Shown here one piece after another: positions 1 to 64,000 of a DNA stretch of 64,000 nt. Position 1 is the first letter of the stretch; every line of letters starts with the position of its first letter. The position numbers and the translations under genes are program-made. Below the pieces are notes generated by a model. The model was given only the letters and a program-made list of their open reading frames with translations. It ran no database searches and had not been told where the DNA came from. The DNA comes from a virus. The stretch is from the IMG/VR virus record IMGVR_UViG_3300027906_000002, positions 62,001 through 126,000 of that record. One strand, given 5' to 3'.

Positions 1-1
1 A

Positions 2-127
2 TTCCTCTTAATCATCATCGGATTATTATTATATAACTCCGAAGATTCTCGTTATTTTATTAGTGACCAACTACAAAATGCGAGTGAGTTTGTAAGACCA
101 GAACCAACAATCCAAGTGAGGTACTAA
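2..127 (+). CDS. C-terminal end of a small membrane protein (5' truncated)
   Basis: An open frame enters from the left edge and stops at TAA 125-127, giving 41 residues with no internal Met, so the start lies outside the window. The visible part begins with a very hydrophobic stretch (FLLIIIGLLLY) followed by a polar tail (SRYFISDQLQNASEF...QVRY). This looks like the end of a single transmembrane helix with a short soluble tail. The next gene starts two bases after the stop, which supports an operon arrangement. I do not recognise the family. With so little visible, a chance open frame remains possible. Confidence 0.5.
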   Translation, partial: FLLIIIGLLLYNSEDSRYFISDQLQNASEFVRPEPTIQVRY

Positions 128-128
128 C

Positions 129-434
129 ATGAACTACAGACAATCTGCAAATCCAAATGCAACAAATAGTGAGTTAGATGCTAAGAAGATAGTATATCCT
201 AGCATCCCTAATTGTGAGTTGCCAGTATCACTAACTGAAGAACAAATCTCCACGATTCTTTATATCATGGAGGGATATATTGTAAATTCAGATGATACTA
301 ATGATGAGCAATTTAATAATGATGTTGATGACATCTTTGAGAAGTTAGAGACCGCAGTTGATATACACTATGCGGAATTAGACGCACTATGTAACACTAA
401 CCCTGAACCATTCATTCCTACTTTCCATGACTAA
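129..434 (+). CDS. hypothetical acidic protein, 101 aa
   Basis: The ATG at 129 is preceded by GAGG at a good distance (about 116-120). The protein is strongly acidic in its second half, with runs such as NSDDTNDEQFNNDVDDIFEKLE, and the C-terminal two thirds look helical (EEQISTILYIMEGYIV). There is no signal peptide, membrane segment or recognised motif. It overlaps the next gene by 8 bases, so the two are probably translated together. Function is unknown. Small acidic proteins are typical of the early/accessory regions of T4-like phages. Confidence 0.7.
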   Translation: MNYRQSANPNATNSELDAKKIVYPSIPNCELPVSLTEEQISTILYIMEGYIVNSDDTNDEQFNNDVDDIFEKLETAVDIHYAELDALCNTNPEPFIPTFHD

Positions 435-684
435 TTCATCCCCTAAAGTATCATTCACACCAGATCAAAAGAGAGAACTAATTGAACAGTATGCTGAACT
501 CTTAGTTGATAACATGGATCCTAAAACTCTTGCACAATATGTGTATGAAGACCTCGTATATACATACGAACAATCATCATCACAAGAGTTAAAAGAGCAG
601 ATAGATGATTATGACCCTGAGTTATTTGATGAGTTACTTGATAACGTAACCGCACCAAGTGTGAGTCTAAATGTAATTAAATAA
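427..684 (+). CDS. hypothetical acidic protein, 85 aa
   Basis: This small gene overlaps the end of the preceding one by 8 bases and is followed 14 bases later by a rho-independent terminator, so it is the last gene of that short operon. The product is acidic and looks mostly helical (PDQKRELIEQYAELLVDNMDPKTLAQYVYEDL). The pattern DPKTLAQYVYEDL resembles a motif I have seen in small cyanophage proteins, but I cannot assign a function. No Cys or membrane segment is present. Confidence 0.7.
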   Translation: MTNSSPKVSFTPDQKRELIEQYAELLVDNMDPKTLAQYVYEDLVYTYEQSSSQELKEQIDDYDPELFDELLDNVTAPSVSLNVIK

Positions 685-697
685 GAGTCAAGACATA

Positions 698-729
698 GTG
701 TGTCAGTTTACATACTGGCACACATTTTT
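698..729 (+). terminator. rho-independent terminator
   Basis: A 9-bp stem (GTGTGTCAG at 698-706 with CTGGCACAC at 715-723, one G-U pair) has an 8-base loop and is followed by TTTTT (725-729). It lies 14 bases after the stop codon at 684. The right arm contains TGGCACA, which also sits about 37 bases before the next -10 box. Confidence 0.75.
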
Positions 730-752
730 CCCATATGGGGTGGTTGTGTGTG

Positions 753-758
753 TATAAT
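753..758 (+). promoter_or_regulatory. putative sigma-70 -10 box (TATAAT)
   Basis: A perfect TATAAT lies 25 bases before the ATG at 783 and directly after a terminator, where a new transcription unit is expected. No good -35 hexamer is visible at the right spacing. TGGCACA starts 37 bases upstream, as at two other promoters in this region. Confidence 0.45.
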
Positions 759-782
759 AGGTATATACACGAAAGAACTCTT

Positions 783-992
783 ATGTCAAAAACTCAAACC
801 ATCATCAACAGAATTCTAGAAGTTGAGAACTTCCAGAATGTCGCTTGCGTATGTGCTGACTGGTCTGAGTTTGTACAAGAACTAAGCGAGTGGGGTGTTT
901 ATGGGTGTGCTAAGATCGATTTCTTAGATGCTGATCTAGACATCCCAACACTTGATAAGTTCATGGTAACCGAAAACGGTTACATCAGATAA
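783..992 (+). CDS. hypothetical protein, 69 aa
   Basis: I place the start at the ATG at 783, because the longer frame from 735 runs through the TATAAT promoter box and begins with an unlikely peptide. The product (MSKTQTIINRILEVE...) has two Cys in the VACVCADW stretch and an acidic end (FLDADLDIPTLDKF). It stands alone between a terminator/promoter on the left and another promoter on the right, so it is probably a single-gene early transcript. No known family or function is recognised. Confidence 0.6.
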   Translation: MSKTQTIINRILEVENFQNVACVCADWSEFVQELSEWGVYGCAKIDFLDADLDIPTLDKFMVTENGYIR

Positions 993-1027
993 ACCCTGTG
1001 GCAGTCTAGGAAGTGGCACAAGGTCGC

Positions 1028-1056
1028 TTGATTTATGCCCCAATCTGTGCTATATT
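1028..1056 (+). promoter_or_regulatory. sigma-70-type promoter with extended -10
   Basis: TTGATT (1028-1033) and TATATT (1051-1056) are separated by 17 bases, with TGC directly before the -10 (extended -10). It lies in the 127-base gap before the gene at 1120. TGGCACA occurs at 1014-1020, 37 bases before the -10. Confidence 0.6.
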
Positions 1057-1119
1057 AAGTACATAATCAAGGAAGACCAAATTTCTTGATCTCCAGAACA
1101 AACATTCAATTTCAAAATT

Positions 1120-1422
1120 ATGTCAAAATCTTTATTTCAACAATCCATCAACCTATGTGAAGACTACTTAGGTTTTGAGTGGTCACAAGGTGTTCGCACC
1201 TCTATCTTCGATTCTTACAGACGTGAGAACGATTTAGATCCTAGTCTTTCAATCTACCATTACGGTGGAGACCGTTTCGAGGTTCGTTCTATGAACTATT
1301 CTGATTCAACTGGTTGCATTGTAGGCGATCAGGTCGATCTTGGTTCTTTTGATAACATCTACGATGCACAAGATTGTGCCGAAGATTATCTAAAAGATCT
1401 ACTATTAAACCTCGGTGTTTAA
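1120..1422 (+). CDS. hypothetical protein, 100 aa
   Basis: This is the first gene after the promoter at 1028-1056, with a 63-base leader. The product is acidic and aromatic-rich (YHYGGDRFEVRSMNYSDSTGCIVGDQVDLGSF, split by the repeated residues Y/D/G) and ends in a helix (AQDCAEDYLKDLLLNLG). It has three Cys but no recognised domain, signal peptide or membrane segment. Its length and position match the small host-takeover genes of T4-like phages, whose functions are mostly unknown. Confidence 0.65.
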   Translation: MSKSLFQQSINLCEDYLGFEWSQGVRTSIFDSYRRENDLDPSLSIYHYGGDRFEVRSMNYSDSTGCIVGDQVDLGSFDNIYDAQDCAEDYLKDLLLNLGV

Positions 1423-1453
1423 TAGTTACCAGCACACATTACAGAGTTTTATT

Positions 1454-1714
1454 ATGCAACTTTCTTCTAAATCTGGTCACATGGTTAGTGACTACTACCC
1501 TGTAAAAACACGTAACGGTGTTAAACAGTATGATAGAGTTCTCAGAATTCTAACATTTATGGGACAAACTATGTCCAAAAGAATTATGACTACTCAACAG
1601 TATGTCAATGAAGTTTATGACAAAATCCATCAATTTGAGTACGTTGATAACAACGTAGATCACTCAAATATGTGGCAGTTTGTATCATCTACGGAGGTAA
1701 CTTACCATGTATAG
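1454..1714 (+). CDS. hypothetical protein, 86 aa
   Basis: The longest frame begins with GTG at 1415 inside the previous gene. I prefer the ATG at 1454, which has ACAGAG just upstream (1441-1446) and leaves a normal 31-base spacer. The product (MQLSSKSGHMVSDYYPVKT...) is mildly basic in its first half and aromatic. Its end overlaps the next gene by 8 bases. No family is recognised. Confidence 0.6.
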   Translation: MQLSSKSGHMVSDYYPVKTRNGVKQYDRVLRILTFMGQTMSKRIMTTQQYVNEVYDKIHQFEYVDNNVDHSNMWQFVSSTEVTYHV

Positions 1715-1934
1715 TAGTGATGCTTTCGGTAGAATCTTCTGGGTTGATGATAACTTCGATTTCAAATCATGCCCACTATGTGTAGATGGGACTGGTGATT
1801 TTGACTGTGAAGATTATGTATCAGACTGGACAGATTGGGAGGGAGTTAATATGAGTTTGCTCTTCCAAATACACAAGACTTGTTTACATTTAAAGCAAGA
1901 TCATTCTAACTCAATATCATTAGTAGGAGTTTAA
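1707..1934 (+). CDS. hypothetical protein, 75 aa
   Basis: The ATG at 1707 overlaps the previous stop and has a strong GGAGG ribosome-binding site at 1693-1697. The N-terminal half is acidic and aromatic with three Cys (SCPLCVDGTGDFDCED). The C-terminal half contains HKTCLHLKQDHS, so a Cys/His metal site is possible (C-x2-C early, C-x2-H later). That is only a pattern, as the spacing matches no zinc-finger family I know. It is followed 5 bases later by another small gene. Confidence 0.6.
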   Translation: MYSSDAFGRIFWVDDNFDFKSCPLCVDGTGDFDCEDYVSDWTDWEGVNMSLLFQIHKTCLHLKQDHSNSISLVGV

Positions 1935-1939
1935 TTATT

Positions 1940-2068
1940 ATGTCATGTATTCAAAATGAAGAACTATTAGAAACAATCTATGAGGAACTTGCAGAAGAGT
2001 TTCCATTACTTAGTGACCAAGAATTACACGATTTAACTGTTGCTAAGTTTGAAGATATGTCCCACTAA
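1940..2068 (+). CDS. very small acidic protein, 42 aa
   Basis: A 43-codon frame starts at ATG 1940 and stops at TAA 2066-2068. It has TAGGAG as ribosome-binding site 10 bases upstream, sits 5 bases after the previous stop and abuts the next start at 2069. The protein begins MSCIQNEELLETIYEELAEE and continues as a strongly acidic amphipathic helix. Tight packing, a good ribosome-binding site and a natural composition support a real gene. Function is unknown. Confidence 0.6.
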   Translation: MSCIQNEELLETIYEELAEEFPLLSDQELHDLTVAKFEDMSH

Positions 2069-2332
2069 ATGTGGATCAAACGCCCGATTTTTTGCCCTCT
2101 CGCTATTAACCAAATGACACAACTTGAAAAGGACATTGCATTTTGCATTGATGAATGTGAGATGTCAAATGAACAAATAGGTGACATATTACGTTGTTGT
2201 GAGAATTTAGGAGGCATACCTGTGGAATACTTTGCAGAGGAATTTGTCTTCCTAAGTGATAACGACACTAAGGTACATGATGATGATTACTTAAACATTG
2301 CTGAGTTTAATTCTATGTACTGGGAGGCATAA
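2069..2332 (+). CDS. hypothetical protein, 87 aa (start uncertain)
   Basis: The frame opens at ATG 2069, directly after the stop of the 42-aa gene. A second ATG at 2114 (residue 16, MTQLEKDIAFCIDEC) would give 72 aa and removes the odd basic N-terminus (MWIKRPIFCPLAINQ). Neither start has a clear Shine-Dalgarno sequence. The core is acidic and Cys-rich (CIDECEMSNEQIGDILRCC), looks helical, and ends in a tyrosine-rich acidic tail. A gene with GGGAGG ribosome-binding site follows 2 bases later. No known family. Confidence 0.55.
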   Translation: MWIKRPIFCPLAINQMTQLEKDIAFCIDECEMSNEQIGDILRCCENLGGIPVEYFAEEFVFLSDNDTKVHDDDYLNIAEFNSMYWEA

Positions 2333-2334
2333 AT

Positions 2335-2652
2335 ATGGACGTAATCATCACTCCTGATTATCAACAACGACACCCTAATCCCCCTATGCCAGTATATCGA
2401 GATTACGAAATCACTATTAATTTGAATGAATTAGTAGAACATTCTATCCCACTATGTGATGTCAGACATCCTGACCATTGTTTAACATCAGACCAGATAG
2501 ATGAACTCGCTCATTGTTTGCGAGGAGAGTTAGATTTCACCCCTATCTTTAATCAAGCATACGCAATTATTAAGGAGTATGTTACTAAGAGTGGCACAGA
2601 ATTGCCGAGTGAAAATAACAATCAACTAGACAAACATTTGCACTATAAGTAA
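2335..2652 (+). CDS. hypothetical protein, 105 aa
   Basis: A strong GGGAGG (2322-2327) lies 7 bases before the ATG. The product starts MDVIITPDYQQRHPNPPMPV, contains a His/Cys-containing middle (CDVRHPDHCLTSDQIDEL) and a helical second half (ELAHCLRGELDFTPIFNQAYAI). The C-D-V-R-H-P-D-H-C cluster could bind a metal, but I cannot match it to a family. It is part of the run of closely packed small genes from 1120 to 2907. Confidence 0.65.
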   Translation: MDVIITPDYQQRHPNPPMPVYRDYEITINLNELVEHSIPLCDVRHPDHCLTSDQIDELAHCLRGELDFTPIFNQAYAIIKEYVTKSGTELPSENNNQLDKHLHYK

Positions 2653-2673
2653 TAACAACAGTATCTTACTATT

Positions 2674-2907
2674 ATGCAACCAATTATCCTAATTCAGTGG
2701 AATACATTAACAACTGGTTGGGATAGTTATGTAAATACATTCTCATCTAATGAACAAATGACCTACCTTGACTTGTTAACAACTCTGGAAAACTTGCCAG
2801 AGGAAGAGTTACTTAAACCAGTAACATTGTATGACGAAGATGTAAATGACTATTTGAAAGTTAGACGAGTTGAACAGAAAGAATTCGACACATATTTAAT
2901 CATCTGA
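2674..2907 (+). CDS. hypothetical acidic protein, 77 aa
   Basis: This gene follows the previous one after 21 bases and has no obvious Shine-Dalgarno sequence. The product alternates hydrophobic and acidic segments (MQPIILIQWNTLTTGWDSYV; LPEEELLKPVTLYDED) and ends DTYLII. It has no Cys, no membrane segment and no motif I recognise. The following 88 bases hold a TATAAT box and an inverted repeat, so this may be the last gene of its operon. Confidence 0.6.
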   Translation: MQPIILIQWNTLTTGWDSYVNTFSSNEQMTYLDLLTTLENLPEEELLKPVTLYDEDVNDYLKVRRVEQKEFDTYLII

Positions 2908-2930
2908 TTATGACTTATGATGATATGATT

Positions 2931-2962
2931 AACATCAACTCACATATAATAATGTTGATGAT
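2931..2962 (+). promoter_or_regulatory. TATAAT box inside an inverted repeat
   Basis: AACATCAAC (2931-2939) and GTTGATGAT (2954-2962) form an imperfect inverted repeat (8 of 9 positions; ATCAAC/GTTGAT is perfect), and TATAAT at 2945-2950 lies in the loop. This could be a promoter with an overlapping operator for the gene at 2996. No convincing -35 box is visible. Confidence 0.3.
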
Positions 2963-2995
2963 TATGCTCTCTAGTTAACACTCACTTCTAAACAA

Positions 2996-3181
2996 ATGCA
3001 GTATAAAGTATATGATTCTAAAGACAAATTACATGGCACGTTTGAATCAGTTTTAGATCTCGAATTGTACATGGATGCTGTTAGAAACTCTAGGGGAGAA
3101 AGGTATAAAGATTTACCTAAACATTCGTGCTTTGATTATATCAAATCTATCGGATGGTTTATGGACATTGTTGACAATTAG
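2996..3181 (+). CDS. hypothetical protein, 61 aa
   Basis: This small protein (MQYKVYDSKDKLHGTFESV...) starts with a beta-hairpin-like segment and continues with a helix (VLDLELYMDAVRNSRG). It is mildly basic near the middle and has one Cys. The gene lies between the TATAAT/inverted-repeat element and the next gene, which starts 13 bases after its stop. No family recognised. Confidence 0.6.
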   Translation: MQYKVYDSKDKLHGTFESVLDLELYMDAVRNSRGERYKDLPKHSCFDYIKSIGWFMDIVDN

Positions 3182-3194
3182 TGGGGTTAATCAT

Positions 3195-3473
3195 ATGCGA
3201 TTCAATGACTTTAAGAAAGGACAAATTGTCCGTTTTAAAGATGAAGTAGGAGAGGTTAATTTCATTGACAAAATGTACATAACTCTTACACTGCATAGGT
3301 GGAAGAAACCCCCAGAATTAGCAGAAGGTAGTTGTTACCCATATGGAGAAGTTAACCTGCTATGTAACAATAAATACTGGGATGATTTGGAGTTGTTAAA
3401 TGATACGGAAGACACACAAGATAGTGCCGCTATGTATAAATCACAAGAGGGAAGATATGGAGACGTACAATGA
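3195..3473 (+). CDS. hypothetical protein, 92 aa, possible small beta-barrel
   Basis: The open frame extends upstream through the previous gene, but the ATG at 3195 follows that gene's stop and has a GTGGGG Shine-Dalgarno-like element. The first 55 residues (MRFNDFKKGQIVRFKDEVGE; VNFIDKMYITLTLHRW) look like a small beta-barrel of the kind in which KGQIVRFKDEVG forms the first strand-turn-strand (KOW/SH3-like). That is an impression from the pattern only. The C-terminus is acidic and polar. Its stop overlaps the next start as ATGA. Confidence 0.6.
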   Translation: MRFNDFKKGQIVRFKDEVGEVNFIDKMYITLTLHRWKKPPELAEGSCYPYGEVNLLCNNKYWDDLELLNDTEDTQDSAAMYKSQEGRYGDVQ

Positions 3474-3634
3474 TAGATAACGAGAACAAAGAGTATGACT
3501 TGAATGTTACTCACGGAGAACAGATTAACTATGTGTTTATAACACTTAAGGAGTTAATCGTTATGCAATGGGAACACATCAGAGAACACAGATTATGGAC
3601 ACTATTTAACACCCCTGTGGAAAAGATTGACTAA
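3470..3634 (+). CDS. very small protein, 54 aa
   Basis: The ATG at 3470 overlaps the previous TGA (ATGA) and is preceded by GGAG at 3459-3462. The 54-aa product starts MIDNENKEYDLNVTHGEQIN and continues VFITLKELIVMQWEHI, probably a single helix, ending PVEKID. Translational coupling and the ribosome-binding site support it as real despite its size. No family recognised. Confidence 0.6.
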   Translation: MIDNENKEYDLNVTHGEQINYVFITLKELIVMQWEHIREHRLWTLFNTPVEKID

Positions 3635-3765
3635 ATTGTGTAAAACAATTAAATGGTTAATTAAACTAGGTTGAGTGTTACTTACCTGTGGAAATGTGGA
3701 AAACTAATACACTCTTAGCATACAATCTACCGACTGTCAAGTATAACGAGGATATCACAATATTC

Positions 3766-3794
3766 TTGCTAATTATCACAAATTATGGTATAAT
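3766..3794 (+). promoter_or_regulatory. sigma-70-type promoter with extended -10
   Basis: TTGCTA (3766-3771) and TATAAT (3789-3794) are separated by 17 bases, with TGG directly before the -10. This is one of the best matches to a host vegetative promoter in the window. It lies 150 bases before the start at 3945. Confidence 0.65.
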
Positions 3795-3885
3795 TACCTT
3801 GTGAGAGGTTCAGAAACCCTTGGAGTATTTGCCCCCTATTGTTAACACATAGTATGTGACAGTAGAGAAAGTGGCACACAGGTTG

Positions 3886-3913
3886 TTGTAAGTTGCCTCT
3901 GAGGGGTTATAAT
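3886..3913 (+). promoter_or_regulatory. sigma-70-type promoter
   Basis: TTGTAA (3886-3891) and a perfect TATAAT (3908-3913) are separated by 16 bases, 31 bases before the ATG at 3945. GTGGCACA at 3871-3878 lies about 37 bases before the -10, matching the arrangement at 1013-1056. Confidence 0.6.
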
Positions 3914-3944
3914 TAAAGAGTAACAAACAAAGGATCAATCCTAA

Positions 3945-4175
3945 ATGAAACTTACACCCATTGCTGCTAATCAGAACGAAGTTACTATCAACGACGGAAC
4001 ACAAATCTTCTTCAGTTATAGAACACCAGTTGCAGCATATTTGCCAGAGAAAGGTTATGTTAGAACTGAAAAGTTCTGGTCAGTAACAACATCTAGGCAC
4101 ATCAATAAGTGGTTAGGAGGTGTTAACAATGTCTCTGAAATCAGTCAAGAGATTCTTGACAATCTAGCAGCATAA
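3945..4175 (+). CDS. hypothetical protein, 76 aa
   Basis: This single gene is framed by two promoters upstream and a strong terminator 10 bases after its stop, so it is a complete monocistronic unit. The product starts MKLTPIAANQNEVTINDGTQ, a beta-rich segment, followed by FFSYRTPVAAYLPEKGYVRT and KFWSVTTSRHINKWLGG, and ends in a short helix (EISQEILDNLAA). I recognise the general pattern (a desired-input beta sheet with TSRHINKWL) from small conserved cyanophage proteins of unknown role. The strong promoters suggest high early expression. Confidence 0.7.
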   Translation: MKLTPIAANQNEVTINDGTQIFFSYRTPVAAYLPEKGYVRTEKFWSVTTSRHINKWLGGVNNVSEISQEILDNLAA

Positions 4176-4184
4176 TGTTATACT

Positions 4185-4212
4185 GGGAGTAACAACAATT
4201 ACTCCCTTTTTT
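4185..4212 (+). terminator. strong rho-independent terminator
   Basis: A perfect 8-bp stem (GGGAGTAA at 4185-4192 with TTACTCCC at 4199-4206) has a 6-base loop and is followed by six T residues (4207-4212). It ends the unit of the gene at 3945 and marks the end of the small-gene region. Confidence 0.9.
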
Positions 4213-4408
4213 ATGCTCTAATGTAACACACAGACAGTTAAATTGATCTACTAAATGTAAAGAACTCGCCCCAAAAGGCAGTCGTGATGGGGGTTCTCGG
4301 TCTTCATGGGGGCCGTTAATATAAAAAGGATAGAGACCCTAACCTACAAAGGTTCCCAAGAGCAAGTGATATATAAAAATATTTAAAAAAAATTTCCCAG
4401 TAAAAAAC
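4213..4408. other. non-coding junction with G-rich patch
   Basis: No coding frame longer than a few codons is present. Bases about 4265-4318 are far more G-rich than the surroundings and contain GATGGGGG and CATGGGGG about 20 bases apart, and the arms GAACTCGCCCC and GGGGGTTCTC can partly pair. Two TATAAAAA boxes follow (4320-4327 and 4372-4379). The patch could be a structured RNA or a remnant of acquired DNA. I could not fit it to a tRNA. Confidence 0.4.
4372..4379 (+). promoter_or_regulatory. weak late-promoter-like box (TATAAAAA)
   Basis: TATAAAAA lies 29 bases before the ATG at 4409, within the 20-37 base range of the four NATAAATA boxes in this window, but differs from them at one position. 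A second copy at 4320-4327 is farther away. It is a candidate late promoter for the structural genes from 4409 onward. Confidence 0.3.
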
Positions 4409-4621
4409 ATGACTCCACAGTTTTCACAAGATTTTCAAGATACTCGCACATGGTTGCTTGAGACCCTTATAAGGTATGAGGGATGTCTGGATACACGAAT
4501 GTATGGCTGTGCTGATCTTTGTGTAAATGCAGATTGTATAAATGATGTTAAAGATGTAGTTAAGACTTGGGAAGATTTTAAGAAAAGAACACCATCCACT
4601 TCATCAGTTAACCGTTTATGA
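4409..4621 (+). CDS. hypothetical protein, 70 aa
   Basis: First gene after the non-coding junction. The product has four Cys in the middle (EGCLDTRMYGCADLCVNADC) with spacing C-x7-C-x3-C-x4-C, between two helical segments (SQDFQDTRTWLLETLIRYE and INDVKDVVKTWEDFKKR). The Cys cluster suggests a metal site or disulfides, but it fits no family I know. It is followed 9 bases later by a small AbrB-like gene. Function unknown. Confidence 0.6.
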   Translation: MTPQFSQDFQDTRTWLLETLIRYEGCLDTRMYGCADLCVNADCINDVKDVVKTWEDFKKRTPSTSSVNRL

Positions 4622-4630
4622 AAACTGAAT

Positions 4631-4792
4631 ATGTCAAAAAGATTCACACTTACCCTACAAGAGGATGATTTCGGTGATAATTACATATCAATTCCAGAAG
4701 AAGTTGCCGAGGCACTGGACTGGAATATAGATGATGTGCTAGAATATCATTTAGAAGAACCTAAACTAACATTTAAAAAGATTGATGAGTGA
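4631..4792 (+). CDS. 53-aa protein resembling an AbrB/MazE-type half
   Basis: A 54-codon frame from ATG 4631 to TGA 4790-4792 fits neatly between its neighbours and overlaps the next gene. The core ISIPEEVAEALDWNIDDVLE follows the usual AbrB/SpoVT/MazE N-terminal pattern (P-x-x-V-x-x-x-L-x-W/I-x-x-G/D-D-x-L-x). Such proteins dimerise as swapped hairpins and bind DNA. Short proteins of this type are common in T4-like cyanophages and their role is unknown. The final FKKI segment would be the last strand. The fold call is an inference from the pattern. Confidence 0.6.
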   Translation: MSKRFTLTLQEDDFGDNYISIPEEVAEALDWNIDDVLEYHLEEPKLTFKKIDE

Positions 4793-5099
4793 CCCTAATC
4801 AGAACATTACTGAAATTGATCCTTGGCAAGATAATGCTGAGGCACATGAAGTACTGAATACGTGCGTACATGAATTAGCAGCGAGACTAGGAGAGGTTAC
4901 AAAGTATGTTAGTGACCTAACTACCCCTGAGAAGATATTATATAAACCAAAAGGAGCAAAGGAGTATCTAAATATTAAGGAGAACTATGATGAGATATAT
5001 CGTAGGTTAACAGAATTAGAAGCAATGGCACATAAAGCACCTACAACTGATCATGGAAAGAGACTTACTGCTTTAGAGGAAAAGGTAAATGGGTTGTAA
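4785..5099 (+). CDS. hypothetical helical protein, 104 aa
   Basis: I use the ATG at 4785, which overlaps the previous stop; a TTG one codon upstream is possible. The product is acidic at the N-terminus (NITEIDPWQDNAEAHEVLN) and mostly helical, ending in a likely coiled coil (YDEIYRRLTELEAMAHKA ... KRLTALEEKVNGL). It overlaps the next, structural gene by 11 bases, so coupled translation is likely and a structural or assembly role is plausible. No family recognised. Confidence 0.65.
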   Translation: MSDPNQNITEIDPWQDNAEAHEVLNTCVHELAARLGEVTKYVSDLTTPEKILYKPKGAKEYLNIKENYDEIYRRLTELEAMAHKAPTTDHGKRLTALEEKVNGL

Positions 5100-7503
5100 A
5101 CCTGTTGGAGAAAGATATACAGATTCCTGTGTGAGGCAACATCCAGGTACTGCTGATGGTGTCAGCATAGAATTTTTAGAATATCCTGGTGCAACTATCA
5201 GACAAGGCAATTTACCTTACAACGTACCTGCGAGAGATGGCACAACTGTTCAGTATCAATCTGATCTAGTATGCTCGTCAGGCAATCCAGCAGATATGTT
5301 AACTGATGGTATGTGTGGTAAGGCAAATCGCTTAAACGTTGAGTACTTACAAGAAGGAGAGAGTAGTGGAGATTGTTTATTTGTATATGACTACTACCCT
5401 ACAGGTCTTTCCTTTGACTTTGGATACTCTGATACATGGTTTTCATACTTATTTGATACTACCGATAAGGCAGGTATATTAGGAACACCTTGCTATCATA
5501 TAGAAACAGAAGAAACTAATATACCTGAGTCATCTCCTGGTGCAGGTGATGGTAGTTATTCTTCATCATCTTCTTGTTTTCCTTGTAGTGCCTTTGACTG
5601 TACCCCCGCTTCGACCACAATATCGTATACTGTCCCAAATGAAGGAAGAGATTCCGACGACCCCGACTGCCCACATTCTACCTTATTTGCAGTAGATACC
5701 CAAAGTCCTAAACTAACGTTCAGTTATGACTCGCTTTCAACCACGTTACCTGATGGATGTCTAGACTTTGAGTTGTCATATGATGGTGTAACCTATACTG
5801 ATAGTTGGAATGAGAATGAAACGACTGGTACTGAATATATTACGGCACAGAACCCCTACCAGGGTGGCGACGAGGCATTCAGTGACTTCAAGATATTTGA
5901 GTTAGATTCTGGTCTTGCACAAGGTCTTAGAATCAAATGTGAGATTAAACCTGTGTTTGACGATACTAACGACCCAACAGTCTTTTCAGGCACATCCTGG
6001 CGTATTACAGAGGTCTTATCACCTGGTACTGGATACTCAGTAGGAACCACATTCTCTTTGAGTTATACTCATACCCTTCCAGACAATAGTACAGTTGTTC
6101 TTACTAATAATATAAAGATCAAAACAATAGGTCCAGTACAAGCAACAGAAGGTCAAGAGGGGTTTGATGTACTAAGAGCAGGTGATACAGTTAATGGTCA
6201 TATAGTAACTCGTGTATTTCACACCGATATAGATAATTTTCCATACCATATAGCATATCTTGATGCTTGTGGTAGTAATTTTGCAAAGGATACACAGTAT
6301 ACATCCGACAGGAACCACGTAATTACAGCAAAAGCAGGTTGGGGTATTCCAGACCGAGCACATCTTGTAGGTTTCTATGAGTTTATGAATAAGTCTATAC
6401 AGTATGTTACTGCTGATGTAGATCAAGAATCACCAAATAGGTTCCATGACCTAAGAGTGCCACAGGTTACTATGTCTATTGTTAATGGTGTAGTTGATAA
6501 TATCAGTATAGTTGATGGTGGAGCTGGTTGGCAAACACTAGATGCTGTGCCAGATGTGTATATTACCGCCCCCCTAACCACCACAGGTAAGAGAGCAACA
6601 GTAAGGGCTACGTTTGTAGGCGGTGCAATGACTGGTATTACAGTAGTTGATGGAGGATCTGGGTATTCTTCTACAAAACCTCCGAACTTACAGATAAGAA
6701 ATGTACATAAGGTAGTGGATCGTACTATAGATAACGGTACATATAGAGCAACATATGCAGATGATATAAGAACATTGTTACTTTCCTTACCAGAAGGCGA
6801 CTCTGAATCTAGTGCTGCTACATTAAGAGCACTAGAAAACCTACCTCAGAACTTTTTTGATCAATATAAGGTAGCAGATTTCAGTGTTAAAGGTGATCCT
6901 AATACGCAACGTGTAAGACAAAAGGCTCAAAGGATGTATAGTGACACTGCTACAAACCCATTAAAGGAATCTAATAGAATTGATGACTTAGATATGAGTG
7001 TAGTAGAGAATAGTACTGTAATAGATACGGAATTAAAGGATATTCTTAAGCAATATCTCCGTGATGAGAGTCATAGAAGTAGAATGCAACACATAGAGGA
7101 TATAACACAAAAGGTTATTCCTGAATATAGTAACCATGATGAGCGTTATGTTACTACTATACAGGGTAGAATTAGTGAATTACCTCAAGCATCAGAGTAT
7201 ACTAAGTACATGATGAAGCAATATAGACCCGATCCCCAAGATAGTATAGATATTAATATAACATTATCATGTAGTACCGTGGAAAGTGGGTGTGGACATA
7301 TCACATGTCCTGCACCTCCATCCTCATCTCCTGGTCCATATCAGTCATTTTCTATGTCTGGAATACTTGGAGATGGATGCAAACCGTGGACTGCGTCGGG
7401 AACGATGAAAGTGTGGAATGATTTGACCAGAGCTAATGCAGCATGGTCAGCTGCAATAGCAGCATACGGAAACCCTTACGATACAGGAATGTATTTACCC
7501 TAA
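5089..7503 (+). CDS. Cys-rich virion structural protein, 804 aa
   Basis: Starts at ATG 5089 inside the end of the previous gene, with GAGGA just upstream. The N-terminal 180 residues are Cys-rich and end in a Ser/Cys linker (YSSSSSCFPCSAFDC). Residues about 308-534 contain GxGY-type repeats (PGTGYSVGT; GGAGWQTLDAVP; GGSGYSSTKPP), the module found in many baseplate proteins of this window. Residues about 545-720 are helical and charged (VVDRTIDNGTYRATYADDIR; ELKDILKQYLRDESHRSRMQ). The C-terminus is again Cys- and Pro-rich (GCGHITCPAPPSSSPGP). Its place next to a PAAR-like tip protein suggests a central baseplate or spike component. That is an inference from position; I cannot assign a T4 counterpart. 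Confidence 0.7.
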   Translation: MGCKPVGERYTDSCVRQHPGTADGVSIEFLEYPGATIRQGNLPYNVPARDGTTVQYQSDLVCSSGNPADMLTDGMCGKANRLNVEYLQEGESSGDCLFVYDYYPTGLSFDFGYSDTWFSYLFDTTDKAGILGTPCYHIETEETNIPESSPGAGDGSYSSSSSCFPCSAFDCTPASTTISYTVPNEGRDSDDPDCPHSTLFAVDTQSPKLTFSYDSLSTTLPDGCLDFELSYDGVTYTDSWNENETTGTEYITAQNPYQGGDEAFSDFKIFELDSGLAQGLRIKCEIKPVFDDTNDPTVFSGTSWRITEVLSPGTGYSVGTTFSLSYTHTLPDNSTVVLTNNIKIKTIGPVQATEGQEGFDVLRAGDTVNGHIVTRVFHTDIDNFPYHIAYLDACGSNFAKDTQYTSDRNHVITAKAGWGIPDRAHLVGFYEFMNKSIQYVTADVDQESPNRFHDLRVPQVTMSIVNGVVDNISIVDGGAGWQTLDAVPDVYITAPLTTTGKRATVRATFVGGAMTGITVVDGGSGYSSTKPPNLQIRNVHKVVDRTIDNGTYRATYADDIRTLLLSLPEGDSESSAATLRALENLPQNFFDQYKVADFSVKGDPNTQRVRQKAQRMYSDTATNPLKESNRIDDLDMSVVENSTVIDTELKDILKQYLRDESHRSRMQHIEDITQKVIPEYSNHDERYVTTIQGRISELPQASEYTKYMMKQYRPDPQDSIDINITLSCSTVESGCGHITCPAPPSSSPGPYQSFSMSGILGDGCKPWTASGTMKVWNDLTRANAAWSAAIAAYGNPYDTGMYLP

Positions 7504-8042
7504 TGGCAATAGGAGCAGCGTTATTTAAAGGCAATTGTAGCGGTCATGGCACTGGTAGTGGATCTATGCACCATCCAGGACTAGGTGGAGGAACACTTGG
7601 TGGATGCCCTCACTCACCAACAGCAGGGCAAATTATCGCAAAACCCGTAGCACAGATGGATGCTGTTACAACTTGGAAGCCTACTGAGCAAAAACCCAAG
7701 ACAAAATTGGAAAGAAGTGTTATAATAAACAATAAGATCCCTATTATAGATAGAGATGAGCTTGTTCTACACCCTACTAAGACAAAACACAAAACCACTT
7801 CCGTTGGTTCAAGGTGTTATACCGTCAGATCAAGTCCTGCGTGGCATTGCACGGAGGGTATATCAGGTGGTAGAGAGTCTTCAGATGGACATCAGCGTAG
7901 ATGTTACTCCAGTACCAAAACAGTTTGGATTACAGGAGAACTTGCTGGTAGAATAGGTGATGATCTAGGTGAGGACACAACTGAGTGGCCTTGTCTATCA
8001 ACTATCTCAGGTGGGAGTAAAGACGTTTTTATTGGAGACTAA
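7503..8042 (+). CDS. PAAR-like baseplate spike-tip protein, 179 aa
   Basis: The start is the ATG at 7503, which overlaps the previous stop (TAATG). The N-terminus is Gly/His/Cys-rich (GNCSGHGTGSGSMHHPG; GGCPHSPTAGQI). The C-terminal part has the hallmarks of PAAR proteins: VWITGELAGRIGDDLGE and GGSKDVFIGD, matching the usual V-F-I-N-G-x-x-A-x-R-x-G-D and G-S-x-x-V-F-I-G patterns, with His/Cys upstream that could be metal ligands. PAAR proteins cap the central spike of T4-like baseplates (T4 gp5.4) and often bind Zn or Fe. The middle (residues about 95-140) is unusually rich in Arg, Ser and Cys; a frameshift explanation was considered and rejected. It lies between a structural protein and a small conserved cyanophage gene. 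Confidence 0.65.
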   Translation: MAIGAALFKGNCSGHGTGSGSMHHPGLGGGTLGGCPHSPTAGQIIAKPVAQMDAVTTWKPTEQKPKTKLERSVIINNKIPIIDRDELVLHPTKTKHKTTSVGSRCYTVRSSPAWHCTEGISGGRESSDGHQRRCYSSTKTVWITGELAGRIGDDLGEDTTEWPCLSTISGGSKDVFIGD

Positions 8043-8045
8043 ATT

Positions 8046-8198
8046 ATGCCAAAGTTTAAAAATGGTGGTTCATGGGGAAGTACTGACTACATTCTCCCAG
8101 TACCAAAGAAGACCCGTCAAGGACGGAGTACTTTTACTAAATTAAGTGCTACTTCACGCAACAAAAAGAAGAAAGCGTACAGGGGCCAAGGTAACTGA
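8046..8198 (+). CDS. small basic conserved cyanophage protein, 50 aa
   Basis: A 51-codon frame from ATG 8046 to TGA 8196-8198. The product starts MPKFKNGGSWGSTDYILPVP and ends with a basic tail (RNKKKKAYRGQGN). I recognise this type of protein as a short, well-conserved gene in T4-like cyanophages; its function is not known to me. It is strongly positively charged, which would suit binding of nucleic acid or of acidic virion proteins. It starts 3 bases after the PAAR gene and its stop overlaps the next start (ATG 8198). Confidence 0.75.
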   Translation: MPKFKNGGSWGSTDYILPVPKKTRQGRSTFTKLSATSRNKKKKAYRGQGN

Positions 8199-9646
8199 TG
8201 GGTATCATTAATAAGAGAGAACCTGAATCCTCTGTTATACAGAGAGAGGGTAATTCTGGTATTGTTACCCCTGATTATAGAATCCCTGCAGGTGTTCCAC
8301 CTGTACCAAGAAATAATCAAGGGAAGAATGATGTATACCTAGAACCCGAAGCAAAAAAAGAAGAAAATCATTACAATAGTAAAGAAGAGTCTTCTAGACC
8401 TGTCGTACCTTTTACTGGTGGGTGGATGGAGAAGAAACTAAGTGATGAGCAAATGAAGTACCTTTGGGATACGATTGACAAGAAGAAGGAAAGTTGCGCT
8501 TATAGACTTGCTGGACATGTAATGGATAGTTACGATCTTGAAGATGAGGAGCAATTCTTCTACCTAAACGTCTTGGATCCATTGATGCAAGAGTATATGC
8601 ATAACTTTGGTAATCCAGGAGATGATATTCCAGTTAATAATTTACATCCGTATTGTTTACACCATTGGTGGGTAAATTATCAGCGTCAAACTGAATACAA
8701 TCCAGTTCATGATCATAGTGGAGCATTTTCATTTGTTATATGGATGAAAATTCCGTATACTAATGAGGAACAAAACGAAACAGGGGGAGAGAAAGCTGAA
8801 ATTGCTAAAAGAGCAGGTTTGAGTAGAGGACATGCTTCAAATGGAGCATTTGAATTTTCGTATAGTGACATTCTTGGAAAGTCTAATACATTTTATTATG
8901 ATATGGGAAAACCATTAGAAGGTACTATGCTTCTATTCCCTTCTAGTTTAAAGCATCAGGTATATCCATTTTTTAATAATGACGAATATAGAATTTCTAT
9001 ATCTGGTAATATAGTTCTTAATACTAATACAAGAATACCTGTAGAAATGAATACGGATCTGCCTGACTTTATAGAACCAGGTAAATTAGAAAAAAATCAT
9101 CAGAGTACTGCAACTACTATAGTAGCTTTACCAGAACATACAGATAAGAAGATCGGTGAATATCATTATCCACCATTTAATGATATTAATGAGAAATTAT
9201 TTCATATCATACAAGATTTGGGATCTGGTAGTACAGGAGTAAATCCCAAAGAAGCACATTGTACGATGACTGATTGGGATTTGTATACAAGTCAAGAACA
9301 TGTTAAAACTATGGTAGATTGGGTTCAACGAATTATTGATGACCAGTTTAATCCTCCAGAACATGATTTTAAGACAGTAGAGACATGGGCAGTTACATAT
9401 AAGGAAGGTGAAGATATAGACTGGCATTCTCACGGAATTAGTTGTTATTCCTTTGTTTATTATGTTAATGTTCCTGAAGGATCATCACCATTGCTATTTC
9501 AGAATCCAGAAGGTATAATAGATCCAAAACCAGGTAAGGTAGTTATTTTTGAAAGTAGATTAAAACACAAGGTTCCACCTAATAACTGTAACGGTAGATG
9601 TGCTGTATCAGGCAACATTTTTCTAAAAAAACATAGAGAATTATGA
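8198..9646 (+). CDS. two-domain 2OG-Fe(II) oxygenase-like protein, 482 aa
   Basis: After a polar N-terminal segment of about 70 residues there are two oxygenase-like domains. Domain 1 (about 75-285) has NPVHDHSGAFSFVIW with H171-D172-H173, a distal H253 (FPSSLKHQV) and R265 (YRISISGN). Domain 2 (about 330-480) has WHSHGISCYSFVYYV with H410-S411-H412, a distal H457 (RLKHKVPP) and R467 (GRCAVSGN). The H-x-D/H...H...R order is that of Fe(II)/2-oxoglutarate dioxygenases, with the H-x-H variant seen in the 2OG-FeII_Oxy_5-like group. Such enzymes hydroxylate proteins, nucleic acids or small molecules; the substrate here is unknown. The gene overlaps both neighbours, including heme oxygenase by 4 bases. 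Confidence 0.75.
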   Translation: MGIINKREPESSVIQREGNSGIVTPDYRIPAGVPPVPRNNQGKNDVYLEPEAKKEENHYNSKEESSRPVVPFTGGWMEKKLSDEQMKYLWDTIDKKKESCAYRLAGHVMDSYDLEDEEQFFYLNVLDPLMQEYMHNFGNPGDDIPVNNLHPYCLHHWWVNYQRQTEYNPVHDHSGAFSFVIWMKIPYTNEEQNETGGEKAEIAKRAGLSRGHASNGAFEFSYSDILGKSNTFYYDMGKPLEGTMLLFPSSLKHQVYPFFNNDEYRISISGNIVLNTNTRIPVEMNTDLPDFIEPGKLEKNHQSTATTIVALPEHTDKKIGEYHYPPFNDINEKLFHIIQDLGSGSTGVNPKEAHCTMTDWDLYTSQEHVKTMVDWVQRIIDDQFNPPEHDFKTVETWAVTYKEGEDIDWHSHGISCYSFVYYVNVPEGSSPLLFQNPEGIIDPKPGKVVIFESRLKHKVPPNNCNGRCAVSGNIFLKKHREL

Positions 9647-10320
9647 CTTTATCAACTCAATTAAAAGAAGGTACTAAAAAATCACATAATGCGGCAGAGA
9701 ATACTAAATTTGTTGCTGGTTTCCTCAAAGGAGTACTAAACCCAGAAGAGTACCGTAAACTAATTACGGACTTTTATTATGTCTATGAGACAATGGAGGA
9801 AAGGATACAGGAAACTAAGGATCCTTTAGCAAATACGTTGCAACAATGGAATGCAAAATTATTTCGTACCGCATTTCTCAATAGAGATCTTAGGTATTAT
9901 TATGGTCCTATGTACAGGAGTATGCTGACACCATCAGAATCTTGTAATAATTATTGTTATAGGATTAATGAAATAGCAGAGAAAGATCCATATCTTCTTA
10001 TAGCACATCATTATACTAGGTACATTGGTGATCTGTCAGGTGGTCAAATCCTTAAGGGTATTGCTCAGAAGGCGTTAAATCCTCCTGAAGGAGAGGGATT
10101 ACACTTTTACGAGTTTCCCATGATAGAAGATGCAAAGGCGTTTAAAACCGATTACAAAGCAGTTCTAGACGGTCTGGAAATTAATCAAAATCAGATTGAT
10201 GCATTAATTGATGAAGCAAATTACGCATTTAAACTTAACATGCATATGTTTGATGAACTTCAAGGAGATGCGAAAAAAGGACTACTTAAAGTACTATGGG
10301 GAGTAGTTACTGGAAGATGA
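9643..10320 (+). CDS. ho1: heme oxygenase (Ho1)
   Basis: Heme oxygenase opens heme to biliverdin IX-alpha, releasing Fe(II) and CO, with ferredoxin as electron donor in cyanobacteria. The 225-aa protein has the family's length and landmarks: LKEGTKKSHNAAEN with the proximal heme ligand H15, FLKGVL, DFYYVYETMEE, HHYTRYIGDLSGGQILK (distal-helix GDLSGGQ at 129-135) and a C-terminal FKLNMHMFDEL. It aligns along its whole length with cyanobacterial HO1 as I remember it. In cyanophages ho1 is a known auxiliary gene tied to phycobilin synthesis (with pcyA, pebS or similar); no bilin reductase is in this window. It overlaps both flanking 2OG-Fe(II) oxygenase genes by 4 bases (ATGA-type coupling). Confidence 0.95.
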   Translation: MTLSTQLKEGTKKSHNAAENTKFVAGFLKGVLNPEEYRKLITDFYYVYETMEERIQETKDPLANTLQQWNAKLFRTAFLNRDLRYYYGPMYRSMLTPSESCNNYCYRINEIAEKDPYLLIAHHYTRYIGDLSGGQILKGIAQKALNPPEGEGLHFYEFPMIEDAKAFKTDYKAVLDGLEINQNQIDALIDEANYAFKLNMHMFDELQGDAKKGLLKVLWGVVTGR

Positions 10321-10913
10321 AAGGAACTATAGCTAATTTGTATCCAACTCCAATATATTGGGTGGAGAAGTTGGATAATTTTGATCAAATTCAGAATGAA
10401 ATTGATGAAGCCGTAAAAAGCGTTAACTTTGAAATGAAAGGAGATTGGGGTGCAACTCATTATCTTTCAGATCCTACTTTCAAAGAGAATTTTATCGTTT
10501 CAAACAATTTAGATCATTTGAAAGATCAAATTGTATACCATTTAAATGATTATATGAAAGGTATTCAATTTCCTCATACTAATGGATATATTGGAAGTTC
10601 ATGGATTTCCTTATTTAAAAAGGGAAACTATGGGCATTGCCATCATCATGGTACTACTGATGTGTCTGGAGTATACTATTATAAAACTGATGGATCTGAT
10701 GGCAGTATATATTTTGAAAATCCTACTCCTGCTATGACCTCATCATTTTGTTATAAAGCTTTGTGTGAAAGAGAGCAAATAGTTCCTAGTGAAGGTATGC
10801 TTGCTTTATTTCCTGGTTGGTTGATGCATGGTATAACGACAAATCAGACAAATCATGATAGAATGAGTCTATCATTTAACATAGTGTTTAATAGAGACGA
10901 GAGTAATTATTGA
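10317..10913 (+). CDS. 2OG-Fe(II) oxygenase-like protein, 198 aa
   Basis: Start ATG 10317 overlaps the ho1 stop (ATGA). The N-terminus (MKGTIANLYPTPIYWVEKLD) and the core GHCHHHGTTDVSGVYYYKT match the 2OG-FeII_Oxy_5-type group found in marine phages. Putative Fe ligands are H107 and H109 (or nearby His of the CHHHG cluster) and H171 (FPGWLMHGI), with R182 (HDRMSLSFNIVF) positioned to bind 2-oxoglutarate. The protein is a complete single domain of usual size. The substrate is unknown; in T4-like cyanophages several such enzymes lie among tail genes. It overlaps the next oxygenase gene by a few bases if the TTG start at 10910 is used. Confidence 0.85.
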   Translation: MKGTIANLYPTPIYWVEKLDNFDQIQNEIDEAVKSVNFEMKGDWGATHYLSDPTFKENFIVSNNLDHLKDQIVYHLNDYMKGIQFPHTNGYIGSSWISLFKKGNYGHCHHHGTTDVSGVYYYKTDGSDGSIYFENPTPAMTSSFCYKALCEREQIVPSEGMLALFPGWLMHGITTNQTNHDRMSLSFNIVFNRDESNY

Positions 10914-10915
10914 TT

Positions 10916-11626
10916 ATGAAATTCCAACCATATGATCACGGGTTCCCATTCATCATTATAGATGACTATTTTGATGAGGATGAGTTGAAATTATTATGGA
11001 ATGAGGTCGATACTCTGTATAAAGAGGACGTTTTCTTGGATCCAGTCGACTCTTATAGTGCTTATGATGTGAATGGATTCCTAAAAAACAATAAATGCAT
11101 CCATTTAGACGAATATTTTGCTAAAAAACGACAAAAAAGCGATATTTTACAAATAAATCGCAAAATTTTCCTTCAAGACCTCTTAGTAAGGTCAGAAAAT
11201 TGGTTTTTTAAGAATTTTATCAAAACTTGTGACTATGATTCCACATTATTATCATATTACGAGGGTGACAATTATTATAGAGCACATACAGATGCATCGA
11301 TGATTACTGGACTATATTGGTTCTATAAAGAGCCTAAACAGTTTACTGGAGGGGAGTTTATATTCCCTGAGTATAAGATTGATATTGAAGTAGTTAACAA
11401 TAGAATGTTATTGTTTCCATCATTTATTAAACATCAGGTTATGGAAGTTTATTTAGATCCAAAATTTGCAGATCAAAATATGGGTAGATGGTGTATGACA
11501 CAATTTTTAGATTCTAAGTCAATGTGCGACATAGAATCAACAAAAGAGAGAACTGATATAGAAAAAATGCGAGTGAGAAGGGAGAAAATGGATAAAGATG
11601 TAAAAAGTGTTCTCTTTAATAGATAA
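10916..11626 (+). CDS. prolyl-4-hydroxylase-like 2OG-Fe(II) oxygenase, 236 aa
   Basis: I use the ATG at 10916; a TTG at 10910 would add two residues and overlap the previous stop. The N-terminus (PYDHGFPFIIIDDYFDEDEL) is typical of phage prolyl-hydroxylase-like enzymes. The catalytic core YYRAHTDASMITGLYWF provides H124 and D126, LLFPSFIKHQV provides H173, and GRWCMTQF provides R191: a complete classical H-x-D...H...R set. The C-terminal 40 residues are charged and helical (IEKMRVRREKMDKDVKSV). This is a different subfamily from the two H-x-H oxygenases upstream. Its stop overlaps the late promoter box at 11622. Substrate unknown. Confidence 0.85.
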   Translation: MKFQPYDHGFPFIIIDDYFDEDELKLLWNEVDTLYKEDVFLDPVDSYSAYDVNGFLKNNKCIHLDEYFAKKRQKSDILQINRKIFLQDLLVRSENWFFKNFIKTCDYDSTLLSYYEGDNYYRAHTDASMITGLYWFYKEPKQFTGGEFIFPEYKIDIEVVNNRMLLFPSFIKHQVMEVYLDPKFADQNMGRWCMTQFLDSKSMCDIESTKERTDIEKMRVRREKMDKDVKSVLFNR

Positions 11627-11629
11627 ATA
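11622..11629 (+). promoter_or_regulatory. T4-type late promoter (GATAAATA)
   Basis: GATAAATA matches the NATAAATA motif described for late promoters of T4-like cyanophages and lies 25 bases before the ATG at 11654, at the start of the gp25-gp6 baseplate unit. The same motif (as CATAAATA) stands before three other late units in this window. Confidence 0.65.
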
Positions 11630-11652
11630 ATAAAGACGTATAAGTCTTTATT
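11629..11652. repeat. perfect inverted repeat before the baseplate operon
   Basis: AATAAAGAC (11629-11637) and GTCTTTATT (11644-11652) form a perfect 9-bp stem with a 6-base loop, between the late promoter and the ATG at 11654. There is no T-tract, so it is a poor terminator. It may be a 5' leader hairpin or an operator. Confidence 0.55.
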
Positions 11653-11653
11653 G

Positions 11654-11884
11654 ATGAGTGAATCTATTATATTCAAAAGTATTGTACCAAGAGGCAGCTC
11701 TGTAGGTCCTACTGCGGAGCAAATGGATGCAGCTTATAATAAAAAAGATGAACGACATGAAGGTGTAGCGAATAGACCTGTTGATATGTCTGATGAATTC
11801 CGAAACAATGGCTGGGAATACTGTAAATATTTAATTACAGATCCAAGGAGTGACAGTTATCTTAAAAATAGGGAAGGTGAATAG
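11654..11884 (+). CDS. hypothetical protein upstream of gp25, 76 aa
   Basis: First gene after the late promoter; I use ATG 11654 rather than the adjacent TTG. The product (MSESIIFKSIVPRGSSVGPT...) is polar and Gly/Asp-rich with no membrane segment. The C-terminal half carries a conserved-looking segment (NNGWEYCKYLITDPRSDSY). It overlaps gp25 by one base, which points to a baseplate or assembly role. I recall similar short genes before gp25 in other cyanophages but know no function. Confidence 0.65.
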   Translation: MSESIIFKSIVPRGSSVGPTAEQMDAAYNKKDERHEGVANRPVDMSDEFRNNGWEYCKYLITDPRSDSYLKNREGE

Positions 11885-12309
11885 TGGCATTAAAACCAAT
11901 AACAGGTGCAGAATTAACTAAAAATAAATCGAGACATTTTGCTGATGTTAATATTGCATTTTCTAAAAATAGGTTTACTGATGATGCATCAAAGGTAACA
12001 AATGCAAATTCAATCAAACAATCTATCAAAAATCTAGTTTTAACTAGACCAGGGGAAAAATTATTTCAAAGTAATGTTGGTAGTGGAGTATATCAAAGAC
12101 TCTTTGAACAGTTAGATCCCTTTACGATTGATACAATACAAGGTGACATAATAAATACCATTAACCAATATGAATCTAGAGTGCAACTTCTGAGTTGCAA
12201 ATTAACTCCATTTTACACTGCAGGTAAAGTTTCCGTAGCCGTTAGGTATAAGGTTGTTGGATTACCTATTACAGAATCTATATCATTCGTATTACAGAGA
12301 CCTAGTTAA
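11884..12309 (+). CDS. gp25: baseplate wedge protein gp25
   Basis: A GTG start at 11884 overlaps the previous TAG by one base. The 141-aa protein is close to the length of T4 gp25 (132 aa) and has the family pattern (GPW_gp25): DVNIAFSKNRFTDD, SIKQSIKNLVLTRPGEKLF, GSGVYQRLFEQLDPFTI and YESRVQLLSCKLTPF. gp25 sits in the inner baseplate and helps start sheath polymerisation, together with gp6 and gp7 in the wedge core. gp6 follows directly (stop 12309, start 12310). Confidence 0.95.
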   Translation: MALKPITGAELTKNKSRHFADVNIAFSKNRFTDDASKVTNANSIKQSIKNLVLTRPGEKLFQSNVGSGVYQRLFEQLDPFTIDTIQGDIINTINQYESRVQLLSCKLTPFYTAGKVSVAVRYKVVGLPITESISFVLQRPS

Positions 12310-14334
12310 ATGCAACCGAATAAGCTAACAGCATTAGACTTTGAAGATATCAAAGCTTCTATAAATTCATATCTGAGAACGAGAGATGAGTTTACAGATT
12401 ATGATTTTAATGGATCTACATTATCATATCTTGTCGATGTTTTATCATATAACAGTTATTATTCAGCATTCTTGTCCAATATGGCAATGAATGAGGTATT
12501 CTTACCTTCATCTACAATTAGAGATAATGTTGTTAATATTGCTAAACTATTAAATTATGTTCCTAGATCAACGACATGTTCTAAAGCATGTGTAAAACTG
12601 GAAGTTCAGACACCTAAGACTAATTTAGCATATCCTAGTTCTGTTACTTTGAAGAGGGGTCCTGTTGCAAGAGGTAGTAATTATATTTGGAATATTCTAG
12701 AAGATGTTACTGTAGAAGTTGATACTGTAACTGGTAAAGCGTTATTTGAGGCTGTTACTATTAATGAAGGGTCTATAATCAATTTTTCATACACTGTTAA
12801 CACTTTCCAGTCTCAAGAGTATAAAATTCCTTCTGAGGATGCTGATATAGAGACTTTGAGGGTTACAGTTAAAGCAAACGAGTCTTCTACTACTTCAGAC
12901 CTCTATAACAAGGTAGAAACTGTTACCAACCTAACTGGTAATACACGTAGTTATTTCCTCTCTGAAGGCGAGGATATGCGGTATCAGGTAAGATTTGGTG
13001 ATGATAGTATTGGTAGAAAGTTAAAGGATGGTGAGATTATCAATTTTGAGTACTTAACTTGTTCTGGAAAAGAAGCAAATGAAGTAACTAGTTTTGGTTA
13101 TATTGGAACTATGGAAGATAGTAATAATATAGTAGTTTCTAATGCTGATATTATTCTTACTGCAAAACAACGTTCTCAAATGGGTGATGACCCAGAGACA
13201 ATAGAATCTATTAAGTATATGGCTCCAAGATTCTATGCTTCTCAATATAGAGCAGTAACAGCACAGGATTATGCTGTTATTACCAAAAATCTTTATTCTA
13301 ATGCTGAGTCCGTTGTTGCTTATGGTGGAGATTCTTTAACACCTCCAATATACGGTAAAGTATACGTTGCTGTTAAGACTAAGACTGGATCTCTTTTAAA
13401 TGATCAGTCTAAGAAGGATTTACAGACTAAATTGAGAGCATATTCAATGGCATCTATAGATCCTGTTGTTATTGATCCAGATGAGCTTTATATCTATCCT
13501 AAAGTCTTTGTTCTTTATGATACTGGTGTAACTAGCAATACTTCTGATATTAAAACAAATATTCAGAATTCTATTAATGATTGGGCTACTCAAACACAAA
13601 TTAACAATTTCAACTCTACATTTAGAAACCAACAGTTCCAAAAAGCAATTGCTTTATCAGATAAAGCAGTTAGTGACGTTTCCGTTCAAACCTCTCTTTT
13701 AAAATATATTAGAGCTGATGCTGACCAGACAAATACTTATTGTATTTCTACTGGTGGTGCTCTTTATAATAGTGCTCCTAGTAATACAGACGGTGCATGT
13801 ACAAAGGAACCAGTTATACTTTCTGGAAACTTTAGGACTGCTGATAGACCAGGTATTGATCAATTATTTGAAGATGATGGATTTGGTAAACTAAAAACAT
13901 TCTATAATACTGGAAATAAGAAGGTTTATACTAATAATTCTGCTGGTAGTATCAATTATGATACTGGAGAAATATGTCTTGGTCCTATTAATATCGTTGG
14001 TGCAGGTGATGATGTCCCTGAATCTACAAATATGGATTTAACTGATCCTGTAACAGGTATTGGTACTGTTATAGATCCTACTAAATTGAATCCGAATTTA
14101 AACCTCCCAGTACTCTTTATACCAGGCAATAATACGACAATTCCAGCGTCAACACCTGGTACTATTATCAATGTAGTCAATCCTGAAGTAACGGTAGCAC
14201 CAATTGGAACTATTCCACCTACCACTATCCCTCTAAATAGTTTGACACCACAAACATTTAACCAAACACCAACTTTGGTTGAGGTAACTCAGATTACTAA
14301 TACAGGTGATCCAAACAGCTCGACTTGTTTCTAA
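12310..14334 (+). CDS. gp6: baseplate wedge protein gp6
   Basis: The 674-aa product matches T4 gp6 (660 aa) in size and N-terminal signature: DFEDIKASINSYLRTRDEF, DFNGSTLSYLVDVLSYNSYY, NMAMNEVFLPSSTIRDNVV and AKLLNYVPRS. The middle contains PRFYASQYRAVTAQDYAVI, also usual for gp6-like (J-like) baseplate proteins. gp6 forms the continuous ring that joins the wedges. The C-terminal 100 residues are low-complexity (Pro/Thr/Asn-rich: PTTIPLNSLTPQTFNQTPT) and probably a flexible extension. It is followed 6 bases later by the giant gene. Confidence 0.95.
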   Translation: MQPNKLTALDFEDIKASINSYLRTRDEFTDYDFNGSTLSYLVDVLSYNSYYSAFLSNMAMNEVFLPSSTIRDNVVNIAKLLNYVPRSTTCSKACVKLEVQTPKTNLAYPSSVTLKRGPVARGSNYIWNILEDVTVEVDTVTGKALFEAVTINEGSIINFSYTVNTFQSQEYKIPSEDADIETLRVTVKANESSTTSDLYNKVETVTNLTGNTRSYFLSEGEDMRYQVRFGDDSIGRKLKDGEIINFEYLTCSGKEANEVTSFGYIGTMEDSNNIVVSNADIILTAKQRSQMGDDPETIESIKYMAPRFYASQYRAVTAQDYAVITKNLYSNAESVVAYGGDSLTPPIYGKVYVAVKTKTGSLLNDQSKKDLQTKLRAYSMASIDPVVIDPDELYIYPKVFVLYDTGVTSNTSDIKTNIQNSINDWATQTQINNFNSTFRNQQFQKAIALSDKAVSDVSVQTSLLKYIRADADQTNTYCISTGGALYNSAPSNTDGACTKEPVILSGNFRTADRPGIDQLFEDDGFGKLKTFYNTGNKKVYTNNSAGSINYDTGEICLGPINIVGAGDDVPESTNMDLTDPVTGIGTVIDPTKLNPNLNLPVLFIPGNNTTIPASTPGTIINVVNPEVTVAPIGTIPPTTIPLNSLTPQTFNQTPTLVEVTQITNTGDPNSSTCF

Positions 14335-14340
14335 AATTAG

Positions 14341-17300
14341 ATGGCAAATACGAATAAGGTCTCTCAGTCAGTTAAATCATTAACTCCTGATTTTATTGAA
14401 CAGGATTATCCCCTGTTTAATAAGTTTATTGAGTACTATTATAGATCTCAAGAAAAGACTGGTCTAGGACAGAATATAGTTAATAATTTCCTACAATATC
14501 TGGATATTGATAAACTGGATGTTGGGATTCTTGATGGTGCGACAAAGATTGTAGAAGCAATTAATGAGACTGATGATAAGATAATTGTAGAGTCTGTTGA
14601 TACCTTTTTAGAGAAAAATGGGTCATTATTAATTGGCGACGAAGTAATATATTACGAGAAAACGACATCTTCACCTAACATTGCGTTAAGTCCAGGTATT
14701 TCATACGAGCAGGTTCAGTTAAAATGGACTGGTCTTGCAAGTCCATTAGCACTTTTTGATGGTTCAAAACAGAGATTTCCGTTAACATCACAAGATAATC
14801 CTATTGCTCCACCATCTGCACAGCATTTAATTGTTAAAGTATATGGTGAATTACAAATACCTCTTTTAGATTTTACTGTAGATGGTACTGATATTGTCTT
14901 TACTGAGGCTCCTAGAGCTAAATTGGATGCTGATGATACATCTTCCACTACTGTAACATACATGAGTGGTTTTGTTGAGAGTCCTATAGTACAAATTGAT
15001 AATATATCCAATAGTTTTGGTGATGATAAGAGACAATTCACTATTACTAGGAATAATGAGAGATACGAACCAGTTATTGATGAATATGTCTATGCAATAT
15101 ATGATAATCAACTTTTAATACCAAAAGAAGAATTTTATATTGATCATGATCAATTTATATTTAAAAATGCACCTTTAAATGGTAGATATTTGGAATTATT
15201 TGCTGTTGAAGCACCAATTCCTTCTTTTGGTGCTGATGCTGTAGGATATGCTCGTATTGATAATGATGGAAGCCTTACAGGCATTTCTACAAATATTAAT
15301 GGTAGTAATTATCGATATGAATATCCACCAAAAGTATCTGTTAATAGTTTAACTGGTAGTGGTGCTTCTGCAACAGCACTTGTTAACGGTGTTAAAGAAG
15401 TACAATTATTAAGTGGTGGTAAAGGATATAGTGATACAAACCCACCTACTGTTGTTGTTCAAGATCCAACAAAACCTGGTGCAAAAACTTCACAAATTAA
15501 GGCAACAGTTACTAATGGAGAAGTTAGTAGTCTAGAGGTACTTAATTCTGGTAATGGTTATACCTTTACACCTAGATTGACTTTCCAACAGCCTGGTGGT
15601 GCAAAAATTGGAGTTCCATACATTGTTGGTGGTTCTATTAGTGGGACTGTTGAAGTTTTAGAGAAGGGATTTGGATATACAACAGTTCCTGAAATTTATG
15701 TTGATGAACCAACAGGTGAAGATGGTATCAAGGCTTCATTACAAGCAGTATTAGTAGATGGTCAAATCCAAAGTATTAATATTTTAAATGCTGGTCAGGG
15801 ATATGAAACTGTCCCTAGAATGATGATTAAGGATCCTGTAGGTGCTCAGGTATTAGAAACAAGGGTTGATGGTGACGGAAGAGTTGTTTCTATCGAACTT
15901 TTAAGTGGTGGTAGTGGATATGATGACGTTCCTTCTGTATACATTTTAGATGATAGAACAGATGGAACTGGAGCATATGCTGGTGGTACTGGAGCTACTG
16001 CAGTAGCATCAATATTCAATGGTAGAATAATTGATATTAATATCGTTAATTTTGGTAGAGACTATAGTGCTGCTAATCCTCCAACAATATTCATTCAAGA
16101 TCCACCATCTGCAGAAGCATCTGCAAATGTAGGATTAAACCAAGTTACTGGATTTATTGTAAATCAGGCTGGTTCTGGATATACTAAAGCACAATTTGAA
16201 GGATGTGCTAGAGCAGCAAGTGGTATTACTGCATATACTGAAGATGGTAACGCAGTTTTCACAAATGATACTGCTGCAACTTCTGCAGCAATTGATACCC
16301 CAGTAAAATGTTTGGATCAACTTTTTGTTAAGAGACTTCTTGACAAATATACAGAACAGTTCCTTCCAGATGTTCCAAGTCTTGATTATACAAAGATTGA
16401 TGTAAGAAATGCTATAAAATCAATTAAAGATTTCTATGCATCTAAAGGTACATCTTTTAGTATTGCATATCTATTTAAATTACTATATGGTGAAACGGTA
16501 AGTATATCTTATCCTAAAGATCAAATTATTAAGCCATCTAATGCTACTTGGTCTATTGATACTATTCTTCGTGCATCTTTAGAGAGTGGTGATCCTGTTA
16601 ATATTAAGGATGGTCTTATAACTCAAGAAGCTGATATTGCTGATTCTAATGTTCAAGCAGCAAGTGCACTTGTAGAAAACTTTATATCAATTAAAACCTC
16701 TGAATTAGAGATTTTTGAACTTGTATTATCAGAAGAAACTATTAATGGTACTTTTACTGTACCTTATAAGACAAGATTGGGTGAGCCTTTAACTGTAGAT
16801 GACAGTATTATTACAGTTGACTCCACTATTGGTTGGCCAGAAAGAAACGGTGAATTTGTTATTGGTGGTACTGAAGTTGTACAATATAAGGAGAAATCAT
16901 TAAACCAGTTTATTGAATGTACTCGTTCTGTTAATGGTGTAGTTGAAGATTGGGATTCTGCTACTGAAGTAAAGTCTAATTTTAGAATTTATATCAATAA
17001 GGGTACTCTTCAAGAAGTTGTAATGAATATTGTTGGTATCGTTGATGCTCAACAAACAACTTTAACAGATACTGGATCTTACTATCTTCCTGGTGATAAA
17101 TTAACAGTTTCTAAGTTAGGTGGTACTGGTATTAATCCAGATTTAACAACTTGGTTATATAACGTCAAAAAACTAATTGAAGTTACAAGTATCACTTACG
17201 GTGGTGTTAACGATCAATCTGCTACTGTAACTTGTGCTAACCCTCATGGACTATTGGTTGGGGATCAGGTTACAATATATGGTGCTAACCCAATCATCTA

Positions 17301-20300
17301 TAACGGATCTTCTCTTGTAACATCTAGAGATGGTGAGTATATTTTCCAATATAATTTACCACAACCTGCTACAGTTGAACCACAAGGTAATATTTTAGTA
17401 TCTATTGACCTTAATAAAGGTAAGTCACTTAACACTGCTATCTTTAATGCTATTAGCCCCTATACTACAAACGTACAAAACTCATTCTTTAATGATCAAT
17501 ACGTTTATGTTGCTGCTACAGGTATTCCAAACTATGAAATTGGTCCTTTCCCAGGATCTGCACTTCTTCCAGGCAACCAGCGTAAATTAAACAGGTTCCC
17601 TAAAGTTGCACAAACAATTTCAACTAAAGACATTATTAATCCTGGTCCTATTGGTACATGGGTTAATGGTGTTTCTATATGGTCTTATAAGTCAGATTTA
17701 AGCAAAACATTTGGTGCTGTAACAGGTATTGATATATTAAATGTAGGTAAAGACTATGATGCTGCTTCTCCTCCAGCAATTACCATATCTGGTGGTGGAG
17801 GTGCTAATGCAACAGCAGAAGTAACTGTTGATGGTTCTATTAGTGAAATTACAGTTACCGATGGTGGTTCTGGTTATACAACCTCACCATTGGTCTCTAT
17901 AGTCGGTGGTGATGGGTCTGGAGCTGCTGCTACAGCAATTATTACTAAAGGTGAAGTTTCACGTATTCTAATCAATACTGGAGGTACTGGATATACTTCA
18001 CAACCTTCTATTACTATTGTTGGTGGTGAAGGTACTGGAGCACAAGGTACAGCTTCTGTACGTGGTCCTATTAAATCAATTGATGTTACTAATGGTGGTA
18101 ATTCTTATACTTCAAAACCTACCATATCATTAAGTTCTGGTAGTGGTGCTGTTGCACAGGCTATCGTTAATAATGGAAGAATTATATCTATTGCTATAAT
18201 TTCTGCTGGTCAAGGTTATACTACTGCACCCGAAGTTACCATTCAAGGTGATGGTTTTGGTGCTATTGCAAGAGCAACAATTGATGTTGATGGTGAAAAT
18301 GCTGGTAGGGTAACTGGAATTGAGATTGTTAACAGAGGTATTAACTATCTTCAAGGTACTACAGTTATTAATCTAACTTCTGTTGGTCAAGATGCTTTAT
18401 TTGAGTCAAATGTATTTGAATGGACTTATAATTTAGAATCTACTTCTATATTTGATGACGCAAGAGGTGGTGTATTTACTGGTTATAATAATGAGTATGG
18501 TGGTGAATATGCTCATTTATCCAATCCTCAGAGAATGAGGTATATTTTAGGTGATAACCTCTATAAAGATGCTTATGGTAAAACTTTAGAAAAAGAAGAT
18601 CAGTTAGGACACTCTCCTATTATTGGTTGGGCATTTGATGGTAATCCAATTTATGGTCCTTATGGTTATACTGATCCAACTGACCAAGGATCTGCTGTAA
18701 TTAGACTTAGCACTTCATTTAGATTACAAGAGAGTCTTGTATTTGATGCAACAACCAATCCATATCCTATTAGAAATGATGGACCTCTTCTTACAGATGT
18801 AGATACAGATGGTGATTATCTATATCCTGCAGGTAAATTTGTTGAAGATTATGAATATGTCTTTGGATTAGGTGATCTAGACCAATATAATGGTCGTTTT
18901 TGTAAGACTCCAGATTATCCAGAGGGTAGATATTGTTATTTTGTAACTATTGATGCTACAGAAGATGGTAATGCATTATTCCCATATGTTATTGGACCAA
19001 GTTACAACTCAGTTGTTGATACTTGGAACCTTTCAACTAGTGCGGTACAACAAAATATCCCTTCTGGTGTTGTAAGATATAGAGATCCTTACGAAAATGT
19101 TGATATTGATGTATCAAGAACACCAAATGCTTCTACTGCTGCATTAACCACTGAAGATGGTGATGTGTTGATGTTTGAAGTTGAGGATGTTAACCGTGAT
19201 GGTGTTATTACTGCTGATGAGACTGAAAATCCTGCTGAGATGTTTGAAGAGTCTCCTCTACAGTTATTTGATTATTTCCCTAAAGTTAAGTTTGACTCTA
19301 AAGTTGATATTGAAGTTGAGACTATAACTAAATTTGAAGATGCTTCTGTAACTGGATTTACTATTGAAAACCCAGGAAAGAACTATCAGGTTGATGATAT
19401 ACTTACATTTGATAATTCAGGTACTGACGGAGCTGGTGTTTCTGCTCGTATTTCTAGGATTAAGGGTGAAGCTATAGATTCTTATAGTTTTGAGAACGTT
19501 AATGGATTGAATTACGGTGTCTTAGACACTAATGTCCCACATAATTTGGTTACTGGTGATGAAGTATATGTTGATTATACTCCTATAATGAATAATACGA
19601 ACAAATCTTTTGTTGTTCGTCAAATTAAGGGTATAGAATCTATTGTAATTGATCAGGCTGGTTCTGGATATGATGAGGAGATTCCACCAACAATTATTAT
19701 TGATGGTGATGGTACTGCTGGTAAATTAGAAGCAGTAGTTACTTCTGTTGGATCTATTGATACCGTTAATATTATCAATTCTGGATCAAATTATACTACA
19801 AGTCCTCGTGTTATATTAAGTCATCCACAAATTTTCAAGAAGGCAGATTATTATGTAACAACGATATCAAATAACAATTATGTTTGTGTTAATGATGTCT
19901 ATGTTAATGATGAAAAAGAGACATTCTATTGTGGTAAAACAAAAGATGCTACTGGAAATACCGTTGCATTTATATCTAAGTATTCTGCTCTAGGTGTTAA
20001 AGAGTGGGAAAGAACTCTAGAAAGTACAGTTGGACAATATTATACAGAGTATCAAAAAATATATGTTAATAAGAATGCATATACAAATGATGAAATTTGG
20101 GTTGTAGGTAATAATAGACCAAATGCAAACCTTTTGGATGTTTATAATCCAGATATTATCTTATGTAAGTATACTCAATCTGTAGATGGATTGGATGCTA
20201 CTTTAGATTTCCAAAAAGGATATGCTGGTATATCTGGTGCTAATCGTGCAGATTATGTTACTTGTATTGAGAAATATTCAGATATTCGTTATGTTATTGG

Positions 20301-23300
20301 TGGATATACAAATACAAACTCATTAAATCCTGATGATGCCTTTATAGCATCTATTGATACTACAGGTAATTTTGCTGTTAAGAGAAAGATTGCATCTGGA
20401 ACTTTATCTGAAAGATTAACAGATATGTTAATCATTGGTGATAATGTATATTTCACTATGGAGACTGCTTCTGGTCCCGACTCTAAAGATATTAACTTAG
20501 CTTTTGGTAAGGCTACTATTGGTATCAATGCAATAACAATAGATTGGATAAAGGAATTAAGTAATACGGTTTATTCTTTCTTAAACACTAGCTTAACTAT
20601 AGACGAATTTAATGAGTTTTATGTTACTGCAACTTGCAGACTTAAGTCTGATGATACTACTAAAGATAGTTTCTGGGTAGGTAAATTAAATGCAGAAGGT
20701 AATGTAATTTGGAATTATCGTTATCTTGCTACTGGTAGAGAATTAACCTTAGTTGATAAGGCTGTTATTGATATATTTGGTGATCTTAACGTTGCATATA
20801 CAAAAGATGATCAAGTTACTAGAAAAACAACTGTAGGAACTGTTAAGATTGGTTATGACGGTACTATGAAGAAGCATAGTACAAGTGAATTTAATAAGAA
20901 GCAAATTGAAGGTATTACTGCAAATGCAATGGATGTGGATGTATCTGGTGATGTATACGTTTACGGTCAAACTCAATGGAATAGGAATGAGTTTATTTTA
21001 GATTTTGCTGATGGTGGAGCTCCTCTTACTGATCTCTCTGCTCATTATACTATTACAGATCAAAGTGCTAATAATTCTATACGTTATCTGAATGGTGTAG
21101 CAAAGATTGATGGATGTAATGTACCAGCTAATACTCAAACTACTTGGGAAAATGGTCATATTAAAGCATCTTCTTCTGAGTTAGGTACTACATTGGATGG
21201 TGACTTTACCATTCAGATGATGGTATACATTGATGGAGATTCTGGTCTTCCATTTAGTTTAAGTCAGAACCTTATGACCCTATGTCAGATTGGTAGTTCT
21301 CAGGATGCTACTGGTGGTCTTTGGTTAGGATTTGGTACAGGTCGTGGTTTAGATTTAACAATTGCTAATAGTTCAACTCAAATTGTTAATGCTACTGCTA
21401 TTTCAAGTGCTTCTTCTGTAATGCTTAATAATACTTGGATTTCAGTTGCAATAACTAAGTCTGGAAATCTATTCTCATCATATGTTAATGGTGTTCTAGT
21501 AGCTAGTGGAACTATATCAAATACATCATTTGCTGGTAAGGATCTATACTTTGGTGTTGGACCTGGATTTGGTGCTGGTGTTAACGATTTTGATAAAGAT
21601 ACACAAGGACAATTCTTCCTTGATGATATTAAATTAAAGAATAGGGCAGTAACTCCAACTTCACCATCTGATATTAATGGACTCCCACAAGCATCTCAAT
21701 TTGGTTTTGGATATTCTTGGACAGATACTGCTTGGTTTGCTGCTCAAACAAGAAGATATGAGTATGATGATTATATTGGTTTTGGTTTAAAGATTGATAA
21801 GAATGCTGATTCAGAACGGTTAGGTGATCAAGGATTACAAACAAATACTCAGATTGGATTTGCAAGAACTAATATTGATGTTGTTCCAGGATCACCTTTA
21901 ACTATTGGTAGTACTGGTTTTGAATTAGCAGAAGCAGGTTTCCAATCATTAGACTTTGATGATGCTACAACAACCATGTCTCAGGACACAGAGACACTAA
22001 CTTATGCTGCTGATGTTTGGAGTGCTAGAACTTCAACTGTTCCTTCTCCAGGATCTCAAAAGTTAAGGGTATCTGCTGTTGTTAAAGATAGGTACTACAT
22101 TAAACCTACATCAACAACTGTCATTAATAATATACAAGAACTTACGTTAAATCAGGCATTTGATTTTACAGTTGGTGCTAAATTAGTTCTTCAAAATCCT
22201 AACGGTACGTTTATTAATAGTGGTTATATTATTAAAAAGGATAATTCTGTTAATAAAATATATCTTGCTATTATTCACAATGCTTGGACTGATGATTTAG
22301 ATAATGGGGAATTAGTCACTCAACAATTCAGTGAGCAAGATAGTTATGGTATTATTGGTCCTCTTCCAAATGATATTAATGAAATTAAGAATTATGTGTT
22401 TACTGAGATTAATAACACAACTCCAGGAACATTTGATATAGATCTTGCTACTTTCGATGCACCTTCGGATATTGGTGGAACTAATAATTTAGATGATTTT
22501 GCAAAATTAAAGGAATTTGATGTAAATGATTATTCAATTAGAATAGATGAGGTTTCAGGTGGATCGACATATATTCCTGGATCTGTTGTTGATATTACAT
22601 CTAGTGATATAACATTTAATACTGCTTATAGTACTTGTCAAATTACTAATTTAGCTGGTGTTCTTAAGATTACTTTAACAGCAAATCTAACAAAGATTAT
22701 TCAAGTAAGTTCTGTTGCCAATACTGACGAAGTATATTGTATCACCTCTACAAGTCATTACTTACATACTGGTGAGATGATTTATATTGATGGTAACCCA
22801 TCACAAGAATCTGGTGGTACTACTTACGATGAATATGATGGTGCTTTCCCAGTTGATAGTGTTATCAGTCCATTAGAATTTACATATAAGTTAAATCAAG
22901 CTGCTGTAACTTCACCTTCTGCATCAGCAGCTGCTGTTAGTGTATATGTTAAGTCTCCTGTTTTAAAAATGTATTATGGTCATCAGTATCTGTTTGACCT
23001 AAGCCATTCTTCAATGGTTGGTGGAAACTTATCCTTTGCTAAGGATAATCTTTATAAGTTGGAATATTCATTCAACTCTATTGAGAGAATTGGTATTCCT
23101 GGTGTAACTGGTCAAGGACAACCTACACCTACAGTTAAGTTGAAGATTGACGAGGATATTGTTACTAATATCTCATATTATTTCGATCCATCTAGAACTG
23201 GAGCAGATTCTCCTGTAATTGAAGGTAGTTATCTAGATGTTACAGATTCTCCTTATAAGGGTATCTTTACTATTTCAAGTACTGCTGGTGCAACTATTAC

Positions 23301-26300
23301 TGAAGGTGCAGATATATTCAAGTTCCTTCTTGCTAATGAACCAGAAGGAAATGCAAATGTTAATCAAACAACTTATAGTACAAGTTCTCTGAAAGCAGTT
23401 GGTTCTATTGCGGATGTTCGTATAGTTAATGCTGGTGGATTCTACACTAAATTACCTATTGTTACAGATATTCAATCAACAAGAAATATTGAAAGAGTTC
23501 AAATTAATGAACCAGGTACTGAATATGCTATTGGTGTTTATAACTCTGTTCCTATTCAAGGTGATGGAGAAGGTGGTTTAGTTAGTATTCTAGTTAATGA
23601 TGGGGCAGATGAAGATGGTATTACAATTCCTGGTCAAATACAAGAGGTAGTTGTTACTTCTCCAGGTAAGGCATATACTACTGCTTATGTTGATATTGAA
23701 GGAATTCCAGGTATTCTTGGACCAGGATTACAAGGATCTGGTGCAGAATTGACTGTTGTTATTCCTCCTTTTGGTACTGAGGCATCTATCTTCACCAGAG
23801 GTGATAAGGTTGGTAAGATTAAGAAACTTAAAAACAATAACTTCGGTTATGATTATCCTCATGACTATACTTTACGTCCTGAGATTACATTCCCAATAAA
23901 TGCTCAGTTAACTTCTACAAGTATTCTTGAAAGTATTACTGTTACAAATCCAGGTTCTGGATATTCATTAGCACCTGCTGTAATAATTCAAGGTGGTGGT
24001 GGATATGGTGCTCAAGCTGAAGCATCTATTAAGAACGGTAGATTAGATAACATTGTTGTTAAAGATCCTGGTGCTGGATATTCTTCTACACCACAAGTTA
24101 GTTTAAGATCTTCTTTCAACTATGTTGTTAACTTAGACTTAGGTTTATTACAATTTGCTTATCCTCATGGAATACCCAATGGTGCTGAACTTTCATTAGC
24201 AGTAACTGATACTGGAGATGGTGCTGATTTCCCACTATCTGCTGGTGCTACTGGTCGTCTTAATGGAAATACTACTTATTATGCTATTTCTGGTTCAGCA
24301 AATTCACTAGAGGATGATCAATTAAAAATTGCTATCACTGAGGCTAACGCAGAACTTGGTGATGGTCTTACATTTGTCAATGCTGGTGATGGTCGTCAAA
24401 GTGTATTAACTGAGTCATTTGGTGGTGCTGCTGAAGCTAATGTTATCACATCTACTTTCTTGGAAGGTGAATTAGTTTATCAGGGGGAAACATTAGAAGT
24501 TGCTACTGCAACTGGATATGTTTCTACAAACTCTGGTTGGCAAGTTGGACCTAGAATTCTTAAGATTGTTAATCATGATGGTTTATTTGCAGAGAATGAA
24601 AGAATAACTGGTGTTATTTCTAAGTCTTCTGGTATTATTAGTGATCTTAAAGTTGCTCGTGGTGTGTTAGATATTGGATCTATCACTAAAACTACTGGTC
24701 AATTCATTGATGATGTTGGTAAGCCATCTGAAATTATTCAGAAGATTCAAGACTCTTACTATTATCAGGACTTCTCTTATGCTGTTAAGTCTGCTGTTTC
24801 TATTAGTGAGTGGAAAGAGATTCTAATCAGGAACGTTCACCCTGCATCATTTAAGGTGTTTGGTGAGTTGAACTTAAATGAATATGGTCAAATTCCTAAT
24901 AAGGAGACATTCTTCCAGTTAACTAAATCAGTCGAACTTGCTCAAGAAGCAGTTGTTCCTAATATCCAAAGTTTTGCTCTAGTTGAGCCAATTTATTCAG
25001 AGTTTAATAATACTGAAGTTTTATTCCGTCAAAAGAGATTGACATCTTCTGAGAATATTCTAACTTCTGTTGTTCAACGTGTTGATAATATCGATCACTT
25101 ATTTGATGGTGAGAGAATAGCATTCCCATTAACAGTTGAGGGAGGAACTGTTGTTGCTAACGCAAACCAGTTGATGATCGTTCTTAATGGTATTGTACAG
25201 AACCCAAATACAGCATTCCAAATACAAGGTGATTCTATAGTATTCTCTGAGCCACCTTCACCACCTGCTAGTGTTAAATATGCTAATCTTACTATTAGTC
25301 AGATCCAAACCTATGATTTAACATGGAATAACCAGAGTGGTATCTATCCTCTTATTGGTAATAGTCTTGTTGGTACTAGCTCACAAGCTAGATTAATTGT
25401 AACTTCAGTTACTGGAGATATTATCAGTGGATATATGGATGAAGGTACATTCATTCTTGGTGAATTATGTACAGTCTCTGCAACAGGATTCTCTGGTAAT
25501 TTAGTTGATATTACAGCTGTTTCTAATATTGGATTGTATACTTATGGAGAAACAGTTACTAACCTTCAAGGTGATACTGCTAAAGTCGAACAAATTAACT
25601 TAGAAACTGGTGCAGAAACTCCAGTTTGTGATTTACGTTATGCTATTGGACCTTCTACTACTGAATTTGAAGTAGTTCCTGTCGATGGTACTGGACCACT
25701 TCCTGTTGGAACCATAGATGTAGCCGAGAATGATGGATTCAGAATCGGTGCTGAAATTATGGAAGTACTCACAGTTGTTGATGGAGCTGAATCTACAACA
25801 ATAACCGTAGTTAGGGGTGTATTAGGAACTCAGGCAACTGCCCAACAAGAGGGTTCTCCAATGTATAGTACTGATATTAATGTTACTGAGGCTCTTACAT
25901 TAAGTAAGACTGCTGGTACATATCAGTCTACACCAGGTCTTTATAATATTCAATTGAATGATGTTATTATTGGTGCTAAATCTGGCACTGTATCTAGAGT
26001 TACAACTGCTAGTGTGTATCAAGATCCTGTTACGGGAGAGTTTATTGGTCAGGTTGATATTTCTCCTGGATCTTCATTCTTTGGACTACTATTCAACAGA
26101 ATTACATCTACATCTTATCCAAACGTAGTTATAGATGACATTTCCAAGTCTCAAATTAGTGTTGTCGATTTTGATGATAACGCAACTGCATACAACACAA
26201 ACTTCCCATCAAATGAGATAGTTAGTAACTATGTTATTCCTTACAGTAATGCAGTAGGAACATTGCAGATTGGAGAAGATATTCGTAACTATAAGATAGA

Positions 26301-29300
26301 GTATGGTAATAATACTGGAGAATTTACTGCTGGTGAAGATGGTAGAGTTAGAAAGATATCAATGTATGATAAAGAGGGTGAAGGATTCTTCAATGCAGGT
26401 CAAATAATTAGAACTCGTGATACTAAAGCTGAAGTTATTGGATATAACCAAGCACGTGGAATTGTATACTTAGGTAAGATTGGTAGAAGTCTACCTGATG
26501 GTCAAGATTATTTTGAGTTTGATTTTGCTAATGATGCTGCAATTTCTAATACACAGAAGAAATTTGGAAGTACTTCATTACAATTAGATGGTACTGGAGA
26601 TTATATTGGTGTTGCATCAACAAGTGAAATTGCTTTTGGTACAGGTGAGTATACTATTGAGTTCTGGTGCAGACCAGATACTGCTGCACTAGCAGGTTTA
26701 GCTGAAATTTATGATACTAGAACAGCTGATCCTGAAATTTCTGGAAGGATCTACTTAAATGGTGCTCAGATTCGTTATAATGTTAATGGTTCTGATATTG
26801 TAACTTCTGGTGCTACTGTTATTCCAACCAACAATACTTGGTATCATATCGCTGTAAGTAGATCTGGATCAACGGTTAAGTTATTCCTTGATGGAGTTGA
26901 AGTAGGATCTGCTACAGATAATAGTACATATGTTGCTAGACCAATTAGAATCGGAGCTACTTATTCAGCAACTAATGCATTTGCTGGATATATTGATGAG
27001 TTTAGAATTTCTAGTGTAGCAAGATATACTGGAGCATTTAATCCTCCTGCAGGTATCCATCAAGGTGATGTTGATACTAAGGTATTATTACATTTTGATA
27101 GTACTAATGGAGATAAATTTGTTGATGATTGGTCTGGTGGAGAATCATTTAGTAATGCAGAATACTTTAATAATGATCCTATTGTGGCTTCTAGACGTTA
27201 TATTGGGGATCATAATTATGTTGGTGGTACTGTATCTGGTGCTGTTATTATCCAGCAAGGTATAATATCAAAGGATGTAACTGATGCTACCTATAATGGT
27301 TCGACTGGAGACTTGGTATTAACCATAGGATCTCATAGTTATACAACATCAAATACAATTAAGATTGCTCATAATTCATTAACATTCACTTGTGATATGG
27401 ATAACAATGCTACTCAGCATACTTATCCACGTATAACTGACCCTGTATATGATACTGCAATTGCAATTACTGCAGTAACTGCTACTACAATTACAGTTAA
27501 TGTTGGTGTAGCAATTCAACAAGGATTTGCTAAGAATAGCCACAGATACAATAATGCTGGTCAATTAATTCTTAAGAACTTAGAATTTATTGCGAAAGAA
27601 GTTGTATACATGATTAATCATAGATTCCCTAACTTTACTGTTATTGGAGGAGATGCTAATTGTGAAGATGATGTTAAAGATATCTGTAGATCAATTGTAG
27701 CAGATATGCGTAATGGTGGTAATGATAAGACTTGGCTTGCTACTTCATACTATATCGATAGAGCTGACACAGCAAATGTAAAACTACTTAATATTGAGAC
27801 AGAGGTTAGAGAAACTATCTGGGCTTATAATAAACTTGATCAAATGTTAGAGTTTATTGTTACTAACAGTGAGTGGAAACCAGTTGGTGATCATGGATTA
27901 AAACAATACACTGACACATCTATTACTGATTCTTCCACAACTTCATTCACTTATAAGACACCTACTGGTGCAACTTATGATGCAGACACTGGAGATCTAA
28001 CACTTACTGACGTTGGTCATGGATTAGTTGGTAGAAGAGCAGTAACAGTAGAGGCTGGTACATCATATAATGCTGAAACTGGAATTCTTTCAGTAACATC
28101 TGCAAGTCATCTATTCCAAAATGGTGACAAGGTAATGCTTGAGAAAGAGTCATTGACCTTTACTTGTGATATGGATGGTCATAAGACTGAGCATAAGTAT
28201 CCAAGAGCATCAGATCCAGCACTTGCTGGTTGGTTAACTGTTAGCAATTCACAAACAAATACTTTTGATCTTGATGTTGGTAAGTCACCTCTATTAGTCT
28301 TCAATCCTACTGGTGGATCTTATGATGCATCGACTGGTCATATGAAGTTGCAAATAGGTGATAATATATTAACTCCAGGAACTAATATTAAGGTTGCACC
28401 CAATTCAATTTACTTTAAATGTACAAGTGATGGATTGCAGGCTGTTAAGAAATATCCTAGAACTACAGACCCAATTGCAGGTAAGCCAACCCCAATTGCA
28501 TATGATGGTGAGCAATTAAGTGCATCATTTGCTAACTATACACCTACAACAGGTGTAATGAGGATTACTGCTGGTAAGACATTCACTCCTCTTGATGCAA
28601 CATATAATGCTGTTAATGGAATGATGAATTTAACCATCCCTGATCATGGAATGGTTGCTGGTGATACTGTGAGATTGGAAGATGGTGCTATAACATTCAC
28701 ATGTGGTATGGATGATCATTATAGTACTCATGCATATCCTAGAACTACTGATCCTAAGAGAGGACTTCAGTTATCTATTACTAATGTTCAGACTCATTCA
28801 TTCTCAGTTAATGTTGGTATCTCACCTAAAGTTCAGTTAACACCTAATAATGGTTCTTATGATCCATCTACAGGTTTAATGACTTTAGAATTTAATACTG
28901 CTCATGGATTAACTGCTGGTACAAGTATTAAGATTGCAAAAGAATCATTAACATTTAGTTGTGGATTTGGTGGTGCTTCTGGCGATGCTGCTAAGAAGTC
29001 TTATCCAAGATCTACTGACCCATTCTATGATACTGCAGTCAAGATTGAATCAGCAACTACTAATGCTATTACTGTTAAAATTCTAGAGAACGTTCCTTCA
29101 ACTAACACTGATACTCATACTTGGGTTGGTGCTACAACTGGATGTATACACACTGGTGGTGATTATGAGCATATCTTCCATAGTGCTCTTACTAATGGTG
29201 TTGTTTGGAATAAGCATGGTCTTGTTAATGGAGATAGAATTAAGATTGCTACCAATTCATTAACATTTACATGTCAGTTAGATAATCAAATAACTGAACA

Positions 29301-32300
29301 TTCATATCCTAGAGCAACTGATCCTTATAATGGAAGATGGTTGGCAGTATCTAATGTAGGTGCTAATACATTTGATGTTAATGTTGGAATTTCTCCTGAT
29401 ACTTCATCACATATATTCAAATCAGCTTATTTAAATGGAATTACTAAGAGAGATGGAAGTATAACTCTTGATGTTGGTAAGTCACCTAGAGTTGGATATG
29501 ATGTTGCTGGTGCGACATATGATCCTCTTACTGGTGATATGGTTCTTAATGTTGGAATTCATAATCTTCTAGAGAATCAAACGATACAAATTGCTGATAA
29601 TGGATTATCATTTACATGTGCTATGGATGGTAATGCAACCACACATAGTTATCCTAGATTAACTGATCCATCTCGTAAGCATGCACTTAATATTACTGAT
29701 GTTGGTGAGACAAGTAAGACTGTAAGTGGAGCAAGTTATACACCAGCTTCAGGACAAATGAGTCTTACTGTTACTGGACATAATCTTACTCCTGCTACAA
29801 CACATACACCAACTAATGCAGTTTATAACCCTGCTACTGGTGAATTAGAGTTAACGATTGTTGGTCATAGTTTTGATAATGGTGATAGGATTCTACTTGA
29901 TGATGACTGCTTAACATTTACATGTGCTAAGGATAATCATCAATCACAACACACATATCCTAGAGCGAGTGATCCATCTAGTATGAAGTGGTTGTCTGTA
30001 CAGAATGTACATGTAGATAGATTCACAGTTAATATTAGTAAGTCAACGGATATATCTGAGCATAGATTTATTTCTGCTACTTCAACTTGTTTGAAGAGAG
30101 CAAAAGATTCAGTTAAGTTTGATGATGATTCAATTACATTTAGATGTGATTTGGACTCTCAAGCAACTGATCACACATACCCAAGAGTAAGTGACCCTGT
30201 TCATCAACAATGGATTCCTATTACATCTTCACCAGATGCTAATACTATTGTTCTTAATGTTGGTAAGTCTTCTGATACATCAACACATGTATATCAAACT
30301 GCAACTTCTGGCGGTCTAAAAGCACAAACTGGATATATTACAGTTAATGTTGGTAAGTCACCTACTGTTTCACATAACCCATCATCAGTAACATATACAC
30401 CTGGTAATGGTTCTATGGCAATGAGTATTGGAAATCATTACCTTCGTGGTGGATCTCAGCATACAGCAACTACTGCATCCTATGAGGCATCAACAGGTAT
30501 TATGACCCTTAGTGTTGCTAATCATGGATTCTCTGTTGGTGATTATATTAAGATTGCAGAGAACAGCATTACATTTACATGTACTATGAATGGTAATGCA
30601 ACTAATAAGCAATATCCAAGATCTACAGACCCATCATTCAATAAGTGGTTGGCAATTGTAGGAATAACAACAGATACATTCCAAGTTAATGTTGGTGCTT
30701 CACCTCTTGTAAAACATAATGTAACTACTGCAACATATGATCCTGCTACTGGTCTTATTGAAGCAACTATTGGATCTCACACTCTCGAAGTTGGTGAGCC
30801 AGTAATGCTTAAGGATTATGGATTCTCATTTACTTGTGGTCTTGATGGAGATACAATTTCTAAGTTATATCCTAGAGAAACAGGATTTATACAGAATGCT
30901 GGTGTTGCTGACCCTGCATGGAGAACTCCTGTAGTAATTACTGCTAAGAGTGCTACAACAATTACATTTAATGTTGGTACTTCATCTGATGTAACTGCTC
31001 ATAACTGGACTGGTGGTACATCTTCAGAAGCAATAGTTTCTGGTGGTGATTATGACCATACATTCGTAACTGCTTCTACTAATGGAGTATACAGAACTAA
31101 TGAAACCGTGATGATTGGTGAAGAGTCTATGACCTTCACATGCGACTTTAATGGTGATGGTAATACTACTGAGAAGAAATACCCTAGAGCATCAGGTTCT
31201 AACGCTCCTGGTGGTGCTGATTATGCATATAACAAACCTGTTCCTATTACATCTGTAGGAACTAATACACATACACCAACTTTAGCAACTTATGTTCCTG
31301 CTACTGGTGTTATGAACATCCAGTTGGTAAATCATGGATTCGCATTATCAACTAATCATACAGTAACTGATGCAACATTTACAGCAACAACTGGTGTAAT
31401 GAAACTCACTGTTGCTGGTCATGGATTCCAAGAGGGAGATAGAATTAAACTTGGTGATGGATCTTTAAGATTTACATGTGCTAAGGATGGTAATGCAAGC
31501 AATCATGACTATCCTAGAGCATCTGATTTTGCAAGTAATAGATGGTTACCAATATTCAATGTAAGTACTAATTTCTTTGAAGTTAATATTGGTAATATGT
31601 TTGGACCAGCAGCGATTTCACATACGACTGCACATGCATTTGTATCTGCTGTTGCTAATGGATTAACCAAGGCAAATTCTTGCATCAAACTTGCAGAAAA
31701 TGCATTAACATTCACATGCGGTAAGGATAGTGGTGCTAGTGAGCATTCATATCCAAGAAGAACTGACCCATCATTCGATGAGTGGTTACCACTAAGTAAT
31801 GTTCTAGTAGATTCATTTGATGTTTATATTGGTAAAGCTAGTGATACATCAACTCATACATTTGTATCTGCTGTTGCTGGTAGTCTTCATAGTCAAACTG
31901 GTGTTATTAATTTGAATGTTGGTATATCAACTGACACAACTACTCATAATTATGTTGCTGCAACTAAGTTAACACCCACTAATGCTGCTTACAACCCAAC
32001 TACAGGTGTCATGACTATCACTGTCAATGATCACAATATGGCAAATGGTGAGCAAGTTATGATTGATGATGGTGCTATTAAGTTAAGTTGTGCATTTGGT
32101 GGTGCATCTGGTGGTGCTGCAGAGAAGGATTATCCTAGAGCATCTGACCCTGCTAGTGGTAGATGGTTAACTGTTTCTAATGTTTCTACCAATTCATTTG
32201 ATGTACAAGTATTAGATGTAGTACCTTCTACAAACACTGATGCACATTCATTCGTATCTGCTGTTTCTAATAGTATTACTAGAGGTATCTTAAGAACTGG

Positions 32301-35300
32301 TGGTAATCACAGTCATACATTTGCTAAGGCAAGAAAGAATGCTGTAATCGCTGGTGGTATCTATAGACATGAGTTTGTTTCTCCTAGTGCATATACAGTA
32401 ACTGATGGTGCTTACAACCCAACTACAGGTGTGATGACCCTTACAATTCCTAATCATGGATTTGAATCTGGTGATTATATTATGATGGATGATGATTCCA
32501 TAGTCTTTAATTGTAGTTTTGGTGGTAGTGCAACAGATAAGTCATATCCAAGATCATCTGACCCAATTAGCGGTAAGTATGTACCTATAGGTAATGTAAC
32601 TACTGATACATTTACTATTCAGGTATTAGATTCTACACCTTCCACTAATACTGATGCCCATACATTTGTATCTGCATCTACTGGTGGTGTTCATAGAGCA
32701 GTACTTCATACAGGTGGTGTTTATAATCATACATTCAAATCTGCTACTATTAATGGAATATACAATCAGGGTCAGGCAATAGAAATTCTACCTGATGCAC
32801 TTAAGTTTACTTGTGATATGGATGGTGCAGAAACTAATCACCCATACCCTCGTAAGACAGATCCAGCATACAAGTCTTCATTACCTATTACTCATTACAC
32901 TGCTGATACATTTACTGTAAATGTAGGTAGTACTACTTTTGGTGATAATAGAAATTATACTTCATATACACCTTCCTTTGCTACATACGATCCTTCTACT
33001 GGTATATTAATATTAACTATTGAGGGACATCCATTAACTTCAGATGATTATATCACCTTAGATGATAATGCATTGAAATTTACATGTTTAATGGATAATA
33101 ATCAGACTACTAAGTCTTATCCACGTCCAGGACATGATGTTCGTGCAGCAAGAAGGAAACTTAAGGTTCTTGGAACCACGGTCAATACAATAAGTCTTAA
33201 TGTAGGTGCTGCACAAGCAAACCAAACATTTACACCTTCTGATGCATCTTATGATGCTGAGACTGGTGAGATGACCTTAACAATTGGTCAGCATGGTATG
33301 AGAGTTGGAGCAAACGTTACTATTGCAAATGGTAGTTTAAGATTCACATGTGGAATGGATGGCAACACTGCTAATAAGGATTATCCTCGTGCAACAGATC
33401 CATATGGAGATCTTAAGTCTATTCCAATTACTCATGTAGGTCATACACACGGAACAGTAACAAATGCTGTGTATACTCCTGCATCTGGTTTGATGGTTCT
33501 AACCGTACCTGCACATGGATACTCTAATGGAGATTATATTCAGATTGCTGATGAATCATTAACACTAAGATGTTTGCTTGATGGTAATAGTACTGATCAC
33601 TCATATCCAAGATCTACTGATTATCCTTCAGGAAGATGGTTACCAATCTCAAATAAGACAAATGATACATTCGAGGTTAATGTTGGAGTTTCACCTGATA
33701 CTACAACACATGTATTCCAGAAAGCTGCTACTAAGGGTATTAGAAGACAGAGTGGTGTAATAACAGTTAATGTTGGTAAATCACCTGTTAAGGGATATGA
33801 TGTAACTGATGCATCCTTTGTTCCTGGAACTGGAGCTCTAACTGTTACCATAGGTAACCATAGTTTAACTACAGGTACAGCAGTTAGAATTGCTAATAAT
33901 TCACTTGTATTCCGTTGCGATCAAGATGGTCAAGGTTCTGATCACTCATATCCTCGTGCAAATGGTCAGGGTGGTGCATCTGGTAATGACCCTGCATGGA
34001 ATACAGCAGTCAATATTACTGCTGTAACTCCAACATCAATTACTCTTGATGTAGGAACCTCAAGTAATACAACAACTCATGTATTCCAGAATGCGAATAA
34101 TACATATTCACCTACTAATGCTTCTTACAATCCAAGTACAGGTGTTATGACATTAACCCTTGCTAACCACGGATTTGTTAATGGTGAGCATGTTAAGATT
34201 TCTGATGGTGGATTGAAGTTTACTTGTGCTCATGACGATTATGCAACAACTCATGCATATCCACGTTCTACTGACCCTGTAAGTAATAAGTGGATCCCAA
34301 TTTCTAATGTACAGACTAATACATTTGATATACAGGTATTGGATGTAGTTCCTTCTACTAATATAACCGCACATACTTTCCATTCTGTAGTTGCTAATTG
34401 TCTTACTAGATCAGTTATTACTACTGGTGGTGATTATACACATACATTTGTAGGTAACCAAGGTTCTAATACTGTTTCATATACTCCACAAGCATCACAT
34501 ACATTCGTATCTTGTGATGCTGGAGCAGTTAAGCACCAATTAACAATACACGATTTTGCACAAACAACTGCAAATGGAATTAAGGTTCTTAATTATAATA
34601 CATCCGATTGTACTGATGTACAAACAACTATAGAGAACTTAATTAGTATTGTTACAGATACTTTAGATGCTGCACTACAAAATCCACCTCTTGATTATCT
34701 TGGTAGTCTTGTTAGATATTCACCTCCACATGAATTCCTTGGTGGTAGAATATACTCTTACTATGAAGAAGAGTTCCCAATTAATTGGCATGATGGTACA
34801 GAAGATATCATGTTTACTAATCAGATTGGTCCTGCAGGTAAGTACAGATTTGTAGATGCTGCCAATTTAGTTCAGTTAAATGCTGGTCCTATTGTAGATA
34901 AAGCATCAAACGATATGCTTACTTTATATCCAGATCTTGCTTTGGATATGCCTAGAAACTTTGATGGAAGTGGTGCTGGTACATTACAATGTAAGACTGA
35001 CTTAGCGTTAATTCTTCAAGAATTCATTAAGGATCTTAGGGATGGTGGTAATTTCAATACTGTGAATGTTGCTAAGAGATATCTTGGTAGTAATGATATT
35101 CTATTACACATTCGCTTACAGGCATTCCAATCTGCATATGCTCATGAGCGTCTTGCATATTACATGAAGCAAGCAGTTAATGGTGATTTAACAACAGGTA
35201 ATACTGATAAGATCGTTGTTGGTGCTTGGGGTATTACTCAATCTAATTCAGCATCATTCACTCCAACTGGAGCAACTTATGAGCCAACAACAGGTGACTT

Positions 35301-38300
35301 AGTGTTAACTATTGGTTCTCATACCTTAGTTAAAGGTAGAATGATAAGAATCGCAACTGATGGATTAACATTCACTTGTGCTCTTGCTGGTGGTAACCAC
35401 ACATATCCTAGAATTACAGACCCTGTATATCTACAGAATATTGAGATTACTGATGTAACAGCTACCACAATTACTGTTAATGTTGGAATTTCTTCTAACA
35501 CTTCATTACATACATTCGTATCTTCTGTTACTGATTCAGTAACTGCTCCTGGAGATTGTACAAACGTTACTACTGCTATTGATAACTTAGTAACTATTGC
35601 AAACGATATCATTGCTCCTACAAATGCTGATTTTGCAATTGCTGCTGATAGACTTTACTTTAATAGAGATGGTATTGCGGATGAGATTACTGCTCTAACA
35701 CGAGTAGAGTTTACTTACATGTTAGATACCTCTCAACAGTTTGCATTCTCTTATCCAGAACCAGGTGGAGAAACTACATGTGCTAGAGACTTGAAACTCA
35801 TTATATTGGGTATTATTTCTGACTTGCAGACTGGTGGTAATAATAGTACTGTTGCTGCAATGGAATACTACTTATCTTCTGCGATGCAAGTCATTAACGT
35901 TGAAGATGAACTTCTAGCAACAGTTTATGCTATAGAGCAATTAGGATGGTTATGTGAGCATGCTGCTAAAGGTGAGTTAAGAGTTAAAGGTGGATCATCA
36001 GTTCCTCCTCTTTATGCTTACCTACATTCAGCTGATACTCCATATAGTGATAGTGAAACACCTACTGATATGTCAGTAGTTGGAACTAGAATTAAAGAAT
36101 TGGTTAATACCGCAATTAATATTCTCGTTCCAGGTAAGAGACCTATGAGAGGTGCTGCTAAGAACTTAATTTTCAATAGAGGATACTATAAAGAAGAAAT
36201 TACAACTCTAGTTAATGCACAGTTTGGTACTAATACTTGGTTATACAATGATTGGGTTGATAGTATTATTACTAACATGAGTCACGATTTGTTAACTACA
36301 GATATTAGTGATTCTATTATTGCTCATGATATATCAATTGAAAGTGTTATTGGAAGATTTGAAGTTGGTGAATTAATCACTTCAGATAAAGGAACTGCTA
36401 AAGTTTTAGAATATAATTCAGAAACTAACTTATTAATTGTTGGTGAATTTGTGGGAACTCCTTGGGGATCTAATACTTCATTAACTGGAACAAAATCTAG
36501 TGCATTAGCAACTGTTTCTGTCAATGGTGTTGGTAGTAGTTACACTTGGTTTAATTCACCAGGTAATGTAAGGACAATAAATTTTGCTAAAAATATTACA
36601 TCAAATATTTCTGGTCAAGTTTCTGGTATTAACTTATTCACAAATCCAGAATTGTTTGTACCTAATTGGACAGGTACTGGAGTTGGATTTAGTGATAACT
36701 TTACAGTTGCACCAGACAATACCAGTACTGCAACTAAATTAATTTCTAGTAATACTGGTGGTGAGCATACTGTTGATAGATTATATAACTTAACTGCATT
36801 TGATACATGGGATGATGGTGGTATTACGTTTGACGATACTACAAATAGTTTTGATGAAGGTGGTTCTGGTACTGGTGATGATCAGCAATATACATTCTCA
36901 TGCTTCTTTAAGAAGGCAGAATATGAGCAAGTAAGATTCCATATCATACTTGATGATGGAACTGCTGGAGAACAAAGTATATTCTTTGATCTTAATATGA
37001 ATACTGGTAACACAGGTACTTTGTTTATACCTCAAGGTGGTATATCAGGTGATGCTTATGGTGCTGTTCCTTATGGTGGCGGTTGGTATAGAGCATATGT
37101 TACAACAACATTCTCATTTGGATTTACTGAACTTAAGGCTAGAATTAACGTAGCAAATGAAAATAATCAGATATCATATACTGGTGATGGGAGTAAGGGT
37201 GTTTATGCTTGGGGTTCAAAACTTTCTAAGGGTACGTTAGATCCATATACTTCTGCTTCTGATGGAATATTCTATGCTGATGGTGAGTTTAATATTAAGA
37301 GATACGCATTAGATAGATTGGAAGAATATATCATTGCTGCAATGACTGATGGTCTTACAAGTCCATCTCCTGAAGCAGGATATTTAAAATTCTTCTCTGC
37401 TGATGCTGCTGGATATTATGATATTAGATCTGTAAGTAGAGTTGTACGTGATAATCTTAAATTACTCAGTGAGCAATTAGCAGTTGATACTTATTATACT
37501 ACTGTTACAGTTAACAATGGAATTACAATTCCTACTTACACATATGGTACTAGAGAATTGCCAGTTGGATTAGGTGGTGGATTAAAACCTTCGGATTACT
37601 TATATGGTACTGCTAGTGATAGTTACGCTGAATTAGAAACTATTGTTCCTAACAAAGGTGAGATTGTTAAGATCTATCAGAGATTCCGTTTTGATGGTGA
37701 TGTGGTTGATGGTCCTTGGGTCATGAACGAGACAGTTGCTAAGAATGGTGACGCAACCGTTACTGGTGTTATATACGCAATTCATGAGGATGAGAACTTT
37801 AGTTACATGGATATTGAAGTTACTGGTAATCCTTGGGCTATCACTGATTATGTTGTTGGTTCTACAAATAACACAACAGCACAGATTAGTTTGATAGAGG
37901 ATCGTATACAAATTATCGATCTTGATGGTGAGTTTGATGCAACAGTACCATTTAAAGGATATACCAGTGGCGGTACTGCTACTCCTACTAGCTTCCTTAG
38001 AAATGAGGCTGCTATACTTAATAATACTGGTGGTACTTTAACGGTTGATACTGAGACTCTTGTTGGTTCATTTGAAAAAACTTCTGTTGTTTATCCAGAA
38101 ACTTCCAGACAATTTGTTACTGTAAGTAAATATAATGGTTTAGATGTTGGTGTTGGTGACAGAATCGCATCAAATGGATATGTCAGAATTGGTATTTCTA
38201 TTATTAGTGATCTAAATCAATTTAGTGTTGGTAACAGACTTTATAAAGTTGTTGGTGGTGTTGCTGATCAAAATAATTATGCAATTATTACTGAGGTTGA

Positions 38301-39525
38301 TATAGATAACAACTTCCTTTATATCGCTGATTACCAAGGAGATAATCTTACAAATGGTGATCTCGTAGGTGACTATGGTCTTGGTGGTAACTTCCCTGTA
38401 GGTTACGCATCAGTAATTACTAGAGTTGAAACTCCTGGTGCTGGTGCTGCATTAGTACAAGACATACGTCCAGATGGTCAGTACAAGAGATTGTATTTAA
38501 GTGATATTATAGGATCATTTGATCTTAAGGATTCTGTTATTGGACCTGGAGATTATAAGGCAGCAGTTCAAGCTAAAGTTGATCTTAATGCACGTGTTAA
38601 GAGAGCATTCAAAGGATTTGATGGAGTACAAGATACATTCAATCTAACGATTGATAATGGTGTTAATTACCTCCCAGATCCTGAAGGACATCTTCTTGTA
38701 TACGTCAATGGTATTCTACAACCTCCAGGTGGTACTAACGCATATACAGCGTTCTCTAACCAGATTCAATTCACTGAAGCACCAGAGATAGGTGCATCAT
38801 TCACAGGATTCTACGTTGGTAAGTTAAGACAGTTAGATGATATCTCCTTCGAGTTTGACTCTTTACGTCAGTCATTCAACCTTAAGCGTAATGATGTATT
38901 CTACTCACTAACGCTAACAGAAGGTGTCCAGTCTTCTACAATACGTCCAGAAAATAATATTATTGTTTCACTTAACGGTGTTGTACAGGAGCCAGGCGTA
39001 GGTTTCGAGATCGTTGGTTCTAGAATAATCTTCTCTGAGATTCCTCGTGTGGGATCAACATTCGTTGCCTTCTCCTACGTTGGTTCTGAGGCAGACGTTG
39101 ATGCTGCTGAGGTCGTACCACCTATCGAACCAGGTGACTTTATTGACATCCAAGGTGAGACCGCAGACAGAGAAGTTGCTGTTATTGAGTCTTCCAACTC
39201 TCTAATTACTTTCGACTATCTTGGTTCTGTATTCGGACAAAATGCTAAGGCATCTGCAAATCTAACTGCAGGGTTTATTAATGATGTTCAGGTAACATCT
39301 GGTGGTTCTGGATATACAGCTAGACCGAATGTTAGAATCGATTCTATATCTGGATTTGATGGAAACATCAGAGCATTGATCGGGGTTGCAGGTGTTGAAA
39401 TGAATAATGCTGGATCTGGATATAAGGATCCAAAAATTGAAGTTGAAACAACTGTTCCTCTTGATTGGAATGCACCTAATCTTGCAGATTATGGTGAAGA
39501 AGAGGTAGACCCCGAAACACCATAA
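14341..39525 (+). CDS. giant modular baseplate/virion protein in the gp7 position, 8394 aa
   Basis: One uninterrupted frame of 25,185 bases encodes a protein of roughly 0.9 MDa. It lies where T4 has gp7 (after gp6, before gp8), so the N-terminus (TPDFIEQDYPLFNKFIEYYY) may be its wedge anchor; this is an inference from order. Visible parts: residues about 330-640 and 1120-1340, GxGY repeats; about 1403-1553, a YHYH domain (GWAFDGNPIYGPYGY); about 1836-2220, a beta-propeller-like region; about 2240-2440 and 4056-4263, two LamG-like lectin domains (the second with TGEYTIEFWCRP, WYHIAVSRSGSTVKLFLDG); about 4310-7070, 23 YPR repeats; three helical GGN repeats near 4420, 6880 and 7145; the last 330 residues contain two VNGxxQxPG strand repeats. 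Lectin-like and beta-rich modules suggest a peripheral, surface-binding fibre fused to the baseplate. Transcription probably comes from the late promoter at 11622. Confidence 0.85.
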   Translation: MANTNKVSQSVKSLTPDFIEQDYPLFNKFIEYYYRSQEKTGLGQNIVNNFLQYLDIDKLDVGILDGATKIVEAINETDDKIIVESVDTFLEKNGSLLIGDEVIYYEKTTSSPNIALSPGISYEQVQLKWTGLASPLALFDGSKQRFPLTSQDNPIAPPSAQHLIVKVYGELQIPLLDFTVDGTDIVFTEAPRAKLDADDTSSTTVTYMSGFVESPIVQIDNISNSFGDDKRQFTITRNNERYEPVIDEYVYAIYDNQLLIPKEEFYIDHDQFIFKNAPLNGRYLELFAVEAPIPSFGADAVGYARIDNDGSLTGISTNINGSNYRYEYPPKVSVNSLTGSGASATALVNGVKEVQLLSGGKGYSDTNPPTVVVQDPTKPGAKTSQIKATVTNGEVSSLEVLNSGNGYTFTPRLTFQQPGGAKIGVPYIVGGSISGTVEVLEKGFGYTTVPEIYVDEPTGEDGIKASLQAVLVDGQIQSINILNAGQGYETVPRMMIKDPVGAQVLETRVDGDGRVVSIELLSGGSGYDDVPSVYILDDRTDGTGAYAGGTGATAVASIFNGRIIDINIVNFGRDYSAANPPTIFIQDPPSAEASANVGLNQVTGFIVNQAGSGYTKAQFEGCARAASGITAYTEDGNAVFTNDTAATSAAIDTPVKCLDQLFVKRLLDKYTEQFLPDVPSLDYTKIDVRNAIKSIKDFYASKGTSFSIAYLFKLLYGETVSISYPKDQIIKPSNATWSIDTILRASLESGDPVNIKDGLITQEADIADSNVQAASALVENFISIKTSELEIFELVLSEETINGTFTVPYKTRLGEPLTVDDSIITVDSTIGWPERNGEFVIGGTEVVQYKEKSLNQFIECTRSVNGVVEDWDSATEVKSNFRIYINKGTLQEVVMNIVGIVDAQQTTLTDTGSYYLPGDKLTVSKLGGTGINPDLTTWLYNVKKLIEVTSITYGGVNDQSATVTCANPHGLLVGDQVTIYGANPIIYNGSSLVTSRDGEYIFQYNLPQPATVEPQGNILVSIDLNKGKSLNTAIFNAISPYTTNVQNSFFNDQYVYVAATGIPNYEIGPFPGSALLPGNQRKLNRFPKVAQTISTKDIINPGPIGTWVNGVSIWSYKSDLSKTFGAVTGIDILNVGKDYDAASPPAITISGGGGANATAEVTVDGSISEITVTDGGSGYTTSPLVSIVGGDGSGAAATAIITKGEVSRILINTGGTGYTSQPSITIVGGEGTGAQGTASVRGPIKSIDVTNGGNSYTSKPTISLSSGSGAVAQAIVNNGRIISIAIISAGQGYTTAPEVTIQGDGFGAIARATIDVDGENAGRVTGIEIVNRGINYLQGTTVINLTSVGQDALFESNVFEWTYNLESTSIFDDARGGVFTGYNNEYGGEYAHLSNPQRMRYILGDNLYKDAYGKTLEKEDQLGHSPIIGWAFDGNPIYGPYGYTDPTDQGSAVIRLSTSFRLQESLVFDATTNPYPIRNDGPLLTDVDTDGDYLYPAGKFVEDYEYVFGLGDLDQYNGRFCKTPDYPEGRYCYFVTIDATEDGNALFPYVIGPSYNSVVDTWNLSTSAVQQNIPSGVVRYRDPYENVDIDVSRTPNASTAALTTEDGDVLMFEVEDVNRDGVITADETENPAEMFEESPLQLFDYFPKVKFDSKVDIEVETITKFEDASVTGFTIENPGKNYQVDDILTFDNSGTDGAGVSARISRIKGEAIDSYSFENVNGLNYGVLDTNVPHNLVTGDEVYVDYTPIMNNTNKSFVVRQIKGIESIVIDQAGSGYDEEIPPTIIIDGDGTAGKLEAVVTSVGSIDTVNIINSGSNYTTSPRVILSHPQIFKKADYYVTTISNNNYVCVNDVYVNDEKETFYCGKTKDATGNTVAFISKYSALGVKEWERTLESTVGQYYTEYQKIYVNKNAYTNDEIWVVGNNRPNANLLDVYNPDIILCKYTQSVDGLDATLDFQKGYAGISGANRADYVTCIEKYSDIRYVIGGYTNTNSLNPDDAFIASIDTTGNFAVKRKIASGTLSERLTDMLIIGDNVYFTMETASGPDSKDINLAFGKATIGINAITIDWIKELSNTVYSFLNTSLTIDEFNEFYVTATCRLKSDDTTKDSFWVGKLNAEGNVIWNYRYLATGRELTLVDKAVIDIFGDLNVAYTKDDQVTRKTTVGTVKIGYDGTMKKHSTSEFNKKQIEGITANAMDVDVSGDVYVYGQTQWNRNEFILDFADGGAPLTDLSAHYTITDQSANNSIRYLNGVAKIDGCNVPANTQTTWENGHIKASSSELGTTLDGDFTIQMMVYIDGDSGLPFSLSQNLMTLCQIGSSQDATGGLWLGFGTGRGLDLTIANSSTQIVNATAISSASSVMLNNTWISVAITKSGNLFSSYVNGVLVASGTISNTSFAGKDLYFGVGPGFGAGVNDFDKDTQGQFFLDDIKLKNRAVTPTSPSDINGLPQASQFGFGYSWTDTAWFAAQTRRYEYDDYIGFGLKIDKNADSERLGDQGLQTNTQIGFARTNIDVVPGSPLTIGSTGFELAEAGFQSLDFDDATTTMSQDTETLTYAADVWSARTSTVPSPGSQKLRVSAVVKDRYYIKPTSTTVINNIQELTLNQAFDFTVGAKLVLQNPNGTFINSGYIIKKDNSVNKIYLAIIHNAWTDDLDNGELVTQQFSEQDSYGIIGPLPNDINEIKNYVFTEINNTTPGTFDIDLATFDAPSDIGGTNNLDDFAKLKEFDVNDYSIRIDEVSGGSTYIPGSVVDITSSDITFNTAYSTCQITNLAGVLKITLTANLTKIIQVSSVANTDEVYCITSTSHYLHTGEMIYIDGNPSQESGGTTYDEYDGAFPVDSVISPLEFTYKLNQAAVTSPSASAAAVSVYVKSPVLKMYYGHQYLFDLSHSSMVGGNLSFAKDNLYKLEYSFNSIERIGIPGVTGQGQPTPTVKLKIDEDIVTNISYYFDPSRTGADSPVIEGSYLDVTDSPYKGIFTISSTAGATITEGADIFKFLLANEPEGNANVNQTTYSTSSLKAVGSIADVRIVNAGGFYTKLPIVTDIQSTRNIERVQINEPGTEYAIGVYNSVPIQGDGEGGLVSILVNDGADEDGITIPGQIQEVVVTSPGKAYTTAYVDIEGIPGILGPGLQGSGAELTVVIPPFGTEASIFTRGDKVGKIKKLKNNNFGYDYPHDYTLRPEITFPINAQLTSTSILESITVTNPGSGYSLAPAVIIQGGGGYGAQAEASIKNGRLDNIVVKDPGAGYSSTPQVSLRSSFNYVVNLDLGLLQFAYPHGIPNGAELSLAVTDTGDGADFPLSAGATGRLNGNTTYYAISGSANSLEDDQLKIAITEANAELGDGLTFVNAGDGRQSVLTESFGGAAEANVITSTFLEGELVYQGETLEVATATGYVSTNSGWQVGPRILKIVNHDGLFAENERITGVISKSSGIISDLKVARGVLDIGSITKTTGQFIDDVGKPSEIIQKIQDSYYYQDFSYAVKSAVSISEWKEILIRNVHPASFKVFGELNLNEYGQIPNKETFFQLTKSVELAQEAVVPNIQSFALVEPIYSEFNNTEVLFRQKRLTSSENILTSVVQRVDNIDHLFDGERIAFPLTVEGGTVVANANQLMIVLNGIVQNPNTAFQIQGDSIVFSEPPSPPASVKYANLTISQIQTYDLTWNNQSGIYPLIGNSLVGTSSQARLIVTSVTGDIISGYMDEGTFILGELCTVSATGFSGNLVDITAVSNIGLYTYGETVTNLQGDTAKVEQINLETGAETPVCDLRYAIGPSTTEFEVVPVDGTGPLPVGTIDVAENDGFRIGAEIMEVLTVVDGAESTTITVVRGVLGTQATAQQEGSPMYSTDINVTEALTLSKTAGTYQSTPGLYNIQLNDVIIGAKSGTVSRVTTASVYQDPVTGEFIGQVDISPGSSFFGLLFNRITSTSYPNVVIDDISKSQISVVDFDDNATAYNTNFPSNEIVSNYVIPYSNAVGTLQIGEDIRNYKIEYGNNTGEFTAGEDGRVRKISMYDKEGEGFFNAGQIIRTRDTKAEVIGYNQARGIVYLGKIGRSLPDGQDYFEFDFANDAAISNTQKKFGSTSLQLDGTGDYIGVASTSEIAFGTGEYTIEFWCRPDTAALAGLAEIYDTRTADPEISGRIYLNGAQIRYNVNGSDIVTSGATVIPTNNTWYHIAVSRSGSTVKLFLDGVEVGSATDNSTYVARPIRIGATYSATNAFAGYIDEFRISSVARYTGAFNPPAGIHQGDVDTKVLLHFDSTNGDKFVDDWSGGESFSNAEYFNNDPIVASRRYIGDHNYVGGTVSGAVIIQQGIISKDVTDATYNGSTGDLVLTIGSHSYTTSNTIKIAHNSLTFTCDMDNNATQHTYPRITDPVYDTAIAITAVTATTITVNVGVAIQQGFAKNSHRYNNAGQLILKNLEFIAKEVVYMINHRFPNFTVIGGDANCEDDVKDICRSIVADMRNGGNDKTWLATSYYIDRADTANVKLLNIETEVRETIWAYNKLDQMLEFIVTNSEWKPVGDHGLKQYTDTSITDSSTTSFTYKTPTGATYDADTGDLTLTDVGHGLVGRRAVTVEAGTSYNAETGILSVTSASHLFQNGDKVMLEKESLTFTCDMDGHKTEHKYPRASDPALAGWLTVSNSQTNTFDLDVGKSPLLVFNPTGGSYDASTGHMKLQIGDNILTPGTNIKVAPNSIYFKCTSDGLQAVKKYPRTTDPIAGKPTPIAYDGEQLSASFANYTPTTGVMRITAGKTFTPLDATYNAVNGMMNLTIPDHGMVAGDTVRLEDGAITFTCGMDDHYSTHAYPRTTDPKRGLQLSITNVQTHSFSVNVGISPKVQLTPNNGSYDPSTGLMTLEFNTAHGLTAGTSIKIAKESLTFSCGFGGASGDAAKKSYPRSTDPFYDTAVKIESATTNAITVKILENVPSTNTDTHTWVGATTGCIHTGGDYEHIFHSALTNGVVWNKHGLVNGDRIKIATNSLTFTCQLDNQITEHSYPRATDPYNGRWLAVSNVGANTFDVNVGISPDTSSHIFKSAYLNGITKRDGSITLDVGKSPRVGYDVAGATYDPLTGDMVLNVGIHNLLENQTIQIADNGLSFTCAMDGNATTHSYPRLTDPSRKHALNITDVGETSKTVSGASYTPASGQMSLTVTGHNLTPATTHTPTNAVYNPATGELELTIVGHSFDNGDRILLDDDCLTFTCAKDNHQSQHTYPRASDPSSMKWLSVQNVHVDRFTVNISKSTDISEHRFISATSTCLKRAKDSVKFDDDSITFRCDLDSQATDHTYPRVSDPVHQQWIPITSSPDANTIVLNVGKSSDTSTHVYQTATSGGLKAQTGYITVNVGKSPTVSHNPSSVTYTPGNGSMAMSIGNHYLRGGSQHTATTASYEASTGIMTLSVANHGFSVGDYIKIAENSITFTCTMNGNATNKQYPRSTDPSFNKWLAIVGITTDTFQVNVGASPLVKHNVTTATYDPATGLIEATIGSHTLEVGEPVMLKDYGFSFTCGLDGDTISKLYPRETGFIQNAGVADPAWRTPVVITAKSATTITFNVGTSSDVTAHNWTGGTSSEAIVSGGDYDHTFVTASTNGVYRTNETVMIGEESMTFTCDFNGDGNTTEKKYPRASGSNAPGGADYAYNKPVPITSVGTNTHTPTLATYVPATGVMNIQLVNHGFALSTNHTVTDATFTATTGVMKLTVAGHGFQEGDRIKLGDGSLRFTCAKDGNASNHDYPRASDFASNRWLPIFNVSTNFFEVNIGNMFGPAAISHTTAHAFVSAVANGLTKANSCIKLAENALTFTCGKDSGASEHSYPRRTDPSFDEWLPLSNVLVDSFDVYIGKASDTSTHTFVSAVAGSLHSQTGVINLNVGISTDTTTHNYVAATKLTPTNAAYNPTTGVMTITVNDHNMANGEQVMIDDGAIKLSCAFGGASGGAAEKDYPRASDPASGRWLTVSNVSTNSFDVQVLDVVPSTNTDAHSFVSAVSNSITRGILRTGGNHSHTFAKARKNAVIAGGIYRHEFVSPSAYTVTDGAYNPTTGVMTLTIPNHGFESGDYIMMDDDSIVFNCSFGGSATDKSYPRSSDPISGKYVPIGNVTTDTFTIQVLDSTPSTNTDAHTFVSASTGGVHRAVLHTGGVYNHTFKSATINGIYNQGQAIEILPDALKFTCDMDGAETNHPYPRKTDPAYKSSLPITHYTADTFTVNVGSTTFGDNRNYTSYTPSFATYDPSTGILILTIEGHPLTSDDYITLDDNALKFTCLMDNNQTTKSYPRPGHDVRAARRKLKVLGTTVNTISLNVGAAQANQTFTPSDASYDAETGEMTLTIGQHGMRVGANVTIANGSLRFTCGMDGNTANKDYPRATDPYGDLKSIPITHVGHTHGTVTNAVYTPASGLMVLTVPAHGYSNGDYIQIADESLTLRCLLDGNSTDHSYPRSTDYPSGRWLPISNKTNDTFEVNVGVSPDTTTHVFQKAATKGIRRQSGVITVNVGKSPVKGYDVTDASFVPGTGALTVTIGNHSLTTGTAVRIANNSLVFRCDQDGQGSDHSYPRANGQGGASGNDPAWNTAVNITAVTPTSITLDVGTSSNTTTHVFQNANNTYSPTNASYNPSTGVMTLTLANHGFVNGEHVKISDGGLKFTCAHDDYATTHAYPRSTDPVSNKWIPISNVQTNTFDIQVLDVVPSTNITAHTFHSVVANCLTRSVITTGGDYTHTFVGNQGSNTVSYTPQASHTFVSCDAGAVKHQLTIHDFAQTTANGIKVLNYNTSDCTDVQTTIENLISIVTDTLDAALQNPPLDYLGSLVRYSPPHEFLGGRIYSYYEEEFPINWHDGTEDIMFTNQIGPAGKYRFVDAANLVQLNAGPIVDKASNDMLTLYPDLALDMPRNFDGSGAGTLQCKTDLALILQEFIKDLRDGGNFNTVNVAKRYLGSNDILLHIRLQAFQSAYAHERLAYYMKQAVNGDLTTGNTDKIVVGAWGITQSNSASFTPTGATYEPTTGDLVLTIGSHTLVKGRMIRIATDGLTFTCALAGGNHTYPRITDPVYLQNIEITDVTATTITVNVGISSNTSLHTFVSSVTDSVTAPGDCTNVTTAIDNLVTIANDIIAPTNADFAIAADRLYFNRDGIADEITALTRVEFTYMLDTSQQFAFSYPEPGGETTCARDLKLIILGIISDLQTGGNNSTVAAMEYYLSSAMQVINVEDELLATVYAIEQLGWLCEHAAKGELRVKGGSSVPPLYAYLHSADTPYSDSETPTDMSVVGTRIKELVNTAINILVPGKRPMRGAAKNLIFNRGYYKEEITTLVNAQFGTNTWLYNDWVDSIITNMSHDLLTTDISDSIIAHDISIESVIGRFEVGELITSDKGTAKVLEYNSETNLLIVGEFVGTPWGSNTSLTGTKSSALATVSVNGVGSSYTWFNSPGNVRTINFAKNITSNISGQVSGINLFTNPELFVPNWTGTGVGFSDNFTVAPDNTSTATKLISSNTGGEHTVDRLYNLTAFDTWDDGGITFDDTTNSFDEGGSGTGDDQQYTFSCFFKKAEYEQVRFHIILDDGTAGEQSIFFDLNMNTGNTGTLFIPQGGISGDAYGAVPYGGGWYRAYVTTTFSFGFTELKARINVANENNQISYTGDGSKGVYAWGSKLSKGTLDPYTSASDGIFYADGEFNIKRYALDRLEEYIIAAMTDGLTSPSPEAGYLKFFSADAAGYYDIRSVSRVVRDNLKLLSEQLAVDTYYTTVTVNNGITIPTYTYGTRELPVGLGGGLKPSDYLYGTASDSYAELETIVPNKGEIVKIYQRFRFDGDVVDGPWVMNETVAKNGDATVTGVIYAIHEDENFSYMDIEVTGNPWAITDYVVGSTNNTTAQISLIEDRIQIIDLDGEFDATVPFKGYTSGGTATPTSFLRNEAAILNNTGGTLTVDTETLVGSFEKTSVVYPETSRQFVTVSKYNGLDVGVGDRIASNGYVRIGISIISDLNQFSVGNRLYKVVGGVADQNNYAIITEVDIDNNFLYIADYQGDNLTNGDLVGDYGLGGNFPVGYASVITRVETPGAGAALVQDIRPDGQYKRLYLSDIIGSFDLKDSVIGPGDYKAAVQAKVDLNARVKRAFKGFDGVQDTFNLTIDNGVNYLPDPEGHLLVYVNGILQPPGGTNAYTAFSNQIQFTEAPEIGASFTGFYVGKLRQLDDISFEFDSLRQSFNLKRNDVFYSLTLTEGVQSSTIRPENNIIVSLNGVVQEPGVGFEIVGSRIIFSEIPRVGSTFVAFSYVGSEADVDAAEVVPPIEPGDFIDIQGETADREVAVIESSNSLITFDYLGSVFGQNAKASANLTAGFINDVQVTSGGSGYTARPNVRIDSISGFDGNIRALIGVAGVEMNNAGSGYKDPKIEVETTVPLDWNAPNLADYGEEEVDPETP
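27273..35540 (+). repeat. 23 copies of the TFTC/YPR protein repeat in the giant gene
   Basis: A repeat of roughly 90-110 codons recurs 23 times, counted by its YPR motif. The consensus order is ATYxPxTGxMxLTI, then H-G/N, then IKIxxxSLTFTC, D-G-N-x-T-x-H, SYPRxTDP, then a strand ending NVG or QVL, then THxFxSA. Copy 1 (27273-27520) and copy 23 (35245-35540) are each separated from the dense block of 21 by a helical GGN repeat and resemble each other (YPRITDPVY, VTATTITVNVG). One further copy is in the neighbouring structural gene (41235-41530). Each copy has a conserved single Cys (FTC). DNA identity between copies is visibly low, so the array is old or fast-evolving. Confidence 0.85.
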
Positions 39526-39528
39526 ATA
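39521..39528 (+). promoter_or_regulatory. T4-type late promoter (CATAAATA)
   Basis: CATAAATA overlaps the stop of the giant gene and lies 20 bases before the ATG at 39548. It would allow the fibre-like and downstream genes to be transcribed independently of the 25-kb gene upstream. Confidence 0.65.
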
Positions 39529-39547
39529 ACTAAAAATGTAGCGAGTA

Positions 39548-40774
39548 ATGGCCAAACAATCACTAAATCTTGGTACGGTAGCTAATGATAACACAGGGGA
39601 TACCCTGCGTGGTGGAGGCGACAAGATAAACGATAATTTTAATGAAGTATATTCTGCTATTGGTAATGGTACTAATATAACTGTTGATGTTACTAACCCT
39701 GCAGTGGGGCAGGTATTGAGGTACAATGGATCTCTATTCGCTCCATCTGATTATGCTAATTTAACATCATCAATGGATGTTAATGGAAACTCTATAGTTT
39801 CTTCTAGTGGTGGAGATATTAATATTGCATGCAATGGTACTGGTAACCTGACACTTGGTGTAGGTGGTATTAATAATACTTTTAATGGTACTGATGGCGT
39901 TATTGATATGCCAACAAAGGTTAAGTATAAGAATGAATTTTCCGCATTAGGAAATGCTCCTTCTGCTGCATCTTACGGAGGTTATTTTTTCACTGTTGAT
40001 GGTGATGATAATCCTTATGTGAATATTAATATTACTACTGGTGGTGTTGGAGATGTTAGAGCAAAGATAGCAACTGAATATTCTAGTATTGATTTATTAG
40101 GGGATGTAGATACTACAACTGCAGCTCCTACAAACTTACAAGTTTTAAAGTGGAGTGCATCTGCAAGTAAATGGACTCCTCAAGATGATGAATCTGGTCT
40201 TTCATCATTGAACACATGGGCAGTTATTGATGGTGATACTGGATCTACAACAGCAAATGCACAAGCAGATACGTTAACTATTGCTGGTGGAACTAATATA
40301 ACAACGACAGTTGTTGGTGATACCTTAACAGTAGATTTTAGTGGTACTTTAACTACTACTTTAGCAGCATTATCTGATACTGATTTATCTACAGTAGTTC
40401 AAGGGGATTCATTATTCTATAATGGTACTAATTGGATTCCTACTAGGAGTCCAATTACCTGGTGGGAATTGAATGCTAATGGTGCATCAGACTACACATT
40501 TAATGGACCTGGATTTGCATCTGCTACTGCTGACGCAACTCTTTATGTTATGAGGGGTCAAACATATGCTTTTGACAATACTGTTCAAGCAACTGCACAC
40601 CCATTTAGAATTCAAAGTACTCAAGGTTTGACAGGAACTCCTTATACTACAGGACAGACTGGTAGTGGAACAGGTGTTCTTTATTGGACAGTTCCTATGG
40701 GTTCACCTAGTACTCTTTATTATCAATGTACACTCCATGCAGCGATGCAAGGAACTATTAACGTAGTTGGTTAG
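39548..40774 (+). CDS. fibre-like structural protein with C-terminal cupredoxin domain, 408 aa
   Basis: The N-terminus (SLNLGTVANDNTGDTLRGGG, then KINDNFNEVYSAIG) is the typical attachment segment of many cyanophage fibre/baseplate proteins. The middle is low-complexity and beta-rich, with SIDLLGDVDTTTAAPTNLQV-type fibre motifs. The last 110 residues look like a cupredoxin: LYVMRGQTYAFDN, then H351 (AHPFRIQS), then VPMGSPSTLYYQCTLHAAMQG with C394, H397 and M400. This is a complete H...C-x2-H-x2-M type-1 copper ligand set, with the C-x2-H-x2-M spacing of amicyanin. Copper binding is an inference; the domain may be purely structural. It starts 20 bases after a late promoter and is followed 6 bases later by another cupredoxin-containing gene. 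Confidence 0.75.
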   Translation: MAKQSLNLGTVANDNTGDTLRGGGDKINDNFNEVYSAIGNGTNITVDVTNPAVGQVLRYNGSLFAPSDYANLTSSMDVNGNSIVSSSGGDINIACNGTGNLTLGVGGINNTFNGTDGVIDMPTKVKYKNEFSALGNAPSAASYGGYFFTVDGDDNPYVNINITTGGVGDVRAKIATEYSSIDLLGDVDTTTAAPTNLQVLKWSASASKWTPQDDESGLSSLNTWAVIDGDTGSTTANAQADTLTIAGGTNITTTVVGDTLTVDFSGTLTTTLAALSDTDLSTVVQGDSLFYNGTNWIPTRSPITWWELNANGASDYTFNGPGFASATADATLYVMRGQTYAFDNTVQATAHPFRIQSTQGLTGTPYTTGQTGSGTGVLYWTVPMGSPSTLYYQCTLHAAMQGTINVVG

Positions 40775-40780
40775 TAAGAT

Positions 40781-43777
40781 ATGGCAAGAACTGTTCCTGG
40801 ATCTGGTGCTGTAATTGAACCTATATTTGACGAAAAATTTGGTGTTCGTGCAATACAAGTAGTTGATGGTGGTATAGGTTATGATGTAACCAATCCTCCA
40901 CGATTGACTGTTACTGGATGTGGTACTCCGACTCAGGAAGCACTTCTATATCCAATTATTGATGAGTTATCTGGAAGGATAGTTCATGTTAGAGTTTTAG
41001 AAAGAGGTCTTGGATACGACCCTCTTAGATTGCAGATAATACCTACACAAGACACACCAACTGTCGTTCGTTCTTTTGATATCAATAGGATATGGCAGTC
41101 ACATCCCAATTCACCCACATCTGGTTTATTCACTTCCGATAGTGACAGACTGAGAATACAAAGTGATAATCATCCAAAACCAACACCACTATTAGCAGAG
41201 AGAGCTCCTGGTGGTGGATCTGGTGGTACTCTTGCTCAGTATACACCTTCAGCAATTAACTACAATCCTACTACTGGTTTAATGGAAATGACCATTGGTA
41301 GTCATAGTTATACTACAGGTGATAGCATTAAAATTGGAACTGATTCATTAACATTTACTTGTGCGTTAGATGATCATGGAACCGATCATACATATCCTCG
41401 TGCAACTGATCCAGTAGCAGGTGTTGCTATACCAATTCTTTCTACAACATCTACAACTATTACAGTACAAGTACTGGGTGTTGCTCCTGCAACTAATACC
41501 AGTGCTCATACCTTTAAGTCTGCTACTTTTGGTGCAGTTAGTAGTGGTGGATCATTAGTAGATCGTTCATTTGATCAAACTTACATTTATAGGGGTGGTA
41601 AAGATGCTCCGAATCCTGATGCTAGAGAAGAGCAACTTAATAAGGCATTAGGTCTATTGGCAAATGGAGTTCAACTTCATACTCCAGAATGGGGTCAAGC
41701 TGGCAATCCTACTCCTGGATTTTCAATTGATTCAGTTAAACATTCGCATATTAAAAGTAATACTTCTTCTGATGCAGTAATAGATGGTAACACTTATTAC
41801 TATCAATCATCTAGATTGATTTCTGAGTTTGCTGAACATAATGGTGTGTTTGATTGGGGTAAGATTAGACCTTTTACTTGGAATATAAAAACAGAATTTG
41901 ACAACTTGATGTTTGAGGTTGGTAGTGTTGATGAAACTTTAGGTGTAGTTGAGATTGGTAGGACTATAGATGCTATAGCTACCACTGCTAAAGCAGAAAT
42001 TGCGAAGATTGTAAGAAATAATTTAGGAAGTATAACCCACATTTATGTTAGAAATATAAGAGGGTCTGATGAATTTGCTGAGAATAATGTTGTTTTGGGA
42101 TCTACTGGATTTAGTTTTAAAATATTAGAACCACCAACAGAGTTAACTAACGGTATTTTTTATATTGATTTTGGTCCAGATGCTACAGAGTTTGGTCCTT
42201 TTGTTGATGGTCAATATTACTTTGCACCAGAAAATATTAAGGTGCAAAGAAATTATTTAATTATTTGGAATCAGACCGATTCAACTAATCAACCTTCTGG
42301 GAATCATCCTCATGGACATCCTATGCAGTTTAGTACCACACAGGATGGGTTGTTAAATGGTGGTAGTTTATATTATAAGAGTACGGGAGTAACAGAAGCA
42401 CCATCTACAGATTATGAAAATGAGTTTAAACCTCTATTCATAATGAATGGTGATGAGAATAGTAGAATTTATTATTACTGTAAGTATCACAGATATATGT
42501 CTGGGTATGAAGGTCATGAAGGATATATGACTTTGGATCTAGAAATAGATGATGATCCTTTACCTAATGATTATTATATTACAGACTATTATCAGAGTGA
42601 TGATAGTGATCCTAATACGATAAATTATTCACGGCATGCTGATGGTCATTCTAAAATATTAGGAATGGCATTTGATGGATATCCAATTTATGGACCTTAT
42701 GGATATGATTTAAGTGGTACTAGTGTTTTAGATACTATCCCAGTTTTATCTGAATATGCTGGTCTTTTCTTCCAGGTTGGTAATGGTTACCCAACTTCAA
42801 ATAACGATCCTGCACAAACTGGTACTGGTTGTATTGTTGATGTAGTTACAATTGGTACTTATCAGCCTGGTGGTATTCTTACAATTAGGATAGCTGAAGG
42901 TGGAAGTGGATATGCTATTGGTGATAAAATTAGAATCCTTCATAAGTATGATGGAGCATTGGTATCTGGATATTCGCATAGTTCTTGGAATGCTAATCCA
43001 GATAGAACTGAAGGAGTATATGGTGAAGTTGGTACTGCGTCTGAATTCACAATTCCAGCTTCATGGACTTCTGCTAATGGTGTTGGTGGTAAACCTAAAG
43101 TTACTGTTGCTGCTGATGGTTCTATAAGTGGTTTTACTATGGGTGGCAATGGACCTGAGGCAATACCTGGACCAGATGGTAATATGGGATATAATTATGT
43201 CGAAGATGAGGAGTTTACTATTCCTGGTAATTACATTGGTGGATCTACTCCTGCAGGTGATATACTAGTCAGAGTTGCTTGGGCTACTGATGATGATAGT
43301 GGAGTTGCTGAAATTACTTCTGTAGGTACTGGTCTTAAAAGAGAAGTTACTGGATTTAGATACAGAGTAGGTGATGAATTAGCTGGTGCTAGACCTGATG
43401 TAGTTACTCCAGAAACTATAACTTATGTTGTAACAGTTGCTAATGGTGAGTTTAATATTGGTGGTAGTACTGTTCCTTTCTTAAGTTTATGGAGAGGAAA
43501 GACATATGTATTCCAACAGAATGATTCTAGTAATGATAATGAACAGTTATTAATATCTACTACTGATGATGGATGGCATGCTGGCACTCCACCAGATACA
43601 ACATATCTTTTTGAAGGACCAGGTATTACCTATTGGTTAGAAGGATCTGAAGTAACTTATAGTGCTTATATTAGTGGGTTTAATGCTGCTACTGCAAGAG
43701 AGATAAGATTTGAAGTACCTGTAAATCTCCTCTTGCTTTGTATACCTTTGGTTATACAACTTCTGGTATTGGTATAA
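40781..43777 (+). CDS. cupredoxin/YHYH virion protein, 5' part of a frameshifted gene
   Basis: 998 codons, but I believe the real gene runs to 45891 through a -1 shift near 43726. Parts in order: a GxGY start (GGIGYDVTNPPRL); one TFTC/YPR repeat (about residues 152-250); a helical middle; a cupredoxin-like domain (about 465-590) with H513 (HGHPMQF), C567, H570 and M573 (YYYCKYHRYMSG), the same C-x2-H-x2-M spacing as in the upstream protein; half of a YHYH domain (GMAFDGYPIYGPYGY, about 631-645); GxGY repeats; then a second cupredoxin-like domain without ligands, cut off at FEVPVN. The last 17 codons (LLLLCIPLVIQLLVLV) are out-of-frame sequence. It follows the fibre-like gene by 6 bases and probably shares its late promoter. 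Confidence 0.8.
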   Translation: MARTVPGSGAVIEPIFDEKFGVRAIQVVDGGIGYDVTNPPRLTVTGCGTPTQEALLYPIIDELSGRIVHVRVLERGLGYDPLRLQIIPTQDTPTVVRSFDINRIWQSHPNSPTSGLFTSDSDRLRIQSDNHPKPTPLLAERAPGGGSGGTLAQYTPSAINYNPTTGLMEMTIGSHSYTTGDSIKIGTDSLTFTCALDDHGTDHTYPRATDPVAGVAIPILSTTSTTITVQVLGVAPATNTSAHTFKSATFGAVSSGGSLVDRSFDQTYIYRGGKDAPNPDAREEQLNKALGLLANGVQLHTPEWGQAGNPTPGFSIDSVKHSHIKSNTSSDAVIDGNTYYYQSSRLISEFAEHNGVFDWGKIRPFTWNIKTEFDNLMFEVGSVDETLGVVEIGRTIDAIATTAKAEIAKIVRNNLGSITHIYVRNIRGSDEFAENNVVLGSTGFSFKILEPPTELTNGIFYIDFGPDATEFGPFVDGQYYFAPENIKVQRNYLIIWNQTDSTNQPSGNHPHGHPMQFSTTQDGLLNGGSLYYKSTGVTEAPSTDYENEFKPLFIMNGDENSRIYYYCKYHRYMSGYEGHEGYMTLDLEIDDDPLPNDYYITDYYQSDDSDPNTINYSRHADGHSKILGMAFDGYPIYGPYGYDLSGTSVLDTIPVLSEYAGLFFQVGNGYPTSNNDPAQTGTGCIVDVVTIGTYQPGGILTIRIAEGGSGYAIGDKIRILHKYDGALVSGYSHSSWNANPDRTEGVYGEVGTASEFTIPASWTSANGVGGKPKVTVAADGSISGFTMGGNGPEAIPGPDGNMGYNYVEDEEFTIPGNYIGGSTPAGDILVRVAWATDDDSGVAEITSVGTGLKREVTGFRYRVGDELAGARPDVVTPETITYVVTVANGEFNIGGSTVPFLSLWRGKTYVFQQNDSSNDNEQLLISTTDDGWHAGTPPDTTYLFEGPGITYWLEGSEVTYSAYISGFNAATAREIRFEVPVNLLLLCIPLVIQLLVLV

Positions 43778-45891
43778 GAACAGTTCAAGATGGATATGTA
43801 ATTGGAGATTTGGTTCAGGATTATATTTGGGATACTACTGTTGGTACTTTGGATGAGCATAATGGTAAATTCGCTGTTACTCCTGAATATCCAAATGGAA
43901 CCTATGCATACTTCTTAACAGAGAATGCTAGTGGGGTTCCAACTTACCCTTATGCAATTGGACCAACAATGTATGGTACTCCTTTGTTTGAGGGTGATAT
44001 TGTTCCTACTCAACCAGATACATTCCCAGCTGGTGCAGCAGGAGATATTGTATTGAATACTGATGGTACTGTCAGTTATGTTAAGATGACCAAAAAAGGT
44101 GATAACTATTTTGGTTCAGCAACAGCAAGAATATTAGGTGGAGAAGGTGCTGGTGCTACAGGAACACCTACTGTACAGACAATTACGGGTTTATCACTAT
44201 TACAAGGTGGAAGAGATTATGCCACACCTCCAACACTTATCTTTGAAGGTGGTGGAGGTCAAGGTGCTCAAGGTGCTGCTGAGATTGATACACTTGGTAA
44301 AGTTACTAATATTAGTATTGTAGATGAGGGTGAGTATTATCAAGAACCTCCTTATATTCTTATTAATGGTGGTGGTGGAATTGGTGCTAAAGCTATAGCA
44401 AAAGTTACTCAAGGTGTTGTTACTGATATTGAAATTACAGATCCAGGTAGCGGATATATTGATCAACCGAAAGTAATATTTACAAAATTAGTTAACTTAA
44501 AACGTAAATCTAGATCTAGACAGGCATACAATTCTATTGCTGGTTTCCTTACTGGTCTTGTTAAGAATGTACAAAAGTCTGATACTGAATTGTATGTTGA
44601 TTCTACTGATGCTTTCCCTGGTTCTGGTGAGTTAATCCTCAATAAAGAAACTATTGCATATACAGCTAAATCTAAAGGTAAATTCTCTGGTCTAACTAGA
44701 GGAGTTAATTTCAATTTTGATCAGAGAATTATTCTTGATTCTGGACAAATTGATGGTGATGGTAATTCAACTTATAAGTTTAATGTTAATGATAGAGTTA
44801 TTAGAAAAATTGAAAGTGAAGCTAATAAAGTTGCGAAGGTATATGACTGGGATCCAACAACTAGAGAATTGTTAGTAACATTTGAAGTTGATGAATTGGC
44901 ATTTATTGATGCTGGAATACCATCAACTGAAGATGCTATTGTTCAATTTGATGCTGGTCTTGCAGGATCTGCCCCAGGTGGGTTTAATCCTCATGTTCTC
45001 TTAGATGTAGATTCTACTGAAGGTGTATATATTGTAGCTTTGACAGAACCAATATCTCAAGTAATAGATAAAGAATTTGAAGATAATGATGAATTGGATG
45101 GTGCTGGAGATGGAATTATAGATCTTGTTAACTCAGGAACTGATTATGAAAATCAAATAAATCTTGATGGTGGTATTCATACTTCATTATATGGTATTGA
45201 AGAAACTCAAGGTGGTCAGAATACAACTTTATTCCAAGTTGGTGATCAGGTTAAAGATGGTAGTTTGCCATTTAAGTATGCTACAGTTAGTGATGCAGGT
45301 ACTTTAACTGATGGTGTTCCACATGCTGCACTCATAAATTTATATCTAGATCCTAATCTTTCTAATGGATTGAGTTTCGGTGTTAACGAAATTGTTACTG
45401 GATCTGTTTCTGGTGTTAGAGCAAATGTAGTTTCTTGGGATCCAGTTAATACCATACTTACAGTTCAGGATATAACTCCATTTAATACTGGTGATGTTAA
45501 TGTAGGTATAGGTGGATATTTGTATGAGTTTTCACATGATAGTACTGTAGTTGATTTTGTAATTCAAAGTCCAGGTACTAACTATACAGCAGTTCCAACA
45601 GTAACAGTTGAGAATATTGGTGATATACAATGTCAAGCAACTGTTAATTTAACATCTGCTCAAGACCAAGTTGCTTCATGCACCATTACTAATGGTGGTT
45701 ATGGAATCGTTGCATCGGTTGATAATACATATAACACACACCCAACAGTAACTTTTGTTAATGCTGTAGGAGATTCTACTGGAAATGGAGCAGCTGCTGC
45801 AGTAATTTTGGGTGGAGAAGACATCATGGGTAATAGCGGTGCTACTTACAGACTCAAGAGAATTGAGTATTCTGCACAACTCCGTTCGTAA
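43738..45891 (+). CDS. 3' part of the same frameshifted virion protein
   Basis: The frame is open from 43714 and could only start at a TTG (43738) that has no Shine-Dalgarno sequence, so it is unlikely to be an independent gene. Read together with the 5' part it restores VPVNSPLALYTF, which matches VPMGSPSTLYYQ of the neighbouring cupredoxin. It also supplies the missing half of the YHYH domain (TLDEHNGKFAVTPEYPNGTY, paralleling LDQYNGRFCKTPDYPEGRY in the giant protein). Downstream there are three or more GxGY repeats (GGRDYATPPTLIF, GEYYQEPPYILI, GSGYIDQPKVIF), then beta-rich sequence. The full protein would be about 1703 aa. A late promoter follows its stop. Confidence 0.75.
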   Translation: MYTFGYTTSGIGIRTVQDGYVIGDLVQDYIWDTTVGTLDEHNGKFAVTPEYPNGTYAYFLTENASGVPTYPYAIGPTMYGTPLFEGDIVPTQPDTFPAGAAGDIVLNTDGTVSYVKMTKKGDNYFGSATARILGGEGAGATGTPTVQTITGLSLLQGGRDYATPPTLIFEGGGGQGAQGAAEIDTLGKVTNISIVDEGEYYQEPPYILINGGGGIGAKAIAKVTQGVVTDIEITDPGSGYIDQPKVIFTKLVNLKRKSRSRQAYNSIAGFLTGLVKNVQKSDTELYVDSTDAFPGSGELILNKETIAYTAKSKGKFSGLTRGVNFNFDQRIILDSGQIDGDGNSTYKFNVNDRVIRKIESEANKVAKVYDWDPTTRELLVTFEVDELAFIDAGIPSTEDAIVQFDAGLAGSAPGGFNPHVLLDVDSTEGVYIVALTEPISQVIDKEFEDNDELDGAGDGIIDLVNSGTDYENQINLDGGIHTSLYGIEETQGGQNTTLFQVGDQVKDGSLPFKYATVSDAGTLTDGVPHAALINLYLDPNLSNGLSFGVNEIVTGSVSGVRANVVSWDPVNTILTVQDITPFNTGDVNVGIGGYLYEFSHDSTVVDFVIQSPGTNYTAVPTVTVENIGDIQCQATVNLTSAQDQVASCTITNGGYGIVASVDNTYNTHPTVTFVNAVGDSTGNGAAAAVILGGEDIMGNSGATYRLKRIEYSAQLRS

Positions 45892-45895
45892 TACA

Positions 45896-45903
45896 CATAA
45901 ATA
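45896..45903 (+). promoter_or_regulatory. T4-type late promoter (CATAAATA)
   Basis: CATAAATA lies 27 bases before the ATG of gp8 (45930), in the 38-base gap after the frameshifted gene. Confidence 0.65.
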
Positions 45904-45929
45904 AACAAGAGGACAATAGTCACTAGGAA

Positions 45930-47462
45930 ATGGCAGCTCTATTAACTGATCAATTTAGAATATTTTCGGCACAGAAATTCATAAAAGCTCTTGAAGGTCC
46001 AGATGCGACTCAAAGTGATGATGCTGCTGGAACTTCTCGTGATCGCATATACTTATTCATTGGAAGACCGCAAAGTTGGGACAATGAAAACTCACCACCG
46101 CAAGCAGTAGATTCTTTCGCAGAATTTTCTGGATCATATGATGATATGATATCCCTTAAAAGGGTTCTTGCTGCGGATACGGTTCAGGTTGCTCGTAGGA
46201 TTGACTGGGTTTCACCAGAACAAACTACTGGTGGATTAGGTTTTACCTATGACATGTACAGACATGACTATTCTCCTAGTAGAACTGCTGCCTCTGGTGC
46301 TACTAAACTATATGATTCTGATTTTTACGTTGTAAATTCCCAGTATCAAGTTTATAAGTGCATCTATAACGGAACTTCCCCTAGTGATCCTAACGGAAAA
46401 CCCTCTACAGTTGAACCTACTGGTACTAGTACCTCTATTGTTACAACTGGTGATGGATATCGTTGGAAGTATATGTATACTATTCCAGTTGCATCTGTTC
46501 TTAAGTTCTTTAGTAATGACTATATGCCAGTCTTTACTAATGACGCAGTGAAAACTAACGCAGTTGAGGGTGAAATTGACACTATTGTTATTACTGCTGC
46601 TGGTGCTGGTTACAACAACGGCACTTACGATAACGTCGCCATTAATGGTGATGGAACTGGTGGTAGGGTTAGTATTGTTGTTGATGGTGGTAAGATCATT
46701 TCTGCTACCGTTACTTCTGGTGGTACTGGATATACCTTTGGTAAAATTTCTGTTGATAATATTACTGGTATTGGTACTGGTCAAGGCGGTCAAGTCGATG
46801 TAATTATTCCACCTCCAGGTGGTCATGGACATGATACTATTGTTGAACTTGGTGCATTCCGAGTTATGATCAACGCCAAACTCTCTTATGATGAGGGTGC
46901 TGGTGACTTCCCTATTGATAATGACTATCGTCGTATTGGTTTAATCACCAATCCACTTAAGTTTGGTACAACTGAGTTGATTGCTGATTTAACGGTTTCT
47001 GCTACTAAAGCAGTTATCTTTGCACCAACATTCCAGGGTAACTACGTTCCTGATGAAATCATTACTCAGACACGTGTTGTTGGTGGTACAAACGTTACCT
47101 CTCGTGCAAGAGTTATTTCATGGAATGCTACAACAAAAGTTCTGAAATATTATCAGAATGCTGTTGATGGTATTTTCCCTGAAGTTACAGGTACTCAAAA
47201 CGAATTTGATGGATCTAATGTTATTAGTGGATCAACTTCGGGTGCTGCTGGACAACCAGACGTTAACTTCCCTGCTGTACCAAATACTTCTTCTAGAACT
47301 ATTAACAATACTGAATATGATCTTGGTATGAAATTTAACTCTGGATATGCTAAACCAGAGATTAAGTCAAATAGCGGTCAGGTTGTTTACATAGATAATA
47401 GAAGATCAATCAGTCGTGCAAACGACCAAGTAGAAGACATTAAAATCGTAATCGAGTTCTAA
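45930..47462 (+). CDS. gp8: baseplate wedge protein gp8, enlarged
   Basis: The first 210 residues carry the gp8 signature of T4-like cyanophages: LTDQFRIFSAQKFIKALEG, RDRIYLFIGRPQSW, FTYDMYRHDYSP, DFYVVNSQYQVYKCIYNG and GYRWKYMYTIPVASVLKFF. T4 gp8 (334 aa) dimerises and joins the outer wedge. This protein is 510 aa. The extra length includes a GxGY insert at about 214-300 (GAGYNNGTYDNVAI, GGTGYTFGKISV) of the kind found in its neighbours. The ATG at 45930 has TAGGAA just upstream and is 27 bases after a late promoter. The next gene follows after 5 bases. Confidence 0.9.
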   Translation: MAALLTDQFRIFSAQKFIKALEGPDATQSDDAAGTSRDRIYLFIGRPQSWDNENSPPQAVDSFAEFSGSYDDMISLKRVLAADTVQVARRIDWVSPEQTTGGLGFTYDMYRHDYSPSRTAASGATKLYDSDFYVVNSQYQVYKCIYNGTSPSDPNGKPSTVEPTGTSTSIVTTGDGYRWKYMYTIPVASVLKFFSNDYMPVFTNDAVKTNAVEGEIDTIVITAAGAGYNNGTYDNVAINGDGTGGRVSIVVDGGKIISATVTSGGTGYTFGKISVDNITGIGTGQGGQVDVIIPPPGGHGHDTIVELGAFRVMINAKLSYDEGAGDFPIDNDYRRIGLITNPLKFGTTELIADLTVSATKAVIFAPTFQGNYVPDEIITQTRVVGGTNVTSRARVISWNATTKVLKYYQNAVDGIFPEVTGTQNEFDGSNVISGSTSGAAGQPDVNFPAVPNTSSRTINNTEYDLGMKFNSGYAKPEIKSNSGQVVYIDNRRSISRANDQVEDIKIVIEF

Positions 47463-47467
47463 CCCGA

Positions 47468-50400
47468 ATGGCACAAAATACTAACCTAAACGTAACACCG
47501 TATTACGACGACTTTGATAAAGATAAGAATTTTTATCGAGTGCTGTTCCGTCCTGGATTTCCTATACAGGCAAGGGCACTTACGACAATGCAGAGTATTC
47601 TGCAGAATCAGATTGAGTCTATGGGAACTGCAACCTTCAAAGAAGGTGCAATGGTTATTCCAGGACAGGTTGGTTATGACTTAAATGTACAAGCAATATT
47701 GATCCAAGAGTCATTCCTTGGTAGTGAAGTTGAAACGTATAGAGAACAGTTAGACGGAACTATTATTGAAGGTTTGACAACAGGTGTTAGAGCAAAAGTA
47801 CTTTATAGTATTTCTGCAACTGAGTCAGAGAAAGGTTATATCACGTTATATGTTAAGTATATTGATTCTGGTGATACTACATCATCAACATCATCTAAGA
47901 CTTTCCAAATTAATGAGCAGTTGATTGCTGATAAAGAGATTACATTTGGATCAACTCTTATTGAAATTGGTACTCCATTCGCACAGTTACTTCCAGTAAA
48001 TGCTACTGAGGTTGGATCTGCTGCTTATATTAGTGAAGGTGTTTATTATATTAGAGGGCATTTTATAAATGTTCCAACTGCATATTTACTATTAGATCAG
48101 TATGGTAATAATCCATCTTATAGGGTTGGTTTAGAAGTTTTAGAATCTATTATAACTCCAGAAGATGATGAGAGTTTGAATGATAATGCTGCTGGTACTT
48201 CAAACTATTCCGCACCAGGTGGTCATAGATTTAGAATTAAGACACAATTTGTTAAGAGATTAATCAGTGATGATGCTGATAAAGATTTCATAGAACTATT
48301 AAGAATTAATAAGAGTAGAGTAGAGAATTTTGTTAACAGAACTGCATATAGTGAATTAGAAAGATCAATGGCTCGTCGTACATACGAGGAGTCTGGAGAC
48401 TATGTAATTGATACTTTTGATGTAAAGGTTAGGGAACATCTTAATGATGGATTTAATAATGGTGTGTATGCTTTAAATGATACTTCTGCTGATGGTAATT
48501 TAGCTAATGAAGGAAAACTTGCTATTGAAGTTTCTCCAGGTAAAGCATATGTTAAAGGATATCGTACAGAATTTATTTCACCACAGTATGTTGATGTAGA
48601 TAAGCCTAGAGATTTTGACATGAGTAATAACTCAATTGTCAATTTCAACTTAGGTAACTTTGTAAAAGTCTATGATGTCTTTGGATGGCCAGAGATTTCT
48701 GGTGACGGTGTTACTGATGGGTATCAGACAATAGATCTATATGATACTTGGACTTTAAACGCTACTAATGATGAACCTAGTGGTGGTAATAAGATTGGTA
48801 GATGTAGATGTATTCAGTTACAGGCTGCCTCTACAGCAGCATCAAACTCTTCTCAATCAGGTACTGCAGCTAGTGCTGGAGTATATGATATGTGGTTTTT
48901 TGATGCTCAAATGTTTACTGCTGTTAATATTAACAATGCAGTTCATTCTGCTGTAGCATCAACTCCAGGTATTGCTGCTGGACGTAGAATTGTAGGTAAG
49001 ACATCTGGTGCTACTGGTTATGTTGCAGATACTGGTAACCAAACTCATTATATTCAGTTAGAACATGTATCAGGTAAATTCACTATTGGTGAAATCCTAG
49101 AGCATGATGGTCTTAATGTTGGTACTTTAGAAGCAGCACATACTTATCAGTTAACTGATACAAGATCATCCTTTGGATATACTGGTGGTGGTGCAGTAAG
49201 ATTTGGTTGTAACTGGGTACTTAATGATGTTTGGCCAATTGAATGTACTACTGTCGCTGTTGATCAAGGAAGTAATCAAGAGATTACTGGTTTCCGTACA
49301 AGATTTGAAAATGATCTAAGACCAGGTGATGTAATTACCACAACTGTTTCTGACTTTGAAGGTAAGAATACTCTTCGTATTGAAAGAGTAGATCAGACAG
49401 CTATTGGTGTAACTACATCAAATAAGAAAGCAACGGTTGCCGATGCTGATGTTATCTTTGATTATGCTGCACAGGTAGCAGAACTAGAAGTAGCATCATC
49501 GATGAATGCAGGTGCTATTACCGATGGTGATTATAGTGATGTCGTAAGGTTACGTCCTTTCGTATTCCAAAAGGATTATCAGAATGGAGAACTATCTTTT
49601 GATTTACCAGAAGATACAATGAGATCTATTACTGATGAATCATTCTTTGTATACAGAAACTTTGCATCTAAAACAGTAACCACTGGTTCTATTACATTTA
49701 CAGTTCCTGAGAATGAAGCATTTGGTGCTATGTCTTCAGAGAACTTTACTCTTACTGTTGTAGCTAATGGTGGTAGTGGAACATGGTCTAATGGTCAGAA
49801 TATAGATCTTGATGCTGAGGTTACTGGTGGAAACTTGACAGCAACATATGGTGCTAATAACCAGTCAATCTCTATTGGTGGATTGGGTTCAGTTTCATCT
49901 GTTACATTAACTGCTTTAGTATCTAAGAATACTGTTACTAAGAAGTTGAAGACTGCATCCAAGATGCAAGCATTAAAGGTATTTAAAACTGATCAAAAAT
50001 TAGACACACAACCAACAGGACTAGAGTATAGTTCTTTATATGGTACTAGATGTCAGGATGAGGCAATCTCATTTGGTATTAATGATGTATATAATATTCA
50101 TGCAATATATGAGTCTTATGATAATAATGACGCATCTTCACCATTTGTTATATTAACTGAATCTGTATTCTTTTCTGCAGGTACTCTAATAGAAGGTAAA
50201 ACATCTGGAGCAAGAGGTAGAGTTATTAGTTTTGAGAACTCTGCATTAAAACTTTATTTTGTTGCATTGAATGAAAAACCATTTATTATAGGTGAAACTA
50301 TTAATGGATTTGATGCTGCTGGTGGTGCACTTGCTGGTATCGTTGATGATGGTGCTGGATCAATATTCCTTGGTAGTAAAGTTATTACAGATCAGTATAC

Positions 50401-53400
50401 TTTAGAAGCTGGTCAAAGAACTAATTATTATGATGCTTCTAGACTTACTAGATTACCATCTACTATTGCACCATCAAGAAGACTATTAATTATATTTGAT
50501 TACCTATCACACGAATCTTCAGGTGATTACTTCTCTAATGAATCTTATACTGGTATAAGTTATAAAGAGATTCCTAATTATAAACTTGATGGTTCTATTA
50601 AGTATATTAGAGATCAAATTGACTTCCGTCCAGGCGTAAAAGAATTGCGTAATGGTCAAGGTACTATGGGTTCTCCATATTATGTTAACTGTACTACTTT
50701 TGACTTTGTATCTAGAGTATTCTCTACAGTCAGTGGATCTGGTGCAGCGACTGTCTTTGATATCATGCAGATCAATTCATCATTCAGAGCAGACTATACA
50801 TGGTATCTACCAAGAATTGATTACCTCTATCTTTCACATGATAGTAAATTAAGAGTACAAAAAGGTGTCTCTGGTAAGTTCCTTATTCCACCAGAAAGAG
50901 TTGAGAACTCTATGCTGTTGGCTACTATAGAATATAAGCCATACGTCTTTGATCCAGAAAGAGATTGTCTTATAACTGCAGAAGTTATTCGTCGTTATAC
51001 GATGAAAGATATTGGTGATTTGGAGAATCGTTTAACTAACGTTGAATACTATACATCATTATCAATGCTTGAATCTCAGGCAGATAATACTAAGACATAT
51101 GATGAGAATGGATTTGATAGATTAAAGAATGGATATGTTGTTGATGACTTTACCGATCATACTATTGGGGATGTTTTAAATGCAGATTATAAGTGTTCTC
51201 TAGACTTTAGAGAAGGTCAATTACGACCTCAGCATTACACAACTAACGTTGGGCTTGTATTTAACGAATCAGATTCAACTGATGTAGTTAAGACTGAAGG
51301 TAATGTACTCATGTTACCTTTTGAAGATGAGGCTATTATTACACAGCCATATGCTTCAAGAACTGAGAACATCAACCCATTCAACGTATTCACATTCATT
51401 GGACGTATTGATCTTACTCCAGCATCTGATGACTGGGTTGATATTGAGCGTCTTCCTGCTCGTGTTGAAAACATCGAAGGAGACTTCTCATCCGTATCTA
51501 AGGATATGCAGGTTGATCAAAATGGTTTTGCTCCTATTCAGTGGGGATCTTGGCAGACTAACTGGACTGGTGAAACATTACAATCTTCATCACAACAAAG
51601 AGGTACGTCTGGTACATATGGTATTGGTCGTCAGTTAGGTCGTGCAGGTCACGGTCAGCGTCGTCAAGGTCTATTCTATCTACATGAGCGTCGTACTTAT
51701 CGTGTTGTTAATAATCAGGCACGTCAAGGTGTTCGTTCTAGGGTTGTTCCTAAGATTGAGAGAAGATCATTAGGTGATACAGTTCTTTCTAGAAGTACTA
51801 TTCCTTGGATTAGATCTCGTAATATAGGATTCAACGTTGATCGTATGAAGCCACGTACAAGATTCTATGCATTCTTTGATGGTGTTAACGTTACAAATAA
51901 TCTTACACCTAAAGTAATTGAGATAATTAAAAACTCTACAACTGATGCTCGTACTAATGAGACTCCATTTGTTGTTGGTGAAACAGTTATAGGAGAAACC
52001 TCAAGACTGCAAATAAAGGTTGCTGCACCTGATGATGGATATAAAACTAACCCTTATGGTAAGGGTACTGAAGTTCTTCCAACATCATACTCATCACAAA
52101 CAATATATTTAAATCATGATATAACTGCTATATCAGAAACTGTATCTCCAGATTACTTTGGTAATATGCAGGTTGGTGAGGTTCTAGTTGGACAAACTTC
52201 TGGTGCTAGAGCAGTTGTTAGAGATCGTCGTTTGTTAACAGATAACGTTGGTAACATCCAAGGATGTTTCTTCATACCTTCTCCTAAGAATGATGCTAAC
52301 CCTCGTTGGGCTACAGGTACTAGATCCTTTAGATTTACAACTTCTGAAGAGAATAGTAAGGCATTAGGAGCAGTTGATTCATCTGCAGATACCACATACT
52401 CAGCATCTGGTACTTTACAAACTGTTCAGGAAAATGTCTTGGCAGTTAGAAACGCAGAGATTGTTAGAGATACAGTTAGTGAAGATAGAGTTGTTAGTAC
52501 TACTAGAACAGAATCTAGACAGATTGGTTGGTATGACCCTCTTGCTCAATCATTTATTGTTGAGGAAGAAGGTGGTGTATTCCTTTCAAGTGTTGATCTA
52601 TTCTTCAATACTAAGGATACTAACATTCCAGTTTCTATGCAAATTAGAACAATGGAAAATGGTTATCCAACAAAGACTATTCTACCATTCTCTGACATAA
52701 CAGTTACACCAGATAATATTGAAATATCTGAAACTGCATCTGTTAAGACTAACTTCAAGTTTAAAGCACCTGTATATATTAAGTCATCTACGGAATATTG
52801 TTTCGTTCTTCTTTCAGACTCTAATGAATATAAGATCTGGATTTCTAGAATGGGTGATGTTGATGTAACAGGAACTAGAACTATATCAGAACAGCCTTAT
52901 GCTGGTGTCTTATTTAAGTCACAGAACGCATCTACATGGACTGCTGATCAGTATGAAGACCTTAAGTTTACAATATATCGTGCTAACTTTACAAAGGATC
53001 AAGGTACTGTAGTTCTTAATAACACACCACAAGGTAAGGGTAACGGTGGTGTTCATAGATTAATTAACAACCCAATTCAAACTATTAAACCTAAACAGGT
53101 ATTATCATTAGACCCACAAACAACTCAGTATTCATTTACTGATGGTGCTAGGGTAACTCAAACAGGAACTAATGCACAGGCAACTGTTGTTTCATCTACA
53201 ACGTCTGGATCTGTTGCAGATACTGTTACAGTAACAGATATAACTGGTAACTGGTTAGATGGTTCCACATACATATTAACTTCATATCAAGCAGAAGCAA
53301 CGATAACTGTTGGTTCTGGAACAGGTTCCCTAAGTGTTGGTGAAACTGTAACTGGTGGTTCGTCAGGTATTACTGGACTTGTTAAGAGTTATGTTGGTGC

Positions 53401-54820
53401 TACTCTAATTCTTACCAATGTAACTGGTAGCTTTACTGCCTCAGAAACTATTAGTGAGTCTGGTGGATTCACTGGTAGTGTAAGTAATGTAACTTACTCT
53501 GGAGATGCTCGTGGTGCTTATCTAGCAAGTGTTCCTACATTCGCAGCAGATGATAAAGAGGTATTGATATACCATAGAAACCATTGTATGCACAACAGAA
53601 CAAATAATGTTACTGTTGAAGGTGCTGTATCAGAGATTGCTAATACAACATTAACAAGTGCGTTATCAATAGGAACTACTACCATTAACGTTGAAGATGG
53701 AACTAATTTCCATACTGTTGTTAATGGTGCAGCAATTAGTGCTAGTAATCCTGGATATCTTAAGATCGGTGATGAGATTGTTCAGTACGCTGCAGTTGCA
53801 TCTGATGGTAAATCTATTACAGTAGCTACTGGTGGTAGAGGTGCTAATAGTACTACTGAAGTTGCACACTCTTCAGGTGATATCGTAGAGTGTTATAACC
53901 TAGATGGTATTCCACTTATTGATATTAATAAGACCCATACAAGTATATCTTGTCCTTGGTTAGATACTTATATGCTTCACATAACTGGTGTAGCAACAAA
54001 TGGTATACGTGGTGGTGGTGATCTAATTTGGGCTAGTCAGAATACACAATTTGAAACTATGACACCAAATGTTTCAGTAATGGATTTACCAGAAACTGAC
54101 ATTACTACTACTGTGAATACCACAAGTGCAACTTCTATTGGTAATGGAAGTACTAGTGTTGATCAAGCTTCATTTGTTAATGATGGAACATATGTTCCTA
54201 TCACTCTTAATAATATGAACTTCTTTGATAACCCAAGAATGATTTGTTCTGAAGTTAATGAACTTGCTAAGTTGAGTGGTACTAAGTCACTGACAATGAG
54301 GATTCAATTATCCACAGAGAAGGCTTCATTATCTCCTGTTGTTGACCTTGACAGATGTTCAATGATTACTACAATGAACAGAATCAATAAGTGGCCAGGT
54401 GGTCCTGAAGCATATGGTCAGCAAAACAATATAGATACATCACAGGATGTTTCCGTATTACCATTCGGTGATCAGAATGACGCTGTTTATATAACTCGTC
54501 TTGCAAGATTAGCAAGAGAATCGAGATCTATAAGAGTTGATTTCCAAATGTCACGTCCTCCACAATCTGAAATTAGAGTATACTATAGAGTATTCATGAC
54601 AGGAAGTGGTGATGATGTTGATTCAGTTGGTTGGACTTTAATGCCACCACCACTACAATATGATGATGCACCATCAGAAGAAATTCTGTGGAAGGATTAT
54701 TACTATGAAACTAGCGGATTGAACTTCAATGCATTCCAACTTAAGATTGTAATGAGATCTTCAAATCAAGCTAAAGTACCTTTAATCGCAGACTTACGTG
54801 CTATTTGCCTTGCAACATAA
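47468..54820 (+). CDS. large DUF4815-type virion structural protein, 2450 aa
   Basis: The N-terminus (LNVTPYYDDFDKDKNFYRVL, FRPGFPIQARALTTMQSILQ) is the signature of DUF4815 proteins, large structural proteins of cyanophages and related phages. Further family-like segments follow (SEGVYYIRGHFINVPTAYLL). Positions around 1940-2018 carry the VGETVTGG module (SVGETVTGGSSGITGLVKS). The region near 1390-1430 is Gln/Arg/Gly-rich (SSQQRGTSGTYGIGRQLG). The C-terminal 700 residues are beta-rich and end in a compact segment (PPQSEIRVYYRVFMTGSG). By gene order it may replace T4 gp9/gp10 at the wedge periphery; that is an inference. It overlaps the next start by one base (TAATG). Confidence 0.85.
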   Translation: MAQNTNLNVTPYYDDFDKDKNFYRVLFRPGFPIQARALTTMQSILQNQIESMGTATFKEGAMVIPGQVGYDLNVQAILIQESFLGSEVETYREQLDGTIIEGLTTGVRAKVLYSISATESEKGYITLYVKYIDSGDTTSSTSSKTFQINEQLIADKEITFGSTLIEIGTPFAQLLPVNATEVGSAAYISEGVYYIRGHFINVPTAYLLLDQYGNNPSYRVGLEVLESIITPEDDESLNDNAAGTSNYSAPGGHRFRIKTQFVKRLISDDADKDFIELLRINKSRVENFVNRTAYSELERSMARRTYEESGDYVIDTFDVKVREHLNDGFNNGVYALNDTSADGNLANEGKLAIEVSPGKAYVKGYRTEFISPQYVDVDKPRDFDMSNNSIVNFNLGNFVKVYDVFGWPEISGDGVTDGYQTIDLYDTWTLNATNDEPSGGNKIGRCRCIQLQAASTAASNSSQSGTAASAGVYDMWFFDAQMFTAVNINNAVHSAVASTPGIAAGRRIVGKTSGATGYVADTGNQTHYIQLEHVSGKFTIGEILEHDGLNVGTLEAAHTYQLTDTRSSFGYTGGGAVRFGCNWVLNDVWPIECTTVAVDQGSNQEITGFRTRFENDLRPGDVITTTVSDFEGKNTLRIERVDQTAIGVTTSNKKATVADADVIFDYAAQVAELEVASSMNAGAITDGDYSDVVRLRPFVFQKDYQNGELSFDLPEDTMRSITDESFFVYRNFASKTVTTGSITFTVPENEAFGAMSSENFTLTVVANGGSGTWSNGQNIDLDAEVTGGNLTATYGANNQSISIGGLGSVSSVTLTALVSKNTVTKKLKTASKMQALKVFKTDQKLDTQPTGLEYSSLYGTRCQDEAISFGINDVYNIHAIYESYDNNDASSPFVILTESVFFSAGTLIEGKTSGARGRVISFENSALKLYFVALNEKPFIIGETINGFDAAGGALAGIVDDGAGSIFLGSKVITDQYTLEAGQRTNYYDASRLTRLPSTIAPSRRLLIIFDYLSHESSGDYFSNESYTGISYKEIPNYKLDGSIKYIRDQIDFRPGVKELRNGQGTMGSPYYVNCTTFDFVSRVFSTVSGSGAATVFDIMQINSSFRADYTWYLPRIDYLYLSHDSKLRVQKGVSGKFLIPPERVENSMLLATIEYKPYVFDPERDCLITAEVIRRYTMKDIGDLENRLTNVEYYTSLSMLESQADNTKTYDENGFDRLKNGYVVDDFTDHTIGDVLNADYKCSLDFREGQLRPQHYTTNVGLVFNESDSTDVVKTEGNVLMLPFEDEAIITQPYASRTENINPFNVFTFIGRIDLTPASDDWVDIERLPARVENIEGDFSSVSKDMQVDQNGFAPIQWGSWQTNWTGETLQSSSQQRGTSGTYGIGRQLGRAGHGQRRQGLFYLHERRTYRVVNNQARQGVRSRVVPKIERRSLGDTVLSRSTIPWIRSRNIGFNVDRMKPRTRFYAFFDGVNVTNNLTPKVIEIIKNSTTDARTNETPFVVGETVIGETSRLQIKVAAPDDGYKTNPYGKGTEVLPTSYSSQTIYLNHDITAISETVSPDYFGNMQVGEVLVGQTSGARAVVRDRRLLTDNVGNIQGCFFIPSPKNDANPRWATGTRSFRFTTSEENSKALGAVDSSADTTYSASGTLQTVQENVLAVRNAEIVRDTVSEDRVVSTTRTESRQIGWYDPLAQSFIVEEEGGVFLSSVDLFFNTKDTNIPVSMQIRTMENGYPTKTILPFSDITVTPDNIEISETASVKTNFKFKAPVYIKSSTEYCFVLLSDSNEYKIWISRMGDVDVTGTRTISEQPYAGVLFKSQNASTWTADQYEDLKFTIYRANFTKDQGTVVLNNTPQGKGNGGVHRLINNPIQTIKPKQVLSLDPQTTQYSFTDGARVTQTGTNAQATVVSSTTSGSVADTVTVTDITGNWLDGSTYILTSYQAEATITVGSGTGSLSVGETVTGGSSGITGLVKSYVGATLILTNVTGSFTASETISESGGFTGSVSNVTYSGDARGAYLASVPTFAADDKEVLIYHRNHCMHNRTNNVTVEGAVSEIANTTLTSALSIGTTTINVEDGTNFHTVVNGAAISASNPGYLKIGDEIVQYAAVASDGKSITVATGGRGANSTTEVAHSSGDIVECYNLDGIPLIDINKTHTSISCPWLDTYMLHITGVATNGIRGGGDLIWASQNTQFETMTPNVSVMDLPETDITTTVNTTSATSIGNGSTSVDQASFVNDGTYVPITLNNMNFFDNPRMICSEVNELAKLSGTKSLTMRIQLSTEKASLSPVVDLDRCSMITTMNRINKWPGGPEAYGQQNNIDTSQDVSVLPFGDQNDAVYITRLARLARESRSIRVDFQMSRPPQSEIRVYYRVFMTGSGDDVDSVGWTLMPPPLQYDDAPSEEILWKDYYYETSGLNFNAFQLKIVMRSSNQAKVPLIADLRAICLAT

Positions 54821-55059
54821 TGAATCCAGACGACTTAATACCTGTTGATGGGAAAGAGGGTTGGTATCGGGATCCGAATACCAACGCTATAATCAATGCC
54901 AATCAATCAGAATATGATAAATACATGGCGACTTACAATAAGCGTCAGAAAGAAATTTCGGAAAAGAAGGCTTTACAAAATGATGTTTCTGAGTTAAAAT
55001 CAGAGATAAGTGAGATAAAGTCACTCTTGAAAACGTTAGCTAACAAAACCGTATCATGA
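54820..55059 (+). CDS. small conserved structural-region protein, 79 aa
   Basis: I use the ATG at 54820, which overlaps the previous stop, rather than an upstream alternative inside that gene. The product has two parts. The first is NPDDLIPVDGKEGWYRDPNT-NAI, a short motif I recognise from cyanophage genes beside large structural proteins. The second is a coiled coil (QNDVSELKSEISEIKSLLK). It probably helps assemble or trimerise a neighbouring fibre-like protein, but this is inferred from the coiled coil and the location. It overlaps the next gene as ATGA. Confidence 0.7.
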   Translation: MNPDDLIPVDGKEGWYRDPNTNAIINANQSEYDKYMATYNKRQKEISEKKALQNDVSELKSEISEIKSLLKTLANKTVS

Positions 55060-55292
55060 CAGACCCAGTAGAAAAGGTATCGCAAGAAACGATGCTTGCT
55101 CAATTTAAAGAGCGTTTGCAAAATTTGGTGAATGAAAACCAAGAAGCAGCAAAGAAGATTAAAGATAATGAAGTAGTTGCTTTGAAACTACAAGGTGCTA
55201 TTGAGGCACTGGAATATTATCAAGAAAATCCACCAACACCCGAAGTGGATAACGTAGATATACCTGGTGATGATATCACCGACCAAGAATAA
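55056..55292 (+). CDS. small helical acidic protein, 78 aa
   Basis: Start ATG 55056 overlaps the previous stop. The first 55 residues are an amphipathic helix or coiled coil (ETMLAQFKERLQNLVNENQE, VVALKLQGAIEALEYYQEN). The tail is Pro/Asp-rich (NPPTPEVDNVDIPGDD). A strong terminator follows 2 bases after the stop region, so it ends the gp8-DUF4815 unit. Similar short helical proteins are common at this place in cyanophages; the function is unknown. Confidence 0.7.
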   Translation: MTDPVEKVSQETMLAQFKERLQNLVNENQEAAKKIKDNEVVALKLQGAIEALEYYQENPPTPEVDNVDIPGDDITDQE

Positions 55293-55294
55293 TT

Positions 55295-55320
55295 AAAGGG
55301 GGATTAAGTTCCCCCTTTTT
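55295..55320 (+). terminator. strong rho-independent terminator
   Basis: AAAGGGGGA (55295-55303) pairs with TCCCCCTTT (55310-55318), with a 6-base loop and five T residues at 55316-55320. It ends the unit that includes gp8 and the DUF4815-type protein, and a new late promoter follows at once. Confidence 0.9.
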
Positions 55321-55325
55321 AATGA

Positions 55326-55333
55326 CATAAATA
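55326..55333 (+). promoter_or_regulatory. T4-type late promoter (CATAAATA)
   Basis: CATAAATA begins six bases after the terminator and lies 37 bases before the ATG at 55370. The terminator-promoter pair makes the fibre-gp13-gp14-gp15 group a separate late unit. Confidence 0.7.
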
Positions 55334-55369
55334 ACTTGGAAGCATGTTTTATAGAGTTGTTCCAATAAA

Positions 55370-58300
55370 ATGGCAAATAGAATACAGTTAAGACGAGGTG
55401 GTGCTCAGGAATGGGCAAACTCAAACCCTACATTGGCACAAGGTGAATTAGGGATAGAATTAGACACTGGTCGATTTAAAATTGGAGATGGCGTTACAGC
55501 GTGGAACTCTTTGAGGTACGAGAGACCCGTTGAATCAACATCTAATACCGCAAATACTTTAGTACAAAGAGACGCAGACGGTAATTTCGCTGCAGGTACT
55601 ATAACATCAACTCTAATTGGTAATGCTTCAACTTCAACAAGACTTGCTTCAACTCGTCAGATTCAACTCTCCGACGACATTCAAGCTTCTGGTGTATTTG
55701 ATGGTTCTACAAACTTAAACTTATCAACATCTTTAGAGCTGATTTCAACCTTACCACATTATGATGGTACTGGTACTGCAGAAGGAACGTATACTAAAGT
55801 TACTGTAGATGCTAAAGGAAGAATTAAAACAGCAACCAATCCAACTACTCTTGCCGCATATGGTTTAGATACAAGTATAGAAGGGTCTGGTGCTCAACCA
55901 TATGATAATGATCTTAATGCGATAGCAAGTCTTACTACAACTGGATTTATTTCTAGAACTAGTTCTGGTGCTACGAGTACTAGAACAATTACTGGTACTG
56001 CTACAAGGATAGCTATTACTGAAGGTGCTGGTATTAATGATAACCCATCAATTGATCTTATCACGACTGCTGTTACTGCTGCTGAATATAATGCAGCATC
56101 ACTAACATCAATTGCAGGTTCAGAAACTGTTAACACTAATAACTATATTGTTGATTCTTATGGTAGATTAACATCATCTGTAACTCTACCAATTGCAACG
56201 GCAACTCAGGGAACTACTGCAGCTGCATATAATAATGGATCAACATATTCTAGAAATGATCAGATAACAAATGCATCTAATCTCTATCAAGCTATTGCAG
56301 ATGTAACTGCTGGAGCTGGAGCACCTACACATACAGATGCTACTGATGCTGGATCATGGAGATGGTTAGGTGCTAGTGCATCACCTCAGAAAGGACTTGC
56401 TTCATTTGACCAAGAAGATTTTGATGTATCTGCAGCAGGTCATGTTACATTCGCTGCTGGTGCTATTGATAATGATCAATTACAAAATAGTAGAATTTCC
56501 TTTGCTGACGGTAACTCTAAAGAGGACTTCGACCTAGATCAAGAACTAACTGCTACTACAGGATACCGTGGATTCAACTATCTCAACTATCTCAAGGTTA
56601 ATGATACAAGTGGTAATCTACTGTTTGGGGCAAATAATACGGGTGATGGTGGTGCTGGAGAAGTTGATATTAACGCAAGACTTTATTTTAGTGATGCAGA
56701 CATTACCCTCGATGGGGCGGTTGCACAAACTTTAGACAAGACTGGAGATGGTAATCTAACATTCCAGACTACACAGAACTCAACATCTGCTAGATCTTTA
56801 AGTATACTTGCAACTAACTCTGGTTCTGGTACAAGTACAGTAACTATTTCTGCAGAAGATGTAGTTGATATAGATGCATCAGATGCTGCTGGTAAAGTTC
56901 ATGTAGAGAACTTAAGGTTCCAAGGTAACTACATGGGTGGTACTGGTGATATTTTAATTGACCCTAATGATGATAGGGATATCACTGGATTGGTAACTAT
57001 ACGAGGTAATTTACAAGTAGATGGAACAACGACAACCGTTAATTCAACAGTTACAACGTTGGATGATCCTATTATTACTCTTGGTGGCGATAGTGCTCCA
57101 GGTAGTGATGACAATAAGGATCGTGGAGTTGAGTTCCGTTACTATGACAGCTCAGCAAAAGTTGGATTCTTTGGCTACGATGATTCGTATTCAGATCTTG
57201 CAGGACATTCAGGGGGATTTAGATTCCTCTACGATGCCACAAATACCTCAGAAGTATTTGCTGGAACAGATGCAGGGGTCATCGGTGGAAACTTAAAACT
57301 TACAACTGGTACAGCATCTACTACTAATACTACTGGTGACTTAGTGGTCGCAGGTGGTGCTGGAATCGGTGGTAGTGTCAATATTGGTGGTTCAGTAGAT
57401 ATTGATACTAATCTCACTGTTCATGGTACAACTCTCCATGATGACAATATTGTTATCCAAGGTGCTTCTAAGGTTCTACAACTTAATAATGGTAGTGGAA
57501 CTACTAGAGTAGAACTACAATCAACAACTGGTAATGCATCATTCTATGGTGTTGTTGATATAACTAACAACCTTAATATTAATGCAACCAAGTTTAATGT
57601 TGTAGCAGCATCTGGTAATACTGCTATTGCTGGTACTCTAACAGTATCTGATGAAACTATAGTTAAAGCAGACAATAAGACCTTCAAAGTTCAGACTGCT
57701 GCTGGAGTAGATAAGTTTGTTGTTGATACCGATAATGGTGATACTAATACTGAAGGTAAATTAAATGTTGCTGACCTAGTTCATTTTGAATCAACAGACA
57801 ATCCTAATATTGTATCTGGTGCTCCACATACAATTGGGTCTGCTGACTACGGTGCATTAAGAGTAGATGGTGGTGGATACTTTGATAAGGACGTTCTGTT
57901 TAATGGTGACTTATATCTAAACGGTGACTTTAACCAGCAAGAAGACGCAACTGAGAACTATGGTTTAAGGAACTACCTATCTGTAAGATACAAACTCCGT
58001 ACTGGTTCTGTTGCTGCATACACACCAAGTTATTCAAACCACAACACTTCTAACTTAAGAGTCTTTGGTGGTGCTGGTGTTAACACTTCATTACATGTTG
58101 GTGGTACTGGTTCTGGAGAAGGTTTCTTTGTAGGTAAGAAGAACTCTGGAGATTCAGTTAAGTTCCAAGTTCTAGGTGCTTCAGGAGATATCACATCTGA
58201 AGGTGATCTAGTACAAAATGGTAATTCGGAATTTAATGGTACTGTTGATGTTGATGCAGACTTTGCTGTTCGTTCTGGTACAACAGATAAATTCTTTGTT

Positions 58301-61300
58301 GATAATGCTACTGGTGATACGAATATAGAAGGTACATTAACTGCTGATGGACATGTAGAATTTAATACAACACTTAATGTTGATGGTGCTACTACATTAC
58401 AAGATAACGTAACTATCAATGCTGACAATAAGGCGTTTAAGATACAGAACAATAGTAATGTAGATAAGTTTGTTGTTGATACAGATAATGGTAATACAGA
58501 AACACAAGGTACATTAACTGTACAAGGTCAAACAAATATTATTGATTCACTTGTAATTAATGCTGCTAACGAAAGTTTTGATGTTCAAAATGGATCTGCT
58601 GTATCTAAGTTCTCAATTGATACTGATAATGGTAACACAAATATCATTGGTACATTAACCGTTGGTGATGCTACACAGATTAATGATACATTCCAAACAT
58701 CTGGTGTTAATACATTTACTGCTAACACGCAACAAACATTAACAGGATCATACGCTGCTGATGGTGCTATTAGATTAACTGGTGGTGCTGCTATTGGTAA
58801 GAATCTTGCGATTGGTGAAGGTTTAAGAGTATATGGTAATACAGAACTTAGTAGTGCATTAGATCTTAATGCTAGTGCTGATGTTTCAGGTAATTTTGTA
58901 ATTAGTAATACTGATGAAGCAACATCTCTTGCAGATAATTCAGTTGCTCTTCAAGTTTCTGGTGGTGCAACGATTGATAAGAACACCTATATTGGTGGAA
59001 ACTTTGTAGTTTATGATGGGACTAATACACGTTCAGCATTCACTGTAACTAATAGTTCAGGTGATGGTGAATTCCATAATGACCTTACAGTTGGAGGTAA
59101 CTTAATAGTTAATGGATCAACAACTACTGTCAATAGTACGGTCACAACTCTCGATGACCCTATTATTACTCTGGGTGGTGACACAGCACCATCGTCTAAC
59201 GATGCTAAGGATAGGGGTGTTGAGTTCCGTTACTACGACGGCTCTGCTAAAATTGGGTTCTTCGGATACGACAGATCAGCAAACCAATTCGCATTCCTAA
59301 CAACTGTTACTAATACTGCTGAAGTAATGGCAGGAACAGATGGTGCTCTAAGAATTGGATCACTTAATGTAACTGGTGCTGGTACATCAGTTGATATTGA
59401 CAACAACTTAAATGTTGATGGCACTGCAACAGTAGATGGTCAGATTATATCTAATCTTACTACTGGTACTGCTCCATTCTCTATTGCTTCTACTACTAAG
59501 GTTAACAACTTAAACGTTGATTACCTTGATAACATGACAACTGCAAGTGCTAATACAGCATCTACTGTTGTTAATCGTGATGGATCTGGAGACTTTGCTG
59601 CTAATCAAATCACTGCTGCGAGTGCTGCAGGTGCAGGTGCAGGTTTCTTAGGTAATGCATCTTCTGCTGATATATGGAAGACTGCTAGAGTATTAACAAT
59701 TGATGGTGTTGTAAATGGTAATGTATCCATTGATGGTAGTGCTGCTGTTACTCTTACAACTACTTACGATGATGCTGATATAACTGCACTTGCTGCACAG
59801 TCTGGTACTGGGTACATGGTCAGGACTGCTGCAAACACTTATGCTCATAGAACATTTGGTGTAACAGCATCTTCTGGTATTACACTTACCAATGCTGATG
59901 GTATATCAGGTAACACAACAATTAACGTTGCTTCTGCATCATCCAACGCTGCAAATAACTTAGTCATACGTGACGCATCTGGTGACTTTGCTGCTAATGA
60001 GATTACTTCAGATTTAGTTGGTAACCTTACAGGTGCTACTTCTACTACTAAGGATCTTAATCCTGCTGCTGATAGCACATACGATCTTGGAACTAATACA
60101 GTTAGATGGCAAGGAATCTTTGCAGATGCTGCAAACATAACTGCTATTACTGGTGCGTTAACTGGTAACGTAACTGGTCAAGTTTCAGATATTTCTAATC
60201 ATAATACTGGTGCTTTAACAGAAGGATCTAATCTTTACTACACTAATGAGCGTGTAGATGATAGAGTCAATGCTCTTATAGTTGCTGGTACAGGTATAAC
60301 TAAGGTTTATGATGATGCTGCTGGAACGTATACTCTTACAGTTACACAGGCAGATGTTAATACCGATAATGTAACAGAAGGTTCTACTAACCTCTTTACT
60401 ACTGCTGCAAGAACCAGAACACACTTCACATATGGTACTGGTATCACACATGATGGTTCAGGTGCTCTTTCTGTAACACAGGCAGACATTAACACAGATA
60501 ATGTAACTGAAGGTTCAACCAATCTCTTTACAACTGCTGCTAGAACTAGAACTCACTTCACATATGGTACAGGTATTAAACTTGCTACTGCTGACATAGC
60601 AATAGACTTTACTGAGTTTAATACTGATAGCATAACTGAAGGATCATCTAATCTTTATTACACTGATGCTAGGGCAGACGCACGTATTGCTGCTGCTGAT
60701 ACTGGAGATCTTACTGAGGGTAGTAACCTTTACTACACAGACGCTAGAGCAGATGCACGTATTGCTGCTGCTGATACTGATGATTTATCTGAAGGTTCAA
60801 CAAATCTTTATTATACAGACGCAAGAGCAAATGTAAGAGTTGCAGCTGCTACTGGAGCAAACTTAGATCTATCAAGTAAATCTACAACTAACCTTTCTGA
60901 AGGAACTAATCAATATTATACAGAAGCAAGAGTACAAGCAAAACTTGATAATGCATTTGAGCAATTGAGTGCAATGCTTAATAACCTTGCAACTTCAACT
61001 ACATTGGTACTAAATCTATCTGGAGATCCTACTCCTGGATCTGTTGTAACACTTGGATCAATTGTTACTAATGGTGTTGGTGGATTTACTAATGCAACTG
61101 GAGTTGCTACGAGTGGAGGTACTGGTTCTGGGTTAACTGTTGATACTACTACAGTAGGTGGAGTGGTTAGTGCAATCGCTCTGAATGCTGCTGGTTCTGG
61201 ATATGAAGTTGGTGATACTTTAACACTTACTAACCCCAACCTTGGTGGTGTTTCTACACTTAACCTTGGTACTTTGGTAGGTGGTACTGGATACGTCACA

Positions 61301-62182
61301 GCAACTGGAGTTGCTACATCATCCTCTGGATCAGGAACAGGTGCTACTGTTAACATTACTGCTACAAACGGTGTTCTTACCAACGTCTCAGTTAATGCTG
61401 CTGGATCTGGATATGCAAACGGTGAGACATTAACTATTGCTAACGCTAATTCATCTGGTGTCAAGACTCTTGGATCAATTGCTACTGCTGGTACTGGATA
61501 CTCTGCAGGAACTGTTGCTACAGGAGCAAGTGGATCTGGTGCTGGACTAACAGTTTCTATTAGTGTTGATGGTTCGGGTGCTGTAACTGGTGCGACTATC
61601 GTTAACGATGGTTTGAACTATGCTGCTTCTGAAGTTATTACACTAACAAATGCTAATGCATCTGGTGTTAAAACTCTTGGAACTATCTCTGCTGCTGGTA
61701 CTGGATATACTGAAGGAACTACAACTGGAGTTGCTACATCATCCTCTGGATCAGGAACAGGATTGACAGTTGATGTAACTGCTAATGCTAGTGGAAATGT
61801 TACTGCTGTTGCTATCAATGTTGATGGATTGAATTATGCAGCATCCGAAGTTATAACTATTACAGGTGGTGGTGGGGATGCTACTATCCCAGTTTCTGCT
61901 ATACATGGTAATGGAGCAACAATCCCTGTTTCTGCTATACATGGCACAGGAGCTTCACTTAATACTTCAACTACCTTTACCAATGCTACATTCGCTCTAT
62001 CTGACATCACAACGATGGAAGTTGGTGCAACTGTAACTGGTGGTACTTCAGGTTCAACAGGAGTTATCACTGCTCTAGGTGCTACTTCAGTTACCGTTGA
62101 TAATGTTGATGGATTCTTCAAGAAAGGAGAAACCGTTGGTGCTAATGATGTTACTAACTTGACTATCCAATCATTCGCTTAA
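55370..62182 (+). CDS. fibre-like virion protein, 2270 aa
   Basis: The N-terminus (NRIQLRRGGAQEWANSNPTL, GELGIELDTGRFKIGDGVTA) is the Mtd_N-like attachment domain of many phage tail fibres. The body is a long fibre: LVQRDADGNFAAGTITSTL-type segments, repeated KADNKTFKVQTAAG/KFVVDTDNGDTN units (about 750-1100), and two copies of TVTTLDDPIITLGGD followed by DRGVEFRYYD (about 555-610 and 1250-1305). Near 1750-1850 there are repeats of NLYYTDARADARIAAADT. The last 350 residues are GxGY repeats, a tandem TIPVSAIHGxGA pair and a VGATVTGG module. I see no C-terminal S74 chaperone domain. It is likely a host-contact or whisker-like fibre. It is followed 5 bases later by gp13. Confidence 0.8.
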   Translation: MANRIQLRRGGAQEWANSNPTLAQGELGIELDTGRFKIGDGVTAWNSLRYERPVESTSNTANTLVQRDADGNFAAGTITSTLIGNASTSTRLASTRQIQLSDDIQASGVFDGSTNLNLSTSLELISTLPHYDGTGTAEGTYTKVTVDAKGRIKTATNPTTLAAYGLDTSIEGSGAQPYDNDLNAIASLTTTGFISRTSSGATSTRTITGTATRIAITEGAGINDNPSIDLITTAVTAAEYNAASLTSIAGSETVNTNNYIVDSYGRLTSSVTLPIATATQGTTAAAYNNGSTYSRNDQITNASNLYQAIADVTAGAGAPTHTDATDAGSWRWLGASASPQKGLASFDQEDFDVSAAGHVTFAAGAIDNDQLQNSRISFADGNSKEDFDLDQELTATTGYRGFNYLNYLKVNDTSGNLLFGANNTGDGGAGEVDINARLYFSDADITLDGAVAQTLDKTGDGNLTFQTTQNSTSARSLSILATNSGSGTSTVTISAEDVVDIDASDAAGKVHVENLRFQGNYMGGTGDILIDPNDDRDITGLVTIRGNLQVDGTTTTVNSTVTTLDDPIITLGGDSAPGSDDNKDRGVEFRYYDSSAKVGFFGYDDSYSDLAGHSGGFRFLYDATNTSEVFAGTDAGVIGGNLKLTTGTASTTNTTGDLVVAGGAGIGGSVNIGGSVDIDTNLTVHGTTLHDDNIVIQGASKVLQLNNGSGTTRVELQSTTGNASFYGVVDITNNLNINATKFNVVAASGNTAIAGTLTVSDETIVKADNKTFKVQTAAGVDKFVVDTDNGDTNTEGKLNVADLVHFESTDNPNIVSGAPHTIGSADYGALRVDGGGYFDKDVLFNGDLYLNGDFNQQEDATENYGLRNYLSVRYKLRTGSVAAYTPSYSNHNTSNLRVFGGAGVNTSLHVGGTGSGEGFFVGKKNSGDSVKFQVLGASGDITSEGDLVQNGNSEFNGTVDVDADFAVRSGTTDKFFVDNATGDTNIEGTLTADGHVEFNTTLNVDGATTLQDNVTINADNKAFKIQNNSNVDKFVVDTDNGNTETQGTLTVQGQTNIIDSLVINAANESFDVQNGSAVSKFSIDTDNGNTNIIGTLTVGDATQINDTFQTSGVNTFTANTQQTLTGSYAADGAIRLTGGAAIGKNLAIGEGLRVYGNTELSSALDLNASADVSGNFVISNTDEATSLADNSVALQVSGGATIDKNTYIGGNFVVYDGTNTRSAFTVTNSSGDGEFHNDLTVGGNLIVNGSTTTVNSTVTTLDDPIITLGGDTAPSSNDAKDRGVEFRYYDGSAKIGFFGYDRSANQFAFLTTVTNTAEVMAGTDGALRIGSLNVTGAGTSVDIDNNLNVDGTATVDGQIISNLTTGTAPFSIASTTKVNNLNVDYLDNMTTASANTASTVVNRDGSGDFAANQITAASAAGAGAGFLGNASSADIWKTARVLTIDGVVNGNVSIDGSAAVTLTTTYDDADITALAAQSGTGYMVRTAANTYAHRTFGVTASSGITLTNADGISGNTTINVASASSNAANNLVIRDASGDFAANEITSDLVGNLTGATSTTKDLNPAADSTYDLGTNTVRWQGIFADAANITAITGALTGNVTGQVSDISNHNTGALTEGSNLYYTNERVDDRVNALIVAGTGITKVYDDAAGTYTLTVTQADVNTDNVTEGSTNLFTTAARTRTHFTYGTGITHDGSGALSVTQADINTDNVTEGSTNLFTTAARTRTHFTYGTGIKLATADIAIDFTEFNTDSITEGSSNLYYTDARADARIAAADTGDLTEGSNLYYTDARADARIAAADTDDLSEGSTNLYYTDARANVRVAAATGANLDLSSKSTTNLSEGTNQYYTEARVQAKLDNAFEQLSAMLNNLATSTTLVLNLSGDPTPGSVVTLGSIVTNGVGGFTNATGVATSGGTGSGLTVDTTTVGGVVSAIALNAAGSGYEVGDTLTLTNPNLGGVSTLNLGTLVGGTGYVTATGVATSSSGSGTGATVNITATNGVLTNVSVNAAGSGYANGETLTIANANSSGVKTLGSIATAGTGYSAGTVATGASGSGAGLTVSISVDGSGAVTGATIVNDGLNYAASEVITLTNANASGVKTLGTISAAGTGYTEGTTTGVATSSSGSGTGLTVDVTANASGNVTAVAINVDGLNYAASEVITITGGGGDATIPVSAIHGNGATIPVSAIHGTGASLNTSTTFTNATFALSDITTMEVGATVTGGTSGSTGVITALGATSVTVDNVDGFFKKGETVGANDVTNLTIQSFA
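61302..61761 (+). repeat. exact 40-base direct repeat, 420 bases apart
   Basis: Bases 61302-61341 and 61722-61761 are identical over 40 bases (coding TGVATSSSGSGTG), with a spacing of exactly 420 bases (140 codons). The flanking GxGY repeats have diverged at DNA level, so this points to a recent duplication or gene conversion inside the fibre gene. Confidence 0.8.
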
Positions 62183-62187
62183 GATAA

Positions 62188-62994
62188 ATGTCAGCTACAA
62201 GACCAGCAACTAAAACTGAGATAAAAGATTATGCTCTTCGTAGGTTAGGATATCCTACGATAGACATCAACGTTGCTACTGAGCAACTAGATGATCTTAT
62301 TGAAGAAGCAATCGATTACTATCAGGAATATCATTATAATGGAAGTTATAAAACTTTCATGAGAGTTGAAGTTACACAGGCTATGTTGGATCAGGCAGAG
62401 GGATTTACTCAGGAAGGTTCAACTTCGTGGTATGGTGCAGACAATTATATTGATACACCTCCAGGAATGTTAGGTATCAATCATGTGTATACCAATATTG
62501 GTATGTCGAAAATGTCTGGTGGTAATATATTCAATATTAAATATCAACTCTTCTTGAATGATATGTACAATATGACGCATGGTCGTATTTTACATTACTT
62601 TATGACTTCTCAATATCTTGAGACTTTAGATTGGGTGACCAACTCTCAAGCAAATCGTAGAATTAAATGGAACGAGCAACAAGGTCGACTTTATATGGAC
62701 TTTGATTGGAAAGATATATCACCAGGTGATTATATTATGGTTGATTGTAACATGCGTCAAGACCCAGAAACTTATACTTCTATGTACAATGATAACTGGT
62801 TGAAGGATTATGTGGAAGCACTTTTCCAACAACAGTGGGGTCGTAACTTAAGTAAGTATGATGGCATTCAAATGCTAGGTGGTGTTACACTTAATGGTCG
62901 TCAGATTCTTGAGGATGCATCAACCTTTAAAGTGGATCTTGAAAAAGAACTGCGTGATCGTTATGAGTTACCACCATTAGATCTAGTAGGTTAA
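62188..62994 (+). CDS. gp13: neck protein gp13
   Basis: The 268-aa protein is clearly gp13 of T4-like phages (T4 gp13 is 309 aa): RPATKTEIKDYALRRLGYPT, LDDLIEEAIDYYQEYHYNG, YNDNWLKDYVEALFQQQWG, QMLGGVTLNGRQI and KELRDRYELPPLDL. gp13 forms a ring at the head-tail junction that closes the portal vertex after DNA packaging and lets the tail attach. The start at ATG 62188 lies 5 bases after the fibre gene. GATAAATG just before it resembles a late promoter but lacks the last A. gp14 follows after 3 bases. Confidence 0.97.
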   Translation: MSATRPATKTEIKDYALRRLGYPTIDINVATEQLDDLIEEAIDYYQEYHYNGSYKTFMRVEVTQAMLDQAEGFTQEGSTSWYGADNYIDTPPGMLGINHVYTNIGMSKMSGGNIFNIKYQLFLNDMYNMTHGRILHYFMTSQYLETLDWVTNSQANRRIKWNEQQGRLYMDFDWKDISPGDYIMVDCNMRQDPETYTSMYNDNWLKDYVEALFQQQWGRNLSKYDGIQMLGGVTLNGRQILEDASTFKVDLEKELRDRYELPPLDLVG

Positions 62995-62997
62995 TGT

Positions 62998-63924
62998 ATG
63001 GCATATTCAAATACACCAGCACAGGATTACGTTCAGTCAGACTATACTAATTCTGCAAGATTGAACATTAATGGTTCTGCTCAAGAGCAGAAGTTCATGG
63101 AAAACTTAGTTGTAGAGAGCATTGAAATTTACGGGCAAGATATTTACTACGTGCCGAGAACTATTGTCAACCGTGATACAGTCTTCGGAGAGGACTCTGA
63201 TGGCAAATTTGAAAGTGCCAAAGCTATTCGTGCCTATGTCAATAATGTTGAAGGATGGGAAGGCCAAGGCGAGCTTCTTACGAAGTTTGGAATCCGCATC
63301 GAGGATAAGACAACGTTTATATTCTCCCGTGAAAAGTTTAAAGAAAAGGTTGATGACTCGACTGTACTCAATGTCGAAGGAAGACCCAACGAAGGGGATT
63401 TAATTTGGTTCCCACTAACAAAACATTTATTTGAAATTAAGTTTGTAGAAGTCGAACGTCCTTTCTATCAGTTAGGTAAAGGGTATGTTTGGGAATGTCA
63501 GTGCGAACTCTTCGAGTATAGTGACGAAGAGATTGATACTGGTCTCGCTGCTCTTGATGCTATAGAGACTAACTTTGCTAATGCTATTACAGTTGGTCTT
63601 GTTGCTGGTGGGTCAGGAGACTTTACTGTTGGTGAGACTGTAACTGGTGGAACATCTAATGTTACTGCTGAAGTTAAGTCTTGGGATTCTGGTACAAGGA
63701 CACTTATTGTTATTAATCGCTCTGGTACGTTTACTATACCAGAGACAATTACAGGAGGTACATCCAGTGCATCTTGGACAACGGCTACATATAATACAGT
63801 AGATAATAAGAATATTACCTACGATCAAAACTACGAGTTTGAAACAGCTGACAACGATATTATCGACTTTAGCGAATCTAATCCATTTGGTACAGTTGCA
63901 TCATCCACTGACTTGACAATCTAA
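62998..63924 (+). CDS. gp14: neck protein gp14 with inserted C-terminal module
   Basis: The first 190 residues match gp14: FMENLVVESIEIYGQDIYYV, PRTIVNRDTVFGEDSDGKFE, IRIEDKTTFIFSREKFKEK and YQLGKGYVWECQCELFEYSD. With gp13 it builds the neck ring that connects the head to the tail. T4 gp14 is 256 aa and this is 308. The extra length lies at about 201-265 and is a VGETVTGG module (FTVGETVTGGTSNVTAEVKS, then GTFTIPETITGGTSSA), like those in the DUF4815-type and fibre proteins. The C-terminal DNDIIDFSESNPFG is again usual for gp14. Its stop overlaps the next start by one base. Confidence 0.95.
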   Translation: MAYSNTPAQDYVQSDYTNSARLNINGSAQEQKFMENLVVESIEIYGQDIYYVPRTIVNRDTVFGEDSDGKFESAKAIRAYVNNVEGWEGQGELLTKFGIRIEDKTTFIFSREKFKEKVDDSTVLNVEGRPNEGDLIWFPLTKHLFEIKFVEVERPFYQLGKGYVWECQCELFEYSDEEIDTGLAALDAIETNFANAITVGLVAGGSGDFTVGETVTGGTSNVTAEVKSWDSGTRTLIVINRSGTFTIPETITGGTSSASWTTATYNTVDNKNITYDQNYEFETADNDIIDFSESNPFGTVASSTDLTI

Positions 63925-64000
63925 TGCTAGGAACCTATTCATATCACGAGATATTTAGAAAGACTATTGTAGCTTTCGGAACAATGTTTAACAACATTGA
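63924..64000 (+). CDS. gp15: tail completion/sheath stabiliser gp15 (5' end only)
   Basis: ATG 63924 overlaps the gp14 stop and the frame runs off the right edge after 25 residues (MLGTYSYHEIFRKTIVAFGT...). The pattern FRKTIVAFGTMFNNI corresponds to the start of T4 gp15 (FRRYATLMGDLFSNI), and the order gp13-gp14-gp15 is that of T4. gp15 forms the terminal hexamer that caps the tail tube and sheath and joins the head. Only the N-terminus is visible, so the call rests on this short match and on position. Confidence 0.8.
   Translation, partial: MLGTYSYHEIFRKTIVAFGTMFNNI

Follow-up and report, generated by a model that had tools for sequence, protein, structure and literature searches.

The locus and its genes

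The window, the whole stretch of 64,000 nucleotides that was analysed, is part of a 179-kb record of a T4-like marine cyanophage (IMGVR_UViG_3300027906_000002). A scan of the complete record for C-x2-H-x2-M, covering open reading frames (ORFs) of 40 aa or longer, found the motif only in two neighbouring ORFs of 408 and 998 aa and in one chance ORF of 40 aa. In each of the two larger ORFs the motif is preceded by H-P some 43-54 residues upstream. Translation places the ligand sets exactly where the preliminary description had read them, as H351/C394/H397/M400 in the 408-aa protein and H513/C567/H570/M573 in the 998-aa protein. It had called these two neighbouring tail proteins of the virion; they are neighbours, and Pfam and PHROG matches assign them more precisely to baseplate families than to tail proteins in general. 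The features are as follows, numbered by position in the window.

39548-40774, + strand: gp9-type baseplate wedge/tail-fibre connector, 408 aa (PHROG 677, Pfam T4_gp9_10_N)
40448-40771, + strand: predicted cupredoxin domain D1, gp9 residues 301-408 (AF2, Foldseek, alignments)
40598-40600, 40727-40729, 40736-40738 and 40745-40747, + strand: D1 ligand codons H351, C394, H397 and M400 (translation)
40781-43777, + strand: baseplate wedge protein at the gp10 locus, N-terminal 998 aa of a longer product (phrog_708)
42101-42580, + strand: cupredoxin-like domain D2, residues 441-600 (54-sequence alignment, hhalign, AF2)
42317-42319, 42479-42481, 42488-42490 and 42497-42499, + strand: D2 ligand codons H513, C567, H570 and M573 (translation)
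42611-42709, + strand: YHYH domain (PF14240), first piece (Pfam, below cut-off)
43418-43839, + strand: cupredoxin-like domain D3, flanked by the YHYH pieces and missing all four ligands (profile matches)
43738-45891, + strand: C-terminal part of the gp10-locus protein, 717-aa ORF with the second YHYH piece (PHROG 708, Pfam)

A predicted cupredoxin domain at the end of the gp9-type connector

The 408-aa protein matches PHROG 677, 'baseplate wedge tail fiber protein connector', with E = 1e-185, and its residues 3-109 match Pfam T4_gp9_10_N at 43.3 bits (cut-off 25). In T4 the long tail fibre is attached to the C-terminus of gp9, and when the baseplate is triggered gp9 binds to gp10 (PMC3004832); by analogy the C-terminal domain of the present gp9 would hold the long tail fibre.

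That domain, the C-terminal 108 residues (D1), is predicted as a cupredoxin by AF2, with pLDDT 95.6 and pTM 0.88. Foldseek gives 15 PDB matches with E <= 0.001, every one of them a blue-copper or multicopper protein; the best are copper nitrite reductase, rusticyanin, pseudoazurin and amicyanin, and TM scores by query length are 0.44-0.56. Within the model H351 lies just before the strand at 53-56 (domain numbering), C394 ends the strand at 89-94, and M400 lies just before the last strand at 101-107. In the model this is the cupredoxin ligand layout.

Homologues of D1 and D2 were gathered by tblastn blind to the ligands. H-C-H-M is kept in 81 of 81 distinct gp9 homologues and in 85 of 87 homologues of D2, which bears out the earlier claim that both diverged copies retain the full set. 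Kept to this extent in homologues collected in this way, the pair of motifs is not a matter of chance. The ligands are also invariant in an alignment of 37 gp9 sequences, but so are about 40 of the 108 columns, and ligand invariance among gp9 orthologues alone is therefore a weak argument.

C394 is the sole cysteine in 107 of 119 gp9 proteins, a set chosen by a motif including C, H and M that serves for cysteine counts only and not for ligand conservation. It is thus not kept for an internal disulfide, and C95 is not conserved; this role was ruled out.

The gp10-locus protein and its D2 domain

The 998-aa ORF matches PHROG 708 with E = 1e-298, and the 717-aa ORF matches positions 669-1382 of the same profile with E = 0. 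Relatives of the 998-aa product are about 1400-1700 aa long, and the record splits the gene by a frameshift; three near-identical contigs (L009, L094 and L095) have a continuous ORF of about 1500 aa at this locus. The break (about 43727-43777) falls within D3. We equate the protein with T4 gp10 by locus only. The first piece of its YHYH domain (residues 611-643 against profile positions 80-113) scores 21.7 bits, under the cut-off of 25, and the second (residues 22-65 of the 717-aa ORF) scores 39.5 bits against the same cut-off.

In an alignment of 54 D2 sequences H, C and H are invariant and M is present in 53; two D2 copies are without the axial Met. The AF2 model has a pLDDT of 86, and its best Foldseek match in the PDB is a weak one to laccase (E = 0.027, probability 0.69). 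Aligned with the gp9 domain by hhalign, D2 has its ligands in register with E = 0.001, at a probability of only 22%. The cupredoxin-like context that had been proposed for both proteins is thus upheld for D1, where fold prediction, Foldseek and profile links agree, and is less certain for D2. A second candidate site in D2, the 'HxH' formed by H509 and H511, was dropped on finding that H511 is not conserved and H509 occurs in 31 of 54 sequences.

The near-constancy of the Met bears on the identity of the metal. Type-1 sites can take Zn, as azurin does, and a structural role needs no redox chemistry, so that another thiophilic metal, mainly Zn(II), might form a redox-silent structural site here. 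However, the thioether Met, kept nearly everywhere, would be of little use to Zn, and nothing in the sequence points to Zn. We regard this as very improbable.

One complete site per gp10-locus protein

D3, a third cupredoxin-like domain, interrupts the YHYH region of the gp10-locus protein. Its profile matches D3 of S-RIM14, an HCHM copy, at 5e-41, and its match to the broad phage cupredoxin profile has a probability of 98%. Its ligand columns vary freely, and HCHM is found in none of 91 distinct D3 sequences. In the same 91 proteins D2 has HCHM in 90 and HCHS in one, with H, C and H in all 91, although overall identity is similar in the two domains (66% for D2 and 58% for D3). Where gp10-locus proteins have no D2, D3 keeps all four ligands. 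None of the gp10-locus proteins compared has two complete sites, and none is without both, except two whose D2 misses only the axial Met. The gp10-locus protein carries one site either way, in D2 or in D3. The exchange between D2 and D3 may be a single evolutionary event common to two clades.

This natural control bears on the possibility that the domains are purely structural beta-sandwiches in a metal-free virion, with the conserved H, C, H and M packing or hydrogen bonding the loop. Ligand-free cupredoxin-like domains do exist, in D3 and in siphophage PSS2, and many other gp9 columns are invariant as well. Yet the same two loops drift freely in D3 after loss of the set, unrelated tail proteins retain all four ligands at identities of 15-65%, and packing alone predicts neither the joint loss of ligands nor one site per protein. 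We consider a bare structural role unlikely. That D3 has lost its ligand set while D2 keeps its own favours selection for a metal site over selection for the fold, as far as sequences can indicate.

Relationship to true cupredoxins

The phage has a separate gene for PetE (129738-129983 in the same record), an auxiliary metabolic gene that scores 68.4 bits on Copper-bind. The broad phage profile matches the plastocyanin (PetE) encoded by this phage and by related ones at 91-94% probability with H, C, H and M in register, whereas 100 column-shuffled controls reached at most 4%. The match is significant only with the broad profile; profiles of D1 alone or D2 alone gave noise level against PetE. 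The nearest relative, the P-SSM2 copy, scores 21.1 bits on Pfam Copper-bind (PF00127; gathering cut-off 21.2), and the domain in the window has no match to that model. Models of rusticyanin and amicyanin reach about 1e-4 to 1e-5 within the phage domain family.

The C-x2-H-x2-M spacing had been likened to that of amicyanin. The NCBIfam amicyanin model (TIGR02657) indeed matches 23 of the 37 gp9 members, with a best E of 0.0032 and about 23 bits in distant relatives, though far under the curated cut-off of 110.2 bits. Taken together, the weak scores with rusticyanin, amicyanin and plastocyanin appear to tie the phage family to true cupredoxins. Weak matches to PF25489 (At5g54830-like) occur in 36 of the 37 gp9 domains (best E = 2e-4), under the curated cut-off in every search made. 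Direct sequence searches of the PDB with D1 or D2 gave no usable match; the gp9 profile picked up copper nitrite reductase in register, though only weakly (E = 0.13). TPR and antibody matches in the PDB sequence and profile searches were rejected as chance.

The phage domains resemble amicyanin, rusticyanin and pseudoazurin (PF00127) in ligand order, in weak but repeated profile scores and, for D1, in predicted fold. Unlike them, they are modules in baseplate proteins with no known redox partner, remain under curated cut-offs, and have Pro rather than Asn after the first His (HPF or HPM; the plastocyanin residue is Asn, as seen at H62-N63 when PetE is aligned). They share cupredoxin ancestry with PetE, and the four ligands align, but PetE is a soluble electron carrier in its own right, with the spacing C-x2-H-x4-M, whereas the baseplate domains have the shorter spacing and are built into structural proteins.

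Distribution among phages

The gp9 domain was matched in 338 GenBank phage records; among those listed none names it as a cupredoxin, and in one a free copy is annotated as PetE. The gp9-type module is almost confined to marine cyanophages among the GenBank phages searched. Tail proteins of other marine phages, with a mean identity of about 32%, also have H-C-H-M, and when 23 diverse domains (mean identity 32%) are aligned, the ligand columns rank among the nine most conserved. Carriers of the domain include the cyanophages S-SM1 and Syn9 and one SAR11 phage. A single search for a cellular origin yielded no more than a cyanophage-like contig from a Rhodopirellula MAG and one protein of a soil MAG.

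The PSS2 copy has lost three of the four ligands and kept the domain. Together with the two D2 copies lacking Met this indicates that the fold can persist without metal. Free replacement of the ligands in homologues, which the preliminary description had taken as evidence against metal binding, is seen only in D3 and in PSS2; D1 and D2 are free of it.

A type-1 ligand set might also suit a sensor of redox or of light or host state, the oxidation state of copper in the tail modulating adsorption, as in the light-dependent adsorption of some cyanophages. Adsorption of P-HM2 in the dark has been estimated as almost nil, an effect that P-SSP7 does not show (PMC7112961), and P-HM2 has two HCHM copies where P-SSP7 has none. 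However, this comparison has n = 2 and phage type is a confounder, a SAR11 phage has the domain as well, and no redox partner is known. A sensor seems to us improbable.

A probable metal site in the baseplate

The four ligands are kept almost without exception, which suggests metal-binding parts in the baseplate. Across hundreds of related viruses their conservation suggests metal-binding, probably copper-binding, parts in the machinery of host contact. We think it reasonably probable, from sequence and model, that D1 and D2 are baseplate cupredoxin modules whose complete type-1 site of amicyanin spacing is kept for a metal they need, most likely copper, in a structural or adhesive role. The cyanophage connector is like T4 gp9 (gp9/gp10 N-terminal family, PF07880) in its N-terminal domain and long-tail-fibre connector annotation, and unlike it in having a cupredoxin module as C-terminal domain. 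Bound copper would clamp the His loop to the Cys-His-Met loop, giving a rigid module at the exposed joint of fibre and baseplate. Synthesis in the cytosol would give the apo protein. It would take up its metal after lysis or on the surface of the host, and would act as a metal-clamped structural or adhesive joint rather than as an electron carrier.

A putative metal site in a marine phage tail has a parallel in fibres with iron-binding HxH motifs, for which a Trojan-horse mode of attachment has been hypothesised (PMC11705849); those are iron sites in trimeric fibres, whereas here the fold and ligand set differ and the sites lie in baseplate connectors. A copper analogue would have the phage display bound copper to engage a metal-uptake or metal-binding protein of the host surface, and the fibre joint is probably exposed. 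Against this, the sites of gp9-bearing phages sit in connectors and not at fibre tips. Type-1 sites also bury the metal below the His edge and bind it tightly. This appears very improbable, and a metal-clamped joint is the reading we prefer.

In the open-access literature searched there was no report of a cupredoxin with phage and baseplate; cupredoxin and cyanophage occur together only in a paper on Borgs, each word once. Type-1 copper sites are textbook electron-transfer centres, and a complete type-1 set under selection in phage baseplate proteins would give the cupredoxin fold a new use. If gp9 is present at its T4 copy number there would be 18 copper atoms per virion, and more with the site at the gp10 locus. 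A more far-reaching proposal, which we think quite unlikely, is that most marine T4-like cyanophages have metalloprotein baseplates in which each virion holds copper atoms on the order of tens. Their occupancy or redox state would then govern how the fibres attach or the baseplate is triggered, and infection would be linked to light or to surface-ocean copper chemistry. Were copper binding true, cyanophage particles would be a pool of copper in the ocean, and for those aspects of cyanophage attachment that are still unexplained the baseplate site would offer a concrete, testable molecular candidate.

Genome setting

The source record (179,402 bases), of which the window covers bases 62001-126000, is of the T4-like marine cyanophage type, and the domains of interest lie in two adjacent genes:

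39548-40774, + strand: gp9, 408 aa, with D1 its C-terminal domain (residues 301-408)
40781-43777 and 43738-45891, + strand: gp10-locus protein, ORFs of 998 and 717 aa, with D2 its cupredoxin-like domain (residues 441-600)
43418-43839: D3, a third domain of the gp10-locus protein

The first protein is a gp9-type baseplate wedge/tail-fibre connector (PHROG 677, E 1e-185; Pfam T4_gp9_10_N above cut-off). The second is labelled from its position only; its ORFs jointly cover a single PHROG 708 'baseplate wedge subunit' (profile of 1383 positions), which is unbroken at ~1500-1700 aa in near-identical contigs. The gene for gp8 follows directly, and named cyanophages repeat the order gp9, gp10-locus protein, gp8. 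At 43727-43777, inside D3, the coding sequence of the gp10-locus protein changes frame and so falls into two ORFs that overlap. Since it is one continuous ORF in the near-identical contigs L009, L094 and L095, the break probably stems from misassembly or from a minor change of recent date. An 8394-aa structural protein at 14341-39525 contains at least 22 FTC-...-H-x-YPR repeats, in which the Cys is recurrent and the His mostly so, and residues 192-207 of the gp10-locus protein form one further unit.

Fold and relationship to known cupredoxins

Translation places the type-1 copper ligands exactly where the preliminary description had them, at H351, C394, H397 and M400 of gp9 and H513, C567, H570 and M573 of the gp10-locus protein. 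The C-x2-H-x2-M spacing occurs elsewhere in the record in just one 40-residue chance ORF (ORFs of at least 40 aa scanned).

The cupredoxin context proposed for both sites is well borne out for D1 and less certain for D2. The AlphaFold2 model of D1 (37 related sequences) has a pLDDT of 95.6, and Foldseek finds 15 PDB matches for it at E ≤ 0.001, every one a nitrite reductase, rusticyanin, pseudoazurin, amicyanin or laccase. Along the predicted strands the ligands are placed as expected for a cupredoxin, with H ahead of a middle strand, C ending the next-to-last strand and M immediately preceding the final one. That the gp9 domain has a cupredoxin fold is near certain. The D2 model has a pLDDT of 86 and a sole Foldseek match, to laccase (E 0.027). 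Its assignment depends mainly on a profile alignment to D1 with the ligands in register (E 0.001, probability 22%), together with the D2 profile's matches to further phage copies (for example S-TIM5, 8.5e-9, and P-HM2, 6.5e-8).

By itself, D1 scores under every curated cut-off. Intermediate phage copies provide the bridge to known cupredoxins: P-SSM2 and P-HM2 score 21.1 and 20.0 bits against Copper-bind (cut-off 21.2), and the rusticyanin and amicyanin models match such copies at about 1e-4 to 1e-5. A combined profile built from diverse phage copies matches that of cyanophage plastocyanin with 91-94% probability, all four ligands falling into register, compared with a maximum of 4% for 100 column-shuffled plastocyanin profiles. 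The record also encodes a genuine plastocyanin as a separate gene (129738-129983, record numbering). Plastocyanin has Asn after the first ligand His, whereas the phage baseplate domains have Pro, so that the usual second-shell contact differs. His-Pro is also found at the T1 sites of multicopper oxidases.

Distribution among phages

By tblastn, the gp9 domain matches 338 GenBank phage records, almost all of them from cyanophages, and D2 matches 217. P-SSM2, S-SKS1, P-GSP1 (Autographiviridae), S-TIM5, P-HM2, Sf-CH1b and the SAR11 phage HTVC028P also carry copies, located in a tail fibre or structural protein, and one phage record has a free copy labelled PetE. The N-terminal part of gp9 is common to enterobacterial T4-type phages, mostly just the first 40-75 residues, and the cupredoxin C-terminus therefore seems to have been substituted or added within a particular lineage.

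The S-SKS1 copy (L246, 3001-3276) keeps all four ligands but has a longer ligand loop, C-x4-H-x2-M. A degenerate cupredoxin-like domain lies in another protein (L256 1072-2520; about 41072-42520 of the record, outside the window; broad profile E 2.7e-4), with Arg replacing the first His and the Cys-His-Met loop absent. In BFVD, the gp9 domain model finds 'Beta-sandwich proteins' of records with Pithovirus and Marseillevirus names (E about 1e-6).

Evidence for selection on the ligand site

Among gp9 orthologues the invariance of the ligands says little, since about 40 of the 108 columns do not vary at all. Three comparisons are stronger. First, in a set of 23 diverse domains averaging 32% identity, all four ligand columns rank within the nine most conserved, with PSS2 and the window's D3 as the sole exceptions. 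The PSS2 copy (L251 2989-3327) is a stand-alone 112-aa protein annotated as a baseplate wedge subunit that has lost H, C and H and kept M.

Second, D3 forms an insertion in the gp10-locus protein that separates its two YHYH pieces. It shows homology to the cupredoxin family (98% probability), and D3 of S-RIM14 is its orthologue (5e-41). In all 91 distinct sequences of the window's lineage the first three ligand positions of D3 are occupied by Q/N/E and others, by A/S/G, and by T/S/N and others, and the fourth by almost anything, whereas D2 of these proteins reads HCHM in 90 cases and HCHS in the remaining one. Third, in phages with no D2 in this protein (S-RIM14, ACG-2014d, S-SSM4 and relatives), D3 carries the complete HCHM set. 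Scoring of gp10-locus proteins placed the site in D2 and not D3 in 101, and in D3 without a D2 in about 16; two have a D2 lacking the axial Met only, and none has it in both or in neither. The contrast between D2 and D3 could go back to a single event between two clades, and thus counts as one strong comparison, not a hundred. Metal binding by the domains is likely, and copper is the probable metal.

Possible function

A redox or sensing role for the site is speculative. The presence of the domain in a phage of non-photosynthetic SAR11 bacteria speaks against a redox role specific to photosynthesis. Modelling gave near-zero dark adsorption for P-HM2 and no such effect for P-SSP7 (PMC7112961), and these phages have two and zero HCHM copies respectively; with two phages of different type, a tie to light-dependent adsorption is only a lead.

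The favoured reading is a metallated cupredoxin module with a structural or adhesive role where fibre and baseplate join. In T4 the C-terminal domain of gp9 bears the long fibre, gp9 itself occurs in 18 copies, and it binds gp10 upon baseplate triggering (PMC3004832). If cyanophage gp9 acts similarly, the cupredoxin would be located at this joint. Beyond selection on the site, the further steps that we infer would be copper, metallation after lysis, and stiffening. The baseplate cupredoxin domains are a real, widespread and apparently undescribed feature.
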